A program made the translations under genes and the position numbers. The notes beneath the pieces are model-generated. The model was not told the origin of the DNA. It worked only from the letters and a program-made list of their open reading frames with translations, and searched no databases. Below, piece by piece: positions 1 through 64,000 of a DNA stretch of 64,000 bases (positions are counted from its first letter, which is position 1; each line of letters opens with the position of its first letter). The DNA is taken from positions 1,149,001 through 1,213,000 of the forward strand of contig NZ_CP027806.1 in NCBI RefSeq assembly GCF_003353065.1, written 5' to 3'. Source of the stretch: Cyclonatronum proteinivorum. GTDB taxonomy: Bacteria > Bacteroidota > Rhodothermia > Balneolales > Cyclonatronaceae.

Positions 1-177
1 TTTCTCAGGGCCGGGCTAAGCTACTCAGATCACGTTGTGACCGGCAATGACATTCGCTCGGAATTCGACGAGCTTTTTACGCAACTTGGCATTGAAAGCA
101 CCAAGATTCAGGGTGCCCCACAGGACGTATCATCCAAATTCGCTGACTTTTATCGTACCATCAAACCGGAGAACTAA
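1..177 (+). CDS. C-terminal fragment of a glycogen/starch synthase-like protein (5' end outside window)
   Basis: Frame 1 is open from the first base to a TAA at 175-177 and encodes 58 residues ending in YRTIKPEN. The stretch with YSDHVVTGNDI followed by a weakly conserved tail resembles the end of the short glycogen (starch) synthase catalytic-domain proteins of Bacteroidota, where a similar YSD-x-VI-x-GS segment closes the protein. In that group this gene often precedes a DUF4270 lipoprotein gene, which is what follows here. The identification rests on the short tail and the neighbour, so it is tentative. It overrides a longer reading of the next gene that would start at 47 in another frame. 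Confidence 0.5.
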   Translation, partial: FLRAGLSYSDHVVTGNDIRSEFDELFTQLGIESTKIQGAPQDVSSKFADFYRTIKPEN

Positions 178-184
178 ACCCTGT

Positions 185-1603
185 ATGCAAAAAGGGACCG
201 AACCAACGCAACCCCGCTACGTTCATTTTTACCAGCTGAAAACACTTGGGCTGTTCATTGCCGCGATGGTCTTGCTTGGAGGTTTATATGCCTGCAGCAA
301 CGACAACAACATCGCAGGCGCTTCATTTGTTGAGGGAGGACAGAATATCTCTGTTGATACGCTCGATGTTGAAGACTTTGAGATTGTAGATTTGCTCACT
401 TACACCGGAAATCTGAGCGTTTTTTCAGCCGGCCGTTTCAATGATCCGATACTCGGAACCATTCAAAGCACGGCTTTCCTGGCGCCCGGCATTAATTCTG
501 TTAACGTTTCAGATTCTGTTCATGCCGGTGCTGAAGTGTACCTTGTGCTGCACCCTTTCACTTTTATGGGTGATACAACCGGTACAGCTACCTTCAACCT
601 GCATTTTATTGAACAGCGCTGGCGTCCGGTTTCGGTTCGTAAAGACACCGAAATTGCTTTCAATCCGGCGCCTTTTGGTCAGGTGAGCTTTACGGCAGAA
701 ACCGATTCGGTACTTTTCAAAATGCCGCAAGCCTGGGCTGATGAATACCGAGAATTCTTCAATGAAGAAAACAATCCCCTGGAAAATGTGCGCGAAAATC
801 TGTTCGGTTTTGCGGTTGTCCCAACAGCGGAAACCAATGCTATTGTTAGTTTCAGCACAGAGTCTATCGTAAGTGATACGCTGGGTAACCGTAATTATAC
901 CGGAACCCGTTTGCTGGTCGTCAATCCTGAATCTGACGACGACGAGAATGGAAACGGCGGAGATAGCGGAGATTTCTTCCCGGCCGATGACGGCGACGAC
1001 AACGGAAACGGAGACAATGGCAACGGGGACAATGGAAATGGCGATAACGGGGATAACGGCGGTTTTATCGATCCTTTTCCCAATCGTCAATCATTCTCAG
1101 CGCCGTTCAGGGGGAATGGTTTTAACACCATCCGCACAGATATCCCGGATCCGGATCCCGGCATTATCCCGGTCTTCAACACTTTTGAACAGGTATTGCG
1201 GCTCGATCTGAACCTGGACAGCCGTGATTTTTCATCACAGGCCGTCAGTCGGGCAGAATTGTTGCTTTTTGAAGACCTTGACGCAAGTACCGTACTCCCG
1301 GACGGGCAGGTACGCAGAGGCAGTGGCCGCCTTCAGTTTTATGTGCTGAATGAGACCGAGCGTAATTTTGAAGTCATCAAACTCCCGCTGTTCGAACCCC
1401 CTGTACGCGAATCCGATCTGTCATACCGGGTGAATGTTACCGAATTCATACAAACCTATCAGTTAGGGCGCCGGACCGAGACGGAATTTTTTATCACCTC
1501 AGGACCTAATAACGGTCAGTTCACACCAACTTTCCTGGCAGCGCCGGGTTCAGGTGAACGTTCACCCAAACTCATCATCACACGCATTAATCCGGAGAAA
1601 TAA
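185..1603 (+). CDS. DUF4270-like lipoprotein with Gly-Asn-Asp linker
   Basis: This is a 472-residue exported protein. The frame is open from 47, but the ATG at 185 is preferred because it lies just past the stop of the upstream gene and is followed by a hydrophobic segment ending in the lipobox LGGLYAC, typical of an outer-membrane or periplasmic lipoprotein. The early part (SVDTLDVEDFEI..., then a segment reading RFNDPILGTIQSTAF) has the layout of DUF4270 proteins. Around residues 255-300 there is an acidic low-complexity linker of repeated GNGDN units. The C-terminal part looks like a beta-sandwich. The next gene starts immediately after the stop, so the two are probably co-transcribed. The molecular role is unknown. 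Confidence 0.7.
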   Translation: MQKGTEPTQPRYVHFYQLKTLGLFIAAMVLLGGLYACSNDNNIAGASFVEGGQNISVDTLDVEDFEIVDLLTYTGNLSVFSAGRFNDPILGTIQSTAFLAPGINSVNVSDSVHAGAEVYLVLHPFTFMGDTTGTATFNLHFIEQRWRPVSVRKDTEIAFNPAPFGQVSFTAETDSVLFKMPQAWADEYREFFNEENNPLENVRENLFGFAVVPTAETNAIVSFSTESIVSDTLGNRNYTGTRLLVVNPESDDDENGNGGDSGDFFPADDGDDNGNGDNGNGDNGNGDNGDNGGFIDPFPNRQSFSAPFRGNGFNTIRTDIPDPDPGIIPVFNTFEQVLRLDLNLDSRDFSSQAVSRAELLLFEDLDASTVLPDGQVRRGSGRLQFYVLNETERNFEVIKLPLFEPPVRESDLSYRVNVTEFIQTYQLGRRTETEFFITSGPNNGQFTPTFLAAPGSGERSPKLIITRINPEK

Positions 1604-2914
1604 GTGAAGCTAACCGTAAAACTCTCGATGATACTCGTTCTGATGGTGCTGCACACAACTACAGCACATGCACAGGAAAATCTGGTACGCAGTGCTTCGG
1701 TTTATTCCGTGCTGGGCCTTGGTATGCCGCAGGATTATCTTTCCATTCATGGAACCGGCATGTCACTTATTGGTGTCGCAACGCCAGACCGCACCAAGGG
1801 GACACTGGCAAATCCGGCCATGTGGGGATCAACCTATCTCACACACATGACGGTTTCAGGGAATGTAACTACATTTGCAGCCAGTGACGGGGTGACCGAC
1901 GCAAGCAGTACGCTGGTAGGCTTCGACCGTTTTCAGGCACAGATACCGCTCATTCGCGAACGACTGGGCTTATCCGCAGGTCTGTATCGCTCAACCGATG
2001 TGCGTTACACGCTGATTGAAGATTCCAATATTGTGCTTCCCACCGCTGACTCCCTGTCGGTTGTAGATTACACTTCTGCCGTTTCAGGTACTGGGGGGAT
2101 TAACCGTTTGGAAGTAGGACTGGGATTAAGGCTCAACAACCATATCTTTATTGGCTATGCCCCTTCGATGAAATTCGGGATAATCGACGAAGACAACCAA
2201 ATTCTGTTCAACAGCAGCCTGTACAGTCCGGTAAGGTACAACCAAAGAACCCGATACCGGGGGATCGCCCATCGCTTCGGAACCATGATAACCCTACCGC
2301 GGGTATTTTCTTCAAGGGATCAGCTTGTGTTTGGTGCGACCGCAACCCTTTCATCTGATTTGAGTGCACATCGTAAAATTAACACCCGAATCTTAACAGG
2401 TCAGATACTTAATGATCTCGAACTTGTACCAGAAGATGAATTTGGTAAACAAAATGTTACCTATCCGTTTGAGACAACCCTCGGTTTATCTTATTTTCCT
2501 ACGCAATACACGCTGTTTTCCGCTGAAGTACATTTTCAGCAGTGGAGTCAGCTGAATTCTTTTGAATCTGAGGAACAGCTTTCATTTATGAAAGACCGGG
2601 TTCGCCTGGGGTTCGGCTTTGAATACGACGCTTTCAGTCGGGGTAACGAAGGGTTATTCAATAGTCTGATTTATCGTGCAGGCTTTTCGTATGATAACGG
2701 CCACCTCTCAATAGAAGGCACTGACATTGATACAATGTTGTTTTCTGTTGGTTTAGGTATTCCGTCCCCTTCCATGGGATCGTCTCTTGATCTGAGTTTC
2801 GACTTTGGTCTGAGAGGTACTGAAGATGACGGTCTTGTACGGGAAAGAATATTTGGATTGCGGGCTTCGTTAAGCTTCTCAGAACTCATGTTCCTGCAGC
2901 GTAGAGTTAATTAA
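1604..2914 (+). CDS. outer-membrane beta-barrel protein (FadL/PorV-like)
   Basis: This 436-residue protein begins with a GTG directly after the TAA of the preceding gene. It has a signal peptide ending AHAQ and then alternating-hydrophobicity strands. The early segment with VYSVLGLGMPQDYLS and a NPAMWG motif is typical of barrels related to OMPP1/FadL or PorV, in which an N-terminal strand is followed by an NPA loop. The C-terminus ends in an aromatic-containing strand. The barrel assignment is an inference from pattern; the cargo is unknown. The zero-length spacing points to translational coupling with the DUF4270-like lipoprotein upstream, which could be a partner at the outer membrane. Confidence 0.65.
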   Translation: MKLTVKLSMILVLMVLHTTTAHAQENLVRSASVYSVLGLGMPQDYLSIHGTGMSLIGVATPDRTKGTLANPAMWGSTYLTHMTVSGNVTTFAASDGVTDASSTLVGFDRFQAQIPLIRERLGLSAGLYRSTDVRYTLIEDSNIVLPTADSLSVVDYTSAVSGTGGINRLEVGLGLRLNNHIFIGYAPSMKFGIIDEDNQILFNSSLYSPVRYNQRTRYRGIAHRFGTMITLPRVFSSRDQLVFGATATLSSDLSAHRKINTRILTGQILNDLELVPEDEFGKQNVTYPFETTLGLSYFPTQYTLFSAEVHFQQWSQLNSFESEEQLSFMKDRVRLGFGFEYDAFSRGNEGLFNSLIYRAGFSYDNGHLSIEGTDIDTMLFSVGLGIPSPSMGSSLDLSFDFGLRGTEDDGLVRERIFGLRASLSFSELMFLQRRVN

Positions 2915-2949
2915 ACAGAAATACCTATCAGATTTATACCTGAAATCTT

Positions 2950-4275
2950 ATGAAAAAGCTAATCTTGCTACTGATAGCCGGACTTTTCGTGAGCGAATCG
3001 GCATTTGCTCAGGAAGAACCTCCTACACCGCTGAATCTTCCCCCAATTGCCGTTCAGTCTCTTTTTGTGGAAAGTGTACGGAATCAGCAGTTTGAAGAAG
3101 CCCTCAATTTTGGTCGCTGGCTGGTTGACTGGCGTCCGCGTGAAATGGAAAACAATCCGAATTTCAGAGGCGACCGTAACTTCCGCAGAATGATTCAGAT
3201 TTACGAAGCCATCGGCGCTCAGCAGTCTGATCCGAGCCTCAGGGAAGCCTATATTGATTCTGTACTCATTATGTATGAGCGTACCTTCATTACGTTTGAT
3301 GAATCGGAGATTGATAAATTCGAATGGAAAATGAACAGAGCGCGATTCATGCAATCTAATATGCGTGCAATCGATAATGGTAGGGTGCTGACCATGGAAG
3401 AGTACAATGAACTCTTCGAAAAAGACATGGAACGCTTTATTCAGACCGGAGATGGCTACTTCATCAACTATTTGGTCAGTGAGCTTGTAAATAATGGGTT
3501 TCGCGACCGCGCTATACAAACCATGAATGTAGCTGAACCGCTGTCACCGGAGTCTGTAAGAGCGCACTTCAATCAGGTAAGAGCTGACTTATTTAGCTCT
3601 CCCGATGAGCGCATTGAATTCCTTCTTACCCAAATGGATGGTATGGATGAAGATGAGCAGCTCGAAACCAAGCAGGAATTATTTGATCTCTACGGTGCTA
3701 CCGGAAACAGAGAAAAGCAGCGGGAGATGGCCATAACTTTATATGAAGTCGATCCGTCTTACGCCAATATCATGAGGCTTGCTGAGTACGCCGAAAGTCA
3801 GGCAAATTACCGTGACGCGATTCGCTATCTGGGAGAAGCTTTCCAGGCTACAGATGATCCTGAAACCCGTGCCATGATTAACCTGAAGCTCTCTGAAAAT
3901 CATTTTGCACTACGTGATCTCCAAACCGCACGCACGTACGCTCAGCGTGCCATGCGCCTGCGTCCAAACTGGGGTGCACCCCTTATGCGAATGGCAGATA
4001 TTTATGCGCAGGCAGTTACAGACTGTGCAAGCGGTGGCCTTGAGCGTACCGACAAAGCCGTTTACTGGCTCGTAATCGATTATCTTGAAAGGGCTCGCAG
4101 AGTTGACAGCAGCGTTGCCAATACAGTTCAGCGCAGCATTGCAAGTTTTCAGGCTGTTACCCCCAATGCGGAAGAGAAATTTTATATGAATTGGGAAAAT
4201 GGCGATACCATTCAGGTTGGGGCGAACCTCAATGCTTGTTACGATTGGATTAGCGAAAGCACGACCGTTCGCTAA
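2950..4275 (+). CDS. periplasmic tetratricopeptide-repeat protein
   Basis: This 441-residue protein has a clear signal peptide (MKKLILLLIAGLF... ending SAFAQ). It is almost wholly helical afterwards. TPR-like helix pairs are visible, for example around residues 275-345 with the alternation SYANIMRLAEYAESQ, YRDAIRYLGEAFQA and LQTARTYAQRAMRLRP. Two cysteines occur near residues 358 and 428 and might form a disulphide. It lies 35 bp after the barrel gene and is followed by a strong terminator, so it probably closes a three-gene operon. TPR proteins of this kind usually act as scaffolds in envelope complexes; no specific partner can be named. Confidence 0.7.
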   Translation: MKKLILLLIAGLFVSESAFAQEEPPTPLNLPPIAVQSLFVESVRNQQFEEALNFGRWLVDWRPREMENNPNFRGDRNFRRMIQIYEAIGAQQSDPSLREAYIDSVLIMYERTFITFDESEIDKFEWKMNRARFMQSNMRAIDNGRVLTMEEYNELFEKDMERFIQTGDGYFINYLVSELVNNGFRDRAIQTMNVAEPLSPESVRAHFNQVRADLFSSPDERIEFLLTQMDGMDEDEQLETKQELFDLYGATGNREKQREMAITLYEVDPSYANIMRLAEYAESQANYRDAIRYLGEAFQATDDPETRAMINLKLSENHFALRDLQTARTYAQRAMRLRPNWGAPLMRMADIYAQAVTDCASGGLERTDKAVYWLVIDYLERARRVDSSVANTVQRSIASFQAVTPNAEEKFYMNWENGDTIQVGANLNACYDWISESTTVR

Positions 4276-4307
4276 GTACACATCTGATCATTAACATTGT
4301 TTAAAAT

Positions 4308-4361
4308 GGCTTTGTGAAATTGCAGGTATTCGATTTGTTGACCTGTACTTTTCACAAAGCC
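4308..4361 (+). terminator. Rho-independent terminator after the TPR gene
   Basis: A 12-bp perfect stem is formed by GGCTTTGTGAAA at 4308-4319 and its complement at 4350-4361. The arms extend inward through an AGGT/ACCT pairing, and a run of six T follows. Confidence 0.9.
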
Positions 4362-5074
4362 TTTTTTAGTTTTATTTGTATTACAAGGCCATACTGCCGA
4401 TATTTAGATTTAATTTTCTGTTCAGTTCGCAACTCATCGTATGACTCAGGGAGCTGAATGCTTCAGTAGCGTAACCGAAAAGAAGTGTACGAAGCGACTG
4501 ATACGAGCGCAGCATATTCGTGCAAAATACGTTTTTATCAGGGGCGATGAAGTTATCTCTGCATTGTATCTCCTGAGATGGGTTTATATCACAGCCGGAA
4601 AGTTTTTTAATCGTATGGCAAAACCCGACTTTATATCTCCTTGCAAGGGCTGCGTTGTATATACCCGCACGAACGTCTTATAGAAGCAAACAAGCCCTGT
4701 TTCAGCGGTATCAAATCTGCAGTTTCGTTAAAACCATTTCAATCAGGCCCGAAAAGACGAATACGTACCATTCATTTTCTGACAGCTTAAGCTTTATATC
4801 AGAAAATTGTATATATGGTTAAATCAGGGCTGTAAGGATGCTTTAGAGCCTTAGTTGTATGCAAGTAGGCTCGTACTGCGTATGCTGCGATGGGACAGGT
4901 ACTAAGGCATTTACCGCAGTAAGGCTATCGTTTGTGAGTTGATAAATTTGCCGGGCTCTGCAGTACATCCCGGATTAAATACAAACAAAATTAAAATCAA
5001 AAAGAATAAACAGATGTAATCTGATTGTTTTATTGGACGTCATCTGTATCTATCAGGAATAAGCTAAACCAGAA
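4362..5074. other. long gap upstream of rho, no gene recognised
   Basis: About 700 bases without a convincing gene. An 80-codon frame at 4441-4683 has no signal peptide, domain or ribosome-binding site, and its amino-acid composition does not look like that of its neighbours. Close to rho a pairing ACAGATG (near 5012) with CATCTGT (near 5041) could form a hairpin in the leader. Long leaders are known for rho genes that are autoregulated by Rho-dependent termination, so this may be a regulatory 5' leader. No known structured RNA was recognised. Confidence 0.4.
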
Positions 5075-6322
5075 ATGGCTCAATCAAGAAAAAAGAGTAA
5101 ATCAAGAGGCCGCAGAAAAAGCAACAAGCCTAAAGGGCGTGCTGCGGCTCCTAAGGGGAAAAAAAATAACCCGCTAATACCCGAATTTAATGGTCAGCAG
5201 CCTTCAAAGCCAGCCGGTACGTACAGTGGCGTTCTTGAAATCAATGAGAAAGGGTATGGCTTCCTTCGCAAGCTCAATCATGAGTTCACCCAAAAGGAGT
5301 CAGATCCTTTTGTGCATGTAAACATGGTACACATGTTGTACCTGAAGCCCGGACTTGTTCTTGATTGTGAGCTGGAAGAAGATAATAAAGGCAATCGCAG
5401 GGTTACTGAAATCCTTCAGATAAACGGACGACCGATTAAGGATTGGACCCTCGCGAAGCGGTTTGAGCTTCAAACACCAATTATGCCGGTTTCACAAATC
5501 AAGCTATCGCACAAAGCTGAAGAAACCGAAATGCGGGTTATTGACCTTATTTCACCGGTAGGTAAAGGGCAGCGGGCTATTATTGTAGCACCTCCCAGAA
5601 CCGGAAAAACGGTTTTACTGAAGCAAATTGCGAAAGCCATTGAAACCTATCACAAGAAAATTCATCTTGCCGTTCTGTTGATTGATGAACGTCCGGAAGA
5701 AGTTACGGACTTTATTCGGACCACAAGCGGACAGGTGTTTGCCTCATCAAATGATAATCCGGTTGAAAGCCATACGCGCATTGCGGAAATGGCTTTAGGC
5801 TATGTGAAGCGACGTGCCGAAATGGGAGATGATGTTGTGCTCCTGATCGATTCCCTTACCCGTATGGGGCGTGCTTACAATGGCGTAAAATCCGGTTCGG
5901 GCGGCAGAACGATGTCTGGTGGTCTTGACATCCGCGCGCTCGAAATTCCTAAAAGAATATTCGGCGCGGCACGCAAAATTGAAGGCGCCGGTTCCCTGAC
6001 CATTATTGCTACCTGCCTCATTGAAACCAACTCCCGTATGGATGATCTCATCTTCGAGGAATTCAAGGGAACGGGTAACATGGAACTCGTGCTCGACCGG
6101 GACCTTGCCAACGACCGCATTTTTCCTGCGATCAATATTGCAGCTTCCGGCACGCGAAATGAAGAAAAATTCATTGAAGATTCTTCCATCGAAGAACGAA
6201 ATGTGCTGCGCCGCTATTTGCTCCGTAAACCTCCCAAAGACTCCATGCTTAGCCTTCTGCAGGTACTGAAGCGCACGACAAGCAACCGGGATTTACTTGA
6301 GCAGCTCGCGACGCTTACGTAG
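5075..6322 (+). CDS. rho: transcription termination factor Rho
   Basis: This is a 415-residue hexameric RNA helicase that terminates transcription. Residues 1-45 are a basic Lys/Arg-rich tail replacing the usual N-terminal Rho_N helical domain. A cold-shock-type RNA-binding domain follows (EINEKGYGFLR at about 55-65). The ATPase core has Walker A VAPPRTGKT (171-179), a catalytic-loop DERPEEV (204-210), Walker B VVLLIDS (254-260), LTRMGRAYN (261-269) and the Q/R-loop region SGSGGRTMSGG (273-283). The P-loop carries RT where E. coli Rho has KA. The gene overlaps convergent lptB by 8 bp at its 3' end, leaving no room for a terminator between them. Confidence 0.97.
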   Translation: MAQSRKKSKSRGRRKSNKPKGRAAAPKGKKNNPLIPEFNGQQPSKPAGTYSGVLEINEKGYGFLRKLNHEFTQKESDPFVHVNMVHMLYLKPGLVLDCELEEDNKGNRRVTEILQINGRPIKDWTLAKRFELQTPIMPVSQIKLSHKAEETEMRVIDLISPVGKGQRAIIVAPPRTGKTVLLKQIAKAIETYHKKIHLAVLLIDERPEEVTDFIRTTSGQVFASSNDNPVESHTRIAEMALGYVKRRAEMGDDVVLLIDSLTRMGRAYNGVKSGSGGRTMSGGLDIRALEIPKRIFGAARKIEGAGSLTIIATCLIETNSRMDDLIFEEFKGTGNMELVLDRDLANDRIFPAINIAASGTRNEEKFIEDSSIEERNVLRRYLLRKPPKDSMLSLLQVLKRTTSNRDLLEQLATLT

Positions 6323-7130
6323 CCGGGTTATCGTGGCCGGAAACCGGTAACTCGGAACGGGTTTCTTCAACAGTATAACGCTCGAGCCGGAACTGTTTCC
6401 CTAAATACAGCCGGCGCGCCTCTTCATCCTCGGCAAGCCGGTCAGCCGTGCCTTCCATCAGGATTTTTCCCTCAAACATCAGGTAGGCGCGATCTGTAAT
6501 TGCTAAGGTTTCGTGTACGTTGTGATCGGTAATAAAAATGCCGATGTTTTTTTGTTTCAGCGTGTACACGATCTTTTGGATGTCCTCCACAGCGATGGGG
6601 TCAACGCCAGCAAAGGGTTCATCAAGCAGAATAAACTTTGGGTTTGTGATGAGCGCACGCGCAATTTCGGTACGCCGTCGCTCGCCTCCCGAGAGAGAAT
6701 AGCCATAACTTTTTTCAACCCCCTGAAGGTTGAATTCTTCTATCAGTTTGCCCGCTTTCTCGCGTCGCTCTTTTTTCGACGTATTGGTAAACTCAAGCAC
6801 CGACTCCAGGTTTTCGCGCACCGTAAGGTTGCGGAACACACTTGCTTCCTGTGCCAGGTAGCCTACACCTGCCCGCGCCCTGCGGTACATTGGCATGCGT
6901 GTAATCTTAGTCTTGTTGAGATAAATATTGCCGCTGTCCGGTCGAATCAAACCCATAAACATGTAGAAAGTAGTCGTCTTACCTGCACCATTCGGACCCA
7001 GTAGCCCGACGATTTCCCCCTGATGCACATTGATAGAGACCTGATTTACAACGGTTTTCTTTTTGTAGGTCTTTACAAGGCGGTCGGAATGCAGAATCAG
7101 GTTTTCTGATGGGGAAGATGGTTTACTCAT
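6315..7130 (-). CDS. lptB: LPS export system ATP-binding protein LptB
   Basis: This 271-residue cytoplasmic ATPase powers LPS extraction by the LptFG permease. Walker A GPNGAGKT is at 45-52, the Q-loop YLAQE at 91-95, the signature LSGGERRR at 146-153, Walker B FILLDEPFAGVDP at 166-178 and the switch histidine at H203 (TDHNVHE). The pattern YLAQEASVFR-NLTVREN is characteristic of LptB and separates it from amino-acid transporter ATPases. A short extra C-terminal tail of about 25 residues is present. The permease genes are not in the window. The gene shares eight base pairs with the end of rho on the other strand. Confidence 0.93.
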   Translation of the reverse strand: MSKPSSPSENLILHSDRLVKTYKKKTVVNQVSINVHQGEIVGLLGPNGAGKTTTFYMFMGLIRPDSGNIYLNKTKITRMPMYRRARAGVGYLAQEASVFRNLTVRENLESVLEFTNTSKKERREKAGKLIEEFNLQGVEKSYGYSLSGGERRRTEIARALITNPKFILLDEPFAGVDPIAVEDIQKIVYTLKQKNIGIFITDHNVHETLAITDRAYLMFEGKILMEGTADRLAEDEEARRLYLGKQFRLERYTVEETRSELPVSGHDNPAT

Positions 7131-7189
7131 CCTGATGAAAAAATCAGTTGGTGTTGATCAAGAAGGGACGACGGGGCAGCGAAAGCGTC

Positions 7190-8236
7190 TTACAATGCAA
7201 AATAGGTGTGCGCCTGTTCTATAAAAGCCTTCGTGAGTTTAATGCCGGAAAGCACGTCGGCAAGGTTGCAGCTCTCAACAGTAGTGTGCAGGTAGCGCGT
7301 AGGCGTTGAGACGCAGCCGACCTGCGCGCCGACGCCTGTGAGATATTGCAGGGCCGCTGTATCCGTGCCGCCTGCCGTAAGCAGCTCCCGCTGATGTGCA
7401 ATATCATGATCCAGCGCCAGGGTTTCCAAAAACGTTACCAGCTTTGGGGTACAGATCACGCTTCCGTCCATGACTTTGATCGCCGTACCCTCACCCAGGA
7501 CGGAAATTTTCTGATGGGTATCTGCACCGGGTAAATCGTTCGCCAGCGTCACATCAAGCGCAAGTCCTACTTCGGGCTGAATGGCATGTGCTGCGACCCG
7601 CGCGCCGCGAAGACCGACTTCTTCCTGTACCGTAAAAACCGCATAGAGATCAACCCCGGTAGAAGCTGCCTGTCGGAAAGCCTCCAGCAAAATATAAACC
7701 GAGATACGGTTATCCAGCGATTTGCAGCTGATGTTGTTCCCAATGGTTTTCAGGCTTTGATCTCTTGTAATGGGCGTGCCGACCGGTACGGCTTTGGAAA
7801 CTTCTTCCTCATTCAGGCCGCAGTCGATAAAAAGCTCGGTAGTCTTGGGCGTGCGCTTTTTCTCTTCATCGCTTTGGGTATGCGGCGCTTTTCCGCCAAT
7901 TATACCAGGCAGGTCACGGCTACCGTGTACAATTACCCGCTGATTCAGCAGTGATTTTGCGTCGAACCCGCCCAGCGTATGAAACCGGATGAAGCCGTTT
8001 TTATCCACGCCAGTTGAAATCAGTGCGATTTCATCGAGATGGGCAGCTGCCATCACCTTGCGCTTCCCGCCTTTTTTGCGCACGATCAGATTGCCCATAC
8101 CGTCGGTGCTGATCTCATCCGCAAAGCCGCTTAGGGCGTGTTCAACAACGGTACGAACAGGTTCTTCAAAACCGGGCGCGCCGGGGGTTTCGCAGATTTG
8201 TTTTAGGAGGGCGAAGTCAACAGATAGTTCAGGCAT
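7190..8236 (-). CDS. M42-family metallo-aminopeptidase
   Basis: This is a 348-residue cytosolic peptidase of the M42 family (glutamyl aminopeptidase/FrvX/TET type), which trims N-terminal residues from peptides using two metal ions. Ligands expected for the family are all present: H66 in AAHLDE, D175 in SLDNR, catalytic E205 with ligand E206 in QEEVG, D228 in ALDVT and H317 in YLHTTVE. The start motif ICETPGAPGFE is also typical. It lies 9 bp downstream of purQ and may be co-transcribed with the purine genes. Earlier annotation pipelines sometimes call such proteins cellulase M, which is not supported. Confidence 0.92.
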   Translation of the reverse strand: MPELSVDFALLKQICETPGAPGFEEPVRTVVEHALSGFADEISTDGMGNLIVRKKGGKRKVMAAAHLDEIALISTGVDKNGFIRFHTLGGFDAKSLLNQRVIVHGSRDLPGIIGGKAPHTQSDEEKKRTPKTTELFIDCGLNEEEVSKAVPVGTPITRDQSLKTIGNNISCKSLDNRISVYILLEAFRQAASTGVDLYAVFTVQEEVGLRGARVAAHAIQPEVGLALDVTLANDLPGADTHQKISVLGEGTAIKVMDGSVICTPKLVTFLETLALDHDIAHQRELLTAGGTDTAALQYLTGVGAQVGCVSTPTRYLHTTVESCNLADVLSGIKLTKAFIEQAHTYFAL

Positions 8237-8245
8237 AAATTCAGG

Positions 8246-8944
8246 TCAGGCTGGTTGCAGGTGGTGAAGCATGGATTCAAAAATCAGGCGGCCGTCGGTT
8301 GAACCGAGTTCTGCCTCGCAGGCCCGCTCCGGGTGCGGCATCATCCCCATAACATTCCGCTGTGCATTTACGATTCCGGCAATATTGTTCAGGGAACCAT
8401 TAGGGTTGGCCTCCGGAACGACATCCCCCAAAGCGGTGCAGTAGCGAAATACCACCTGGCCGTTATCTTCAAGGGCTTTGAGCGTATCCTGCGAAGCCGT
8501 GTAATTGCCCTCGCCATGCGCGATTGGAATCTGAAGCGCGCGATTCTTTTCAATCAGATTTGTGAAAGGGGTGTCGGTCTGTTCGGTGCGCAGATACAAC
8601 TGTTTGCAGCGAAATTTCAGGTTTTCGTTGGCCAGCATGGCCCCGGGCAGCAAACCGGCTTCCAGCAAAATCTGAAAACCGTTGCAGATACCGATAACCA
8701 GACCGCCCTTATTCGCAAATTGCACCACATCCTGCATAACCGGCGAAAAACGCGCAATTGCGCCGGACCGCAGGTAGTCGCCGTACGAAAAGCCGCCGGG
8801 CACGATAACCGCGTCGGTTTTGCCGAGGCTTGTTTCCTTATGCCACACAAAGCGAACGTCCGCCCCAAGCACTTGCTTCAGCGCATGGTAGGCATCGTGA
8901 TCACAGTTGGAGCCCGGAAATACAAGAACCGAAAAAGTTGTCAT
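8246..8944 (-). CDS. purQ: phosphoribosylformylglycinamidine synthase subunit PurQ
   Basis: This 232-residue class-I glutamine amidotransferase releases ammonia from glutamine for PurL in step four of purine synthesis. The catalytic triad is visible: C87 in GICNGFQ, and H204 and E206 in MPHPER. The N-terminal [12 protein letters not shown] is the PurQ signature. It overlaps purS by four bases (ATGA), which fits stoichiometric synthesis of the PurLQS complex. The large subunit gene purL is not nearby in this window. Confidence 0.96.
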
Positions 8945-9198
8945 CGGGACGCTGCCTCCATCACTTCAACTTCAAAATCTTCCATTACTTCATTGGCGAG
9001 CAACTTGCGGGCAGCCATTTCAGCCGCCTCACGCGCCTGAGGCTCACTACCGGCTTCAATATCAAGCTCAATCATTTTGCCGATACGCACATCTTTGATA
9101 CGGTTATAGCCCAGGTTATGCAGGGCACCAAGCGAAGCCTTTCCTTTAGGGTCCAGAATGGAAGGGCGGAGGGTAACGTAAACCCGGATTTTATACAT
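8941..9198 (-). CDS. purS: phosphoribosylformylglycinamidine synthase subunit PurS
   Basis: This 85-residue protein bridges PurL and PurQ in organisms with a split FGAM synthase. The pattern [15 protein letters not shown] near the start and [12 protein letters not shown] in the middle are family hallmarks. It is the first gene of the purS-purQ pair on the minus strand and overlaps purQ by four bases. No purine riboswitch was recognised in the upstream region 9199-9380. Confidence 0.95.
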
Positions 9199-9383
9199 AA
9201 GGATGGAATTTGGTTCCGGTTAGAAGGTTGGCCTAATTTACCGTTTTATAAAAGAAAGGGCTAAACGAATCGGAAGTTTTCACAGCCATAATTTCCGCCC
9301 CCCTACCAACAGAGCACGCAGAAGTTTTTCCGCCATTCATTCACCCCAACATCACACCCGCGTGGTCGCCCCATCCCAAAAAG

Positions 9384-9413
9384 AAAACCCGTCTCGGTCA
9401 GGAAACGGGTTTT
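9384..9413 (-). terminator. terminator downstream of the TonB receptor gene
   Basis: AAAACCCGT at 9384-9392 pairs perfectly with ACGGGTTTT at 9405-9413. Read on the minus strand the stem is followed by CTTTTT, as expected for the end of the receptor transcript. Confidence 0.8.
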
Positions 9414-9477
9414 TGTTAGCGTAAATTTGAAGTGATAAAACATGGGAATATCACTTCAAAGAGGTCGGTTTGTGAGA

Positions 9478-11673
9478 CTAAAAAATGTATTGATAACGCA
9501 GGGTGAATCCGCGGCCCGGCATGGGGTATCTGAAGGCACCGCCATCAACGCGGCTGAGGTGATTGCGGTAGCTTTCATCGAAGAGGTTATCGACACGGGC
9601 CGTGAGCAGATGACGCCCGCCGGCATCAAAACGCAGACCTGCGAAGATGTTGACGAGGGTGTAGGCTTCTGTGGGATCTTCGAATTCGCTGACGCGGTCT
9701 TGTTCAAAAGCATGGATGAGCTCGGCGCCGAGGTTCCACTGCGCGGTGTCGTAGCTCAGGCGGGAGCGCAGGCGCATGGGCGGGATGAATGGTAGGGCGC
9801 TGTTGTCGTCGAGGCGCTGTGCGCGCACGTAATCAAGGCCGCTGCTGAGGGTGAGGTTGCGCAGGGGACGCAGCACGGCATCGGCTTCAAAACCGAAATA
9901 GCGGGCGTTATCAGCAAGTACGACAAATATCGGCAGTTGTGATACGGGCTCGATCTCGCCGGTTGGGTTGTAGTAGATGAAGTTGCTGATGTGGTAATAG
10001 AAGGTGCTGATCTCAATGCCGAAGCGTGAGGTTGCGTAGCTGCCGAAGAGGTCGAGTCCGAGCCCGGTTTCATTTTTCAGATTCGGATCGCCGATTTCGT
10101 AAGCGCCGGCGCCGATATGTGCAGCATCGGTGAAGAGTTCTTCGATGGAAGGAGACCGGAAGGAGCGGGCAAGCTGCAAACCCCCTTCAAAGCCGCCTTG
10201 CTGAAAGTTGAGGCCCGCGGATCCGCTCAGGGAGAAATCGGAGCGGGTCGGATTTTCAGGCTGTGCAAAGCGGGAGTTGGCGAACGTATCGAGGAAGGCA
10301 TAGTCGCCGCGAAGTCCGGTTTGCAGACGCAGTTGCTGCGTAAGGGGAATATCCGCGTAGCCGAAGAGCGCGAGATTCAGGTTGCGCCCGTCTGGCGTGA
10401 GGCCTTCATCACCGCCGACATTGAGCATGCGCATGTAGCTGCTTGCCCCGAGTGCGCCGCTGATGCGGTGCTGTGCCTCGGAGCGCACGAACAGCACGGA
10501 ACCGCTGAAAGTGAGGGTGCGAAAATCAATTTCGATGTCTTCGTCAATACTTCCGTCGTCTTCAAATTCGATTTCAACTTCCTTGTGGCCGTAACGGCTG
10601 AGGTTGAAGCGTAGCTGGGTCTGATCAAAAAATCCATCGTGTGTGAACTGTCCGAAACCACCGAGATTGATGCGATTGAGCCGGATTTCGATGAGCTCAT
10701 CATCATCGGTGATTTCCTCGGGAAGTCCGTAGGTTTGTTCCAGGCCGCTGAGGGAAAACCCGCCGACAAAGCTGTCGTTGCGAAACGCCATGCCAACGGC
10801 ACCATTAAAGGATTCGTTAAAAGTGTCGGGTAAGGTTCCGGAAGGTGTGCGGAAATCACCGGTATTTCGGTAGCTGAACCGTGCAGTAAAAGCAGTCTGA
10901 TCAAGGCCATAGGTGACGCGGCCAAATGTTGCGCCGCCGTCGTTCACCGTCATACCGGTGAGGCTGAGTCGGCCGCTTGCACCTCTGCTCCATTGTGACG
11001 GAATATCGTTGTTGAGCAGGTTTACAACACCGCCCATAGCGCCTGAGCCATACAGGAAACTCGCCGGACCACGGACAATTTCGATGCGTTCGGCGGCTTC
11101 AATATCGAGTGAAGTCGCGTGATCAGGCGCTGTTTCGCCCAAATCGCCCATTCTTTCGCCGTTTTCGAGTACAACAACCCGGTCTCCGTCAAAGCCACGA
11201 ATGACCGGTCTTGAGGGGGCGGCACCGAAACTTCGTACATTCAGGCCGGGCATGAACTGCAGGGCGTCGCCGAAGTTATCCGCCGAGCGCTCCTGAAGGT
11301 CACTCATGCTGAGCGCAGCTGACGGACGAAAGGAGCGGTTACTCCCCGAGGGGGATGAGGTGATGAGCACCGTTTCACGCTGAAGCAAATCGGGACTGAG
11401 TGTGACTTGAAGCGCATGTGCTGCCGGAAGGCTCACAACAAGTTCACGGGTAATGTGACCGATAAAAGAAACGGTCATCCGGATTTCATCGGTCTCAGCA
11501 GTGAACGTGAGCGTGAAGTTGCCGTTGGCATCCGTCACGGTCCCGGTTCTGAGCTCCGGGATAAACACGGTAGCGCCTGGAAGTGCTTCACCGGTATTGT
11601 CGGTTACGGTGCCGGTAAGCTCCTGCGGCTGAGTGAACCACACGAGGGTTGATATGAGTAGCGGGAATAACAT
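9478..11673 (-). CDS. TonB-dependent outer-membrane receptor, probably for a metal or metal complex
   Basis: This is a 731-residue receptor. A short hydrophobic leader is followed by a carboxypeptidase-regulatory-like domain (about 20-90, with LTGTVTDNTGEALPGATVF), a plug domain (about 110-225, with FGDALQFMPGLNVR, RGFDGDRVVVLENG and the IVRGPASFLYGSGAMGGVVN segment) and a barrel ending in the aromatic residue F after TLRYQYI. It imports an energised ligand through the outer membrane with TonB-ExbBD. It is transcribed away from the MntR-like regulator gene, and two palindromes lie between them, so control by that regulator and a manganese, iron or zinc related ligand are likely. The ligand itself cannot be read from sequence. 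Confidence 0.9.
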   Translation of the reverse strand: MLFPLLISTLVWFTQPQELTGTVTDNTGEALPGATVFIPELRTGTVTDANGNFTLTFTAETDEIRMTVSFIGHITRELVVSLPAAHALQVTLSPDLLQRETVLITSSPSGSNRSFRPSAALSMSDLQERSADNFGDALQFMPGLNVRSFGAAPSRPVIRGFDGDRVVVLENGERMGDLGETAPDHATSLDIEAAERIEIVRGPASFLYGSGAMGGVVNLLNNDIPSQWSRGASGRLSLTGMTVNDGGATFGRVTYGLDQTAFTARFSYRNTGDFRTPSGTLPDTFNESFNGAVGMAFRNDSFVGGFSLSGLEQTYGLPEEITDDDELIEIRLNRINLGGFGQFTHDGFFDQTQLRFNLSRYGHKEVEIEFEDDGSIDEDIEIDFRTLTFSGSVLFVRSEAQHRISGALGASSYMRMLNVGGDEGLTPDGRNLNLALFGYADIPLTQQLRLQTGLRGDYAFLDTFANSRFAQPENPTRSDFSLSGSAGLNFQQGGFEGGLQLARSFRSPSIEELFTDAAHIGAGAYEIGDPNLKNETGLGLDLFGSYATSRFGIEISTFYYHISNFIYYNPTGEIEPVSQLPIFVVLADNARYFGFEADAVLRPLRNLTLSSGLDYVRAQRLDDNSALPFIPPMRLRSRLSYDTAQWNLGAELIHAFEQDRVSEFEDPTEAYTLVNIFAGLRFDAGGRHLLTARVDNLFDESYRNHLSRVDGGAFRYPMPGRGFTLRYQYIF

Positions 11674-11765
11674 AGAATTTATGATAGGGTGATTATTGCT
11701 TTAATGCAATATAGTTGCAATAAATACCGGGACGAAGATCGTCCGGTTGTTTTTGTGTCGTTTAA

Positions 11766-11781
11766 TTTAGTCTAATCTAAA
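11766..11781. promoter_or_regulatory. candidate MntR/DtxR operator (TTTAG-N6-CTAAA)
   Basis: Inverted repeat TTTAGTCTAATCTAAA lies in the divergent intergenic region between the TonB receptor and the MntR-like gene. Its half-sites resemble published DtxR/MntR boxes built on TTTAG..CTAAA. The position suits joint control of both genes. Binding is inferred, not shown. Confidence 0.5.
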
Positions 11782-11788
11782 AATAATG

Positions 11789-11802
11789 GCAAATATATTT
11801 GC
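11789..11802. promoter_or_regulatory. perfect 14-bp palindrome in the divergent regulatory region
   Basis: GCAAATATATTTGC is self-complementary over all 14 bases and lies 7 bp from the TTTAG/CTAAA repeat. It could be a second operator for the same or another regulator, or a coincidence in AT-rich promoter DNA. Confidence 0.4.
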
Positions 11803-11911
11803 AGTCCATGAGCTAAATGGCGCGTTAAGGGAGATGTGATACATTTTTTCTTTTGATTGACAGGCATTATCTCTATTATTGAAGCAAATAAATTTTGATA
11901 AAGCTAAATTT

Positions 11912-12589
11912 ATGAAGCCTAAACTCAGTGAGTCTCAGGAGGATTATCTCAAGCATATCTTTTTGCTTAGCGAGCATCATGATGAGCTGGTATCCGCCTT
12001 GCAGCTTGCGGAACATCTTGGGGTGAAGCCTGCCTCCGTTACAAACATGCTCAAAAAGCTGGCTGACCTAAAGCTGATTGAGTACAAGCCTTATTACGGG
12101 GTCCGGCTTAGCCGTGCCGGGGAGCTGGTAGCGCTTGAAGTATTGCGCCATCACCGGCTTTTGGAGTTGTATCTGTCTGAAATTCTTGGCTTTGGTTGGG
12201 AAGAAGTGCACGAAGAAGCCGAGCGGCTGGAGCATGTCATCAGCGAGCGCCTCGAAGCGCGTATTGCCGAAAAGCTTGGTCATCCTACCCATGATCCGCA
12301 TGGCGATCCTATCCCGACCGTCGATTTGGAGCTGCCGGACTCTCCCGCCCGTTACGCCCTTACAAGCCTGAAACCCGGGCAGCAGGGCCTGATTGCCAGA
12401 GTTCGCACGCAGGATACCGGCACCCTGAACATGCTGAGTCGTCTTGGCCTTACCATTGGCGTAGCTGTAAAGGTGCTTGATGCCGGACGGGATGGCGTCC
12501 GGATTGATACCAACGGGGATACTTTCCTTTTACCGGAAGACCTTGCTTCCAAAATTTTGATTGAGCTAAATATTAAACAGGAGTCCTGA
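11912..12589 (+). CDS. mntR: MntR/DtxR-family metal-dependent transcriptional repressor
   Basis: This is a 225-residue regulator. The ATG at 11912 is chosen over an in-frame TTG at 11879 because it gives the standard family N-terminus (KLSESQEDYLKHIF). Order: winged helix (about 5-70), metal-binding/dimerisation domain (about 75-140) and a C-terminal FeoA/SH3-like domain (about 150-218). Residues equivalent to the B. subtilis MntR ligands are D11, H81, E104, E107 and H108. The Glu at 104, where DtxR has Cys102, favours manganese-type selectivity, but the Glu11 equivalent is K14. It heads the transporter operon (10-bp gap) and diverges from the TonB receptor gene. Confidence 0.88.
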   Translation: MKPKLSESQEDYLKHIFLLSEHHDELVSALQLAEHLGVKPASVTNMLKKLADLKLIEYKPYYGVRLSRAGELVALEVLRHHRLLELYLSEILGFGWEEVHEEAERLEHVISERLEARIAEKLGHPTHDPHGDPIPTVDLELPDSPARYALTSLKPGQQGLIARVRTQDTGTLNMLSRLGLTIGVAVKVLDAGRDGVRIDTNGDTFLLPEDLASKILIELNIKQES

Positions 12590-12599
12590 AATCGCGCGT

Positions 12600-13517
12600 A
12601 TGAATTCAAAATTGCTGATTCTCATATTAATAGTATCTCTCAGTTCCGCTCTTCTGTCCTGTAGTTCGGATGAATCATCCGGTGACGAGCGGCCATTTGT
12701 AGTTACAACTACCATGATGCTTGAAGACACCGTGCAGCAGATTGCCGGTGATTTTGTGCGCATTGAAGGCCTGATGGGACCCGGTGTTGATCCGCACCTG
12801 TACCGTGCGACGCCTGCCGATGTGCGGCGGCTTGAGCGCGCAGACCTCATTATTTACAACGGCCTTTTTCTCGAAGCCCGGCTTTCAGAAGTCCTCGCCC
12901 GAATGCCGGAACGCAGTTTTGCCGCTGCCCAACAGCTTGACCGCGTGCGGCTGATTGAGGCAACCGACTTTGGGGGTACCTTTGACCCGCATGTGTGGTT
13001 TGATGTTTCCATTTGGGCGGAAGTCGTCAGGCTTACAGCCGACAGGCTAATCACCTTAATTCCGGAAGCTTCTGAAGAGATACAGGCCAACGCAGATGCG
13101 TATATACAGGAGCTGACAGCGCTGCACGAGTGGGTGAAGGCCGAAATTGCCTCCATCCCGGAAAACCGCCGCGTACTCATCACCGCACATGACGCATTCG
13201 GGTACTTTGGGCGGGCATATAATATTGAAGTCCGTGGCATTCAGGGGCTGAGCACACAGAGCGAAGCGGGGCTGCAGGACATCAGCCGCATGGTGCGTTT
13301 CATCATGGATAATGAAATCCCGGCCATTTTTCTGGAGAGTAGTATTGCGCCGCGTTCGGTGCAGTCGCTCATGAACGGCGTGCGGGAGCGGGGCGGTACG
13401 GTTTCGCTGGGTGGTGAATTGTTTTCGGATGCCATGGGCGCCCGGAATACGCCAGAAGGTACCTACGTAGGCATGGTTCAGCATAACGTGAACATCATCA
13501 CAGGGGCCCTGCGATGA
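12600..13517 (+). CDS. metal-binding lipoprotein of an ABC importer (TroA/YtgA/ZnuA family)
   Basis: This 305-residue lipoprotein has the lipobox ALLSC with C21. It delivers Mn, Zn or Fe to the membrane permeases. The four expected ligands are H66 (VDPHLY), H131 (FDPHVWFD), H197 (TAHDAFGYF) and D277 (FSDAMG). This His-His-His-Asp set matches TroA, ZnuA and chlamydial YtgA rather than the His-His-Glu-Asp set of PsaA/MntC. The His-rich loop of zinc-specific ZnuA is absent. The gene overlaps the ATPase gene by four bases. Substrate: manganese is suggested by the MntR-like neighbour, with iron or zinc possible. Confidence 0.9.
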   Translation: MNSKLLILILIVSLSSALLSCSSDESSGDERPFVVTTTMMLEDTVQQIAGDFVRIEGLMGPGVDPHLYRATPADVRRLERADLIIYNGLFLEARLSEVLARMPERSFAAAQQLDRVRLIEATDFGGTFDPHVWFDVSIWAEVVRLTADRLITLIPEASEEIQANADAYIQELTALHEWVKAEIASIPENRRVLITAHDAFGYFGRAYNIEVRGIQGLSTQSEAGLQDISRMVRFIMDNEIPAIFLESSIAPRSVQSLMNGVRERGGTVSLGGELFSDAMGARNTPEGTYVGMVQHNVNIITGALR

Positions 13518-14326
13518 GTGACGGCCCGAAACAGAACGCGCCACAGGGCGTGCCTCCCGTAGAAGTACATGATCTCACCGTATCCTATCAGAACAAGCCG
13601 GTGTTGTGGGATGTCGATTTCACCCTGCCTGACGGCACGCTGACGGCCATCGTCGGACCGAACGGTGCGGGAAAATCTACCCTCATCAAAGTCATAATGG
13701 GGCTGATTAAACCGGTTTCGGGCTATGCCCTGATTTACGGCAAGCCGCTGCAGCAAATGCGCAAGCGTATTGCCTACGTGCCGCAGCGGGAAAGCGTGGA
13801 CTGGAATTTCCCGGTCAGTGTACTTGATGTCGTTTTGATGGGGCGTTACGCGCACCTCAGGCTGTTTCGCAGGCCGGGCGCAGAAGACAAAGAGCTTGCT
13901 ATGCATGCGCTCGAAAAAGTAGGCATGGCCGCTTATGCGAACCGTCAGATTGCACAGCTCAGCGGCGGGCAGCAACAGCGGGTATTCCTGGCCCGCGCCC
14001 TCGCGCAGGATGCTGATATCTACTTTATGGATGAACCCTTCGCAGGGGTTGATGCCTCAACCGAAGAACACATCCTCGAATTGCTGCGCGAACTGCGATC
14101 CGCCGGGCGCACGGTGATTGTGGTACATCACGATCTTCAGACGGTATCCGATTACTTCGACTGGGTCCTGATGTTGAACCTTCGGCTGGTAGCTATCGGA
14201 CCCATGGCGGGCACCTTCACCAAAGAAAATCTTCAAAAAGCCTACGGAGGCCGCCTCAACATTCTGTCGCAGGTTATTGAGCTTTCGCGACGGGATAACT
14301 TTGTGAGAGAATCAGATCATGAGTGA
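13514..14326 (+). CDS. ATP-binding subunit of the metal ABC importer
   Basis: This 270-residue cytoplasmic ATPase has Walker A GPNGAGKS at 48-55, YVPQRESVDWNFP (88-100, the distinctive Q-loop of Mn/Zn importer ATPases), the signature LSGGQQQR at 149-156, Walker B YFMDEPFAGVD at 170-180 and a switch histidine in VVHHDLQ. It overlaps the upstream binding protein gene by 4 bp and the first permease gene by 8 bp, so the operon is translationally coupled. Confidence 0.93.
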   Translation: MSDGPKQNAPQGVPPVEVHDLTVSYQNKPVLWDVDFTLPDGTLTAIVGPNGAGKSTLIKVIMGLIKPVSGYALIYGKPLQQMRKRIAYVPQRESVDWNFPVSVLDVVLMGRYAHLRLFRRPGAEDKELAMHALEKVGMAAYANRQIAQLSGGQQQRVFLARALAQDADIYFMDEPFAGVDASTEEHILELLRELRSAGRTVIVVHHDLQTVSDYFDWVLMLNLRLVAIGPMAGTFTKENLQKAYGGRLNILSQVIELSRRDNFVRESDHE

Positions 14327-15647
14327 AGTGTGGGCTGACTTTTTTCTTTTACAGGATCCCAATCTGCGCTGGGTGCTGGCCGGAACCGTGCTCTTAGGAC
14401 TCTCCGCCGGTGCACTGGGCTGTTTTACCGTGCTGCGGGAGCGCGCCCTTGTAGGTGATGCAGTCGCGCATGCCGTACTGCCGGGGGTTTGCATGGCCTT
14501 CATCATCACCGGCGATAAAGATCCGCTTGCCTTGCTGGCCGGCTCCGTTGTTTTTGGATGGATCAGTTTGATGGTGATGGATTTTGTGATACGGAATTCC
14601 AAGATCTCCTCAGATACATCCATCGGGATGGTCCTGTCTGTATTTTTTGGACTGGGCGTGATGTTGCTCACCTGGATTCAGAACAGCGGTAACCCCAATC
14701 AGAGCGGACTGGATGCTTTTTTATTCGGTAATGCGGCTTCCATGCTGCCGGAAGACGTCATGCTGTTTGGTATGGTTAGCGTGATGGTGCTGGTTGCCAT
14801 CGTCCTGTTATACAAAGAGTTCAAGCTGATCAGCTTCGATACGGACTATGCAACCGTAATCGGCATGCCGGTGAAGCGGATGGAAGTCGTGATGGCGAGC
14901 CTGTTGGTTGTTACCATTACGGCAGGTTTGCAGGCGGTTGGCGTGGTGCTAATGGCTTCCATGCTGATCATTCCCGCAGCGGCCGCGCGCTATTGGACGG
15001 ATTCCCTTTCGGCTATGCTGTATATCGCAGCCGGGGTGGGTGCCATTTCGGCTGTTTCCGGTACCTTTGTAAGCTACACGGCCCCGTCAATGCCAACCGG
15101 TCCGTGGATGGTAGTATCGGCTGCGGTGCTGTTCGCGCTCTCTTTCTTCTTTGCCCCTGCCCGCGGGGAGCTGCAAAAACGCAGGCGTGCACGCAAACAG
15201 CGTGAAAAAGTGACGGGTGAAAATATCCTAAAGACACTCTATAAAATGGAAGAGCGTGACGGGCAGACGTTTCGCTCGCGCACCCGCAATGAAATCCTGA
15301 AAAAGCGTCAGATGGAGCCGCTCAGCCTCAAAGCTGGTCTCAGGCAGCTCGAATCCAGGGGTCTGGTGCAGCACCTACAGGGGCAGCCATCGGGCTATCT
15401 CCTTACGACTGCCGGCAGAGAAGAAGCCCGGCGTGTGGTTCGCATACACCGGCTCTGGGAACTCTACCTCACCGAAAAACTGCAGCTCCCCGGAGATCAC
15501 GTCCACGACCCAGCCGAATCAATGGAGCATGTTATTACGCCCGAGCTGGAAGAACAGCTGATGAAAATCCTCAATAATCCGGAACAGGATCCGCATAACA
15601 AGCAAATTCCGCGGCGCAGCAATTCAGCCGGGGAGGGAGGCGCGTGA
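14319..15647 (+). CDS. metal ABC permease fused to a DtxR/MntR-like domain (YtgCR-like)
   Basis: This is a 442-residue protein. Residues 15-280 form an ABC-3 family permease with about eight membrane segments (ERALVGDAVAHAVLPG at 41-56 is the family signature). A basic cytoplasmic linker (284-298) leads to a winged-helix-like segment (299-370) and a metal-binding/dimerisation segment (371-431). The last part aligns well with the MntR of this window: IHRLWELYL against HHRLLELYL, AESMEHVI against AERLEHVI, and QDPHNKQIP against HDPHGDPIP. H377, E400, E403 and H404 match MntR ligands, while N302 replaces the ligand Asp. B. subtilis MntC and chlamydial YtgCR share this architecture; in Chlamydia the C-terminal part is released as a repressor. 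Confidence 0.9.
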   Translation: MSEVWADFFLLQDPNLRWVLAGTVLLGLSAGALGCFTVLRERALVGDAVAHAVLPGVCMAFIITGDKDPLALLAGSVVFGWISLMVMDFVIRNSKISSDTSIGMVLSVFFGLGVMLLTWIQNSGNPNQSGLDAFLFGNAASMLPEDVMLFGMVSVMVLVAIVLLYKEFKLISFDTDYATVIGMPVKRMEVVMASLLVVTITAGLQAVGVVLMASMLIIPAAAARYWTDSLSAMLYIAAGVGAISAVSGTFVSYTAPSMPTGPWMVVSAAVLFALSFFFAPARGELQKRRRARKQREKVTGENILKTLYKMEERDGQTFRSRTRNEILKKRQMEPLSLKAGLRQLESRGLVQHLQGQPSGYLLTTAGREEARRVVRIHRLWELYLTEKLQLPGDHVHDPAESMEHVITPELEEQLMKILNNPEQDPHNKQIPRRSNSAGEGGA

Positions 15648-16558
15648 CAACTTTTTGGATTTTGCTTACGGCTTGTCTGGCCTCTGCGGCCTGCGCATTG
15701 GTGGGCACCTACCTGGTTCTTCGCAAGCAAGCCATGCTCAGCGATGCCATCTCTCATGCCGTACTGCCGGGTATCGCCATTGCCTTCCTGCTAACCGCCT
15801 CCCGAAACACCTTCCCCATGCTGCTTGGTGCGGGCGCTTTCGGACTGCTGACCGTTTACCTCACCGAAAAACTGCAGGAGCGGGGACGTTTGATGAATGA
15901 TGCTTCCATGGGGATTGTCTTCACCACCCTTTTTGCGATTGGGGTCATCATCATTACGCTCTTTGCCGGTTCCGTTGACCTTGATCACGAGTGCATTCTG
16001 TTCGGGGAAATTGCCTATGTACCCTGGGATTTGTGGATTTTTGCAGGGATGAACATGGGGCCCCGGCCGGTCTGGATTTTGGGGATGGTGCTGGTGATAA
16101 ACCTGATTTTCATTTTAAGCTGCTACAAAGAGCTCAAAATTTATGCATTTGATCGTCAGCTGGCGGTAAGCATGGGCATTCCGGTCGTTTTTATTCATTA
16201 CGGTCTGATGGGTACCGTGTCTTTTTCCACCATTGCTTCCTTTGAGAGTGTGGGCGCGATTTTGGTTGTAGCGCTGATTATTGTTCCACCGGCAACAGCC
16301 TACCTGCTCACCCGCCGGCTTTCCGTCATGCTGATACTTTCCGTAAGTTTCGGTGTGTTGAGCTCGCTTTCCGGTTATTATCTGGCTTTGGTCACCGATA
16401 CCTCTATTGCTGGCGCCATTGCTGTAATGACAGGCGTTTTTTTCGGCCTGGCGCTACTGTTTAGTCCGCAGGAAGGTGTCATCACAAAAAGAAACAAGAG
16501 CATTCAGAACACCTCAACGCAAGTACCGGAAACGGCAGAAGGTAACCAACTCAGCTGA
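15644..16558 (+). CDS. second metal ABC permease subunit (MntD/YtgD-like)
   Basis: This 304-residue ABC-3 family permease starts with a GTG that overlaps the upstream stop (GTGA). The signature KQAMLSDAISHAVLPG is at about 28-43, and seven to eight hydrophobic segments follow. Unlike its partner it ends with a short hydrophilic tail and has no regulator domain. The two different permeases presumably form a heterodimer, as in TroCD, MntCD and YtgCD. Confidence 0.92.
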   Translation: MTTFWILLTACLASAACALVGTYLVLRKQAMLSDAISHAVLPGIAIAFLLTASRNTFPMLLGAGAFGLLTVYLTEKLQERGRLMNDASMGIVFTTLFAIGVIIITLFAGSVDLDHECILFGEIAYVPWDLWIFAGMNMGPRPVWILGMVLVINLIFILSCYKELKIYAFDRQLAVSMGIPVVFIHYGLMGTVSFSTIASFESVGAILVVALIIVPPATAYLLTRRLSVMLILSVSFGVLSSLSGYYLALVTDTSIAGAIAVMTGVFFGLALLFSPQEGVITKRNKSIQNTSTQVPETAEGNQLS

Positions 16559-16983
16559 TGTCATTATCCCCCAAAGAAATGCAACAGCCCGGTCTATTCG
16601 CAAAAATTATCCTGATTTTTCTGGGTGGTGCGATCGGTACCGGTCTTCGGTTTGCACTGATTCTGCTCAGCGGGCTGGAAGCTGACCGGATCTACTGGAT
16701 CATACTTGTGGAAAATATAATGGGATGTTTTGCTTTGGGCTACGTTTCCGCACGTCTTAAAATGCGGATGATGCGTCACTACGCCTGGGCCCCGTTTATG
16801 GGAACGGGTCTTCTGGGCTCATTTACAACCTTTTCGGCTTTTTCAACAGATCTGATCTACACCGCTGCGATTTCCTGGTGGCTGACAGGCTTTTATCTCA
16901 TATTCTCGCTGACCGGCGGACTGTTCGCTGCTATGGCAGGATTGAAGCTGGGTTTGAGTCAGGGGAGGAAAAGATGGATATAA
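16558..16983 (+). CDS. crcB: CrcB/Fluc-family fluoride channel subunit 1
   Basis: This 141-residue membrane protein has four helices. Family motifs: GGAIGTGLRF near the start, N of ENIMGCFALGY in helix 2, and GLLGSFTTFSAFSTD in helix 3, which holds the phenylalanines lining the fluoride path. It begins on the last base of the upstream stop codon, so it is translated with the metal importer. It would export fluoride. Paired crcB genes coding for two unequal subunits occur in several bacteria, as here. Confidence 0.9.
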   Translation: MSLSPKEMQQPGLFAKIILIFLGGAIGTGLRFALILLSGLEADRIYWIILVENIMGCFALGYVSARLKMRMMRHYAWAPFMGTGLLGSFTTFSAFSTDLIYTAAISWWLTGFYLIFSLTGGLFAAMAGLKLGLSQGRKRWI

Positions 16984-17366
16984 GCCTCTTCATCCTTTTT
17001 TTATGCGTGATGATTGCCGGGGGATGCGGTGCCCTTTGCCGCTATTTTGTTAATGAAAGGATCACGAAAGGGTTTCCGACGAGCTTCCCGCTCGGTACGT
17101 ATGTGGTGAACATAAGCGGCAGCTTCGCCGCCGGCCTTGTGACCGGAATGGTGCTCTACGGCTGGGAAATTATGCCGCCTGTGGCTGCTGCGGTGCTGCT
17201 CAAAGGCTTTCTCGGCGGATACACAACTTTCTCTACCTGGATGGTGCAGGCGGTGGATCAGCTTCGGGCGAAAGACCTCGCGGGTGTTTTTCTGAATCTT
17301 TTGGGAAGTGTACTCACCGGCGGACTTGCAGCGCTTGCCGGAATCTGGCTGATTCGTTTCCTTTAA
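16974..17366 (+). CDS. crcB: CrcB/Fluc-family fluoride channel subunit 2
   Basis: This 130-residue four-helix protein starts at the ATG at 16974, which is preceded by AGGGGAGGAA, a good ribosome-binding site; a start further upstream at 16878 would run through the previous gene. It overlaps subunit 1 by 10 bp. Motifs: GGCGALCRYF, GTYVVNISGSF and GFLGGYTTFSTW. Likely forms a heterodimeric channel with subunit 1. It is the last gene of the operon and converges with the GWxTD gene 18 bp away; no hairpin terminator was seen in between. Confidence 0.92.
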   Translation: MDISLFILFLCVMIAGGCGALCRYFVNERITKGFPTSFPLGTYVVNISGSFAAGLVTGMVLYGWEIMPPVAAAVLLKGFLGGYTTFSTWMVQAVDQLRAKDLAGVFLNLLGSVLTGGLAALAGIWLIRFL

Positions 17367-17384
17367 ATACTGGCGTGAATTTCC

Positions 17385-18842
17385 TCAGCTGCCGAAAGGC
17401 CGGTTCAGCACAAAGCCGTTGAGCCATTCCTGTGTGCGGTGGAAATATACGCTGTGGTAAAAATCGCGTCGGTTGAGGGTCCAGCTATTAAAGGGAAAGC
17501 GCTCGCTGCCAATACGGGAGCGGTCAAAGACAAAAACCCGAAACGGATCATTGCGGTCGAAACCGAAGGTCCAGCGGAGTTCGCGGCCAAACTGATCTTC
17601 GTACCATGGCGGGCCAAAAATGATGTAGATCATGCCCAAATCTGTTTTCCAGCCCGATTTATGGTTGGAAAACTGTTTATTTGCTTCCACGACCCGCTCA
17701 TAAAACAGCGACATGACTTCGCGGGCGAGATCAGGGCTTTCCAGGTTGTCGAGCCAGAAACGTTCAACGGCGCGTTTCATTTCCGTTTCATCTTCAATGG
17801 CCATGAGTTCGCTGTGCTCACGGTCATTCATAAGGTAAATCAGCGGTTCAGCCATTTCCCGTGCCGTAACAACTTCCGGAAAGTGCGTGGATCGCATGCC
17901 AAAATCACGTGCCCTGAAAACGATGGCGTCTGACGGGTCCGGATCGGCTTCAACAGAAGTAAAAACTTCGAACCGGAAACTGCCGATATCCGGCGAATCT
18001 ACCGTGAACTCAACTTCAATGGCACCAAATTCATCTGCAAAAAGGCGGCTCTGCTCTTCGATGATTTCGCTCTCACTGTAGTTGATGCCTCTCACCCGAA
18101 TAGAGTTGGAAGGCAGGTTACGGAAGGAGATGTGCCGCGCGGGTTGCTGATCGGATTCAAATTCGAGCAACCTCATGTGCGCAAATACGGGCGGATCATT
18201 TTCGCTTCGCGTAATGAAATACCGGAAAGTAAGGCTGTCGTAAATGCCGGGTATATCATAGGTAGCGATACTGACGGTAGTTCCATCGCTCGCATTGTTT
18301 CCGAAAATGCTGATACCGGTTAAAAGCCCCGATGCGTCGTCCAGATCAGGAAGCTCCGTATTTACACTGCGGGTGAGCGTTTTTCCGGAAGATTCATCAC
18401 GAATGGTAAGCGTCACCGTGTAGAAGCCCGGCTGTACTTCAAAAACTTCTTCATATCGGATGCGGGTTGACCGCTGCACGGTTCGCTCGGGATCCCCCGC
18501 AATCGTGTGCGAGCTTGTTCTGACGTAGGTTTCCTGGCCTCTTGCCTGTGTTTCTTCATCGGGAAGGATTTCGAAGCGGGCCTGTATGCGGGCTGCCAGC
18601 GTGTCATCGCGGGATGTGAAAACAAGACTGCTTTTTGAAAGGGAAACAGAAACAGTCAGAAACGGATCACCGGCTTCGGTGTAGCTGCCGTCGGCGGCAA
18701 GGGTGAACTCAGGGGCACCATCGGTGAGAATAAGCCGCTGACCAATATCAACCGTATCCGGGAAATGAGATCGGGCGCAGCCTGAGAATACAAAAGCTGC
18801 AAAAAGCACATGAATCAAAAAAGGCAACAAACGAAGTCGCAT
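17385..18842 (-). CDS. GWxTD-domain lipoprotein
   Basis: This 485-residue protein has a signal peptide and lipobox VFSGC (C21). The N-terminal half consists of beta-sandwich-like segments. The C-terminal third contains the motif that names the family, SGWKTDLGMIYIIFGPP (about 405-421), followed by an aromatic-rich end with W, F and Y residues. GWxTD proteins are common in Bacteroidota-related phyla and have no established function. The gene stands alone on the minus strand. A second, longer GWxTD protein is encoded at 51860-54025. Confidence 0.88.
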   Translation of the reverse strand: MRLRLLPFLIHVLFAAFVFSGCARSHFPDTVDIGQRLILTDGAPEFTLAADGSYTEAGDPFLTVSVSLSKSSLVFTSRDDTLAARIQARFEILPDEETQARGQETYVRTSSHTIAGDPERTVQRSTRIRYEEVFEVQPGFYTVTLTIRDESSGKTLTRSVNTELPDLDDASGLLTGISIFGNNASDGTTVSIATYDIPGIYDSLTFRYFITRSENDPPVFAHMRLLEFESDQQPARHISFRNLPSNSIRVRGINYSESEIIEEQSRLFADEFGAIEVEFTVDSPDIGSFRFEVFTSVEADPDPSDAIVFRARDFGMRSTHFPEVVTAREMAEPLIYLMNDREHSELMAIEDETEMKRAVERFWLDNLESPDLAREVMSLFYERVVEANKQFSNHKSGWKTDLGMIYIIFGPPWYEDQFGRELRWTFGFDRNDPFRVFVFDRSRIGSERFPFNSWTLNRRDFYHSVYFHRTQEWLNGFVLNRPFGS

Positions 18843-19300
18843 AACTGAAGAACCGGGTTATATAAGAGTCAGGAAGCTGAAGCTGAAGCTGTATGTTTAA
18901 TGAAACGGCAACATACTTAAAAAAGAAATACTGTAAGGCATATCGTTCAGCGAAAACAGTAAAAGGCCCCAAAAATAAGCTTCATAGTTTGGTGCCAATC
19001 AATGCGCCTGGTATGTAAAATAATAAGGCTCTTATATAAAGTACGCACAAATTATTAAGAATAAACGGGATAATGGCTCAGGAAATAAGTCCTTTGAGAT
19101 CTAAAAGAGAGTTGTAATTCACTCCATATTGTATTAATATCAAAATTGCCAAATATTACAACGGCATTATTCAAAGCCAAAGCGGTTAGTGAAGCTTCCA
19201 GGCAACGCGATATTGATGTTGCTGCGTATAAAAAAGTTTCATGCAATTGCCAGCTGCGGCAAATCTTCACATATGGTTAAACTAACTCATGAGGTCATCT
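18843..19300. other. AT-rich promoter region upstream of the first SusC gene
   Basis: This 458-bp gap sits between two divergent genes. It holds a short GAAGCT triplication near 18872 and AT-rich stretches. No RNA gene or clear promoter could be chosen. The end carries AACTAACT and GAGGTC just before the ATG at 19301; a similar AACTAACT...GAGGTC string precedes the second SusC gene. Confidence 0.4.
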
Positions 19301-22300
19301 ATGATTAAAAAGATACTAGCGTATGCAGTATTGAGTTTAGTCGTGTTGGTACCGTTTGTTTCAGCCCAAACAGGCTCAATCACGGGATCCATTACGGATG
19401 CTCAGACGGGAGAAGGGTTGCCTGGCGCAACTGTTTTTCTGCCTGAACTAAGTCTCGGTCAATCGACCAATCTCGACGGAGAGTACACCATCAACAATGT
19501 GCCTGCCGGTACCCACAATGTTCGGGTTACCTATGTAGGTTATGTTGCACGTACTGTTTCTGTCACCGTTACTGCTGGTGCTACCACTACGCTGAACGTT
19601 GAGCTGCAGCCCGACCGGCTTGAGCTTCGCGATCTTGTAGTCACCGGTTATGGCGTAATGCCACGCCGTGAAGTAACGGGTTCTATTGCACAGGTTCGTG
19701 GCGAGCAAATCGCTGACCTTCCTGTACAAACCTTTGACAGCGCCATTCAGGGCCGTGCTGCCGGTGTAACCATTACATCTGCTTCCGGTCAGCCGGGTGG
19801 AGCCCTTCGCGTGCGTGTTCGCGGTACAGGTTCTATCACAGCCGGTAATGATCCGCTGTATGTAGTGGACGGTGTTCCCGTAACAGTAAATACGGATGTT
19901 TCTACACAGGCGTCATCGAATGCGCTTGCTGCTATTGATCCAAACGACATCGAATCAATCGAGATCCTCAAGGACGCCGCTGCTGCTTCTATTTATGGTG
20001 CTCAGGCTGCCAATGGTGTAGTTCTTATTACTACCCGTCGTGGGCAGGCTGGCCGTACGCAGTTTCAGGTCTCTTCTCAGGTCGGGGTTCGTGAAGCAAT
20101 CAACAAGTATGATATGCTTACCGGCCAGGAGTGGGTAGCCATGCAGATCGAAGGCCGTCGTAATGACGCAATTGTGAATGCCCGTCGGGGTATCCCAACA
20201 GCGCTCAACAACCCTGATACACAGGAAAATAACTTCCGTAACAGTGCTCTTGTCAGAAATGAACTCATCGATTTCCCTGAGTTTGATTCAGAAGCTGAAG
20301 CCAGAGATTTTGTAAACAGCCTCACGCTGGACGAATTCCTTGCTTTTGTACCTAACTACGACTGGCAGGATGCCATCTATCGTACAGGTAACACCCGCAA
20401 CGTTTCGGTAAGCGCCCGCGGTGGTACGGATCAGACACGTTTCTTTGTTTCCGGTTCTTATGAATACCAGGAAGCACAAATCATCATGTCTAACTTCGAG
20501 CGTTTCAACGTTCGTACGAACCTTGATCACCGTGCAACCGATTTCTTCTCCATCGAAACCAGTATTGCACTTGCTTCCACAAGCCAGTTCGGTTCTATTT
20601 CTGATGGTAACTTCATTAATGGCCCGTTTTTCGCAGCGCCTTATTCGGTACCTATTCAGCCGATCTTTAATGAAGATGGTACCTTTAATGAGAATGTTAC
20701 CGGTGATTACAACATCATTCAGGGTGTAAATCTTGAAAAACGTGAAGGCCGCACCAATCAGGTTATTGGTAACCTTGCAGCCAACTTCCAGCTTACCCCA
20801 AATCTCGTTTTGCGTTCCTTTGTGGGTATCGATTACCGCAACGTGCGTGACACCAACGTGCGCCCGCCGGAAATTCCTTCCTTTGCTGGCTTTGGTGGTC
20901 AGGTATTCGAAGCAAACCGCGACGTTGCCAACTGGAACACCAACCACACCCTGTCTTATTTCAACACCTTTGATGATATCCACAGTGTGTCTGGTGTAGG
21001 TGGTTTTGAGTATCGTCAGCAGCAGCGTGAATCCTTCACGGCTACGGGCCGCGGTTTTGGTAGTGGTCTTTTCGGCACCCTGCAAAGTGCGGCTGATCCG
21101 TTCGGTGTTAGCGGCTTTTTTACCGAGTTCCGTATTGCTGGTTTCTTCGGTCAGGTTCGCTATGATTACGACAAGCGCTACTTCGCCACAGCCACCATGC
21201 GTTACGATGGTTCTTCCCGTTTCGGTGACGATACCAAATGGGGTCTGTTTTACTCCGGGTCATTGGGATGGGAAATTTCCCGTGAGCGTTTTCTCGAGAA
21301 CGTTGACTGGCTCGATCAGCTTCAGCTTCGCGTGAGCTATGGTGTAACCGGTAACTCAGAAATCGGAAACTTTGCTTCCCGCTCCCTCTTCGGTAGTTCA
21401 GGTACGTACAATGGCGTTTCTGGTCTCCGTGCGTCACAGCTCGGAAACAACCGCCTGACCTGGGAAGAAGCCAGTACCCTTAACCTGGGCTTGAACTGGG
21501 CCCTTCTTGAAGGCCGCTTCTACGGTGCTGTTGATGTATTCCGTACATCAAACGATCGTCTTCTCCTGAATGACTTCCTCTTTTCAGATTCCGGCTTCGG
21601 TTCTTTTGTCAACAACGTTGGTGAAGTTCGCAATGAAGGTATCGAAATTGAAATTGGTGGTACCCTCGTAAACTGGGAAGGCCTTCGCTGGACGTCTGAT
21701 TTCAACATCACATTCCAGAGAAACGAAGTAATCGATCTCGGTGATGCGGATTTCCTTTTCCCAACTTTTGCTGATGGTGTTACCCGTCGGGTTGATGTAG
21801 GTCAGCCACTGTTTGCTGAGCGTTTATTCCGTTTTGCCGGTATAAACCCGGCTGATGGTCGTGGTATGTGGTACGACCGCAATGGCAACATCACCTACAG
21901 CCCGGTTGATGAAGATGCTGACTTTGTCGGCGCTGCATTCCCCGATATTATTGGTGGATGGAACAATACCATTGCCTACGCAGGCTTCACCCTTGATGTG
22001 TTCTTCCAGTACAGCCTGGGTCAGGACAGCTTCAAGCAGCAGGAAGGCTTCTTCCTCGATGGAACCATTTTCCGTGGACGTGGCCTTACCCGCCGTACCC
22101 TCGACAGATGGCAGCGTCCTGGTGATATCACCGATATGCCTAAAGCTTCTGCCCGTCAGTCAGAAGGTGGTACTGATGCCGACTTCTTCTTCACTCCGTC
22201 TACTTGGCACCTTGAAGATGTAGGTTATATCCGTCTGAAGTCTGCTTCGCTATCTTATCAGCTGCCTACCAATATTGTAAGTCAGGTTGGCCTTTCCAAC

Positions 22301-22438
22301 GCGCGTGTATTTGTTCAGGGTCTTAACCTGATCACCTGGACCAACTACCGTGGCCTTGACCCGGAAATTGTAGAGGTTGCGAATGCTCCGTTCCCGCAGC
22401 CGCGTATTTACTCTGCCGGCGTTACGCTGCAATTCTAA
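19301..22438 (+). CDS. SusC/RagA-family TonB-linked outer-membrane protein (first)
   Basis: This receptor has 1045 residues from the ATG at 19301, chosen because GAGGTC lies six bases upstream; a start at 19289 would add four residues. A signal peptide (MIKKILAYAVL... FVSAQ) precedes a carboxypeptidase-regulatory-like domain (about 23-100), a plug with LYVVDGVPV and IESIEILKDAAAASIYGAQAANGVVLITT (the SusC hallmark), and a 22-strand barrel ending LQF. It forms a lidded complex with the SusD lipoprotein encoded 18 bp downstream and imports a macromolecular nutrient. No glycosidase or protease gene lies nearby, so the substrate is unknown. Confidence 0.96.
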   Translation: MIKKILAYAVLSLVVLVPFVSAQTGSITGSITDAQTGEGLPGATVFLPELSLGQSTNLDGEYTINNVPAGTHNVRVTYVGYVARTVSVTVTAGATTTLNVELQPDRLELRDLVVTGYGVMPRREVTGSIAQVRGEQIADLPVQTFDSAIQGRAAGVTITSASGQPGGALRVRVRGTGSITAGNDPLYVVDGVPVTVNTDVSTQASSNALAAIDPNDIESIEILKDAAAASIYGAQAANGVVLITTRRGQAGRTQFQVSSQVGVREAINKYDMLTGQEWVAMQIEGRRNDAIVNARRGIPTALNNPDTQENNFRNSALVRNELIDFPEFDSEAEARDFVNSLTLDEFLAFVPNYDWQDAIYRTGNTRNVSVSARGGTDQTRFFVSGSYEYQEAQIIMSNFERFNVRTNLDHRATDFFSIETSIALASTSQFGSISDGNFINGPFFAAPYSVPIQPIFNEDGTFNENVTGDYNIIQGVNLEKREGRTNQVIGNLAANFQLTPNLVLRSFVGIDYRNVRDTNVRPPEIPSFAGFGGQVFEANRDVANWNTNHTLSYFNTFDDIHSVSGVGGFEYRQQQRESFTATGRGFGSGLFGTLQSAADPFGVSGFFTEFRIAGFFGQVRYDYDKRYFATATMRYDGSSRFGDDTKWGLFYSGSLGWEISRERFLENVDWLDQLQLRVSYGVTGNSEIGNFASRSLFGSSGTYNGVSGLRASQLGNNRLTWEEASTLNLGLNWALLEGRFYGAVDVFRTSNDRLLLNDFLFSDSGFGSFVNNVGEVRNEGIEIEIGGTLVNWEGLRWTSDFNITFQRNEVIDLGDADFLFPTFADGVTRRVDVGQPLFAERLFRFAGINPADGRGMWYDRNGNITYSPVDEDADFVGAAFPDIIGGWNNTIAYAGFTLDVFFQYSLGQDSFKQQEGFFLDGTIFRGRGLTRRTLDRWQRPGDITDMPKASARQSEGGTDADFFFTPSTWHLEDVGYIRLKSASLSYQLPTNIVSQVGLSNARVFVQGLNLITWTNYRGLDPEIVEVANAPFPQPRIYSAGVTLQF

Positions 22439-22456
22439 ATTTTAGAACAGATAACT

Positions 22457-23938
22457 ATGTTAAAAAAAATTGCAACATTAGCAGCGGTGGGTTTTGGCGC
22501 GCTTACATTTTATGCGTGCGACTCCCTGCTCGACACCCAACCGAGACAGTCTATCAGCCCTGAAGTAGCGCTTGATGATATCACGGGTATTCGTGGTATT
22601 GCCGCTTCTGCTTATAACAGACTGGTTAGTACAACTGCCTACAGCAACACCCGTGTTGCTGCACCAGAAGTGCTGGCTGACAACGGGGTTCAGAATCCTG
22701 CTGGTACGCCATCCGGTCGCTATGTATCTCAGGCGATTAATACCGTAGGTACAGGTGTAGGTGGCTGGGGGCTCTACTATGGCATGATCAATGACACCAA
22801 CTACATCCTGAGTGTTATTGATGATTTGGACGCGCCCCCAATTGAGCGCAACCGCATTAAAGGGGAAATGCTTTTCCTGCGTGCGCTTGCCTATCATGAC
22901 CTGAGTAAATCATACGGTTATGAGCCGGGCCGAGAGATTGATGGATGGGATCACTCTGTTATTATTCGTACAGCTCCAACCTCTGTTGTCGAAGAAGCAC
23001 AGGTGCCCTTCCCGCGTGCAAGTAACGTTGAAGTTTATGAGCAAATTGAAAGCGATCTGCTTGAATCTATTGCGTTGCTGAGCGAGTTTGGCGGAACCAA
23101 TCGCTTTCTGGCTAACCGTGCTGCCGCAGATGCCCTTCTGGCAAGGGTTTACCTGTATTGGGGCCGTTATGCTGATGCCGTTCAGGCTGCAACAAATGCG
23201 ATGGAAACACCGCTTGGTGCGGCACTTTCTACACCAGTTTCAGCAGGAAATATCTTTAACTCAACCTCAACTGCTCCGGGTCTGGAATCTTTCTTCGAAC
23301 TTCGCATAACCTCGAATGAGTTTGGAGGCGCCGTTAACGATGGTTTGGCTTCCTTATTCACGCCGGCTCAGTGGTTTGATATTGTGCCTTCTGAGGAGCT
23401 GAAAGCCATTTATGATGCTACCAGTGATGTCCGTTTTCTTGAAGGTAGTGACGGAATCATTACCGGCTGGTACAGCAACCGTCGTCAGTTAGCCAGCGGC
23501 GCGCTTGCTCCTGCTCAGACGCACAGCATCAAATTCAACCAAAGCGTTGAGAGTTCAATAGATAACACGCCAATTCTGCGTTTTGCCGAAGCCCTGCTTA
23601 ACAGAGCTGAATCTTACGCCAGACTCGGACAAGACGCCAATGCTTTGGCAGATCTGAATTTGTTGCGTGTCAACCGTGGCCTTGATGAGGTCAACCTCTC
23701 AGGATTTGAACTGCTGGAAGAAATTCTGGTAGAGCGTCGTCGTGAGCTCGCTTTTGAAGGTCACCGCTGGTTCGATCTCAAGCGCCTCAATGAAGCGCTC
23801 GAGAAGCCTGAAGCTTCAGGTGTTGGTATTATCGCCCCATCTGATTTCAGATGGTTAAGCCAGGTACCGATAACCCAGGTTGCTGCAAGTAACGGAGTAA
23901 TTCTTCAGAACCCCGGCTATGCCGATGACGAAGATTAA
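22457..23938 (+). CDS. SusD/RagB-family nutrient-binding lipoprotein (first)
   Basis: This 493-residue surface lipoprotein has the lipobox LTFYAC (C21). The helical TPR-like core shows KGEMLFLRALAYHDLSKSYG (about 135-154), typical of SusD, and the C-terminal part has RFAEALLNRAESYARLG followed by LVERRRELAFEGHRWFDLKR, the conserved end of RagB/SusD. It caps the SusC barrel encoded just upstream and captures the ligand. Confidence 0.95.
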   Translation: MLKKIATLAAVGFGALTFYACDSLLDTQPRQSISPEVALDDITGIRGIAASAYNRLVSTTAYSNTRVAAPEVLADNGVQNPAGTPSGRYVSQAINTVGTGVGGWGLYYGMINDTNYILSVIDDLDAPPIERNRIKGEMLFLRALAYHDLSKSYGYEPGREIDGWDHSVIIRTAPTSVVEEAQVPFPRASNVEVYEQIESDLLESIALLSEFGGTNRFLANRAAADALLARVYLYWGRYADAVQAATNAMETPLGAALSTPVSAGNIFNSTSTAPGLESFFELRITSNEFGGAVNDGLASLFTPAQWFDIVPSEELKAIYDATSDVRFLEGSDGIITGWYSNRRQLASGALAPAQTHSIKFNQSVESSIDNTPILRFAEALLNRAESYARLGQDANALADLNLLRVNRGLDEVNLSGFELLEEILVERRRELAFEGHRWFDLKRLNEALEKPEASGVGIIAPSDFRWLSQVPITQVAASNGVILQNPGYADDED

Positions 23939-23973
23939 TCCCTTTCCTTATAACCGACAAAAAGATTTAGACC

Positions 23974-24516
23974 ATGTTCAATAAACTGATAATTCTCGTT
24001 GGTTTTGCAGTTGCCGGACTCATGCTTACTTCCTGTTTCGACGATAACGTCATTACCTATGATGGTCCGTTGCAAATGGAAATTAAGCCCGGGAGTGTAT
24101 CTGCACCCAACATTCAGCAAGGGCAGCCCATTGTAGTGAGCGTTCAGCTCATCGGGCCACTCCAAACGGAGACCCATACCGGCTCATTTAACTTTGTTCC
24201 GGATGAATCATTCGCAGTTGTATCTCAAAACAGCGCAACCGAAGATGAAGGTGATTTCCTGTACGATATTGAGTACGGTACACACTTCCTTCTCGATGGT
24301 TGTGACTTCACAAGTACAAATACCTGCGAATTTGAAATCACACCCGCTGATAGCCTCGTCAAAGACTTCGTGTTAACATGGAATCTTGACAACATCAGAA
24401 CAAGAAGCCGTAATACCGTTATTTTTGAACTTCAGGACGAACCCGCTGGCGCTTCCTACCAGGTTGCTCCGAATTTGGTTCGCAGCGTTGTTCAGGGTAC
24501 ACGCGGTAACAACTAA
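23974..24516 (+). CDS. small lipoprotein accessory to the SusCD pair
   Basis: This 180-residue lipoprotein has the lipobox LMLTSC (C21). The mature part is beta-rich and acidic, with two cysteines (about 109 and 117) in a GCDFTSTNTCEF segment that may form a disulphide. No family is recognised. It lies 35 bp after susD and before a terminator, so it is the third gene of the operon and could be a SusE/F-like surface ligand binder or a docking subunit. This role is inferred from position. Confidence 0.75.
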   Translation: MFNKLIILVGFAVAGLMLTSCFDDNVITYDGPLQMEIKPGSVSAPNIQQGQPIVVSVQLIGPLQTETHTGSFNFVPDESFAVVSQNSATEDEGDFLYDIEYGTHFLLDGCDFTSTNTCEFEITPADSLVKDFVLTWNLDNIRTRSRNTVIFELQDEPAGASYQVAPNLVRSVVQGTRGNN

Positions 24517-24552
24517 TTGACAGGCTGATATAAACAGCTTTGTTTGTTAAGA

Positions 24553-24584
24553 AGCCGCTTCGTGAGTCTATTCGCGAAGCGGCT
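24553..24584 (+). terminator. terminator of the first SusCD operon
   Basis: AGCCGCTTCG at 24553-24562 pairs with CGAAGCGGCT at 24575-24584, and seven further T follow. Confidence 0.92.
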
Positions 24585-24798
24585 TTTTTTATATGCGCCT
24601 TTCTGGGGAAATAACCTAGTTTGTACCTTATTAACCGTCACATCAGTGAATATCAAAACAATCTCCGAAGCCTTACGTTTGCTGTAAATGCACTAAGAAT
24701 GTAAACCCAGCACGGTAATGTAATTCCTTGCTAAGTGAATGTTTCAGAGTGCATATATGCTTATTATTAAGTTGCCAAAAACAAATATTACTTAGTCT

Positions 24799-25527
24799 AT
24801 GCTTTACTCCCGTTCTATACTATCCCTCTCACTGCTTATTGTTTTTTTTGGTGTTACTCCTGTAACAAGCACAGCCCAGGATGCCGGCCAAAGAGCCAAC
24901 ACCGATAATCTTTTACGCGGAAATTCGGTCATCATTACTTCCCCTTTACGTGCTACGGGTGTAGTTGGCAGTCCGTATTTTTCTGATGCCTGGCTCGCTG
25001 CTGATATCCAACTCAACAATGGTCAGGTGCTTGAAGAAGTCCGCTCCCGCTATAACGTTTGGAGCGATGCCATTGAAGTTGTACATCGTGCAGATACCCT
25101 TCAGTTAAGTGAAGTGCTTGTTCGCGGCTTTACTTTCATTATGCCGGGCGGCCATGAAGTTTCCTTCCAAAACCGTGTTGGCGTAATGCCCGGTGAATTT
25201 GGCCGGAATGCCTATCTGCAGGTGTTATATGAGGGCGAGCACGCCGGCGTTTTTAAGCGACATACCAAAGTGATCCGCGAAGCTCAGCAAGGTGCTTCAG
25301 GATTTGGGTTTGTAGAACGCCATGATTCAATCGAGTCTCGTGAGATGCTGCTGTTCCAGGACGCTGATGGCGAATTCCACCGCGTGAGGCTAAACCGTCG
25401 TAACGTGCTGCGCTTATTTGGTGATCATGACAGCGATATACGTGCCTATGCAAGGCAGCACAACCTTGATTTCAGGTCCGAATCCGATTTTATCCGCATG
25501 GTTCAGCAGTACAACAGTTTACTTTAA
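24799..25527 (+). CDS. exported protein of unknown function
   Basis: This 242-residue protein has a signal peptide (SLSLLIVFFGV... ending STAQ). The mature part has alternating short strands and charged loops and no recognised domain. Motifs worth noting are PYFSDAWLAADIQLNNG (about 57-73) and a C-terminal helix containing LRLFGDHDSDIRAYARQHNLDF (about 205-225). It stands alone between two terminators. Conserved C-terminal helices of this sort appear in some small Bacteroidota exported proteins without known role. Confidence 0.7.
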   Translation: MLYSRSILSLSLLIVFFGVTPVTSTAQDAGQRANTDNLLRGNSVIITSPLRATGVVGSPYFSDAWLAADIQLNNGQVLEEVRSRYNVWSDAIEVVHRADTLQLSEVLVRGFTFIMPGGHEVSFQNRVGVMPGEFGRNAYLQVLYEGEHAGVFKRHTKVIREAQQGASGFGFVERHDSIESREMLLFQDADGEFHRVRLNRRNVLRLFGDHDSDIRAYARQHNLDFRSESDFIRMVQQYNSLL

Positions 25528-25560
25528 CGCCATCCCCTGATTTTCATTAAAAAGTATAAA

Positions 25561-25597
25561 GCCGGTCGCTCCCTCTTTCAATGTTGGGGCGACCGGC
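25561..25597 (+). terminator. terminator between the exported unknown and polyphosphate kinase genes
   Basis: GCCGGTCGC at 25561-25569 pairs with GCGACCGGC at 25589-25597, followed by seven T. The A-rich flank on the other side may let it also serve the convergent polyphosphate kinase transcript. Confidence 0.88.
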
Positions 25598-25623
25598 TTT
25601 TTTGTTTTCGGTGCTTCTGTGCT

Positions 25624-27885
25624 CTATTTGCGTTCGGCGGGCTTACTACTTGTGGCTGGTAATGGGTCTTTGTTGTTCAGGGCGTGATTCATCAGGACCT
25701 GATGCGTAGCTACAGCGCTGTCTTCGCCGTTTTTGGGCACCCGCTTATAGCTGCTGTCGGCTGTCAGTGCCCAGCGCTGCTGATTGTCATTGAGCTGTAC
25801 CTGAAATATGAACCGAAGGTATTTTTTCAGCTGAAGATTTTCTACAGGGGTTATGGCTTCAACCCGCGCGTCAAGGTTCCGGTGCATAATATCAGCGCTG
25901 CCAATAAGATACACGTGGTTATCGCTGTTGCGGAAGTAGTAAATTCTGGAATGCTCCAGAAAACGGCCGATAATAGAGTGAACCCGGATATTGTCACTCA
26001 GGTCCTTTATACCGGTTTTCAGCCTGCACACTCCGCGCACAATGAGGTCAATTTTGACACCCTGTGTACTCGCATAGTATAGTGACTGAATCAGCTGCGG
26101 ATCTTCAAGGCTGTTCATTTTCAGGATGATGCGCGACGGCTTATTGGCCTTGGCTGCCTTCACCTCATGCATGATATAGTCATAAATGCCACTCCTCAGA
26201 TAGTTCGGTGCCACAAGAAGCTTACGGTAGGTCTGATTCGGCGCATAGCCCGTCAGGAAATTAAACAGGTCTGATACATCGGAAGTAAGTGCCGGATCGC
26301 AGGTAAACAGGCCGAGGTCTTCATACAGATTGGCCGTGCCGGGGTGATAGTTTCCGGTTCCGATATGGGCGTAACGGCGGAGTGTATCCCCCTCATCACG
26401 CACGATAATGGTGATTTTTGAATGAATTTTGAGCCCGGGAATGCCGTACGAAACATGAATGCCGGCCTTTTCAAGCTTCATTGCCCATTCCATATTTTGC
26501 TGTTCATCAAAGCGCGCCTTCAGTTCGACGAGTACCGCTACCTGTTTGCCCGCCTCAACCGCCTTCATGAGGGCATGCATAAGGGATGAATCAGTAGAAG
26601 TGCGGTAGAGTGTTTGCTTGATGGCGAGCACCTTAGGGTCAGCCGCAGCCTCCTGCACAAAGCGCTCCACAGAACTACTAAAGCTGTGGTAGGGATGATG
26701 CACCATGATGTCATTCTCCCTTATGGTGCTGAAAATATCTGCAGGGCCGTCTTCTCCTGTTTTTCGGAAGGCCGGGTGAAGTACCGGATTCCAGGTACTA
26801 TACTTAAGATGCTCAAAACCGGCGATCTTCCCGAGCTGCATACAGTCCGCCAGCCCAATAGATCCCTCCATATCAAAAACATCCAACGGGTTGACATTCA
26901 TCCGCTCCATCAGAATTTCTTTGATATGGGCTGGCATGTCAGCTTCGATTTCCAGGCGGACCACATCTGCAAAACGGCGTTCACGCAACTCTTCTTCAAT
27001 AAGCTCGAGCAGGTCGTCGGCTTCTTCTTCATTGCGCTTCAGGTCTGCATTGCGCGAAACCCGGAAAATATGGGCCGACCTGACGGTTGCCCCAGGAAAC
27101 AAATCACCCATACGCTCCCGGATAATCTGATCGATGTTGATCAGCACCGCTTTTTTGCCATTGTTTTCAATGGTGAACCAGCGCGGACGGTTATCCGGTA
27201 CTTTGATGCGTGCAAAGATGCTTTCGCCCGTAACATCATCCACGATTTCAAGCGCGAAGGAGCGGCTTTTGTTTGAAATGAAGGGGAAAGGATGCGCCTG
27301 ATCTACAATTAAGGGCGTGAGAATAGGGTAGAGTTGTGTATCAAAATAGTCGTTTACCTTTTTACGCTCTTTTTTGGTCAGGGTATCAAAGGTGCGGAAT
27401 GTAATGCCTTCTTCCGCAAGGCGCGGCACAATTTCATTAAAAAAGCAGCTGCGGTACGCGTGTATCATCACCTTGACTTTCTTTCGGATGGCCTTGAGCT
27501 GCTCAAGTGGTGTGAGCCCGTCAACGGATAGTTTTTCAACCCCCGCCTGAAGCTGCCGCTTGAGTCCGCCCACTCTTTTTTGGAAGAATTCATCAAGATT
27601 GCTGCATACAATACCGATAAATTTGGCTTGTTCAAGCAGCGGGTTCGCGGGGTTACGGGCTTCGTCAAGCACCCTAAAGTTAAAATCGAGCCAGCTCAGC
27701 TCATAATTGTGGAAAAACTCCGGACCGTGGAGTTCAAGGTTATTTCCGGACAGTTTCTTATAGTTGTCTTTTTTCAAACTGTTAAGGTCAACCGGCAGCC
27801 GCCCGGGTTTTTGATACAGACTTGCGTCAAAGGTTTCCGGGTCGGGACTAAGGTCGTCGTGTTGGGGAAGTTCGGGGGTGGCCAT
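25624..27885 (-). CDS. ppk1: polyphosphate kinase Ppk1
   Basis: This 753-residue enzyme reversibly polymerises the gamma phosphate of ATP into polyphosphate. After a 55-residue N-terminal extension come the N domain (YELSWLDFNFRVLDEA at 61-76), the head domain and two PLD-like C domains. The autophosphorylated histidine is H488 in GLKIHSK and the second catalytic histidine is H645 in FLEHSR; the 157-residue spacing equals that of E. coli H435 and H592. GTGNYHPGTANLYED (509-523) is a further hallmark. The gene is divergent from a Na/Pi cotransporter gene, which suggests coordinated phosphate handling. Confidence 0.96.
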   Translation of the reverse strand: MATPELPQHDDLSPDPETFDASLYQKPGRLPVDLNSLKKDNYKKLSGNNLELHGPEFFHNYELSWLDFNFRVLDEARNPANPLLEQAKFIGIVCSNLDEFFQKRVGGLKRQLQAGVEKLSVDGLTPLEQLKAIRKKVKVMIHAYRSCFFNEIVPRLAEEGITFRTFDTLTKKERKKVNDYFDTQLYPILTPLIVDQAHPFPFISNKSRSFALEIVDDVTGESIFARIKVPDNRPRWFTIENNGKKAVLINIDQIIRERMGDLFPGATVRSAHIFRVSRNADLKRNEEEADDLLELIEEELRERRFADVVRLEIEADMPAHIKEILMERMNVNPLDVFDMEGSIGLADCMQLGKIAGFEHLKYSTWNPVLHPAFRKTGEDGPADIFSTIRENDIMVHHPYHSFSSSVERFVQEAAADPKVLAIKQTLYRTSTDSSLMHALMKAVEAGKQVAVLVELKARFDEQQNMEWAMKLEKAGIHVSYGIPGLKIHSKITIIVRDEGDTLRRYAHIGTGNYHPGTANLYEDLGLFTCDPALTSDVSDLFNFLTGYAPNQTYRKLLVAPNYLRSGIYDYIMHEVKAAKANKPSRIILKMNSLEDPQLIQSLYYASTQGVKIDLIVRGVCRLKTGIKDLSDNIRVHSIIGRFLEHSRIYYFRNSDNHVYLIGSADIMHRNLDARVEAITPVENLQLKKYLRFIFQVQLNDNQQRWALTADSSYKRVPKNGEDSAVATHQVLMNHALNNKDPLPATSSKPAERK

Positions 27886-28127
27886 AAGGGCAGGTTTAGT
27901 TGATGAAGGAAATCTTTTGAGAAAGATAGATAAGATTACAGCGGTTCAAAAATAAACCGCTCTTTCCCGGCCGTATTCCTTTAGAAATGTTCCCAGGCTT
28001 CTGTTATATTAAATCAAGGATTGTTATCAGATGACACCCGGCACACAGTGCGTTTGCCTGTCGGGATATTTTTGAATGAAGCGCTGTAGTGAGACAAGCG
28101 TAATTTTTGAGGATTAGGATTGGATTC

Positions 28128-29780
28128 ATGAGCGAATACGCGATCATGCTGATGTCCTTTGCGGGCGGGGTAGCATTATTTTTGCTGGGCATGAAGATGC
28201 TTACAGACGGTCTCAAGCTGGCTGCCGGGGATACCTTGCGTAACCTGCTTGCCAAATATACCTCCACGCCCCTGAAAGGAGTATTCAGCGGGATACTGAT
28301 TACTGCGATGGTGCAGTCCTCAAGCGCGGTTATTTTTGCGACAATCGGTTTTGTGAATGCGGGCTTAATGACGCTGCTCCAGGCTACCTACGTCATTTTT
28401 GGAAGTAACGTGGGCACAACGCTTACAGGCTGGATTGTTGCTACTGTGGGCTTCCGGCTGAATTTACAGCTTATGGCGCTGCCGCTGCTTGCAGTTGGGA
28501 TGGCGCTTTGGCTGGCGAAGGGAACCACCAAAGCCGGCGCATTGGGACAGGCACTGGTTGGATTTAGTATTTTTTTCCTGGGGATTGATGTTCTTAAAAA
28601 TACGTTTGAAGGGCTCGCGGACACTGTTCCTTTTGATACTCTTGGCGCCGGGTTTTGGGGGATGGCCCTGATGTTTTTAATCGGTATTCTGCTTACTTCC
28701 GTCATGCAGTCCTCAAGTGCAGCCATTGCGGTAGTCATCACAGCCGTGGCGACGGGTGTGGTACCCATTCAGGCAGCGGCTGTTTTGGTGATTGGCGCAG
28801 ATATAGGCACAACTTCAACCGCTTTGTTTGCCGTGGTAGGTGCTACGGCCAATGCCAAACGGGCAGCTATGATGCATGTGTTGTTCAACCTGCTCAAGGG
28901 GCCGGTGGCGCTGCCGTTTGTGGGGGTGTATCTCGCGGGAATTTTCTGGGTGTTCGGACCTGATCTAAGCCCGGCGGTCACCATAGCTCTTTTTCATACA
29001 ACTATAAAAGTTACGGGTCTGATTTTGTTGCTGCCGTTTGCGGCAAAGCTTACCGCTATGCTGGAGCAGCGGTTTACTGAAACGGAACAACAGGCCGGCA
29101 GTACCCGCTACCTGGATGACAACATCCTTGCTACTCCATCTCTGGCTATGAGCGCACTTATTTTTGAGCTCAAAAGAATTGGCCGGAAATCCCGAAAATT
29201 GGTTACCGGTACGCTCAAAAAGAAAAGAGATGTAGCCGAACTTCGTGAGAATGATGAGGTAATCCACGAACTCAGCTTTCTCACCGGCGAATATGTGCAG
29301 AAAATGCAGCGCAGCGATCTGGAACCGGAAAGCGCTGAAGTGCTGCCTAATGCGCTTCGCGTGCTGCAGTATTTCAGTGAAGCCCGGCAGCACGCGCTGG
29401 AGTCCGCTTCGATTATTCAATCCGGGGTGGAACTCCCGGCTGATGTGGCTGAGAGTTTCAAAATTCTGAAAGGGTTGATGCGCAGTTTCCTGAAAAAGGC
29501 AGACTCCGAGAAGGCGGGGTTTTCCATTGATGAGCTCGCAAAGCTGATTCAGCAGCTTGAAAGTACCTATGAGTCGGCTAAACTAACCGTACTTAAAGCG
29601 GGCAGCGACGGCAAAATCCCCATTTCGGAGATGGTAGTGCTCCATGATATCATCAGAGGGTACCGGCGTACCTGGGAGCAGTGTTTCAAAGCCGCGATGT
29701 ATATGGATGGCTTCAACAACCTGATTGATCACGAACCCGGCACAGGCCCGCCGCTGATGGAACCCGAAAGCGTAGATTAA
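28128..29780 (+). CDS. Na/Pi cotransporter family protein with PhoU-like tail
   Basis: This protein has 550 residues from the ATG at 28128; the frame extends to a TTG at 28107 but the ATG gives a normal start. The membrane part has two inverted repeats, each carrying the family QSSS motif (TAMVQSSSAVIF and TSVMQSSSAAIA), plus GSNVGTTLTGW and GADIGTTSTAL. The C-terminal 200 residues are helical and resemble PhoU. It probably imports phosphate with sodium, or regulates phosphate flux, in the inner membrane. Polyphosphate kinase lies divergently upstream. Confidence 0.93.
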   Translation: MSEYAIMLMSFAGGVALFLLGMKMLTDGLKLAAGDTLRNLLAKYTSTPLKGVFSGILITAMVQSSSAVIFATIGFVNAGLMTLLQATYVIFGSNVGTTLTGWIVATVGFRLNLQLMALPLLAVGMALWLAKGTTKAGALGQALVGFSIFFLGIDVLKNTFEGLADTVPFDTLGAGFWGMALMFLIGILLTSVMQSSSAAIAVVITAVATGVVPIQAAAVLVIGADIGTTSTALFAVVGATANAKRAAMMHVLFNLLKGPVALPFVGVYLAGIFWVFGPDLSPAVTIALFHTTIKVTGLILLLPFAAKLTAMLEQRFTETEQQAGSTRYLDDNILATPSLAMSALIFELKRIGRKSRKLVTGTLKKKRDVAELRENDEVIHELSFLTGEYVQKMQRSDLEPESAEVLPNALRVLQYFSEARQHALESASIIQSGVELPADVAESFKILKGLMRSFLKKADSEKAGFSIDELAKLIQQLESTYESAKLTVLKAGSDGKIPISEMVVLHDIIRGYRRTWEQCFKAAMYMDGFNNLIDHEPGTGPPLMEPESVD

Positions 29781-29973
29781 GCAGTGAGAAATTTACGGGA
29801 AGGAGGTAAGACAGCGAAGAGGTCCGGTTTTTTGCCGGGTCACATCTCCGGGTTTTCCTTCATGGCGTAAACCACAATTATGTCGGTTTTGCCTTAGGCA
29901 ATAGCGGATGGAACGTCCGACATTATCCGCGTCTCCATCGTATTGCAGAGCGTAGCAGATGAAGCTCCCTTAA
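29781..29973. other. first part of the gap after the Na/Pi gene
   Basis: Together with the repeat element and its right flank this forms a gap of about 610 bp without a gene. A weak CCGG-TTTTTTG-CCGG pairing near 29823-29837 may act as a terminator. On the minus strand one frame across this part and the adjacent element is interrupted by only a few stops, with no recognisable product. Confidence 0.3.
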
Positions 29974-30199
29974 CCCGCATTATCACAATTAAACAGAATT
30001 CATTAGCTACGTGTTAGTTTAAATTTGTCTTAACGAAAAAACACTGGTAGCCCAAATTTGGGTGTGGTATAAAGACGGCGAAATTTCCCCGCTGGCGGCG
30101 TTGAAGCTTAAAACTCATGCTCAGGGTACTTAGGTACCCCTCCGCTGAGTTTTAAGCTTCGCCTTGCCAGCAAGAAAATTTCTTGGTCAATAATGCGGG
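29974..30199. repeat. 226-bp MITE-like element with terminal inverted repeats and an inner 81-bp palindrome
   Basis: The ends CCCGCATTAT (29974-29983) and ATAATGCGGG (30190-30199) are perfect 10-bp inverted repeats. Inside, 30091-30171 is a long imperfect palindrome: GCTGGC/GCCAGC on the outside, a perfect 15-bp stem (30103-30117 with 30146-30160) and GGGTAC-TTAG-GTACCC at the tip. A minus-strand frame of 34 codons beginning MSFKLQRRQRGNF starts within it. No transposase gene or clear target-site duplication is seen. The structure fits a small non-autonomous element or a dispersed palindromic repeat. Confidence 0.55.
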
Positions 30200-30329
30200 G
30201 CAAGCGGGTATTTTTCCGCCGAGAAGACGATTGAGGCACAATGCCCCCTACGGTGCTTTTCCAACACGGAAAGCCGATATTTTGGGAAGTTGCGTGAACC
30301 GCCCCGGTGCTGCCTTTTCACCATAAAAA

Positions 30330-30357
30330 AAGCCGGCTCTTTTACAAGAACCGGCTT
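30330..30357 (-). terminator. terminator of the DUF6580 gene
   Basis: Arms at 30330-30341 and 30346-30357 pair with one mismatch around a four-base loop. On the minus strand the stem runs into a T tract. Confidence 0.85.
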
Positions 30358-30390
30358 GGATAAGGCAATGTCACGTTTTGAAGGGACCAA

Positions 30391-30903
30391 TCAGGCGGTC
30401 TGCAGGGCGGGTACGTTGCGGCGCAGCAGCTCAAAGGATCCAAACATGGCGGTTGTGAAAAGCAGGTCGCCAATGAGAGTATAGTGGAAAAACGGAATGG
30501 CAAGCGTGTAGCTGGCAATGAGTCCTTCAAGGGTGAAAGGGTAGTACGGGCTGACAAGCCATACACCAAAGTTGGTGATCAGATAGAAGATGACCGAACC
30601 CGCTATGGAAGCACCGGCGACACGCATGGGGTTGATTTCTTTACCCAGCAAAATACCAAGCCCTACTATAATGCCGAAAGAGGCGTACACAAATAAGAGC
30701 GTGCTGTGAATGCCGATGAGCAGATCGCTGAGGAGCATGATGCCGAGGGGCAGTAAAAATGCAATACGTTTGTCGCTGAAATATGCACCGCCAAAAAGGG
30801 CCATTGCGGCTACAGGAGCGACATTCGGGGGGAATGGCAGAAATCTCGAAATAACGGCAAGGATGAGAATAAGGCTCAGAATCAAAAACTTTGGTTTCAG
30901 CAT
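30391..30903 (-). CDS. DUF6580-like integral membrane protein (ECF S-component-like)
   Basis: This 170-residue protein has five or six hydrophobic helices. SRFLPFPPNVAPVAAMALFGGAYF near the N-terminus is typical of DUF6580, a family thought to be related to the substrate-binding subunits of energy-coupling-factor vitamin transporters. No ECF ATPase or T component is present nearby, so the substrate cannot be named. A terminator follows directly. Confidence 0.8.
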   Translation of the reverse strand: MLKPKFLILSLILILAVISRFLPFPPNVAPVAAMALFGGAYFSDKRIAFLLPLGIMLLSDLLIGIHSTLLFVYASFGIIVGLGILLGKEINPMRVAGASIAGSVIFYLITNFGVWLVSPYYPFTLEGLIASYTLAIPFFHYTLIGDLLFTTAMFGSFELLRRNVPALQTA

Positions 30904-31016
30904 AAGGGTGAAGTCAATCCGGTAAATAGAAAGGGGTGAAATTTGCGTATTGTGAAAGATACAAGTTTCAGCGGAATCTTTCAGCCTGACAGTGAGAAAA
31001 CAAGCTGCGCGGCGAT

Positions 31017-31715
31017 TCAGAAAGTGCCGGGTGCGCCGAAGGCGTTGGTTGCTGCGTACAGCTGTCGTGCAGGGTGCCAGTAAATCGTAAGATCATCGCT
31101 CGCGGCCTGTTTGTTTTCGTCCAAAATGACGATTTCGAACAGGATCACTTCGTCGCGGTAGGGTGCTTGCGCGTATGCGCTGTAGCTAAAGCCGTATCCG
31201 TGCGGCGCAGGAACCTGTGCGATCAGCGGATCACCGTTGATATCGGTAATGGCCGTTTCGGTGATGCTGAGCAGCAGCTCGAGGCTTCCGTCCGTTTGTT
31301 GACTGAGCAGCTGCGCTTCCGTAATGATGCGGTCATAGCCCAGGCCCGTAAGTTCCTGTGATGCGGGTTCAGCAGATTCAGTGACAAGCAGGAAGTTGGG
31401 ACTGCCATCATTATTGATATCACGACCATCTATGAGCAGTGTAAAGCTTGCCGGGAAGAGCTCATCGAGGAGTTCAGGGTTGGGGAGGCGGTCGGGATCA
31501 AGCTGCCGCGATTGATCCCTGAACTCGTCAGCGGATGTGATGCGCAGCGGAACGGGCTGTAGGTTTTCGGTCAGGTCTTGTTCATCCCACGGGAAAAATT
31601 GCTGCATAAAGCTCCAGCTCAGCCAAAGCAGCACGAGCACCATGAAAAAAATCAGGATGGTAACCAGCGAGCCCCTTTGGTTTTCTTTCCGCCGCTGTTT
31701 TTTCTTCTTGAGCAT
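31017..31715 (-). CDS. membrane-anchored protein of unknown function
   Basis: This 232-residue protein has a very basic N-terminus (KKKKQRRKENQR), one membrane helix (about 17-38) and a periplasmic beta-rich domain. DINNDGSPNFLLV (about 98-110) resembles a single FG-GAP/dockerin-like calcium loop. No family is recognised. It sits alone with 113 bp before the DUF6580 gene on the same strand. Confidence 0.65.
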   Translation of the reverse strand: MLKKKKQRRKENQRGSLVTILIFFMVLVLLWLSWSFMQQFFPWDEQDLTENLQPVPLRITSADEFRDQSRQLDPDRLPNPELLDELFPASFTLLIDGRDINNDGSPNFLLVTESAEPASQELTGLGYDRIITEAQLLSQQTDGSLELLLSITETAITDINGDPLIAQVPAPHGYGFSYSAYAQAPYRDEVILFEIVILDENKQAASDDLTIYWHPARQLYAATNAFGAPGTF

Positions 31716-31830
31716 GAATGTCTTCTTGGGTTAAGTAGTGTCTGCGTCAATGCGTACCGGCTTAAGATACAAAAAGCGGGTTACAGGATTGGGGCGTAAC
31801 ACGCAGAAGCTTCAGATAAAGCCACAAAAA

Positions 31831-31860
31831 AAGCCGGACCTGCGTGAGCAAATCCGGCTT
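31831..31860 (-). terminator. terminator of the YceI gene
   Basis: AAGCCGGA at 31831-31838 pairs with TCCGGCTT at 31853-31860. On the minus strand the stem continues into a T run. Confidence 0.85.
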
Positions 31861-31883
31861 TCAAAAAAAATGGTCGCACGAAA

Positions 31884-32486
31884 TTAGTTGTCGTGTACCT
31901 GCAGCATGATCTGAATATTCACATCGCCGCCAATTACAGCTGTTGAAGCCCAGTCGCCTACACCTACACCGAAGTCGTTGCGGTTAAGGCTGAGTTCGCC
32001 ATGCAGACCGGCTACCATTACGCCTTCGCGCATAAGGTGATCTGTTACGCCAAGGAACTCAAACGGAAGCTCAACTTCACGGGTCACGTCTTTAATAGTG
32101 AGCTGACCGTGTGCGACAAAATTTTGGCCATCAACGTGACGCACATCGGTGCTGCGGAAGTGCATCATCGGAAACTCTTCTGCACCAAAAAAATCACCGG
32201 AACGTAGGTGATCATCACGGCGCTCAACATTGGTGTTTACGCTTGCTACGTTTACCTGAACATCGATTTCGCTCATTTCCGGCGCACTTGGGTTGAAGAC
32301 GATGGTTCCGGAGAAGTCATTGAATGTTCCGGGCACTTTATTGAAAAAGTGGGATACAGTAAACAAGATGTTGCTGTGTGCCTGATCAATGTTCCAGCTC
32401 ATCGGCTGATTATCACCATGATGATCGTTGGCAAATGCAGAACCGCTGAAAAGAAGGATTATGGCAAGAGTGGTTAGAAGCTTCAT
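31884..32486 (-). CDS. YceI-family periplasmic lipocalin-like protein
   Basis: This 200-residue protein has a signal peptide ending SAFAN. The YceI signature runs WNIDQAHSNILFTVSHFF (about 31-48), SGDFFGAEEFPMMHFRS (about 96-112) and GQLTIKDVTREVELPFEF. These barrels bind isoprenoid-type lipids, and some are induced by stress or act with isoprenoid quinones. A His/Asp-rich segment (NDHHGDN) follows the cleavage site and might bind metal. Monocistronic, with its own terminator. Confidence 0.93.
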   Translation of the reverse strand: MKLLTTLAIILLFSGSAFANDHHGDNQPMSWNIDQAHSNILFTVSHFFNKVPGTFNDFSGTIVFNPSAPEMSEIDVQVNVASVNTNVERRDDHLRSGDFFGAEEFPMMHFRSTDVRHVDGQNFVAHGQLTIKDVTREVELPFEFLGVTDHLMREGVMVAGLHGELSLNRNDFGVGVGDWASTAVIGGDVNIQIMLQVHDN

Positions 32487-32703
32487 ATCAGTAGGATTTT
32501 AGGGTTTTTGGAAATTAATTGTTGCAACAACTAACTATTCCCGGCTGGTACCCGTTCCTGAATACCCTAAAAAAAATATTTTCCAAAACTGCGCTATTTA
32601 CTTGATTTAGCGGAATTCGTGTCATTTAATTTTTAATTCCATTAAAGAATCCCTATTCTGCAAGTTCATTAAACCGTACCATACGCAATACAAATAATTC
32701 TTT

Positions 32704-33210
32704 ATGACACGTACGATCAAATCTATCGTAATGATATGCTTACTCACTTTTGGACTTTCGGCTGTCGCTATTGCACAGGCACCGACGCCAAATCCACAGA
32801 TGCCGGCACAAATGCCGAATGTGGAAGTAAGCGATGATGAAATGAAATCCTTTGTTGAAATTACGATGGATGCACAGCAGATTCAGATGTTAGCCCAAAC
32901 GGAAATGATTGAAATGGTTGAAGAAGCAGGTATTTCAGTTGAGCGTTTTAACGAGATCCTTACCGCCATGCAGAGCGGACAAAGCCAGGCTGACCTCGAT
33001 ATGAGCGAAGATGAGATGCAGCGTTTTGACAATGTGCTTGATGAACTTGAGACCGTTCAGGAAAAAGTTGAAGAGCAGATAATCGACGTTATTGAATCCA
33101 AGGGAATGGAGCTTGACCGCTTCCAGGAAATCAATTTTGCAATTCAAATGGACCCGGAGCTTCAGGAGAAGTTTCGTGAAGCAGCAATGGAATTAGAAAA
33201 CGGCATGTAA
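32704..33210 (+). CDS. DUF4168-like exported helical protein
   Basis: This 168-residue protein has a signal peptide (ending AIAQ), a Pro/Met-rich spacer and a helical acidic domain with the DUF4168 pattern: FVEITMDAQQIQML..., VEEAGISVERFNEI and ESKGMELDRFQEINFAIQMDPELQEKF. Proteins of this family are periplasmic and uncharacterised. Monocistronic and followed by a terminator. Confidence 0.8.
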   Translation: MTRTIKSIVMICLLTFGLSAVAIAQAPTPNPQMPAQMPNVEVSDDEMKSFVEITMDAQQIQMLAQTEMIEMVEEAGISVERFNEILTAMQSGQSQADLDMSEDEMQRFDNVLDELETVQEKVEEQIIDVIESKGMELDRFQEINFAIQMDPELQEKFREAAMELENGM

Positions 33211-33236
33211 GCCGTTCATTTTTTTCTTTCATGACG

Positions 33237-33277
33237 AAAGCCCGGAAGGTAGCCTATGTACTACTTTGCCGGGCTTT
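33237..33277 (+). terminator. terminator between the DUF4168 and glycosylase genes
   Basis: AAAGCCCGG at 33237-33245 pairs with CCGGGCTTT at 33269-33277. The right arm lies inside the 3' end of the convergent glycosylase gene. Confidence 0.75.
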
Positions 33278-33872
33278 TCCATTTTGAGCCCCTGAGCCAG
33301 TAGCGCCACGGAAGCAGCGCGTCCTCTTCGGCGTCAGCACCAAGACCCACACGTGGGCCGGTCTCGATCTGAATCTCATTCCGATTCTGAAAACCATCGT
33401 TTTCAACCCAAATCAGGCTATCCTTACGGCACAAATCGTGACCGTTGTGCGCTTTGGAAAGCCCCATGGCTTGCGCCAGAATTCCCGGACCAGCTGTCAA
33501 GTTGCGAGCAGGCTTCTGCAGGTTTCGCCGCCTGAGCATGGCTTCCGTTCCGTACAAGGGTTCGAGCCCTCTGATAAGCACGGCGTCGGCAACTCCTTTC
33601 ACATTAACCGAAATATTGAACAGGTGATGAATGCCATAGCACAGGTAAATGTAGGCGGTACCTCCGGCTTCATACATGGTTTTGGTTCTTTCAGTGAAGC
33701 GCCCTAAATGTGCATGGCAGGCCTTGTCGCCAACAGCGGCGTAGGCTTCCGTCTCAACGATCCTGCCTTGGGTAAGTACGCCGTCTATTTTCGTGCAAAG
33801 GACCTTACCGATTAACTCCTGTGCAATTAAGGTTACCGGTGACCGCTCATAAAAATCTCGCTCTAATCGCAT
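33261..33872 (-). CDS. DNA-3-methyladenine glycosylase (AAG/Mpg family)
   Basis: This base-excision enzyme removes alkylated purines and hypoxanthine. About 203 residues from the ATG at 33872 (MRLERDFYERSPV), the usual family start; the frame is open to an ATG at 33911. Motifs: LIGKVL, IVETEAY with the catalytic Glu, YEAGGTAYIYLCYGIHH with the Tyr that replaces the flipped base, NLTAGPG and GPRVGL. Its last 17 bases lie within the terminator of the convergent gene. Confidence 0.94.
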   Translation of the reverse strand: MRLERDFYERSPVTLIAQELIGKVLCTKIDGVLTQGRIVETEAYAAVGDKACHAHLGRFTERTKTMYEAGGTAYIYLCYGIHHLFNISVNVKGVADAVLIRGLEPLYGTEAMLRRRNLQKPARNLTAGPGILAQAMGLSKAHNGHDLCRKDSLIWVENDGFQNRNEIQIETGPRVGLGADAEEDALLPWRYWLRGSKWKSPAK

Positions 33873-34132
33873 TTTAAATTGAATCAAATTCGGATTGTGG
33901 GCCTGCAGCAAAGTTCAGATCGTGCAGCTGCATGGGCTTGATACCCAAAATGGAATGCTGCCGGCGGGCCTCCCGTTCCGACTGTCTGATATACCTATTT
34001 CTTATTATATGATTGAAGACGACAAGGTATGCGAACAAAGACTGATCAAATCATCTGTTAATTTTTACCTGACTCATTTCTAAAGCACTTTTATGAAAAG
34101 AAGTCCAATAAGGATCACTTCTTTTCACAATT

Positions 34133-35635
34133 ATGATGCACCCGATAGATGTAGCGGTATTTGTGTTGTACATGGCAGGCGTGCTCGGCGTGGGGTTTTA
34201 CTTCATGCGCCGCAATGCCGGGAATGAAGACTACTACCTTGGCGGCCGTAACATGGATTACAAGCATGTCGGTTTGTCCGTAGTAGCAACAGATGTGGGC
34301 GGAGGATTCTCCATCGGGTTAGGCGGTCTCGGCTTCGTGATGGGCATTTCCGGATCATGGATGCTCTTCACAGGCTTGATTGGTGCCTGGATGGCTGCCG
34401 TACTCCTCATTCCGAGAGTCAAGCCCATTGCAGATGCGCAGCGGTTCTATACCATGCCCGACCTCTTTGGCTATTTCTTCAGCAGCAAGGCCGCCATAAT
34501 AGCGGGAGTCATTTCCGCGATTGGCTACCTGGGCTTTACCAGTTCGCAGATTCTGGCCGGGGCGGTACTGGCCTCGGCTACCTTCGACGGACTCAGCCTC
34601 AACACAGCCTTGTACGTGATGGGGTTTATCATCATTATATATACGGTGATGGGGGGCATAAAAGCGGTCATCTACACCGATACCTTTCAGTGGATTCTGT
34701 TGCTCGGCGGGCTCATTTTCATTGGCATACCGCTGGGCTATCAGGCGGTCGGCGGCTATGAAGCGATAGCGGCAACCGTTGCCCCCGAAATGCTGCGGCT
34801 GAGCAACATAAGCTGGCAGCAGATACTCAACTGGGGGATCACCATCATTCCTATCTGGTTTGTCGGGATGACGCTCTACCAGCGTATTTATGCCACCCGA
34901 AGCGTTGCCGAAGCTAAAAAAGCATGGTATCTGGCAGGCTTATTCGAATGGCCGGTCATGGCCTTTATGGGCGTTTTGCTTGGGCTTTTCGCCCGCGTTG
35001 CCGCAGATCAGGGTCTGTTTGCCTACCTCGGTTTTGCAGGCGTAGAAGGCATTCATCAGGAACAGGGGCTGCCGTTCCTGTTGCGCACCATTTTACCGGT
35101 AGGCCTGATGGGGCTGATGATGGCCGCCTATTTCTCCGCTATTATGTCAACGGCAGACAGCTGCCTGGTAGCCGCCTCAGGAAATATCACCGGTGACCTC
35201 CTCCGAAAGTGGATGGGCTTCGATTTGGATGACGCCCGCCTCATTCGTCTGTCTCAGCTGGTAACACTATTGCTGGGCGCGGCAGCCCTCATGCTGGCCG
35301 CCGCTATGGAAACCGTGCTCGACATCATGCTGTATTCCTATGCCGTGATGGTAAGCGGTTTGCTGGTACCCATCCTCGGGGGACTGTACTGGAAACGTGC
35401 CGGCAGCGAAGCCGCGATTGCGTCCATGCTCACCGGTGGCGGGCTCACCCTCTTGCTCACGCTGATACCGGAAATGCAGCGCGCCCGCGGTTCCGCAGAA
35501 ATCCTTACCTTACCGCTCGGGCTTGATCCCATCATTTTTGGCATAACTGCCGCCGCAGCCGTATTCTTCATCACGGGTTTGATCAGGCCAAGAAAGCCAT
35601 CCATCGAAAAAAATAATTCATCAGTTACACGCTAA
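34133..35635 (+). CDS. sodium:solute symporter (SSS family)
   Basis: This 500-residue inner-membrane protein has about 13 hydrophobic helices. The start DYYLGGRNMDY (33-43) and the Na2-site region SAIMSTADSCLVAASGNITGDL (about 337-358) are hallmarks of the family of proline, pantothenate, sugar and amino-acid symporters. The substrate is not readable. It is 16 bp upstream of the GNAT gene and likely the importer of this five-gene group. RBS is not obvious. Confidence 0.92.
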   Translation: MMHPIDVAVFVLYMAGVLGVGFYFMRRNAGNEDYYLGGRNMDYKHVGLSVVATDVGGGFSIGLGGLGFVMGISGSWMLFTGLIGAWMAAVLLIPRVKPIADAQRFYTMPDLFGYFFSSKAAIIAGVISAIGYLGFTSSQILAGAVLASATFDGLSLNTALYVMGFIIIIYTVMGGIKAVIYTDTFQWILLLGGLIFIGIPLGYQAVGGYEAIAATVAPEMLRLSNISWQQILNWGITIIPIWFVGMTLYQRIYATRSVAEAKKAWYLAGLFEWPVMAFMGVLLGLFARVAADQGLFAYLGFAGVEGIHQEQGLPFLLRTILPVGLMGLMMAAYFSAIMSTADSCLVAASGNITGDLLRKWMGFDLDDARLIRLSQLVTLLLGAAALMLAAAMETVLDIMLYSYAVMVSGLLVPILGGLYWKRAGSEAAIASMLTGGGLTLLLTLIPEMQRARGSAEILTLPLGLDPIIFGITAAAAVFFITGLIRPRKPSIEKNNSSVTR

Positions 35636-35651
35636 AAGAAAACAACTATTT

Positions 35652-36104
35652 ATGTTCGACTATCAGATACTCAATCCGGGCGAAGCCGAATCGCGCAAAC
35701 AGGATGTTGAATCCGTCATTGACTTTTTATTTGAACACTTAGATCAGTTTGGGGACCCCCGCGAAGATATTGCCAAATGTGCAGCCTATGCGCTGAGCAC
35801 CGAGCCCGGCTTTGGCGGCTTCATTGTGCGCGCCTGGGATACCGAAGCGCAGCGCGTTGCCGGTGCCGTAATCGTGAATGAAACCGGCATGAAGGACTAT
35901 ATTCCCGAAAATCTTCTCGTTTATATTGCGGTGCACAGCGGCTACCGCGGCAAAGGGCTGGGCAAAGGCCTCATGAAAAGGGCAATGGACCGCGCCGATG
36001 GCGATATTGCCCTGCATGTAGAGCCTGATAATCCCGCCCGCTATCTCTACGAAAAACTGGGCTTCACCAACAAATACCTCGAAATGCGCTGGAAACGCTC
36101 CTGA
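35652..36104 (+). CDS. GNAT-family N-acetyltransferase
   Basis: This 150-residue protein transfers an acetyl group from acetyl-CoA to an amine. The acetyl-CoA site is visible as VHSGYRGKGLGKGLMKRAMD (about 97-116) and the C-terminal NPARYLYEKLGF motif (about 127-138). It lies between the symporter (16 bp) and the racemase (3 bp), so it may acetylate the amino acid or peptide handled by the group. Confidence 0.92.
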   Translation: MFDYQILNPGEAESRKQDVESVIDFLFEHLDQFGDPREDIAKCAAYALSTEPGFGGFIVRAWDTEAQRVAGAVIVNETGMKDYIPENLLVYIAVHSGYRGKGLGKGLMKRAMDRADGDIALHVEPDNPARYLYEKLGFTNKYLEMRWKRS

Positions 36105-36107
36105 ACC

Positions 36108-37178
36108 ATGGCTTATCTCAAGCTCTACCGCGATAAACTTCTTCATAATTACAACTTTCTGAAAACCCGATTCGACGCCCGGAATATTGAGTGGGGCATT
36201 GTAACCAAGCTGTTTTGTGGCAATAAGCAAATGCTTAAAGAAGTCATCGACCTTGGTATCTATGAAATCCACGACTCCCGGATCAGCAACCTGAAGGCGG
36301 CCAAGGAAGTCAGCGAAGACATTCAGACCGTTTACATCAAGCCTCCTCCCAAAAAAATCATCGAAGATATCATACGCTGGGCCGATGTAAGCTTCGACTC
36401 CGATATTTCAACCATTCGCATGCTGTCAGAAGAAGCGGTTCGGCAGAATAAAACCCATAAAATCATCATCATGATTGAAATGGGAGATCTGCGGGAAGGC
36501 GTTGTGCGCGATGATCTTATCGACTTCTATGAACAGGTGTTTAACCTGCCTAACATCAGCGTAACCGGCCTCGGCACCAACCTGAACTGCCTGCACGGGG
36601 TAATGCCCAACACCGACAAGCTCATTCAGCTTACGCTCTACAAGCAAATCATCGAACTGAAGTTCAATAAAAAAATTCCGTGGATATCCGGCGGCACCTC
36701 GGTAACGGTCCCGCTCTTACTAAGGCATGAAATTCCCTCCGGAATCAACCATTTCCGGGTTGGGGAAGCCCTGTATTTCGGTCTTGATTTGTTCACCAAT
36801 AAAACGATCGAAGGCATGGAAGACTCGGTGATGGAGCTTTACACCCAAATTATTGAGCTCCATGAGAAACCGCTGGTACCGAGCGGTGAACTCGGCCTCA
36901 ACCCGCAGGGCAGCCGGGCAACCATTGATGAAAGCCTGTACGGCAAAAAAAGTCACCGCGCCATTCTGGATATCGGCTACCTTGATATCGACCCGAAATA
37001 CCTCATTCCCATAAACGAAGATTTGGAAATCGTGGACGCCAGCTCGGATATGCTGGTCGTGAATGTAGGAGAAAACGAGCGCAATTATAAAGTAGGAGAT
37101 TTTGTCCGTTTCCGGCTGCGCTACATGGGCGCGCTGGGGCTGATGAATTCCGCATACATTGATAAAGTTGTTGCGTAG
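36108..37178 (+). CDS. alanine/ornithine racemase-family PLP enzyme
   Basis: This 356-residue protein has a fold-III N-terminal barrel with the PLP lysine K34 in GIVTKLFCGN. The middle contains IIIMIEMGDLREGV and GLGTNLNCLHGVMP, and a phosphate-binding-like segment WISGGTSVTVP. These match the alanine/ornithine racemase family (as in clostridial ornithine racemase) rather than canonical Alr. Likely interconverts L and D forms of an amino acid in the cytosol. It begins three bases after the GNAT gene. Confidence 0.88.
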   Translation: MAYLKLYRDKLLHNYNFLKTRFDARNIEWGIVTKLFCGNKQMLKEVIDLGIYEIHDSRISNLKAAKEVSEDIQTVYIKPPPKKIIEDIIRWADVSFDSDISTIRMLSEEAVRQNKTHKIIIMIEMGDLREGVVRDDLIDFYEQVFNLPNISVTGLGTNLNCLHGVMPNTDKLIQLTLYKQIIELKFNKKIPWISGGTSVTVPLLLRHEIPSGINHFRVGEALYFGLDLFTNKTIEGMEDSVMELYTQIIELHEKPLVPSGELGLNPQGSRATIDESLYGKKSHRAILDIGYLDIDPKYLIPINEDLEIVDASSDMLVVNVGENERNYKVGDFVRFRLRYMGALGLMNSAYIDKVVA

Positions 37179-37277
37179 CGGGTTTGTTTTTTTTCGGGTG
37201 ATGGCTACTTTGGCCGAAACGAAACGCCGCTTGGCTCCCGCATTTTTTGAAAAGGGGAAGGCTAAGCCAACCTGGAA

Positions 37278-37886
37278 ATGACCACAAAATTTCAGCTTTT
37301 GAACCTGCATAAGTTTCACCCGATCATGCGCTACAGCGAGCTCCTGCCGCTGCCGCGCATTTCCCTGGAATCCGGCTACAGCAGATTTCAGGAAACCGAT
37401 GTCATCAGCGGGGCCGGCGGCTATCTCGAGTTTCGCCGGGGCATGTACACGTCTGAGCTTTTTGGCGGGGAACGCATTGTGCACATGGGTATCGATATCT
37501 GGGCCCCCGCGCATGAACCCGTTTTTGCCTTTGCCGATGGCCGCATTTGGGGATTCAGGGACAACAACAACGCCCTGGATTACGGCCCGACCATCATCAC
37601 CGAGCATAAGCTTGGGACATATAAAATGTATGCGCTCTATGGTCATCTTAGCCGAAAGTCGCTGGAAGGTCTCAAAGCCGGTATGCCGGTTTCGGCGGGT
37701 CAGCGCCTGGGCTGGCTTGGCGATAAGACCGAAAACGGGGGATGGATTCCGCACCTGCATTTTCAGCTTTCGCGTGAAGAACCCGAGCTGCCCGATATGC
37801 CCGGCGTTGTTGCGCCGCAGGACCTCGAAGCCGCCGCCGCCCGCTACCCCGATCCCCGCATGGTTCTGGGCCCTGTGTATGTGTAA
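37278..37886 (+). CDS. M23-family metallopeptidase without signal peptide
   Basis: This 202-residue LytM/M23 domain protein has zinc ligands H69 and D73 in HMGIDIW, and H159/H161 in HLHFQLS; YGHLS supplies H123. There is no signal peptide or membrane segment at the N-terminus, unusual for M23 enzymes, which normally cut peptidoglycan peptides outside the cell. An internal ATG at 37326 is a possible alternative start. It lies 99 bp after the racemase gene, and a cytosolic role on imported or recycled peptides is inferred. Confidence 0.88.
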   Translation: MTTKFQLLNLHKFHPIMRYSELLPLPRISLESGYSRFQETDVISGAGGYLEFRRGMYTSELFGGERIVHMGIDIWAPAHEPVFAFADGRIWGFRDNNNALDYGPTIITEHKLGTYKMYALYGHLSRKSLEGLKAGMPVSAGQRLGWLGDKTENGGWIPHLHFQLSREEPELPDMPGVVAPQDLEAAAARYPDPRMVLGPVYV

Positions 37887-38025
37887 GGGGGTGTTTGTTT
37901 CGGTGGAAGGCTTCATAAACCTCATCAAGCCCCTGCGCAGTAATAAAGTATCTTTAGTGCCGCCAGTGCGGGCGCACAGCTGATTTCCAAAAATAATTAC
38001 GTCCAAATTTCCCGACTGGTAACCC

Positions 38026-39201
38026 ATGATTCAGGCCATAGAAGCGTACACCGAAGAACATTTGCCCCGCTGGATTCAAATGCGGCGAAAACTCCATCAG
38101 CTCGCCGAAGTTTCCGGTGAAGAAGCACAGACCGCAGCACAGCTTGAAAAATGGCTCAGGCAAACCGGGCCAGCCGCCTTACATACCAACCTGGGCGGGC
38201 AGGGAATAATCGCGGTTTACGGCCCCCAGGACGCGCCCAAACAAATCATGCTGCGTGCCGAACTCGACGCCCTGCCCATAGCGGATCCGCCGGAATGGGA
38301 GCACCGGGCCCATAACCCCGCCGCCGGGCACAAGTGCGGACACGACGGACACATGATGTTCCTGATAGCGCTGGCTGAATATTTCGGCGAAAATCCGCCG
38401 GAAGACTTTAGTATCATGCTTTTGTTTCAGCAGGCCGAAGAAACCGGAGACGGGGCTGCACAAATGATTGCAACGGAAACATTTGCGGCATTAAAGCCGG
38501 ATGTAATTATTGCCTTACACAACCTTCCGGGGTACGCCCGACACGCAGTTGTGCTGCGAAGCGGCGTATTCGCTTCAGCCTCGACGGGCTTGCGCATAAA
38601 GCTGAAGGGCGCTACATCACATGCCGCACATCCTGATGATGGCATTTCGCCCGCCCCTGCGCTGTCGCAGCTCATGCAGCTCTTACCAGCCATCCCGGGG
38701 CAGCGCGCGCCGCTTCAGCAGATGGGGCTTGTTACGGTCGTGCATGCAAGGCTTGGTGAACAGGCCTTCGGTACAGCGCCCGGTGAAGCAGAGCTGATGG
38801 CGACCTTCCGCGCGCCGGAAACACATACAGTGCAGGCTATGCTTGGTACTGCCTGCAAATTAGCTAAGGGATTGGCCGTAACCTACGGCCTTGCTGTCGA
38901 TTTCGAGTATAAAGAAGTATTTGAAGCTTCCGTAAACAATCCCGAACTGTGTCAGCGAACAGCAAAAATTGCCGAAAATTTAGGACTGGAAGTCCACTGG
39001 CGGGAAGCGCCCTTTATGTGGAGTGAAGATTTCGGGCGTTTCAGCAGATATGGCACAACTATATTATTCGGCCTCGGAGCAGGCCTGGAGCACCCGCAGC
39101 TTCATAGCGAAGGCTACGACTTTCCCGACGAACTTCTTCCCACAGGACTCAGGGTGTATGCAGGCCTGATTAACGACCTTGTGCATAACCCAAGAGCCTG
39201 A
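38026..39201 (+). CDS. M20D amidohydrolase (N-acyl amino acid hydrolase type)
   Basis: This 391-residue cytosolic enzyme hydrolyses an amide bond of N-acyl or peptide-like substrates. Metal-site motifs: HKCGHDGHM (about 102-110), QQAEETGDGA (about 135-144) with the catalytic Glu, LHNLPG and the C-terminal HSEGYDFPDE. The dimerisation domain lies about 185-290. It is 139 bp after the M23 gene and may remove the acetyl group or cleave peptides made or used by its neighbours. Confidence 0.92.
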   Translation: MIQAIEAYTEEHLPRWIQMRRKLHQLAEVSGEEAQTAAQLEKWLRQTGPAALHTNLGGQGIIAVYGPQDAPKQIMLRAELDALPIADPPEWEHRAHNPAAGHKCGHDGHMMFLIALAEYFGENPPEDFSIMLLFQQAEETGDGAAQMIATETFAALKPDVIIALHNLPGYARHAVVLRSGVFASASTGLRIKLKGATSHAAHPDDGISPAPALSQLMQLLPAIPGQRAPLQQMGLVTVVHARLGEQAFGTAPGEAELMATFRAPETHTVQAMLGTACKLAKGLAVTYGLAVDFEYKEVFEASVNNPELCQRTAKIAENLGLEVHWREAPFMWSEDFGRFSRYGTTILFGLGAGLEHPQLHSEGYDFPDELLPTGLRVYAGLINDLVHNPRA

Positions 39202-39650
39202 AAGCGCTTTTAAAGATGTAAGCGTATCCTTAACAAAGCCTGATTTAAGGGACGTCACCTGCATTTGATGTAACAGATCTTTCGTGTATTGTTAAGTCAG
39301 AAGGGGCTTTTTGAATTACTGTGCTGACGCCTCAGACCGTCAAAGCACTTAAAATCCGAAACACTATATTGCAAAAGAGACAAGGCTGTAAGCTGTTGAA
39401 GCCTCGCCATTAATATCGTATCCGGAATGCTTTATTGTAGGGTGCTATAAATCAGGGTTTTATCGCTGCCCCGAATTTATTGTGTAATCTTAAACTTTTT
39501 TTTTGCTTTAACTAAGGGTAAAACTATATTAACCGATCGTGACACGCGGAGTCGTGTTGCGGATGTAAGCATGTGTTAACAGGGTTCAGGCTTTAATGGA
39601 CTGTAACGCTGTCACTCAACTAACTAAATTAACGAGGTCTCATAAACACT
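39202..39650. other. leader region of the second SusCD operon
   Basis: A 449-bp gap without a gene. Beyond a promoter candidate it contains a small ACACG/CGTGT stem near 39541-39556 and, close to the start codon, AACTAACT and ACGAGGTCTC, which resemble the sequence before the first SusC gene. No structured RNA was recognised. Confidence 0.4.
39503..39530 (+). promoter_or_regulatory. candidate promoter of the second SusC gene
   Basis: TTGCTT at 39503-39508 and TATATT at 39525-39530 are 16 bp apart, in an AT-rich stretch about 120 bp upstream of the ATG. This fits a housekeeping-sigma promoter; it is a pattern match only. Confidence 0.35.
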
Positions 39651-42600
39651 ATGACGAAAAAGTTACTACTAACGATTATGCTGCTTGCGTTTCCGCTCGC
39701 GCTGCTTGCGCAGACCGGCAGTTTATCGGGTGTTGTTACCGATTCAGATACGCGGGAAGAGTTGCCGGGTGCAACGGTATTTCTCGTAGAACTGAACCGG
39801 GGTACAGCTACAAATATTGACGGCGAGTTTTCGCTTGAGAATATCCCCGTGGGCCAATACAGTGTATTGGTTACCTTTGTGGGATACCAGCGCTTTGAGC
39901 GCCGGATTACCATCAACGCCGGTGCCAATTCTTTAGATGTGGCACTTCGTGTAGACCGGTTTGGTCTCGAAGATATCGTTGTTACCGGGGTATTAGGGGA
40001 TACGGAAGCACGCCGTACGCCATTTACCGTTGGCCGCGTAAGTGCCCGTGATCTTGAAATGGTACCCGGAAGCTCTCCTGTTGCCGCCCTTCGCGGTAAA
40101 GTTGCCGGAGTAAACATTGTACAGGGTAGCGGACAGCCGGGTTCTTCCCCCTCTGTTGTGCTACGCGGTATTACCTCGATTTCTGAAAGCAATGAGCCGC
40201 TTTACATTGTGGACGGTGTAATTTTGGCAGAAAGTGCTGTGGATATCGAATCTCTTGATATTGAAAGCATCGAAGTAATTAAAGGTGCAGCGGCAGCTTC
40301 TCTTTACGGTTCGCGCGCAGCTTCCGGTGTAATCAACATTCGCACCAATCGTGGTGCCAACCTCGCTGAAGGAACTACCCGTATTGTCGTTCGCAACGAG
40401 TTTGGGGTTAGCAGTGTTGAAAATCCCATTCGTACGAATCAGTCGCATGCGTTCCAAATGAGCGGAAACGCTGAGCTGCCATGGCTTGACAGCGACGGCA
40501 ACCCAACCGCTGATAAAACAGAGCGTGTACTCGTAGGGCCTACAAATACTACATTCCTCGATCAGGCTTATCCGGTTGAGACCTTCGATAACTTCGACAC
40601 GTTCTTCAATCCCGGGAATTTCTACACCAACTATGTGGCTATTTCTCAGCGTGTTGGCAATGTAAACTACCTTGCTTCTTTCAACAACACACAGCAGGAT
40701 GGTGTACTTGATGCCCTCGACGGATACGGTCGTCGTAACGTACGTCTGAATATTGACAGCCGTGTTAGCGATATGCTCACACTCTCTGCAAGTGGTTACT
40801 ATGCAGTTTCTACCCTCGATCAGATTCAGACCGGACCCGGCAGCCCGTTTTTTGGTCTGGCTTTTTCCGCTCCTGATATTGATCTCGGTGCCACAGATCC
40901 TGTTACCGGTCGCCTGCTCATTCAGCCTAATGAAGCATCCATCGAAGAAAATCCCCTCTATGAGGCTACATACAACGACCGTACGGACAACCGTACACGT
41001 ATTATGGGTAGCTTTGAAGGCCGTTTCACGCCTTTCACGAACTTTGAGCTTGCTGCGAATCTGAGCTACGACCGCTCAAACCGTGAGTTTACCCGTTTCT
41101 GGCCTACATTCTGGGAGCAGATTGATCAGAATACCTACGCTGGTGGTGGATTGCTTCGTGATGCCCGCTTTAACGAAGCGCTTAATGCGAGTGTGAATGC
41201 AACCTATACCCATGATTTCGGACGTCTCCGCACCCGTACACAGGCCCGGATGCTTATCGAAACACAGGAATTCAGCCAGTTCAGTGCTGAAGGCCGTAAT
41301 TTCGGTGTAGACAGGGTTCCAACACTGGGTAACACATCTTCTGATAATCAGATTCTTGGTAGTTCTACCTCTGAAGTAAAGTCAGAAGGCTATTATTTGA
41401 TTACCAACTTTGACTATGATGGTCGTTACATTTTCGATGCGCTTGTGCGTCGCGATGGTAGCTCTTTGTTCGGTCCCGATGAAAGATGGCATACTTACTA
41501 CCGCCTGAGCGCGGCTTACCTCATCAATGAGGAAGACTGGTTTGATGTTAATGGCATTGACGAGCTCAAAATTAATGCATCAGTAGGAACCGCCGGTGGT
41601 CGCCCGCGTTTCAGTGCACAATATGAAACATGGAGTGTTTCAGGTGACGCTGTTATTAAAAATGTACTGGGTAACAGAACGCTCAAGCCTGAGTTCTCCC
41701 GTGAAATTGAAGCAGGTTTGGAAGTTGGTTTCCTCAACCGTTTCCTCTTTAACTTCACCTATGCTCAGACGGAAACCAAAGATCAGCTGCTGTTGCTCCC
41801 GCTGGTAAGCTACTTTGGGTTTAGCAGCCAATGGCAAAACGCAGGTACCGTTGAGTCAAACACCATTGAGATGAGCCTGAGAACCTTCGCAATTCAGCGC
41901 CGGGATATGAGCCTCTCATTCAATGTATTGTTTGACCGTTCCGTGTCTGAGATTACTGAGTTTAATCGCCCGGCACAGCTGCATGGTCCTGATGTTCAGC
42001 AGGGCGCAGCATTCTACCGTCGTGCAGGCGAGCGTGTTGGTACGTTCTACGGCATCGGCTGGGCTACCGGCGTTTCTTCGCTGCCTGACAACATGCGTCA
42101 GCATGCCGACTTCTTCCAGCGCAATGACGACGGCTACTTTGTACCCGTTGGTCAGGGTGGTTCCTGGAGAGACGCCAACTGGGGCGAAACCGTTACCCTT
42201 CCTGACGGCACCGTACTCAACTGGGGTATCCCTGTTCGTCAGGTTAATGAAGAAGGTCAGAACTTTGTGAAACTCGGCAACGCTTTGCCCGACTTCAGCA
42301 TGTCGTTCAGCACCAACTTCCGCTACAAAAACTTTAGTGTTTTTGCCTTGCTTGATGCGCAAATTGGTGGCGAAATCTACAATCAGACCCGTCAGTGGGC
42401 TTATCGCGACCTGATGCACTTTGATCAGGACCAGCGGGGTAAAGCCGATGACCGTAAGAAGCCAATCGCTTACTATGAGACGCTCTACGCACAAAACCTG
42501 ACAAGCGGACACTTTGTAGAAGATGGAACCTACCTGAAGCTACGCGAGCTCGCCTTGCGCTACTCTTTTGATTCTTCACAACTTCAGCCCGTTTTCGGGA

Positions 42601-42773
42601 ACGCAGTGAACAGAATCAATATTAGCCTTATCGGGCGTAACCTGCTCACATTTACTAACTATTCTGGTTTCGATCCGGAAGTTGGTCGTGAAAGCGCTAC
42701 TGTTCTGCGCTTCGACTCTTTCGATTACCCAAACTTCCGTACGATAACGGGTAGTATCGAATTCCAATTCTAA
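39651..42773 (+). CDS. SusC/RagA-family TonB-linked outer-membrane protein (second)
   Basis: This 1040-residue receptor has a signal peptide (MTKKLLLTIMLL... ending LLAQ), a carboxypeptidase-regulatory-like domain (about 22-100), a plug with LYIVDGVILAE and IESIEVIKGAAAASLYG, and a barrel ending IEFQF. It would import a macromolecular nutrient with its SusD partner 18 bp downstream. It shares the general layout of the first SusC but differs strongly in its barrel, so the ligand probably differs. No degradative enzyme is nearby. Confidence 0.96.
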   Translation: MTKKLLLTIMLLAFPLALLAQTGSLSGVVTDSDTREELPGATVFLVELNRGTATNIDGEFSLENIPVGQYSVLVTFVGYQRFERRITINAGANSLDVALRVDRFGLEDIVVTGVLGDTEARRTPFTVGRVSARDLEMVPGSSPVAALRGKVAGVNIVQGSGQPGSSPSVVLRGITSISESNEPLYIVDGVILAESAVDIESLDIESIEVIKGAAAASLYGSRAASGVINIRTNRGANLAEGTTRIVVRNEFGVSSVENPIRTNQSHAFQMSGNAELPWLDSDGNPTADKTERVLVGPTNTTFLDQAYPVETFDNFDTFFNPGNFYTNYVAISQRVGNVNYLASFNNTQQDGVLDALDGYGRRNVRLNIDSRVSDMLTLSASGYYAVSTLDQIQTGPGSPFFGLAFSAPDIDLGATDPVTGRLLIQPNEASIEENPLYEATYNDRTDNRTRIMGSFEGRFTPFTNFELAANLSYDRSNREFTRFWPTFWEQIDQNTYAGGGLLRDARFNEALNASVNATYTHDFGRLRTRTQARMLIETQEFSQFSAEGRNFGVDRVPTLGNTSSDNQILGSSTSEVKSEGYYLITNFDYDGRYIFDALVRRDGSSLFGPDERWHTYYRLSAAYLINEEDWFDVNGIDELKINASVGTAGGRPRFSAQYETWSVSGDAVIKNVLGNRTLKPEFSREIEAGLEVGFLNRFLFNFTYAQTETKDQLLLLPLVSYFGFSSQWQNAGTVESNTIEMSLRTFAIQRRDMSLSFNVLFDRSVSEITEFNRPAQLHGPDVQQGAAFYRRAGERVGTFYGIGWATGVSSLPDNMRQHADFFQRNDDGYFVPVGQGGSWRDANWGETVTLPDGTVLNWGIPVRQVNEEGQNFVKLGNALPDFSMSFSTNFRYKNFSVFALLDAQIGGEIYNQTRQWAYRDLMHFDQDQRGKADDRKKPIAYYETLYAQNLTSGHFVEDGTYLKLRELALRYSFDSSQLQPVFGNAVNRINISLIGRNLLTFTNYSGFDPEVGRESATVLRFDSFDYPNFRTITGSIEFQF

Positions 42774-42791
42774 AGCAAAACAGGAAATAAA

Positions 42792-44477
42792 ATGACAAAA
42801 TCAAACTTTTTGAGCCTGCTTGTACTTGCCGGCAGTTTACTGCTGCTCACAAGCTGTCTTGATTTAGATGTCGAAAACCCCAACGCTCCTGATACCGAAA
42901 GAGCTTTGAGCTCCCCGGATGATGTTGAATCATTTGTAGGTAGTCAGTATCAGCAGTGGTGGAACGGGACACAGAAAAATTACCCTGGTATGACCCTCGC
43001 CGTTATGAGCGGACACTCAACGTCATCATGGGGTAACTTTGGAATGTTTGACCTTGGCGCGGTACCCCGTCAGGCTTTCATTAACAGTCCGGCATACAAC
43101 GACCGTTTTATGTCATCTACACCTTGGTCCAACATGTACACAGCTATATCTTCTGTGCACGATGTGATCAATGCTGTGAATGATGGTCTAACCTTTGAAG
43201 GTGATACGTCTAATCGTGTTGAGAGAATGCAGGCATTTGCCAGATTTGTGGAAGGTATCTCCTATGGGGTTCTTGCCAATCATTTCGACAGAGCTTTCAT
43301 TGTAGATGAGAATACTGACCTCGATGCGGTAGCTCTTGGCGAGCTCGAACTCTCGCTTTCTGATTATCAGGAAGTACTTGCATACGCAATAGCCAAGCTT
43401 GATGAAGCAATTGCTATTGCAGAAAGCTCTACCTTTACGCTTCCTTCCGGTTGGGTTCGCGGGAATGCGCTTACAAGTGATGAACTTGCTAATCTTGCAC
43501 GTGCGTACAAAGTTCGTTACATCGTGAGCAATGCCCGTACCCCAGCTGAAAGAGATGCCATAGATTGGGCGGAAATCGCAAGCCTTACCGAGCAGGTACT
43601 GAACGGTCCTGATCTCTTCGGCAATAGCGATAACGCGTTCATAGTTGAGGCAGATGGAGATTTCTGGTGGTCACGTCCGCATTCACTCATGCAAGATGCA
43701 ACATGGCATCGGGCATTCTATCCGCTGATTGGCCTCTATGATACAAGCGGTCAGTTTGAGAATTGGATAAGTCTTCCCCTTGAGGATATCAATTCGCCAC
43801 GCCGTGAGTTTATTCTTGCATCAGCCGACGCCCGTGTAAACGGTGTAAACGAAGATGGTGCCTTTGATGGCACCGTAGCAGGATCAGACTTCCGTCTTGG
43901 TGCTGCCAATAACTTCCCTGAAGCCCGTGGTTTGTGGAGACGCTCCCGTCACCATCACTTCCGCAACCGGGAAATGTATGACAATGGCTTTGTAGGTCCG
44001 ATGCAGCACATGCGCCGTACTGAGATGACCATGAATCATGCCGAAGCCCAGCTTCGTCTCAATCCCGGAACGGTACTACAAATCGTTATCGACCTGGTAA
44101 ACGAGACCCGTGTAGAGCGCGGTAACCTTCCTGCACTCACAGCTGCTGACGGCTGGGATTATGCATTCAATGCTATGCGCTACGAGTGGGGTATTGAAAC
44201 CTATGCTACCCATGCAGGGCTGGAATACTATAATGTGCGCAGTTGGGGTAACTACAAAGGTAAAGACTTTGGCGCGCTGCTTTCCGGTACGCCAACCATG
44301 TTCCCCATCCCTGCGGCTGAACTCGAAATCCTTGAAATGGAATTCTATACGTTTGGCGGCGGTGGTGAAGGTAGTGCAGCACGCGGAACCATTGACGAAA
44401 ATGGCTTGCGTGTGATGTCAGCTGCCATTCAGCGTTCCAATGAGCGTGCAAACGTACGCAACGTAACCAAAGAGTAA
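42792..44477 (+). CDS. SusD/RagB-family lipoprotein (second)
   Basis: This 561-residue protein has the lipobox LLLTSC (C22). The helical scaffold shows FARFVEGISYGVLANHFDRAF (about 149-169) and RRTEMTMNHAEAQLRLNPG (about 410-428), which correspond to SusD helices, although the protein is more divergent than the first SusD. A Gly-rich FGGGGEGSAARG turn sits near the C-terminus. Position after SusC supports the assignment. Confidence 0.88.
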   Translation: MTKSNFLSLLVLAGSLLLLTSCLDLDVENPNAPDTERALSSPDDVESFVGSQYQQWWNGTQKNYPGMTLAVMSGHSTSSWGNFGMFDLGAVPRQAFINSPAYNDRFMSSTPWSNMYTAISSVHDVINAVNDGLTFEGDTSNRVERMQAFARFVEGISYGVLANHFDRAFIVDENTDLDAVALGELELSLSDYQEVLAYAIAKLDEAIAIAESSTFTLPSGWVRGNALTSDELANLARAYKVRYIVSNARTPAERDAIDWAEIASLTEQVLNGPDLFGNSDNAFIVEADGDFWWSRPHSLMQDATWHRAFYPLIGLYDTSGQFENWISLPLEDINSPRREFILASADARVNGVNEDGAFDGTVAGSDFRLGAANNFPEARGLWRRSRHHHFRNREMYDNGFVGPMQHMRRTEMTMNHAEAQLRLNPGTVLQIVIDLVNETRVERGNLPALTAADGWDYAFNAMRYEWGIETYATHAGLEYYNVRSWGNYKGKDFGALLSGTPTMFPIPAAELEILEMEFYTFGGGGEGSAARGTIDENGLRVMSAAIQRSNERANVRNVTKE

Positions 44478-44534
44478 AATCGCCTCAGAACTGAATGTGA
44501 AGCATTAAATCATTCAGTAGTGAGAGATACTAAT

Positions 44535-44565
44535 AAAGGCTGCCGGCACTTAGCCGGCAGCCTTT
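44535..44565 (+). terminator. terminator of the second SusCD operon
   Basis: A perfect 13-bp stem is formed by 44535-44547 (AAAGGCTGCCGGC) and 44553-44565 around a five-base loop, followed by ATTATTTT. Confidence 0.88.
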
Positions 44566-44631
44566 ATTATTTTAGCGCCTGTCGTGAACGGCGTCAACTC
44601 AAGTTTTTTACCCGTTAAGCCCAAAGCAATA

Positions 44632-45120
44632 ATGCGTAATTTATTTTCAGTAATCGTTCTAATCCTGTTAACGGTACCTGCCCTGATCAGCTGCGCCGGC
44701 TCCGGTCAGTCGGGAGAGCGGGAATATGTGTTCCGCTCAAATATCGGTAATGCAACCGAAATAGATATGCAACGCCTGATACCCCGCTATATATCACGAA
44801 TAAACTTCGTTTTATACCGCGATAATGTGACCCTGGAGGGTACCTATTTCGAGACAGAATGGCGTGAACGTGCTTTGTTCGATGATGAAATTGAGCTGGG
44901 CGCAACGCAGGCTAGAAACATGATCATCATTTCAAGCAGATCGCCTACCGGTCAGGTTAGCCTCGCGCATAGGGCACAAATCGAAATTTATAATCAGGTC
45001 TACATACCTGATGAGGGGGGATGGGTTCGTTATGTGAGTACCCCTCAGGCAGAAGAATACTTCCGTGATATAAGCCGTCGCCTTGCTCAGGAACTCGAAT
45101 CCGGGGTCCGGAATTTTTGA
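44632..45120 (+). CDS. small lipoprotein of unknown function
   Basis: This protein has 162 residues from the ATG at 44632, chosen over a GTG at 44584 because it starts a compact lipoprotein signal (MRNLFSVIVLILL...) with lipobox ALISC. The mature domain is mixed alpha/beta, with charged strands such as INFVLYRDNVTLEGTYFETEWRE. No family is recognised. It follows the SusCD terminator and may be independent. Confidence 0.7.
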   Translation: MRNLFSVIVLILLTVPALISCAGSGQSGEREYVFRSNIGNATEIDMQRLIPRYISRINFVLYRDNVTLEGTYFETEWRERALFDDEIELGATQARNMIIISSRSPTGQVSLAHRAQIEIYNQVYIPDEGGWVRYVSTPQAEEYFRDISRRLAQELESGVRNF

Positions 45121-45414
45121 CGAACAGACAGAGCGCTTTATGCAGCCTTAATAAATATGCGTTAGCTGAATCCTTGTATGTGTTCCATTTAAGCGCTGCA
45201 TAAGGCACTCAGCACCCCGCGTAAGCCTAAACAAATTTCACGGTTCCTTGCTACACCCGTCTTTGGCAACGCTTTCTATTCCATCAGCAAATATAAATCA
45301 CCGCCTTCACCGCCTTTCCCGTTTCGTTGCGAACATCGCAGCTTAATGGTACCCTTGCAAGCGTAAACCGGTAAAATCAAACGACGGTGCTGGCGGCATA
45401 ACAGGCCCATGTAA

Positions 45415-47271
45415 TTATCGCAGAACCTTCCGCCAGCTGCCGGGTACAGGCTTTAGGTTAACGCTTTGGAGGTTTGCTGCAGACTGATCATACTGAAAAA
45501 GGCCGGTACTGCCGCCGGTTTCTTCGGCTTTTTCAGCCATGATTTTGAGATTTTCAACAGAAGCGCCATAGTTGAGGTGTAAAAACTGAATGGCCTCATC
45601 GTCCAGCGGGATCTGATACACATTAAGCATGGTATGTGCCATCCGCTCTGCAGCTAAACCGGTATTGTTATCCGTATCTGTTACAAGCTGTTCGAACAGC
45701 TGCTGCTTTTGATATGCCGTCTGATCCGGACTTAGCTCTCCCAGGTAAATGGCCTTGGTCGAATTCAGGTTACGTTGTACCTCAGGCTTGGAAAGGCCAA
45801 TCATTGGGGAGAGAACAAGTGCGGTTTCAATAACAAGCCTTCGCACGGTTTCGCAGCGCTCGTAGTAATCCGATTCATTTTTATCATCGTCTGCTGTTTG
45901 CGCTTTGGTGGTTTTCAAAAGTGCTGCAATACCATCATGACGGAAGTACCAGTTGAGATGACGGATAAGTTCATCTTTGTGTTCATCGCTCAGGCTGAGG
46001 GTTCGCTCCCTTACATCAATACCTTTTCTCATCCATCTGCTGCCGATAAAGCGATACACGACCGGATTTTTCCTGCTTTCTTTATCCCATCTCTGGATGG
46101 CAGCCGCATATTGTTCCTGTGCTTTTTTTACCTGAGCATATCCCTGCTGTGCGAGTTCATACAGCTTGAGCCCGTTTTTTAATACCAGCTTTTTTTCTTT
46201 CAGTTCGCCAGTGCTTTTACGGGCAGCTACATCCTGCCTTACAGACTGAGCAAGCTGATCTAATTCGTCAAACAAGTGCTCAGCAAGTGCTTCCGGTTTC
46301 AGTCCTTTGGGTATTCGGGTCTCATCGCAAACACCTGATTCACGCAGGTACGCAGCAAGCGCGAACAGCCTGTTCGACCCCTTTGCTCGTGCCATGTTCA
46401 GCGCGAGACGTTTTCTTTCCAGGCTGTCAAATGCTTCGGCAACAGACCAGTTGCCGCGGTATGAAAAATACAGAATCGGAAATTCTCTATCGCTGATGAG
46501 TTCAATACAGAGAATGATAAATTCCTCTGCATCCTTTAATGTAATCAGCCAGGGATCTTCTTTCTCTACCGCTGCAAAAATACGCTGAATAAAATACGGC
46601 TCACGAACTACCCCCTGACGCAGACTCTGACGTTTGACTTCACCAAAATGCTGGTTCAGAAGTAGGGCAGCGTCAGGTGAGGAAGCCTTAAGCTGTTCAT
46701 ATTGCCCCGAAATATAGGGTGAAAACCGGTTTTGCATATTATTTACATACGAAAAAAGGCCGGCTTTTCTGTAGGTATGTATTCGGCCTAAAATCAGACC
46801 CGTTTTGCGGTCTTTTGTGAGATCTGTGAAAGCTAAATAAACACCATAAGAGGAAAGCTCTACCCTCCGGATAAGCTGCAAAGCGGCTTCTCTTTTGGAT
46901 TCAGAGCCTTCATACGCTTCAACCTGAAGGTTGCGGATGTCTAAGACGAGGCTTCCAAGCTCACCACAAACAAACTTCATATCAAGCTCCCGGGTCTTGC
47001 TTAAGTGCCCTCTCGTGGTGTCATACACTAATTTGGCAATCAAACCGGTCAGCCCCGAAAAAACCGTGAAGCTGATAAAATAAATCATGAGCTCTGTGGG
47101 AGGCATTTTTCCATAGCCGATATAATAGCCAAGCGTGAGTCCGATAGCTGTTACCGGACCTGCCGTCCAGAAGAGTTGCATGAGCGCTTTTGATAGGCGC
47201 ATTTTGCGTAAGGTCCCGAATACCCGGCTGTTTTGAAAGGCTCCGGACTTATTCAGCTTAATAGTATTCAA
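45415..47271 (-). CDS. large membrane-anchored protein of unknown family
   Basis: This 618-residue protein has two hydrophobic helices near the N-terminus (about 33-51 and 59-80), then about 530 mostly helical cytosolic residues. Segments to note: YGVYLAFTDLTKDRKTGLILGRIHTY, a W/Y-rich RHLNWYFRHDGIAALL, a coiled-coil-like stretch around 345-400 and an ETALVLSPMIGLSKPEVQRNL segment near 490. No nucleotide-binding or catalytic motif was recognised. It is monocistronic and 466 bp of AT-rich DNA separates it from the porin gene. Function cannot be assigned. Confidence 0.7.
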   Translation of the reverse strand: MNTIKLNKSGAFQNSRVFGTLRKMRLSKALMQLFWTAGPVTAIGLTLGYYIGYGKMPPTELMIYFISFTVFSGLTGLIAKLVYDTTRGHLSKTRELDMKFVCGELGSLVLDIRNLQVEAYEGSESKREAALQLIRRVELSSYGVYLAFTDLTKDRKTGLILGRIHTYRKAGLFSYVNNMQNRFSPYISGQYEQLKASSPDAALLLNQHFGEVKRQSLRQGVVREPYFIQRIFAAVEKEDPWLITLKDAEEFIILCIELISDREFPILYFSYRGNWSVAEAFDSLERKRLALNMARAKGSNRLFALAAYLRESGVCDETRIPKGLKPEALAEHLFDELDQLAQSVRQDVAARKSTGELKEKKLVLKNGLKLYELAQQGYAQVKKAQEQYAAAIQRWDKESRKNPVVYRFIGSRWMRKGIDVRERTLSLSDEHKDELIRHLNWYFRHDGIAALLKTTKAQTADDDKNESDYYERCETVRRLVIETALVLSPMIGLSKPEVQRNLNSTKAIYLGELSPDQTAYQKQQLFEQLVTDTDNNTGLAAERMAHTMLNVYQIPLDDEAIQFLHLNYGASVENLKIMAEKAEETGGSTGLFQYDQSAANLQSVNLKPVPGSWRKVLR

Positions 47272-47737
47272 CAGGTTCTAAGTAATGTAAATTTAAAAGG
47301 AATGTTGCAGTGGGCAAATCAGAGTCAGGCAGTAAACCTTAAAATAAGATAAACCCAAACAAAAATAGCTATTATGTGCTGTAGAGCTGATTTATGCTGT
47401 AGACATCATGGCTTTTGGTCTTTAATAGCTATCTCATGGAAAATATTTATTTAATGCAAAAAAGTATACAATAATTAATAACTGTAAATAACTCGATAGT
47501 GTTGTCTCTCTGTCTTTTTTGATTTTAAAGATGATATACCTATTTTTAGGAGCTTTTGTTAGAATAATGATTAATAAATTGTTAACTCAAAAGTTGCGTG
47601 TACCTATGCAGAAATGGTATGCTAAATGCACATATTATAAAGACTGAAATAGTAGCAAATAAGTTGTCTACTAATAATAATGAGATCTATGCAGATATGT
47701 TATGAAATCTGTATAAAACAAAATCAAAGGAGTTCGC
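47272..47737. other. AT-rich divergent promoter region
   Basis: A 466-bp stretch clearly richer in A and T than its surroundings, between the divergent membrane-protein and porin genes. It ends with a strong ribosome-binding site AAAGGAG (47726-47732), five bases before the porin ATG. No gene or RNA was recognised. Confidence 0.5.
47594..47623 (+). promoter_or_regulatory. candidate promoter of the porin gene
   Basis: TTGCGT at 47594-47599 and TATGCT at 47618-47623 are separated by 18 bp, about 115 bp before the start codon. Pattern match only. Confidence 0.35.
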
Positions 47738-48946
47738 ATGATTAAAAAAATACTAAGTTACACTTTATTATTGGCGTTATTGGTGCCATTTAAATTCAGT
47801 TCAGCAACCGTTAGCCCTGTACTTGGGGCATCACTAAGCAGTGATTCAGACGAGCCGTCTTTGCATGTAGGCGGAGCACTTCGTTTCAACTTATTGCTTC
47901 AAAACTACGAAAGTGATATTACGCCTAACAGCGGTACGTTTACGCTGGACACCTGGCGCTTAAATGCTGTCTACAATAACCCTGGTGGTATTGGAATGAA
48001 TTTCGAATACCGCTTTTATCCCACATTTAACACACACTTTATAAAGCAGGCCTGGCTGCAATACGATTTCAGTCCGCAAACGCAGGCGCAGCTTGGGGTT
48101 ACACAGGTTCCGTTTGGTAATCTGCAGTATAACTCCAACAACTGGTGGTTTAGCCTGAACTATTATGTAGGGCTCGAAGATGATCACGATATGGGGATTA
48201 AGTTTACCCATCGCACGGACAGCTGGCAGTGGGATTTTGCCTATTTCTTCCAGCCGGAACCTGCCGGACCTGCAAATGGTGAAGCTGCCTTTAATTTTGG
48301 CGGATCAGGCCGGTATTCCTATGATGTCATCCCCGATGGAGACCTGAGTCTGCAGGAGCGCAATCAGTTTAACGTGCGTGGTGCCTATCAGCTCCCCAAT
48401 GGCGAAGTAGGTGCTTCCGTACAGTTTGGACAACTTTACAATGAAGTGCTGGATGAGTTTGATACCCGCTATGCACTGGCAGCGCATGCCAATCTCAACT
48501 ACGGCAATTTCAACGTGAAGCCGCAGCTGACCTACTACAACATGAATGCCACAGACGACTTTGGGAATACCTCACCTGTGGTTAGAATGGGTGCGTACGG
48601 CTCACCCTATGATGTCGCAACAGACGCCCTTATTGCTACACTCGGCCTTGCGTATTCATACGATGTAGACTGGGGACCAGTCACCAATCTGCTTTTTTAT
48701 AACGATTTTAGCTACATGGAGAAATATTTGGATGAGGACTTCGACGCCGAACACGTCATCCAGAATATTACAGGTGTATTGCTAAGTGCAGGCCCTGTAT
48801 TCACCTATTTCGACATTGCACAGGGCTACAATCACCCTTGGCTAACCGATGATTTTGGTGTAGGCCTCGGCCCTGGTCATGGCGATTTAGGAGGTGAAGC
48901 GGAATACAATATCCGGTTTAACATCAATATTGGGTTTTACTTCTAA
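47738..48946 (+). CDS. outer-membrane porin-like barrel protein
   Basis: This 402-residue protein has a signal peptide (MIKKILSYTLLLALL...) and a strand-rich sequence with many aromatic girdle residues, ending GFYF with a terminal Phe. WLQYDFSPQTQAQLGVTQVPFG (about 106-127) is like phosphate-selective or DcaP-type porins, in which a similar PFG turn occurs. It has a strong ribosome-binding site. It lies upstream of a BCCT transporter and stress protein gene and may be the outer-membrane entry route for the same osmolyte. A terminator follows it. Confidence 0.8.
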   Translation: MIKKILSYTLLLALLVPFKFSSATVSPVLGASLSSDSDEPSLHVGGALRFNLLLQNYESDITPNSGTFTLDTWRLNAVYNNPGGIGMNFEYRFYPTFNTHFIKQAWLQYDFSPQTQAQLGVTQVPFGNLQYNSNNWWFSLNYYVGLEDDHDMGIKFTHRTDSWQWDFAYFFQPEPAGPANGEAAFNFGGSGRYSYDVIPDGDLSLQERNQFNVRGAYQLPNGEVGASVQFGQLYNEVLDEFDTRYALAAHANLNYGNFNVKPQLTYYNMNATDDFGNTSPVVRMGAYGSPYDVATDALIATLGLAYSYDVDWGPVTNLLFYNDFSYMEKYLDEDFDAEHVIQNITGVLLSAGPVFTYFDIAQGYNHPWLTDDFGVGLGPGHGDLGGEAEYNIRFNINIGFYF

Positions 48947-48966
48947 GTCATTTAGAAACAATAATG

Positions 48967-48999
48967 CAGGCACGGTGCTCATACGTTGTGCCGTGCCTG
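48967..48999 (+). terminator. hairpin after the porin gene
   Basis: CAGGCACGG at 48967-48975 pairs with CCGTGCCTG at 48991-48999; the following TTTACTGT is a weak T tract, so read-through into the transporter gene is possible. Confidence 0.6.
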
Positions 49000-49146
49000 T
49001 TTACTGTACTGTAGCGGAACATGGCTCATGAAGCTATCCGGTAAAACCTAAACGGGGCTAAGTTTCAAGGCTTTTGCCTCTCTAAATCCTGATAAGCCCT
49101 TTACAGAAGGCACAGGTTCAAGCATTTCACAACAAAACTTAAAAAA

Positions 49147-50784
49147 ATGAGCGAAAGTAATACGCCCAAACCAAAACCGAAAACGCCGCTGAAGAAAAGA
49201 GATACTTTCTTCACAGCCATGCACAAGCCGGTCTTTTGGCCGTCAATGATCTTAATTATGATACTCATCATTGGGACCATCGCCCTCGGCGATACCGCTG
49301 AAGGCTGGTTCAATGCTGCGCGGGTGAGTGTTACCGACTGGGGAAGCTGGCTGTTCGTGATCAGCGTGAACGCCTTTATTGTAATGAGTTTGTACTTTGC
49401 CTTTTCCAAATTCGGGAAAATTCGTCTTGGCGGGGACAAAGCAAAACCTGACTTCAGCACATCTGCCTGGTTTGCCATGCTCTTCAGCGCAGGTATGGGA
49501 ATCGGCCTGATGTTTTTTGCAGTAGCTGAGCCGATGTGGCACCTTCTGTATCCGCCACATGCTGAAGTTGGTACGATAGAATCTGTGCGGGACTCCATGG
49601 GAGTTACCTTTTTGCACTGGGGACTTCACGCCTGGGCCATCTATGCCGTAGTAGGTCTCTCACTGGCATTTTTTGCCTTTAACCGCAAGCTGCCGCTTTC
49701 TTTCCGTTCGGTTTTTTACCCCCTGCTGGGTGACCGAATCAACGGCTGGATTGGCGATGTGATTGATATTCTTGCCGTTCTCGCTACCCTTTTCGGCCTC
49801 GCGACCTCCCTTGGTTTGGGTGCGGCACAGGCTGGTGCCGGTATGGAGTATGTATTTGGATTTGAAAACACAACTACCCTGCAAGTTATCATTATCGTTG
49901 TGGTAACTTTGGTGGCCATTGGCTCCGTAATTCTGGGTGTACAGAAAGGGGTTAAAGTGCTCAGTGAATTCAATATTCGCCTTGCGGGTCTGTTTCTGCT
50001 TGCCATTCTGGTTTTTGGCCCGACCTTATTCATTCTCGGCACATTTGTTCAAAGCACGGGGTATTATCTCCAAAATTTCTTTGAGTATGCAACCTGGGTT
50101 GAGGCTTTTGACGAAGACGGCAGCTTCATGCCAACCTGGACAGTCTTTTACTGGGCCTGGTGGATTTCATGGTCGCCTTATGTCGGAATGTTTATCGCGC
50201 GTATTTCAAGAGGCCGCACCGTTAGAGAATTTGTGATGGGTGTACTGATTGTACCTACTTCCGTTACTTTTCTCTGGATGAGTGGTTTCGGTGGTACGGC
50301 AATCTTCCTCGAAACAACCGGAATAGCTGAAATTGCTGCAGCTGTAGAGGCGGATCAGACTACATCTCTGTTTATCTTGCTTGATCAGTTCCCGCTTGCA
50401 ATGATTACATCCTTCCTGGCCATTGTGCTGGTACTCAGCTTCTTTGTTACGTCCTCTGACTCCGGCTCTCTCGTAATTGACGGTCTTACTACCGGTGGTA
50501 AAATTGAGTCTCCTGTTTCCATGCGTACGTTCTGGGCATCTGCAGAAGGTGCTGTTGCTGCCGTACTTCTGATCGGAGGCGGGCTTGGAGCGCTTCAGGC
50601 GGCTTCAATCACTACAGGCTTGCCATTTGCTGTGTTGTTGATGATTATGTGTTACAGCCTTAACAAGGGGCTCTCACGCGAGTACGGCGAAATGACCGCC
50701 CGCGACCGTGATAAAGAGCGTGATGATTACCGCAGCCTCATTGGAAAGCTGGTAAAAGAACAGCGCGAAAAGAAATCCTCATAA
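49147..50784 (+). CDS. BCCT-family betaine/choline/carnitine-type transporter
   Basis: This 545-residue protein has twelve membrane helices. The family motif GMGIGLMFFAVAEP (about 116-129) with the glycine-rich stretch typical of sodium-coupled members, and WAWWISWSPYVGMFIARISRGRTVREF (about 337-363) with the Trp box of the betaine site, are clear. It has charged N- and C-terminal tails that in BetP-type carriers sense osmotic stress. It would accumulate glycine betaine or a similar solute. A Usp gene follows 17 bp downstream. Confidence 0.95.
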   Translation: MSESNTPKPKPKTPLKKRDTFFTAMHKPVFWPSMILIMILIIGTIALGDTAEGWFNAARVSVTDWGSWLFVISVNAFIVMSLYFAFSKFGKIRLGGDKAKPDFSTSAWFAMLFSAGMGIGLMFFAVAEPMWHLLYPPHAEVGTIESVRDSMGVTFLHWGLHAWAIYAVVGLSLAFFAFNRKLPLSFRSVFYPLLGDRINGWIGDVIDILAVLATLFGLATSLGLGAAQAGAGMEYVFGFENTTTLQVIIIVVVTLVAIGSVILGVQKGVKVLSEFNIRLAGLFLLAILVFGPTLFILGTFVQSTGYYLQNFFEYATWVEAFDEDGSFMPTWTVFYWAWWISWSPYVGMFIARISRGRTVREFVMGVLIVPTSVTFLWMSGFGGTAIFLETTGIAEIAAAVEADQTTSLFILLDQFPLAMITSFLAIVLVLSFFVTSSDSGSLVIDGLTTGGKIESPVSMRTFWASAEGAVAAVLLIGGGLGALQAASITTGLPFAVLLMIMCYSLNKGLSREYGEMTARDRDKERDDYRSLIGKLVKEQREKKSS

Positions 50785-50801
50785 ATTAAATACCCTGAAT
50801 T

Positions 50802-51728
50802 ATGGAATTCAAACCCTTAAAGAAATGGGTAGCCTGTATTGATCTGACTACGATGGATCAGGCGCTCATTGGCTACATCGATTTTCTGGCTAAAATAATG
50901 AAGCCGGATTCGGTAAAGCTGCTGCACATCATCGAATCTTATGACGTTTTTCAGGACCTCATCGAGGAATTTCCTGAGCTTGAAACCGAAGAAGATCTCA
51001 ATGAGCTGCTAAGCAATCAAATTACAGAAGAGGCGACCAAAGGTTTTACCGGTACGGACATCAACTTCGAAGTCGTCATTCAAAAAGGAAGCCCAACCGG
51101 TGAAATTATCCGGTATATTGAAAATCAACAGCCCGACCTGCTTATTCTGGGTAAAAAAGCCGGATACAAAGGGGAAGGCATCCTCGCTCAGCGTATTGTG
51201 AAGTACGTACCCTGTTCCGTTCTGTTCGTGCCAGAGACCTCCCGCTACACGCTCGAAAACATCACCGTACCGGTCGATTTTTCCGAGCAATCAGAGTTTG
51301 CTGCCCGTGCAGCGCTCAGTCTTGTGAAGCACAGCGGAGGGCGGGTAACGGCACAGCATTTGTACGACTACCCAAAGCAATTCTTCCCCTACATGCCTGA
51401 TAAAAAAACCATGCGGAAGATGGATGAAGACCTTGCTGCGCAGCGGGAAGCCTTTCTGAATAAAATCAAAACGCCGGGCGAGACCGATCTTGATTTCAAA
51501 CTCACCCTGCACAAAGATGGAAAAATGTCGGACAGCATTTACGAAATGTGTGTATCTACAAAATCAGATATGATTGTCGTTTTTGCTAAAGCCCGCAAAA
51601 ACCTTCTTTCCATTATGAACGACAAGCTCCCTGAACGCATGGCACAGTATCCGTTTGGTATTCCGCTGCTCATCCTCAAAAACAAGGAAAGAAATCAGAA
51701 GCTTTTCAAAACCTTTTTGAAAGCTTAG
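50802..51728 (+). CDS. universal stress protein with two Usp domains
   Basis: This is a 308-residue cytosolic protein. Domain 1 (about 5-145) ends with PDLLILGKKAG...PCSVLFVPE; domain 2 (about 150-300) starts ENITVPVDFSEQSEFAARAAL and ends with PFGIPLLILK. Neither half shows a full ATP-binding G2XG9G(S/T) motif by eye, although the first has a partial LGKKAGYKGEGILAQRIVKYV version. Tandem UspA proteins often pair with transporters in halophiles and may modulate the BCCT carrier; this is inferred from the 17-bp spacing. Confidence 0.92.
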   Translation: MEFKPLKKWVACIDLTTMDQALIGYIDFLAKIMKPDSVKLLHIIESYDVFQDLIEEFPELETEEDLNELLSNQITEEATKGFTGTDINFEVVIQKGSPTGEIIRYIENQQPDLLILGKKAGYKGEGILAQRIVKYVPCSVLFVPETSRYTLENITVPVDFSEQSEFAARAALSLVKHSGGRVTAQHLYDYPKQFFPYMPDKKTMRKMDEDLAAQREAFLNKIKTPGETDLDFKLTLHKDGKMSDSIYEMCVSTKSDMIVVFAKARKNLLSIMNDKLPERMAQYPFGIPLLILKNKERNQKLFKTFLKA

Positions 51729-51769
51729 CATGCTCAGTACGTAGTGCCACCGGCACAAAACGATAAAAC

Positions 51770-51803
51770 AAGGCCACGGTTGTTTAATGACAGCCGTGGC
51801 CTT
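51770..51803 (+). terminator. terminator after the BCCT-Usp genes
   Basis: AAGGCCACGG at 51770-51779 pairs with CCGTGGCCTT at 51794-51803, followed by TTTT. Confidence 0.9.
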
Positions 51804-51859
51804 TTTTACATTTTGCCCTGCCACCCGATAATTTCTAAATCCGGAATCCGGAATCCGGG

Positions 51860-54025
51860 TTAATTTTCAAAGACCTCAAACGGAAGGGTGCGGCTTACCA
51901 TCACTTCATCATTCTCATTCAGAAGACTGATTGTGAGCTCATAAGAACCGGACACGTAATCGCTTGTATCGATACTGATGAGATGATTGCCGCTGTTTTC
52001 GCGTGTCTCGAGTTCGAGAACCGTTGCCTGTGTTCGGCTTTGTCCGCGACTGAACAGGCGCTGCAGGGCGTTCCGCTGCTCTTTTGCGTCAACCTGATAT
52101 TGCAGGCGGTAAATTATAGTGTCGTTTGGATTTTCTGAGTGCTCTGCGAGATAATGCAGCCCGTAAACATCAAAAAACAATTCAACCAGCGCACCCTGTG
52201 GAACCGCACGCCGTGAAGGCACAAAGAACGGGATCACATCGTCGCGGAAAGGGGTGAGCTGTTCATCATCGCTGAGCTCATCATGCACATAGCCCAGTAC
52301 AATATCGCTAAACGCAGGCTGATTGACGGGCAGCGGATTGTCAAGTGATTCGAGTTTCAGGTCGATGTTTGTCTCTGCGAGCAAACTTCGCGGTACAGCC
52401 GGTGCAAGGGCATCTGTTCCCGCAATAAACTGCTGACCGCTGTAGGCTTCATTAAACAAAGTTGCGCTGATCCTGAATCCGTTGTCTTCCGCCCCTGCCT
52501 CCTCGTTCGCACGGATGAGAAAAGCCGATGAACCGGGGAGCATACGCCCGTCGGGGCCGAAACGATCAAAAAATACGGGCGGAAAATCGTGTGTGCGGTC
52601 CAAAAGCTGCCAGGAACCGGTGTAGGTGCTCACGCTGTGTCGCAGGTGATATTCCGGCTGTGCACCTGCTTCCTCGGTCTGCTGAAACCGGTTATAATCC
52701 TGCACGATACGGGTGTGAGGCATGGAGTACAAATAAACGAGCTCGATGGGAGCGCCTACTTCATCCAAAAAACGATACTGCCGGATTTCGAGCGGAATGT
52801 CTGAAAGCTCATCATACACGGAACTTATCTGAGGGGCAAGATTTCTGATGGCTTCGAGCTCATCCGCGTAACGGTATAAGAGGTAAGAATAGCCCGACTC
52901 CTGAATGATGGACTCATCACTCAGGAGGCGGTCGAAATAATCATAATAAATGTCCATGTAGGTGTCATCCACGAATCGCAGATCTTTGTACATGGAAAGC
53001 TGAATCAGGGGGCCGGCATTGAAGTTGAAATCTCCCATCCGCATCCGGCGCTCCCTGAATGCACTTTGCGGTATAAAGGATTCCGGTGAGGTTTGGAGGC
53101 CGTAGGTGCCGGTCTGTGCGTTTACCCCAAACATAAAGGTGACGTTTCTGCGTCCTGGCCATGCGCGGTTTTCATAAATCCAGATCTCATAGCGGTCTGA
53201 GATACGGGTAGTCAGCACATTGTCTGCGATCAGCTTCGCAAGATTATCCTTGAACATCTCATCTAAAATAAAGCCCATGAGTCCGCCCGGTTCATTGTCA
53301 AACCCACGGGACGGATTCTGCGCCTGCTCGCGCTCCTGCTGATTGATGATTTCTCCGGCAAAACCAAGAATATCGTTCACATTCATGGTGAAACTTCCTG
53401 TCTCAATGCGGTCAGCCGGCCCGTAACGCACGTATATCAGGCCACGGTCGTCTGTTCCGTACACGCTTGAACGGCTTCGGGTGAAGTGCTTCCGCGCGTA
53501 AGCAATGCGCTCCCAGTGCTCAATCAGTCGCTCGTTGAGGTTACTCGTGAGTACGGGATTGAGCTGCACAAAAAAACCGCGAATGCCGGCAAGTACATCG
53601 GGCGATCCTTCCTTAAGCCGGTTCACAAGCTCAGCATGAAGCGACTCAGGCATAAGGGGCGAAAGCCGGTCCAGCTCTTCAGCTATGTAGGGTTTGAAAC
53701 GCTGAATGTCGCGGCTTTCCAATCCCCAAAAATAAAAATTGCTTGCCAGCGGATACAGACGCGAAAGCTGATGTTCGGTGATGGCTTCTATGGCCGCTAT
53801 CCCGATCCGGAAATCAGCTTCTCCAAGCTGTTGCAGTCTTGCTTTTTCTTCAATCCACAGGTTAATCGCGTCATTAACGTTGCCTTCGGCTATCAGGGCG
53901 CGCCCCGCCTCGTACGCGTCCGCTTCGCTGTGCGGGATGGATGTGGCAGCATTGACGAATCCCGCGATTGACAAAAAAAGCGGGATGAATACCAGTATGC
54001 TGATCCGGAAAAAATATCTGTACAT
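51860..54025 (-). CDS. large GWxTD-domain exported protein
   Basis: This 721-residue protein has a signal peptide (FRISILVFIPLFLSIAG... ending NAA). An N-terminal helical part (about 30-160) resembles TPR repeats; the family core follows with GTDDRGLIYVRYGPADR (about 190-206), a GWxTD-like motif in which GTDDR replaces GWxTD, then IWIYENRAWPGRRNVTFMF. The C-terminal half is beta-rich, with an aromatic FFDVYGL element. It is a second, longer relative of the lipoprotein at 17385-18842. The function of the family is unknown. Confidence 0.85.
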   Translation of the reverse strand: MYRYFFRISILVFIPLFLSIAGFVNAATSIPHSEADAYEAGRALIAEGNVNDAINLWIEEKARLQQLGEADFRIGIAAIEAITEHQLSRLYPLASNFYFWGLESRDIQRFKPYIAEELDRLSPLMPESLHAELVNRLKEGSPDVLAGIRGFFVQLNPVLTSNLNERLIEHWERIAYARKHFTRSRSSVYGTDDRGLIYVRYGPADRIETGSFTMNVNDILGFAGEIINQQEREQAQNPSRGFDNEPGGLMGFILDEMFKDNLAKLIADNVLTTRISDRYEIWIYENRAWPGRRNVTFMFGVNAQTGTYGLQTSPESFIPQSAFRERRMRMGDFNFNAGPLIQLSMYKDLRFVDDTYMDIYYDYFDRLLSDESIIQESGYSYLLYRYADELEAIRNLAPQISSVYDELSDIPLEIRQYRFLDEVGAPIELVYLYSMPHTRIVQDYNRFQQTEEAGAQPEYHLRHSVSTYTGSWQLLDRTHDFPPVFFDRFGPDGRMLPGSSAFLIRANEEAGAEDNGFRISATLFNEAYSGQQFIAGTDALAPAVPRSLLAETNIDLKLESLDNPLPVNQPAFSDIVLGYVHDELSDDEQLTPFRDDVIPFFVPSRRAVPQGALVELFFDVYGLHYLAEHSENPNDTIIYRLQYQVDAKEQRNALQRLFSRGQSRTQATVLELETRENSGNHLISIDTSDYVSGSYELTISLLNENDEVMVSRTLPFEVFEN

Positions 54026-54115
54026 AAAACGGCGGGGTTGAAAGGCGGTAAAATCTTGTTTTTAGTAAATCAAAGCCGGGCTGAAATAGTTCATACACCT
54101 GCCGAACCAAGCTGC

Positions 54116-54601
54116 TTATTCCAGTACGGTTACCGTTATGGGATATCCGTCAGAAAGGCGAACAGTGATCGGCTGTTCATCTGAGCGGCGAATGCGTAGC
54201 CTGCCTTGCAGCATGGTCATGGTAGGGCTTGGGTTGATATACTGAAAGTCGTCCCCGGACTGCCGACGCAGGAAATTACCCAGCTGAATCGCAATATCAA
54301 GACGCGTGAAAGACTCGGGAAGCCCCCTTTCTGCTGGACCGTTTTCACCGCCCGAGCCTACATTCTGATAAACGATGGTTGCCGGCAGGGCGTCAGGGGT
54401 GTTCAGCAACGCTTCATGCTGATCGATGTGTTCGAAGCGGATTCCGTCAATTTCAATCCAGCTGCCTCCGGAGATATCGCCGGGACCAGAATAATCCAGC
54501 TGAAGTAGCGTGCCGGTGTAAGTTCTGCTGCTGTCTGATTCGCAGCCCGTCCATATTAAAGAAATGGAAATTCCCAAAACCAGCCATGTAAGACGTTTCA
54601 T
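54116..54601 (-). CDS. lipoprotein of unknown function
   Basis: This protein has 161 residues starting at the ATG at 54601 (MKRLTWLVLG...), which gives a standard lipoprotein signal with lipobox LIWTGC; the frame continues upstream but without a better start. The mature part has short beta strands, and SSRTYTGTLLQLDYSGPGDISGGSWIEIDG is followed by a C-terminal beta motif. No domain was recognised. It is 90 bp upstream of the GWxTD gene on the same strand and may be its partner. Confidence 0.7.
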   Translation of the reverse strand: MKRLTWLVLGISISLIWTGCESDSSRTYTGTLLQLDYSGPGDISGGSWIEIDGIRFEHIDQHEALLNTPDALPATIVYQNVGSGGENGPAERGLPESFTRLDIAIQLGNFLRRQSGDDFQYINPSPTMTMLQGRLRIRRSDEQPITVRLSDGYPITVTVLE

Positions 54602-54805
54602 GTAAGGTGTCAAATCGTGAAGGTTACCGCCAAGCGCGTTTTTTAAAATAGAAAATACGCGCTGAGAATGCAGGCGCAAAAAAATACAGAAAGTATGTTT
54701 TTCTCCTTCAAGCTACCGATATTAACAAAAAAACTGTACCAGCATAAATCTTACACTTTCTGTAAACTTAAATAAGGGAAGACCTCCGGGTTAAGAGATT
54801 GACGA

Positions 54806-57800
54806 ATGTATAAATCCTGTTCAAGCCTGATTTTTATTTTGTGTGGACTGTTGGTAACCATGAGCTGTACTTCAGGGGAAAACCATGTTTACTATAGCTT
54901 TGAATGGCAGGATGAACAGGAATATCGCTGGGCAGCGCTTCCTGTTATGGACGGAGAAGCCACAGGCTTTCATAAAGTTACGCCCGTTTGGAGTGGCATT
55001 GATTTTGTAAACGGACTCACCGCTGATCAGATCGCGGATAACCGGAACTTGTTAAATGGTTCCGGTGTAGCTGCCGGCGACCTCACCGGTAACGGTTTTC
55101 CTGACCTGCTTTTTTTACGTTTGAATGGCCCGAACGTGCTGTATGAAAATAAAGGCGGGTTTAGGTTTCAGAATGTAACTGAAGGCTCCGGACTTGCCCT
55201 GCACGATCAATTCTCGACCGGGGCTCTGCTTGCTGACTTTAACGGAAACGGGCTTCTGGATGTCGTCATCACGGCCATCGGGAGTCCGAACCGGCTGTTC
55301 TTTAATCAGGGGGGAGGCGTGTTTGATGAAGTGCCCGGTGGCCTACCGGCTGACCGGACCTACGGCAGCATGACTGCGGCAGCGGGTGACCTCACCGGAA
55401 ACGGTGCCCTTGATGTGTACATCACCAACTTCAAAGAGCGCTCTGTCCGTGATTCGCACTGGGACCGCAACACCATGCGCCACATCGTTGAAACGCTGGA
55501 TGACGGCAGTTTTCGGGTTCGGGAAGAATTTGAAGGTCATTACGAACTCAGCCTCCGCGACAATACGCTGGTGTGGTTCGAACAGGGCGAACCGGATCTC
55601 CTCTACCTCAATGATGGCGCCGGAAACTTCACCAAAGTCCCGCTCACTTCCGGCATGTTCCTCGATGAAGACGGCAATCCAGTCACCGAGATCATGCCCG
55701 ACTGGGGCCTTGATGTCGGCATTCAGGACCTCACGGGAAACGGCTTACCCGATATCTTCGTGGCCAACGATTTCGAGTCGCCCGACCGTATCTGGATCAA
55801 TCAGGGCGACGGCACCTTCCGTGCGCTGCCCGCGCTCGCCATTCGGAAAAGCAGCCTCTCGGCTATGGCAGTGGGATTCTCGGATTTGCAGCGAAACGGC
55901 CTCACCGATATGTTCGTGGTGGAAATGCTCAGCCGTTTCCATGAAGAGCGTCAGCGGCAGATGAGCACGCTCGCGCCCTCGCAGCAGCAGCCCGGCCTCT
56001 ACGACGACCGCCCGCAGTTTCTGGGCAACACCCTCTACCTGAACCGCGGTGACAACACCTGGGCCGAGATCGCCGAGTATGCGGGCGTCCGCCGCTCCGA
56101 GTGGTCGTGGGGTACGGTCTTTTTGGATGTAACCCTCGACGGCTACGAAGACATCCTCATCACCAACGGACATTACTTTGACGTGCAGGATACCGACGCC
56201 AATACCGCCATTGGCGCCATGCTGCAGCGTCGTATGATCAGCGGCGAGCGCTATATGCTCGAGTACCCGCGCCTGCCCAACCACAACGCCGCTTTCCGCA
56301 ACAACGGCGACCTTACCTTTACGGATGTCGGTGAAGACTGGGGCTTTGCCAGCCTCGACATTTCACACGGGATGGCGCTGGCCGACCTCAATCAGGATGG
56401 CTACACCGATGTCATCATCAACCGCGTGGACGAACCCGCGCTCATCCTCAAAAACCGCGCGACACAGCCCCGGATTGCGGTCAGGCTCAGGGGCACATCC
56501 CCCAACACCACCGCCATCGGCGCGCTGATCGAAGTGGAAGGCGGTCCCGTGCCGCAGTCCAAATACGTGCGCAGCGGCGGCACCTATCTTTCCAACAGCG
56601 AGTACAGCTACACCTTCGCCGCGGGGAATGCCGAAACCCTTCGCATCCGCGTGCGCTGGCCCGACGGTACCGAATCCGTGCTCGATGACGCCCGCCCCAA
56701 CCGCATTTACGAAATCGACCAAAGCCGCGTGCAACCCGCCGCAGTAGCGGTTTCGGCCGCACCCGAAGATCCCGCGCCGCTCTTCCGTGACGTCACCGCT
56801 GCACTTGGTCACCGGCACCTGCAGCAGCGCTACGACGACTTCGGGCGTCAGCCGCTCCTGCCGTATCACCTGAGTCAGCACGGACCACTCACCGCCCTGA
56901 TCGAAAACCCCGCTTCGGATCAGCCTACGCAACTCTTCATCACCGCTGCGCCAGGCGAACCGCTCAGCCATTATGCGCAAACCCGCGACGGACAGTGGCG
57001 TCAGACAAGCTTCACCCCCGATGTTCAGTTCGATGCCTTCGAAAAGTCGGCGGTTACCGGTTGGTATGATACCGACGGGCGGCTGCATCTTTTGGTCGGC
57101 TATTCAAACTACCATAGCGGCGCCGAAAGCGCCCCGGCAGCGGTCTACTACCTTTCTGATCAAAGTGGTACGCGGGTGCAGCAGGTCATCGAAGGTTTTG
57201 GCGCAACGGTAGGCGGACTGTATCTCGCCGACTACAGCGGCAACGGCTACCCCGATCTTCTTCTCACCGGACGCGTATTGCCGGGCCGCTATCCGGAAGC
57301 CGCTACTTCCCGCCTCTACCGCAATGAAGGCGGACGCTTCGTGCCGGATGACGCCAACAACGCCATCCTCCAAAACATCGGTCTCGTGCAGGGCGCGGTT
57401 TTCAGCGACCTCACCGGGGATGGAAAACCGGAGTTACTTCTCGCCCTTCGATGGGGTTCACTCCGCGTGCTGGGCTTCGACGCCGACCGCCGCTTCACCG
57501 ACATCACCGCCTCGCTCGGCATTGAGTCCGGCAACGGCTGGTGGAACGGTATCACGACCGGCGACCTCACCGGCAACGGGCGCATGGACATCGTGGCAAC
57601 CAACTGGGGTCTGAACCACCTCTACGCCTCCGCAACCGGCGGCGAAGCCTTCATTTTCTATGAAGATTTTTCCGGCATGGGCACGAACACGGTTATCGAA
57701 AGTTATCGGGATGAAGCGGGCCGTTTCCTGCCGCGCCGCAACTTTGAAATGCTTTCCCGAAACCCGCCCTTCATCCGGAATACCGCGCGCACCTTTACCA

Positions 57801-58525
57801 ATTATGCGCAAATGGGCCTGCCGGAAATTCTGGGCCGTCCCCTCGAAACATTTGACAGGGCAGAAGCCACGCAGTTTGCCCACATACTTTTTTTACAGGA
57901 TGAGGCGGGTCGTTTCCATCCTCAGGCCCTGCCACAGGAGGCGCAGTTCGCCCCGGCTTTCGAGCCCATCATCGCCGACTTCACCGGCGATGGCAATGAA
58001 GATGTCTTCCTGAGCCAGAACTTTTTTGCCTACATCCCCGAAACCCCGCGCAGCGACGCAGGCCGCGGTCTCCTCCTGCACGGTGACGGGAGCGGAAACC
58101 TGATTCCGGTGCCGGGGCAGGTGTCCGGCATTCTCGTGCACGGCGAACAGCGCGGGGCCTCAGCAGCCGACCTCACCGGCGATGGTCGTTTCGACCTGGT
58201 AGTGACCCAAAATGGTGCCGCAACCCGCGTACTGCACAACCAAGGCGCCAACCCGGGCCTCCGCGTCAGGCTCACCGGCCCTGAGACCAACCCCGTAGCT
58301 ATTGGCACCCGCCTGCGCCTTCGGTATGATGATGACAGCTTCGGACCCGTCCGCGAGCTCCGCGCAACCGGCGGCTTCGGCTCCCAGCATGGCTACGTGC
58401 AGATCCTCGGCCTCCGCCCCGACCGACAACCCGCCGCTCTGCACCTCACCTGGCCCGACCAAACCCAAACCGAAATCCCCATCGAACCCGGACAGCGAGA
58501 AATCCAAATCCGTCACACCCCGTAA
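54806..58525 (+). CDS. giant FG-GAP/VCBS-repeat lipoprotein with two ASPIC/UnbV domains
   Basis: This 1239-residue protein has lipobox VTMSC. It contains about eleven FG-GAP units with calcium-loop motifs such as GDLTGNGFPDLLF, ADFNGNGLLDVVI and SDLTGDGKPELLL, typical of beta-propeller blades. An ASPIC/UnbV domain lies at about 553-645 (VRWPDGTESVLDD) and a second one at about 1150-1239 (HLTWPDQTQTEI). The protein therefore looks like two fused propeller-plus-ASPIC halves. Such proteins in Bacteroidota and Rhodothermota sit on the cell surface, sometimes paired with SusCD, and may bind ligand or ions; no function is established. Codon usage is markedly G+C-rich in the second half. Confidence 0.93.
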   Translation: MYKSCSSLIFILCGLLVTMSCTSGENHVYYSFEWQDEQEYRWAALPVMDGEATGFHKVTPVWSGIDFVNGLTADQIADNRNLLNGSGVAAGDLTGNGFPDLLFLRLNGPNVLYENKGGFRFQNVTEGSGLALHDQFSTGALLADFNGNGLLDVVITAIGSPNRLFFNQGGGVFDEVPGGLPADRTYGSMTAAAGDLTGNGALDVYITNFKERSVRDSHWDRNTMRHIVETLDDGSFRVREEFEGHYELSLRDNTLVWFEQGEPDLLYLNDGAGNFTKVPLTSGMFLDEDGNPVTEIMPDWGLDVGIQDLTGNGLPDIFVANDFESPDRIWINQGDGTFRALPALAIRKSSLSAMAVGFSDLQRNGLTDMFVVEMLSRFHEERQRQMSTLAPSQQQPGLYDDRPQFLGNTLYLNRGDNTWAEIAEYAGVRRSEWSWGTVFLDVTLDGYEDILITNGHYFDVQDTDANTAIGAMLQRRMISGERYMLEYPRLPNHNAAFRNNGDLTFTDVGEDWGFASLDISHGMALADLNQDGYTDVIINRVDEPALILKNRATQPRIAVRLRGTSPNTTAIGALIEVEGGPVPQSKYVRSGGTYLSNSEYSYTFAAGNAETLRIRVRWPDGTESVLDDARPNRIYEIDQSRVQPAAVAVSAAPEDPAPLFRDVTAALGHRHLQQRYDDFGRQPLLPYHLSQHGPLTALIENPASDQPTQLFITAAPGEPLSHYAQTRDGQWRQTSFTPDVQFDAFEKSAVTGWYDTDGRLHLLVGYSNYHSGAESAPAAVYYLSDQSGTRVQQVIEGFGATVGGLYLADYSGNGYPDLLLTGRVLPGRYPEAATSRLYRNEGGRFVPDDANNAILQNIGLVQGAVFSDLTGDGKPELLLALRWGSLRVLGFDADRRFTDITASLGIESGNGWWNGITTGDLTGNGRMDIVATNWGLNHLYASATGGEAFIFYEDFSGMGTNTVIESYRDEAGRFLPRRNFEMLSRNPPFIRNTARTFTNYAQMGLPEILGRPLETFDRAEATQFAHILFLQDEAGRFHPQALPQEAQFAPAFEPIIADFTGDGNEDVFLSQNFFAYIPETPRSDAGRGLLLHGDGSGNLIPVPGQVSGILVHGEQRGASAADLTGDGRFDLVVTQNGAATRVLHNQGANPGLRVRLTGPETNPVAIGTRLRLRYDDDSFGPVRELRATGGFGSQHGYVQILGLRPDRQPAALHLTWPDQTQTEIPIEPGQREIQIRHTP

Positions 58526-58546
58526 GGGCGACCCTTGTGGTCGCCC
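58526..58546. repeat. perfect 8-bp hairpin directly after the UnbV stop codon
   Basis: GGGCGACC at 58526-58533 pairs with GGTCGCCC at 58539-58546 around CTTGT. No T run follows, so it looks less like an intrinsic terminator than like a REP-type palindrome or an mRNA-stabilising stem. Confidence 0.65.
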
Positions 58547-58620
58547 CGCGGAGTCCCGCACTACCCCGGCATCCAGGATCGCGCACCCTCGTGCTCGCCC
58601 CACGCAGTCCCATACCACCC
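58530..58620. repeat. two degenerate direct repeats with 54-bp period
   Basis: TCGCCCCGCGGAGTCCCGCA at 58541-58560 recurs with changes as TCGCCCCACGCAGTCCCATA at 58595-58614. This C-rich stretch has no coding signal and lies between the UnbV and CIA30 genes. Confidence 0.5.
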
Positions 58621-58753
58621 ACCCCACGGTCGTCCCGTCCCGAACCCATATCCACGTGTAGCGCCCCACTTGTAACCCTCCGCTGAACGCTTTCAAAGGG
58701 CATCCTGGTTTGATCACGAAGCACATCCTCATGAATTCTATGCCGCAAAACCC

Positions 58754-59392
58754 ATGGCCGCTTTCATTCTTCCATTTCTGACGCTTCTCTTGTTACTTAC
58801 GTTTGATATCAACTTCAACCAAATCAGCAATCCCGTGAGCTTTTACAGCACCGATGACCCTTCTCCCGAAAAATCAGACACATTAAACACAGAAGAAACC
58901 GTGCTGATCCGCTTTGGTCACGACGCGCCACAGTTCTGGCAGGTCGTAAATGACGGGGTGATGGGCGGCATCTCCCAAAGCCGGATTCGTCCGCTCGAAG
59001 CCGGTCATGCCGTATTCGAAGGTGTGGTATCGCTTGAGAACAACGGCGGCTTCGCTTCCATCCGGACAAGGGCATCGCAGCCGGTCGATCTTTCCGAATT
59101 CGACGGCCTTTCGATCAAAGCAAAGGGTGACAACAAAGTCTACTGCCTGCGCATCAAAACCGTGGAAAACGGACGCGTTACTTCTTATGCCTGGGAAGCC
59201 CGCTTCACGGCAGGTTCAGAATGGGAAACGCATCAGCTCTCCTTCGCCGATTTCCGTCCCGTATTTCGCGGACGCAACCTCCGGGACGTTCCGCCGCTCA
59301 ATACCGCTGCCATTTTCGAAATCGGCCTCATGATCCGCGACGCACAGCAAGGCCCCTTCGCCCTCGAAGTAATGACGCTGGGGGTGCATTAA
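58754..59392 (+). CDS. CIA30-family protein
   Basis: This 212-residue protein has a hydrophobic N-terminal helix that may be a signal or anchor, then a beta-sandwich domain with VVNDGVMGGISQSRIR (about 66-81) and FEGVVSLENNGGFASIRTR (about 89-107), the pattern of the CIA30 (complex I intermediate-associated protein 30) family, and a C-terminal IGLMIRDAQQGPFALEV. In eukaryotes the family assists complex I assembly; bacterial members are uncharacterised sugar-binding-like domains. The nearby complex I genes are not in the window. Confidence 0.87.
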   Translation: MAAFILPFLTLLLLLTFDINFNQISNPVSFYSTDDPSPEKSDTLNTEETVLIRFGHDAPQFWQVVNDGVMGGISQSRIRPLEAGHAVFEGVVSLENNGGFASIRTRASQPVDLSEFDGLSIKAKGDNKVYCLRIKTVENGRVTSYAWEARFTAGSEWETHQLSFADFRPVFRGRNLRDVPPLNTAAIFEIGLMIRDAQQGPFALEVMTLGVH

Positions 59393-59515
59393 AAGACCCG
59401 CGCTAATAGCGCGCGAATTTAATGGCTCGGGCGTCTTGGGCGCGGATGATGTCATTTTGGAACAGGCAGGATTTCAGAAACGGCAATTGAAAATTCGGGT
59501 CGTGTCCCCCGCATG

Positions 59516-59543
59516 GTAGATACGCAATGCATTGCGTCTCTAC
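59516..59543. repeat. palindrome in repeat copy 1 (one mismatched pair)
   Basis: A 28-bp inverted repeat built on ACGCAATGCATTGCGT, flanked by GTAGA and TCTAC-type arms; one pair in the left arm is changed (T instead of G). Counterparts in the other two copies are perfect. Confidence 0.8.
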
Positions 59544-59812
59544 GCCGGGGTTTTTGCATGTTTGTTACGGGCTGTACGCCGGGCCCGGCGGGCGCGCCTT
59601 CGGCGCTCGCGGGGGAGATGGGGTGGGGCGTGATGCGATTTCTATGAAGAATACACCGCTACGCGGCTGGACGCTGGTATTGGCATCGGGGCGTGTTGAA
59701 ATCCGGATACCATGCATATAATCTTGTTTATCCTGTAAATCCTAAAAATCCTGTTCAAAAAATGGGCTGGTCGGGATTCGGCAATTGAAAATTCGGGTCG
59801 TGTCCCCGCATG

Positions 59813-59840
59813 GTAGAGACGCAATGCATTGCGTCTCTAC
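59813..59840. repeat. perfect 28-bp palindrome in repeat copy 2
   Basis: The sequence from GTAGAGACGCAATG to its exact reverse complement forms a self-complementary 28-bp unit. Short palindromes of the type GTAGAGACGCAA...TTGCGTCTCTAC are known from many cyanobacterial and Bacteroidota genomes as REP-like elements. Confidence 0.85.
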
Positions 59841-60109
59841 GCTGGTGCTGTTGCGGGTTTGTTACGGGCTGTACGCCGGGCCCGGCGGGCGCGCCTTCGG
59901 CGCTTGCGGGGGAGATGGGGTGGGGCGTGATGCGATTACTATGAAGAATACACCGCTACGCGGCTGGTCGCTGGTATTGGCATCGGGGCGTGTTGAAATC
60001 CGGATACCATGCATATAATCTTGTTTATCCTGTAAATCCTAAAAATCCTGTTCAAAAAATGGGCTGGTCGGGATTCGGCAATTGAAAATTTGGGTCGTGT
60101 CCCCGCATG

Positions 60110-60137
60110 GTAGAGACGCAATGCATTGCGTCTCTAC
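60110..60137. repeat. perfect 28-bp palindrome in repeat copy 3
   Basis: The same 28-bp self-complementary unit as in copy 2, 297 bp further on. Confidence 0.85.
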
Positions 60138-60407
60138 GCTGGTGCTGTTGCGGGTTTGTTACGGGCTGTACGCCGGGCCCGGCGGGCGCGCCTTCGGCGC
60201 TTGCGGGGGAGATGGGGTGGGGCGTGATGCGATTACTATGAAGAATACACCGCTACGCGGCTGGTCGCTGGTATTGGCATCGGGGCGTGTTGAAATCCGG
60301 ATACCATCATATAATCTTGTTTATCCTGTAAATCCTAAAAATCCTGTTCAAAAAAAGAAGGGCATTCTCTTGGCTGCACAGGCTGAATATCCCTCCCAAT
60401 AAAAACA

Positions 60408-60438
60408 AAACCCCGAAGCTGAAGCAGCTTCGGGGTTT
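60408..60438 (-). terminator. terminator of the acyl-CoA synthetase gene
   Basis: A perfect 14-bp stem between 60408-60421 and 60425-60438 with a three-base loop. On the minus strand it is followed by TGTTTTTATT. Confidence 0.9.
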
Positions 60439-60479
60439 GCTATCTCACGAAAAGATAACCGTTAAACCGGCATTTTGAA

Positions 60480-62369
60480 TCAGTCCTGCAGGGTCGAGGT
60501 GTCGCCGGGGTCTTCGCCAAGGGCTTCGGCCTTGAGGAGGCGGCGGACGATTTTGCCGCTGCGGGTTTTGGGCAGCTCGGTTTTGAAGATGATCTCTGAC
60601 GGTGTCGCGATCGGACCGAGCTCGCGGCGCACGTGATCGCGGAGCACGCCTTTGAGGTGATCTTTGGCTTCAAAGCCGGGCTTGAGCACCACGTAGGCCT
60701 GTATGCGTTCGCCTTTGACCTCATCCGGCAATCCTACAACTGCCGATTCCGCCACGGACTGATGTGTGAGGAAGGCGCTTTCCACTTCCGCGGTGCCGAT
60801 TCGGTGACCGGCGACGTTCATCACATCGTCCGCGCGACCGAGTACGCAGAAGTAGCCGTCCTCATCATAAAACGCCACGTCCCCGCTTGTGTAGCAGCCG
60901 GGGAAGTCTTCCCAGTATTTTTGATAGCGCTCGTCGTTGTTCCAGATGGTGCGCATCATATAGGGGAGGGGGCGGCGGAGTACGAGCAGGCCGCCCTGAT
61001 TCGGGCCGGTCGTTTCGCCGGCGGGTGTGACCACATCACAGCTTACGCCCGGCAAGGGCTTGCCGACTTTTCCGAGCTTCGCATCGAATGCGGGCAGGGT
61101 GCCAAGCACGGGCGATGCGACTTCAGTCTGCCACCAGTTGTCCACCACGAGACCGCGGTTTTTGAGGATGTTATCCTGCGCCCATTCGTGGGCTTCCGGG
61201 TTGAGGGGCTCGCCCGCGCAGGCCATCAGCCGCAGGGTGGAGACATCGTATTTATCGATAAATTCCTTGCCGAAGCGCATGAACATGCGGATGGCCGTAG
61301 GTGCCGTAAACATCACGTTGACGCCGAAGCGCTCTACGATTTTCCAGACCACACCGGGATCGGGGTAGTCGATACTGCCCTCCCGCGCGAGGATGGTAGC
61401 GCCGTTCACCATCGGACCGTACACGATATAGCTGTGCCCCACAATCCAGCCGATATCGGAGGTGCTCCAGAAAATGTCGGATTCTTTCACATTATAAAAG
61501 GCGCGGGTGAGGTAGTAGGTACCAACCATGTAGCCGCCGTGCACGTGTACGACACCTTTTGGCGTGCCGGTCGTCCCGCTTGTATAGAGGATGAAGAGAG
61601 GATCTTCAGCGTCCATTTCTTCAGGTTCGCACCATACCGGCTGCGGATCAACAAACTCATAGTAGTCGAATTCGCGCTCCGAGTTGATTTCCAGAAACGG
61701 CTCCTGACGCCGGTGTACGACCACGGTTTCCACAAAGTCGAGGTCTTCGATAGCACTGTCCACGATGGACTTGAGCCCGACCCGCTTGCCGCGCCGGAAG
61801 GTTACGTCTGAATAGATCACAACTTTCGCCTTGCTGTCCTCAATCCGGGATTTCAGTGCCTGAACGCCCATGCCCGCATACACGACGGAGTGTATGGCCC
61901 CGATGCGGGCGCAGGCCAGCATGGAGACGATGCCCTGCGGCGTGAGCGGCATGTAGATGATCACCCGGTCGCCCTTTTTGACGCCCCGGGATTTCAGCGC
62001 ATTGGCCATTTGGCAAACCCGGCGCAGCAGGCGGTCGTAGGTCATCACGATCTCTTTGCCGTCTTCGGCAATCCAGATGAGCGCCACTTTCTGACGCTTC
62101 GGCCCTTTCACATGCCGGTCGAGCGCGTTGATGGTGATGTTGGTTGTGCCGCCCAAAAACCATTTGTGGCGCGGGGGCTTGAAGTCAAGCACCTTGTTGA
62201 AAGGCTTGATCCATTCGAGTTCGCGGGCGATCGCGCCCCAGAAGGCGTCCGGGTTTTGAATGGAGTGCCGGTAGAGCGAGTCGTATTCCTGAATGAGGCA
62301 CTGCTGCAGCAGGCTGTCGGGTGCGGTGAGGGTTCTGGTTTCCTGAACCAGGGCTTCAATGGATGACAT
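60480..62369 (-). CDS. acetyl/propionyl-CoA synthetase (AMP-forming)
   Basis: This 629-residue enzyme activates a short fatty acid with ATP and CoA. The ATG at 62369 (MSSIEALVQET) is preferred; the frame continues to a TTG at 62423 but that gives an implausible start. Motifs: P-loop YTSGTTGTPKG, the adenine-pocket and substrate region DNWWQTEV with the Trp that limits the pocket to acetate or propionate, CYTSGDVAFYDEDGYF, and the C-terminal TRSGKIVRRLL with K606, the site acetylated in homologues. The KG-K linker at about 92-96 (VKGPKRQKVALIWI) replaces the usual DKxAIIWE. Acetate is the likeliest substrate, with propionate possible. Confidence 0.92.
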   Translation of the reverse strand: MSSIEALVQETRTLTAPDSLLQQCLIQEYDSLYRHSIQNPDAFWGAIARELEWIKPFNKVLDFKPPRHKWFLGGTTNITINALDRHVKGPKRQKVALIWIAEDGKEIVMTYDRLLRRVCQMANALKSRGVKKGDRVIIYMPLTPQGIVSMLACARIGAIHSVVYAGMGVQALKSRIEDSKAKVVIYSDVTFRRGKRVGLKSIVDSAIEDLDFVETVVVHRRQEPFLEINSEREFDYYEFVDPQPVWCEPEEMDAEDPLFILYTSGTTGTPKGVVHVHGGYMVGTYYLTRAFYNVKESDIFWSTSDIGWIVGHSYIVYGPMVNGATILAREGSIDYPDPGVVWKIVERFGVNVMFTAPTAIRMFMRFGKEFIDKYDVSTLRLMACAGEPLNPEAHEWAQDNILKNRGLVVDNWWQTEVASPVLGTLPAFDAKLGKVGKPLPGVSCDVVTPAGETTGPNQGGLLVLRRPLPYMMRTIWNNDERYQKYWEDFPGCYTSGDVAFYDEDGYFCVLGRADDVMNVAGHRIGTAEVESAFLTHQSVAESAVVGLPDEVKGERIQAYVVLKPGFEAKDHLKGVLRDHVRRELGPIATPSEIIFKTELPKTRSGKIVRRLLKAEALGEDPGDTSTLQD

Positions 62370-62592
62370 AAGCAGTTGAGGTAAGGGTTCTGAAAAAAGC
62401 GGTTTCCTGAAAAGCAGGAACAATTTTCAAAGTAGCAAATTTTCGCTAAAATTCCACTTTTCGCTTCTGTTTTTGTCATCCTGCGCGGCACTGTTTCACC
62501 ATTCAGGCGGGGAGTTGCTTTGTTTTGGAACAGCCGGTACCAGTCCGATTTTCGGAATCTCTCACGGTGGGTATGCCTGCAGCTTGCTTTGC

Positions 62593-64000
62593 CTACATAT
62601 CTTTCTCAATTTCATCTACAATGTAGGTTTTTTTGGAAATATCGAGGATGATTTGTTCGAACTCGTCTGCAGATTTGTTGATTTCCTCATATAGCTTTTC
62701 CTCACTCAGAAATTCAAAATCTTTATCAGCGAACAGGCTCATCAGCCCCTTGAGCCTTGCAAGCGGAGCGCGCACTAGATGTGACTGTTCCCATGAAATA
62801 TCGCGGAGGGTTTTATTTTGCTTCAGAATTGCGTTCTGATATCTCATTTGCTGCGAAACATCCATCACAAATGAAGCAAACAGCAATTCTTCTTCAAATT
62901 CAAAACGCTGTACCTGCACCAAAACGTCGTAAGATGTGCCGTTTTTGCGCTTATGTCTTGCGTTAAACTGAATCTGCTGCTGTGTACCGTTCAAAAGAGG
63001 TTTAAGCTGTTCCTGAAAATCTTCTTCACTGAAGCCTTCTTTTATTTCCCAGGCTTTGAGCTGTATCAGCTCTTCGATTTTATACCCAAGATTGTGTAAT
63101 GCCGCTTTATTTGCATTAATGAAATTAAAGGTGTTGCTGTCAAAGAAGTAAATCTCATTGAGTGATTCATTTACTACAAAGTCGAGCCGCCTGCTGTTAC
63201 GCTCTCCTTCTTTTTGGGCGGTTACATCGCGTACAATAATCAGTATTTCAAGTTTACCGTACGGTACAAGCCGTGCTTCATAGTAGCAGGTAGTGCCATG
63301 AATATCAAGCTTATAGGAGTACTGCTGTGGTTCCTGTGTACGATGCGTCAGCATTAGCTTTTTTTCGAAATCTTCAGCAATATCTATGGGCAAAACCTTG
63401 TAGATCGAGCTGCCAACATAATCGGTTGGTTCATAAAGCAGTGCGTCGTCATCTTTAGTATAATATTCTGTGATACGCAAATCTACACCAACTACAAACA
63501 TGAGGTCCGGGTTGGCCTGAAGTACGGCGGTCGTACGTTCAAGGGCCTGCCGTTCCTGCTGCTGTGCTTTGCGGAGTTCTGTAATCTCGGTGATGATACC
63601 ACACAGGCCGGTTACTTCATCTTTTGAGTTGAAAATGGGAAACTTCACAGAGATGAAGAAACGGGCGTCGTCTCCCTGACCGAGTTGTTCTTCGGTTTCT
63701 ACTGTTATCCGCTCGCCCATCACTTTATTATCGTTAGCTATGAAACCCTCAGCTGTTTCCGGGTCAAAAAGATCGTTGTCGTTTCTGCCAACAACCTGTT
63801 CGCGTTTGAGACCGGTTACTTCTTCCCACTTCTTGTTCACTGTGTGGTAAACCCCGCTGCGGTCTTTCACGGTGATGAGTGAACCGCTGTTCTCGAAAAT
63901 ATCGGTCAGAAACTGTTGCCGTTCGTCGAGTTCGTTTATCAGAGCTGTGCGCCACCAGGTGTTTTCTATCATGCTGGCAAACAAGGTGAGCAGGCCTACT
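62593..64000 (-). CDS. multi-PAS sensor with a degenerate histidine-kinase core (5' end outside window)
   Basis: The frame stays open to the window edge, so the N-terminus is missing; the start of the readable part (LLTLFASMIENTWW) looks like the end of a GAF domain. Three PAS domains follow (roughly residues 25-140, 150-250 and 260-375 of the visible part). The C-terminal segment LRDISWEQSHLVRAPLARLKGL resembles a HisKA dimerisation helix with its phospho-acceptor His, but no ATPase domain follows and the protein ends 60 residues later. It probably signals by dimer contact or phosphotransfer rather than acting as a full kinase. Confidence 0.82.
   Translation of the reverse strand, partial: VGLLTLFASMIENTWWRTALINELDERQQFLTDIFENSGSLITVKDRSGVYHTVNKKWEEVTGLKREQVVGRNDNDLFDPETAEGFIANDNKVMGERITVETEEQLGQGDDARFFISVKFPIFNSKDEVTGLCGIITEITELRKAQQQERQALERTTAVLQANPDLMFVVGVDLRITEYYTKDDDALLYEPTDYVGSSIYKVLPIDIAEDFEKKLMLTHRTQEPQQYSYKLDIHGTTCYYEARLVPYGKLEILIIVRDVTAQKEGERNSRRLDFVVNESLNEIYFFDSNTFNFINANKAALHNLGYKIEELIQLKAWEIKEGFSEEDFQEQLKPLLNGTQQQIQFNARHKRKNGTSYDVLVQVQRFEFEEELLFASFVMDVSQQMRYQNAILKQNKTLRDISWEQSHLVRAPLARLKGLMSLFADKDFEFLSEEKLYEEINKSADEFEQIILDISKKTYIVDEIEKDM

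Follow-up and report, generated by a model that had tools for sequence, protein, structure and literature searches.

A 297-bp tandem array in Cyclonatronum proteinivorum carries a double-foot REP palindrome linked to divergent RAYT genes

A REPIN consists of two inverted REPs that form one mobile unit. Double-foot REPs are described, in the sections of PMC6006769 available to us, together with the TnpA_REP proteins of subclass 2.4, whose genes carry REPs in frame, generally between the HuH and Tyr motifs. A GTAG-tagged REP super-family is listed in Proteobacteria, Cyanobacteria, Chloroflexi and the PVC group in the accessible part of PMC3733652. Here we compare with these systems a tandem array from Cyclonatronum proteinivorum (genome of a single contig, 4,294,247 bases), located in a stretch of 64,000 nt that was analysed as a whole and is referred to as the window. 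We consider it very likely that the 28-bp palindrome of this array, GTAGAGACGCAATGCATTGCGTCTCTAC, is a double-foot REP and the cognate, non-autonomous substrate of a divergent RAYT of the subclass 2.4 type, and that it was joined to a composite unit, which was multiplied locally and is probably tolerated.

Using TRF and a repeat search, we detected the array on the plus strand at 59481..60355, with a period of 297, 2.9 copies of the composite unit and 97% matches (TRF). The copies begin at 59481, 59779 and 60076 and are thus spaced by 298 and 297 nt; copy 1 (59481..59778) has one extra C and a palindrome with one mismatch, copy 2 (59779..60075) served as the reference unit, and copy 3 (60076..60355) ends without the final ~16 nt of the unit (all on the plus strand). 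Each unit is ordered as a leader, the 28-bp palindrome, a GC-rich part, a part with the CTATGAAGAAT hairpin and a tail of AATCCTG strings. The palindrome, for which no strand is assigned, lies at 59516..59543 in copy 1 (27/28 bases) and is perfect at 59813..59840 in copy 2 and at 60110..60137 in copy 3; these three matches in the window compare with none in 100 shuffles. As single-stranded DNA, the palindrome of copy 2 folds into a 12-bp hairpin with a z of -7.19 against shuffles. The GC-rich part contains the self-complementary CGCCGGGCCCGGCG (59577..59590, 59874-59887 and 60171-60184, also without assigned strand) and is followed on the plus strand by the hairpin of CTATGAAGAAT and CCGCTACGCGG (59642..59667, 59939-59964 and 60236-60261; located by motif count and as 5-bp terminator-like hairpins) and by the AATCCTG-rich tail (59720..59756, 60017-60053 and 60313-60349). 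Neither the GC-rich part (71 nt of copy 2, z +1.07) nor the CTATGAAGAAT part (66 nt of copy 2, z +0.73) folds better than shuffles. The initial annotation, made from the sequence of the window, had described three head-to-tail 297-bp copies, each with a 28-bp palindrome, a GC-rich stem and an AATCCTG tail, and all of these elements were recovered.

The three copies are 96.6% (copies 1 and 2), 97.9% (copies 2 and 3) and 94.5% (copies 1 and 3) identical by alignment, where the figures for copy 3 are lowered because its aligned segment ran 17 nt past the array. In blastn, the match of copy 3 to copy 2 was 99% (query positions 1-281) and that to copy 1 was 96%. The closest pair is therefore formed by copies 2 and 3, with copy 1 slightly more distant, as had been noted at the outset.

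The palindrome is dispersed in the genome, with 23 sites at up to three mismatches and none for the reversed control, so the possibility raised earlier that there are no other copies does not hold. Sites that end in GTAGAGACG...CGTCTCTAC, a pattern different from that of the first count, number 21, and the complete 297-bp unit gave 101 blastn matches at E <= 1, some of which are one palindrome counted on both strands. Beyond this genome, the exact 28-mer was found in at least 116 stretches of public genome contigs. Among the 80 titles listed were Bacteroidetes groups, Planctomycetaceae, Fibrimonadales, Chitinispirillia, Desulfamplus and Wallbacteria, and since many of these records are MAGs, single ones may be misbinned. 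Within the phylum, 57 of 394 sampled genomes contain GTAGAGACG(N8-12)CGTCTCTAC, with the highest count (41) in genome G100. The core differs among genomes and yet is mostly self-complementary: in 41 distinct 28-mers from among the matches listed (other lengths dropped, positions 10-13 paired with 19-16), 139 of 164 core cells form Watson-Crick pairs, compared with a mean of 34% and a maximum of 45% in shuffles, and 19 of 41 distinct 28-mers are fully self-complementary. This pairing does not arise by construction, because the pattern set just the outer nine bases on each side. In other genomes, longer perfect inverted repeats with an exact palindrome at their apex were also seen, at L099:434, L112:2701, L121:5987, L144:2805, L151:141, L155:182, L167:3988 and other sites. 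Text searches of the accessible literature for the 28-mer, its pieces or the peptides found nothing, and the 9-base halves matched 16 papers with apparently unrelated titles. Carriage of the array by a phage or plasmid was rejected, as the region 59400-60480 had no match among phages and plasmids at E 1e-5 and the exact 28-mer was not found in IMG/VR.

The initial annotation had placed the palindrome among REPs linked with RAYT enzymes, and this was borne out by its dispersal and by its occurrence in and beside RAYT-like genes of this and other genomes. When a tnpA-REP gene was sought in the own genome, two divergent RAYT genes with an embedded palindrome of this type were found. The first (locus L066, 3979-4578, at ~2.680 Mb, about 2,679,978-2,680,577) contains the exact 28-mer in frame after the HuH motif and encodes NHFH, WQ and YIINNP, with HxH and Tyr intact. 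It is located between two ORFs that, judged from their sequences, look HsdS-like (2281-3975) and RhuM-like (4726-5802). The second (L064, 4841-5503, at 1.813 Mb) has an in-frame palindrome with a variant core and NHIL instead of HxH, and is, judging from its sequence, probably dead. Pfam gave no match for either gene, and the NCBIfam model NF047646 scored 68.3 bits (L066) and 48.8 bits (L064), both under its cut-off of 80, which is a database threshold and lies outside the published definition of subclass 2.4; the search with PF01797 therefore missed both. The best PDB match of the L066 protein is TnpA_REP 4er8 (E 0.0083, 31 residues). A phylum-wide RAYT profile search returned three matches in the own genome, and both of those examined carry the palindrome type.

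We searched the ORFs of the collected loci with an iterated HMM and obtained 20 palindrome-linked matches at E <= 2e-46, or 19 genes after removal of the duplicate locus L037. In 15 of the 19 the palindrome occupies the loop that follows the HuH motif, and 14 of these go on to a Tyr motif, while the L229 gene loses its frame before Tyr; in the other four it lies in an N-terminal or upstream extension of the frame (three) or in the flank (one). The loop palindrome is read in either of two open frames, giving peptides of the VETQCIASL or RDAMHCVST type. In G100 the RAYT gene is flanked by palindromes on both sides. Six more RAYT-like matches at E <= 1e-37 have no palindrome in their locus, and all six come from the PF01797 selection. 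Because most palindrome-linked loci in this set had been chosen for holding the palindrome, we also took the 30 RAYT loci that the phylum-wide search gave by score. An internal double-foot palindrome was present in 14 of the 30, against a shuffle expectation of 0.2 (10 of 26 without L263, L264, L265 and L275, which helped build the profile), a palindrome within 400 bp in six, and either kind in 15. At L117 (6984-7838), the variable loop of the RAYT contains consecutive half-palindrome repeats of the RDAMHDDNC type, as though halves of REPs multiply within the gene.

Across the sampled genomes, a divergent RAYT (E <= 1e-15, up to seven candidates scored per genome) is present in 49 of the 57 genomes with the palindrome and in 118 of the 337 without it (odds 11.4, Fisher 2.9e-13, a test that treats genomes as independent of phylogeny). 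Two counts speak against the RAYT as partner: eight of the 57 palindrome genomes have no RAYT match at this threshold, and in 118 genomes the RAYT occurs but this palindrome pattern does not, their own REPs having been sought just in the 30 loci. Six palindrome genomes are absent from the PF01797 matches; four of these have the divergent RAYT (G004, G204, G289 and G306) and two are without it (G010 and G389). Within the genus, where the RAYT search covered G000, G003, G004 and G005, both palindrome and RAYT occur in the own genome (G000) and in G004, a weaker RAYT match without the palindrome pattern was found in G005, and the palindrome is also present in G001.

The remaining relative, G003, has neither component (no match to the unit or to the palindrome pattern and no such RAYT at E <= 1e-15). 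The two genes that flank the array in the window, encoding a CIA30 family protein and an acetyl-CoA synthetase (acs) type protein, are neighbours on one contig of G003 with no array between them. Their interval there is 1,558 bp of unrelated sequence, including a 290-aa ORF, with no clean empty site, so that insertion of the array and its loss or replacement both fit. No GTAG[AG]G[AG]CG or complement was found around the CIA30 gene in the stretches from G001, G004 and G005, and G002 gave no CIA30 match.

Under the reading that we favour, the single-stranded palindrome would fold into its 12-bp hairpin on the lagging strand, and the RAYT would bind, cut and re-join this hairpin to give new REP copies. 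In this lineage the REP would have been built into the longer composite that runs from the leader through the REP, the GC-rich part and the CTATGAAGAAT hairpin to the AATCCTG tail. Counts of the CTATGAAGAAT motif are one for the initial 59.4 kb of the window, three for the array and 22 for 224 kb of repeat-bearing stretches of the own genome. The motif recurs at five sites beside the PF01797 gene at 1.880 Mb, a CTATAAACAT form is present at six sites at 1.606 Mb, and none occurs beside the other three PF01797 genes; the recurrence is suggestive of a 297-bp unit that joins parts of two REP systems.

A further-reaching idea, which we regard as speculative and rather unlikely, is that double-foot REPs have a preference for larger inverted repeats or give rise to them (X-REP-X', by hairpin-loop targeting or by snap-back synthesis primed by the folded REP), and that REPs belonging to two enzyme families make up the 297-bp composite as a cooperative mosaic, which would spread in certain regions of the chromosome only. 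Perfect inverted flanks of at least 8 nt were present at 11 of 120 exact palindromes elsewhere, compared with ~0.2 in shuffles, in a sample of exact palindromes with 30 nt on both sides (loci L076 upward) that contains some near-duplicates, such as L134/L166. In the own genome, none of 16 checked sites extends by more than 3 nt.

The related copies in the own genome vary in their modules. For 16 copies the match to the unit begins only at the GC-rich part; two of them have a variant palindrome upstream, three the end of a half-palindrome and 11 neither, and AATCCTG-type tails also occur alone elsewhere. At 996159 (L057) and 3920154 (L072), composite copies hold a variant palindrome with another core at the position of the palindrome. 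Pairwise similarity across different arrays or single copies is 70-91%, with a mean of 82% (68 pairs among 13 segments, several of them partial). Two adjoining 412-bp units in the array at 1.053 Mb are identical at 405 of 412 positions, and alignment of the pair of units at 3.88 Mb gives 74%, so homogeneity within arrays is not general. The 13 composite sites listed here as containing the palindrome fall in two arcs (0.95-1.21 and 3.69-4.24 Mb) that make up 19% of the chromosome, against a random mean of 59% and with none of 20,000 draws as clustered, in a test for which sites and grouping were picked after the data had been seen. The same arcs hold 13 of the 16 loci with the GC-rich part and four of the 13 tail-only loci, which are scattered. 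As the composite copies are regionally clustered, the composite itself does not appear to be freely mobile.

These observations bear on the alternative that the 297-bp unit is a mobile element (MITE or BIME-like) that transposes whole, with the array formed by serial insertion. It would account for the related composites at several sites and for three other arrays with palindrome spacings of 300, 403-432 and 430 bp, but the variation in modules and the regional clustering argue against it, and we consider it very unlikely. Beside the bare palindrome in other genomes, no excess of direct target-site duplications was found at 120 exact palindromes. The simplest reading of the sequences is local tandem growth: a head-to-tail amplification of the composite for which slippage during replication or recombination among its copies would be the most likely route, rather than a transposition event for every copy. 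The claim that the array grew recently is kept as an inference, drawn from copies that are 94.5-97.9% alike within the array against the lower similarity between arrays.

A second alternative assigns the palindrome to the Y1 genes detected with PF01797 in the own genome. There are five of these, at 2.32 (L046), 1.61 (L047), 1.88 (L048), 1.71 (L049, IS200/IS605 by NCBIfam) and 3.14 Mb (L050), and repeats next to L048 contain the unit's CTATGAAGAAT motif. Against this, neither GTAGAGACG nor AATCCTGT was found within ~1.5 kb of any of the five, L046-L049 adjoin repeat arrays of other sequence with different hairpins, and L050, which has an internal TAG, is near a pair of a different perfect palindrome (CCATTGCCCATGATTTAAATCATGGGCAATGG and one related to it at 88%). 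Co-occurrence is also weaker for PF01797, which is present in 51 of the 57 palindrome genomes and 219 of the 337 others (odds 4.6), than for the divergent RAYT, and we judge this alternative highly improbable. As a test of the RAYT link, the PF01797 genes gave a false negative, since the five genes found carry other repeats.

Two convergent genes flank the array with their 3' ends, the CIA30 family gene (PF08547; 58754..59392, plus strand) and the acs-type gene (PF00501, PF13193 and PF16177; 60480..62423, minus strand), and for this reason the array is probably tolerated. A 14-bp intrinsic-terminator-like hairpin with a T-rich tail lies 3' of the acs-type gene (60408..60438, minus strand). In the region 58700-60600 the terminator scan gave seven sites, compared with 2.6 in shuffles; a single weak 5-bp hairpin, present in each array copy, accounts for three of them, the other four lie outside the array (two overlapping at 59396-59418 and two at the acs terminator), and none is the 28-bp palindrome. 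The suggestion that the array is a small-RNA nursery found no support, with no sigma-70-type promoter site in the same region (1.6 in shuffles) and two Rfam matches in 58500-61500 that are far under the gathering score, on the acs side and outside the array. Action as a transcription barrier, also proposed initially, is possible, and the promoter, Rfam and terminator scans showed no evidence of a host function. That the array is maintained for a job, as a transcription barrier, a protein-binding site or an mRNA-stabilising 3' end of the convergent genes, is hardly credible: its place between these genes, the strong palindrome hairpin and the regional excess of terminator-like sites with weak hairpins in the three copies fit such a role, but the scan places a terminator at the acs end and none at the palindrome, the folding of the GC-rich and CTATGAAGAAT parts does not exceed that of shuffles, and G003 lacks the array at the same locus. 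Upstream of the CIA30 gene, positions 58522-58547 of the window (GTAAGGGCGACCCTTGTGGTCGCCCC) look like a decayed palindrome of the GTAGGGGCG type close to the end of a large ORF.

The favoured reading, a double-foot REP served by a divergent RAYT, gives an otherwise anonymous array of repeats one particular enzyme gene of the same genome as its partner, which a search with PF01797 alone misses. The RAYT with intact motifs and the identical 28-mer form a compact enzyme/REP pair for testing how REPs spread, a process that is poorly understood according to the accessible part of PMC8266576. Such arrays may also explain assembly breaks and differences in length between strains.

Compared with BIMEs and REPINs, as far as the available descriptions go, the array similarly forms mosaic clusters of REPs and other modules, but it has one symmetrical REP per 297-bp unit, arranged head to tail, and no paired inverted REPs. 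With the GTAG super-family, as described in the accessible part of PMC3733652, it shares the GTAG tag, the palindrome, complementary stem changes and clusters that include tandem-repeated flanking DNA; it differs in that the host is assigned to Balneolia and that GTAG pairs with CTAC inside the stem. The closest likeness is to TnpA_REP (RAYT) subclass 2.4, Bertels group 4, in the available sections of PMC6006769: the GTAG...CTAC ends and long stem (here 5' GT[AG]G with the complement C[TC]AC at the 3' end), the motifs NH[IFV]H, WQ and YIxNNP (complete in L066; NHIL in the second gene), REPs that flank tnpA_REP or lie inside it, in frame between HuH and Tyr, and an occurrence in Bacteroidetes and scattered phyla. 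Dispersal here is modest, at 21-23 sites by the two patterns, and the REP differs in being found also within a 297-bp tandem composite. Assigned by its motifs and embedded REP, the RAYT appears to belong to subclass 2.4, and the array palindrome and its RAYT appear to match the double-foot REP kind already published for this subclass.
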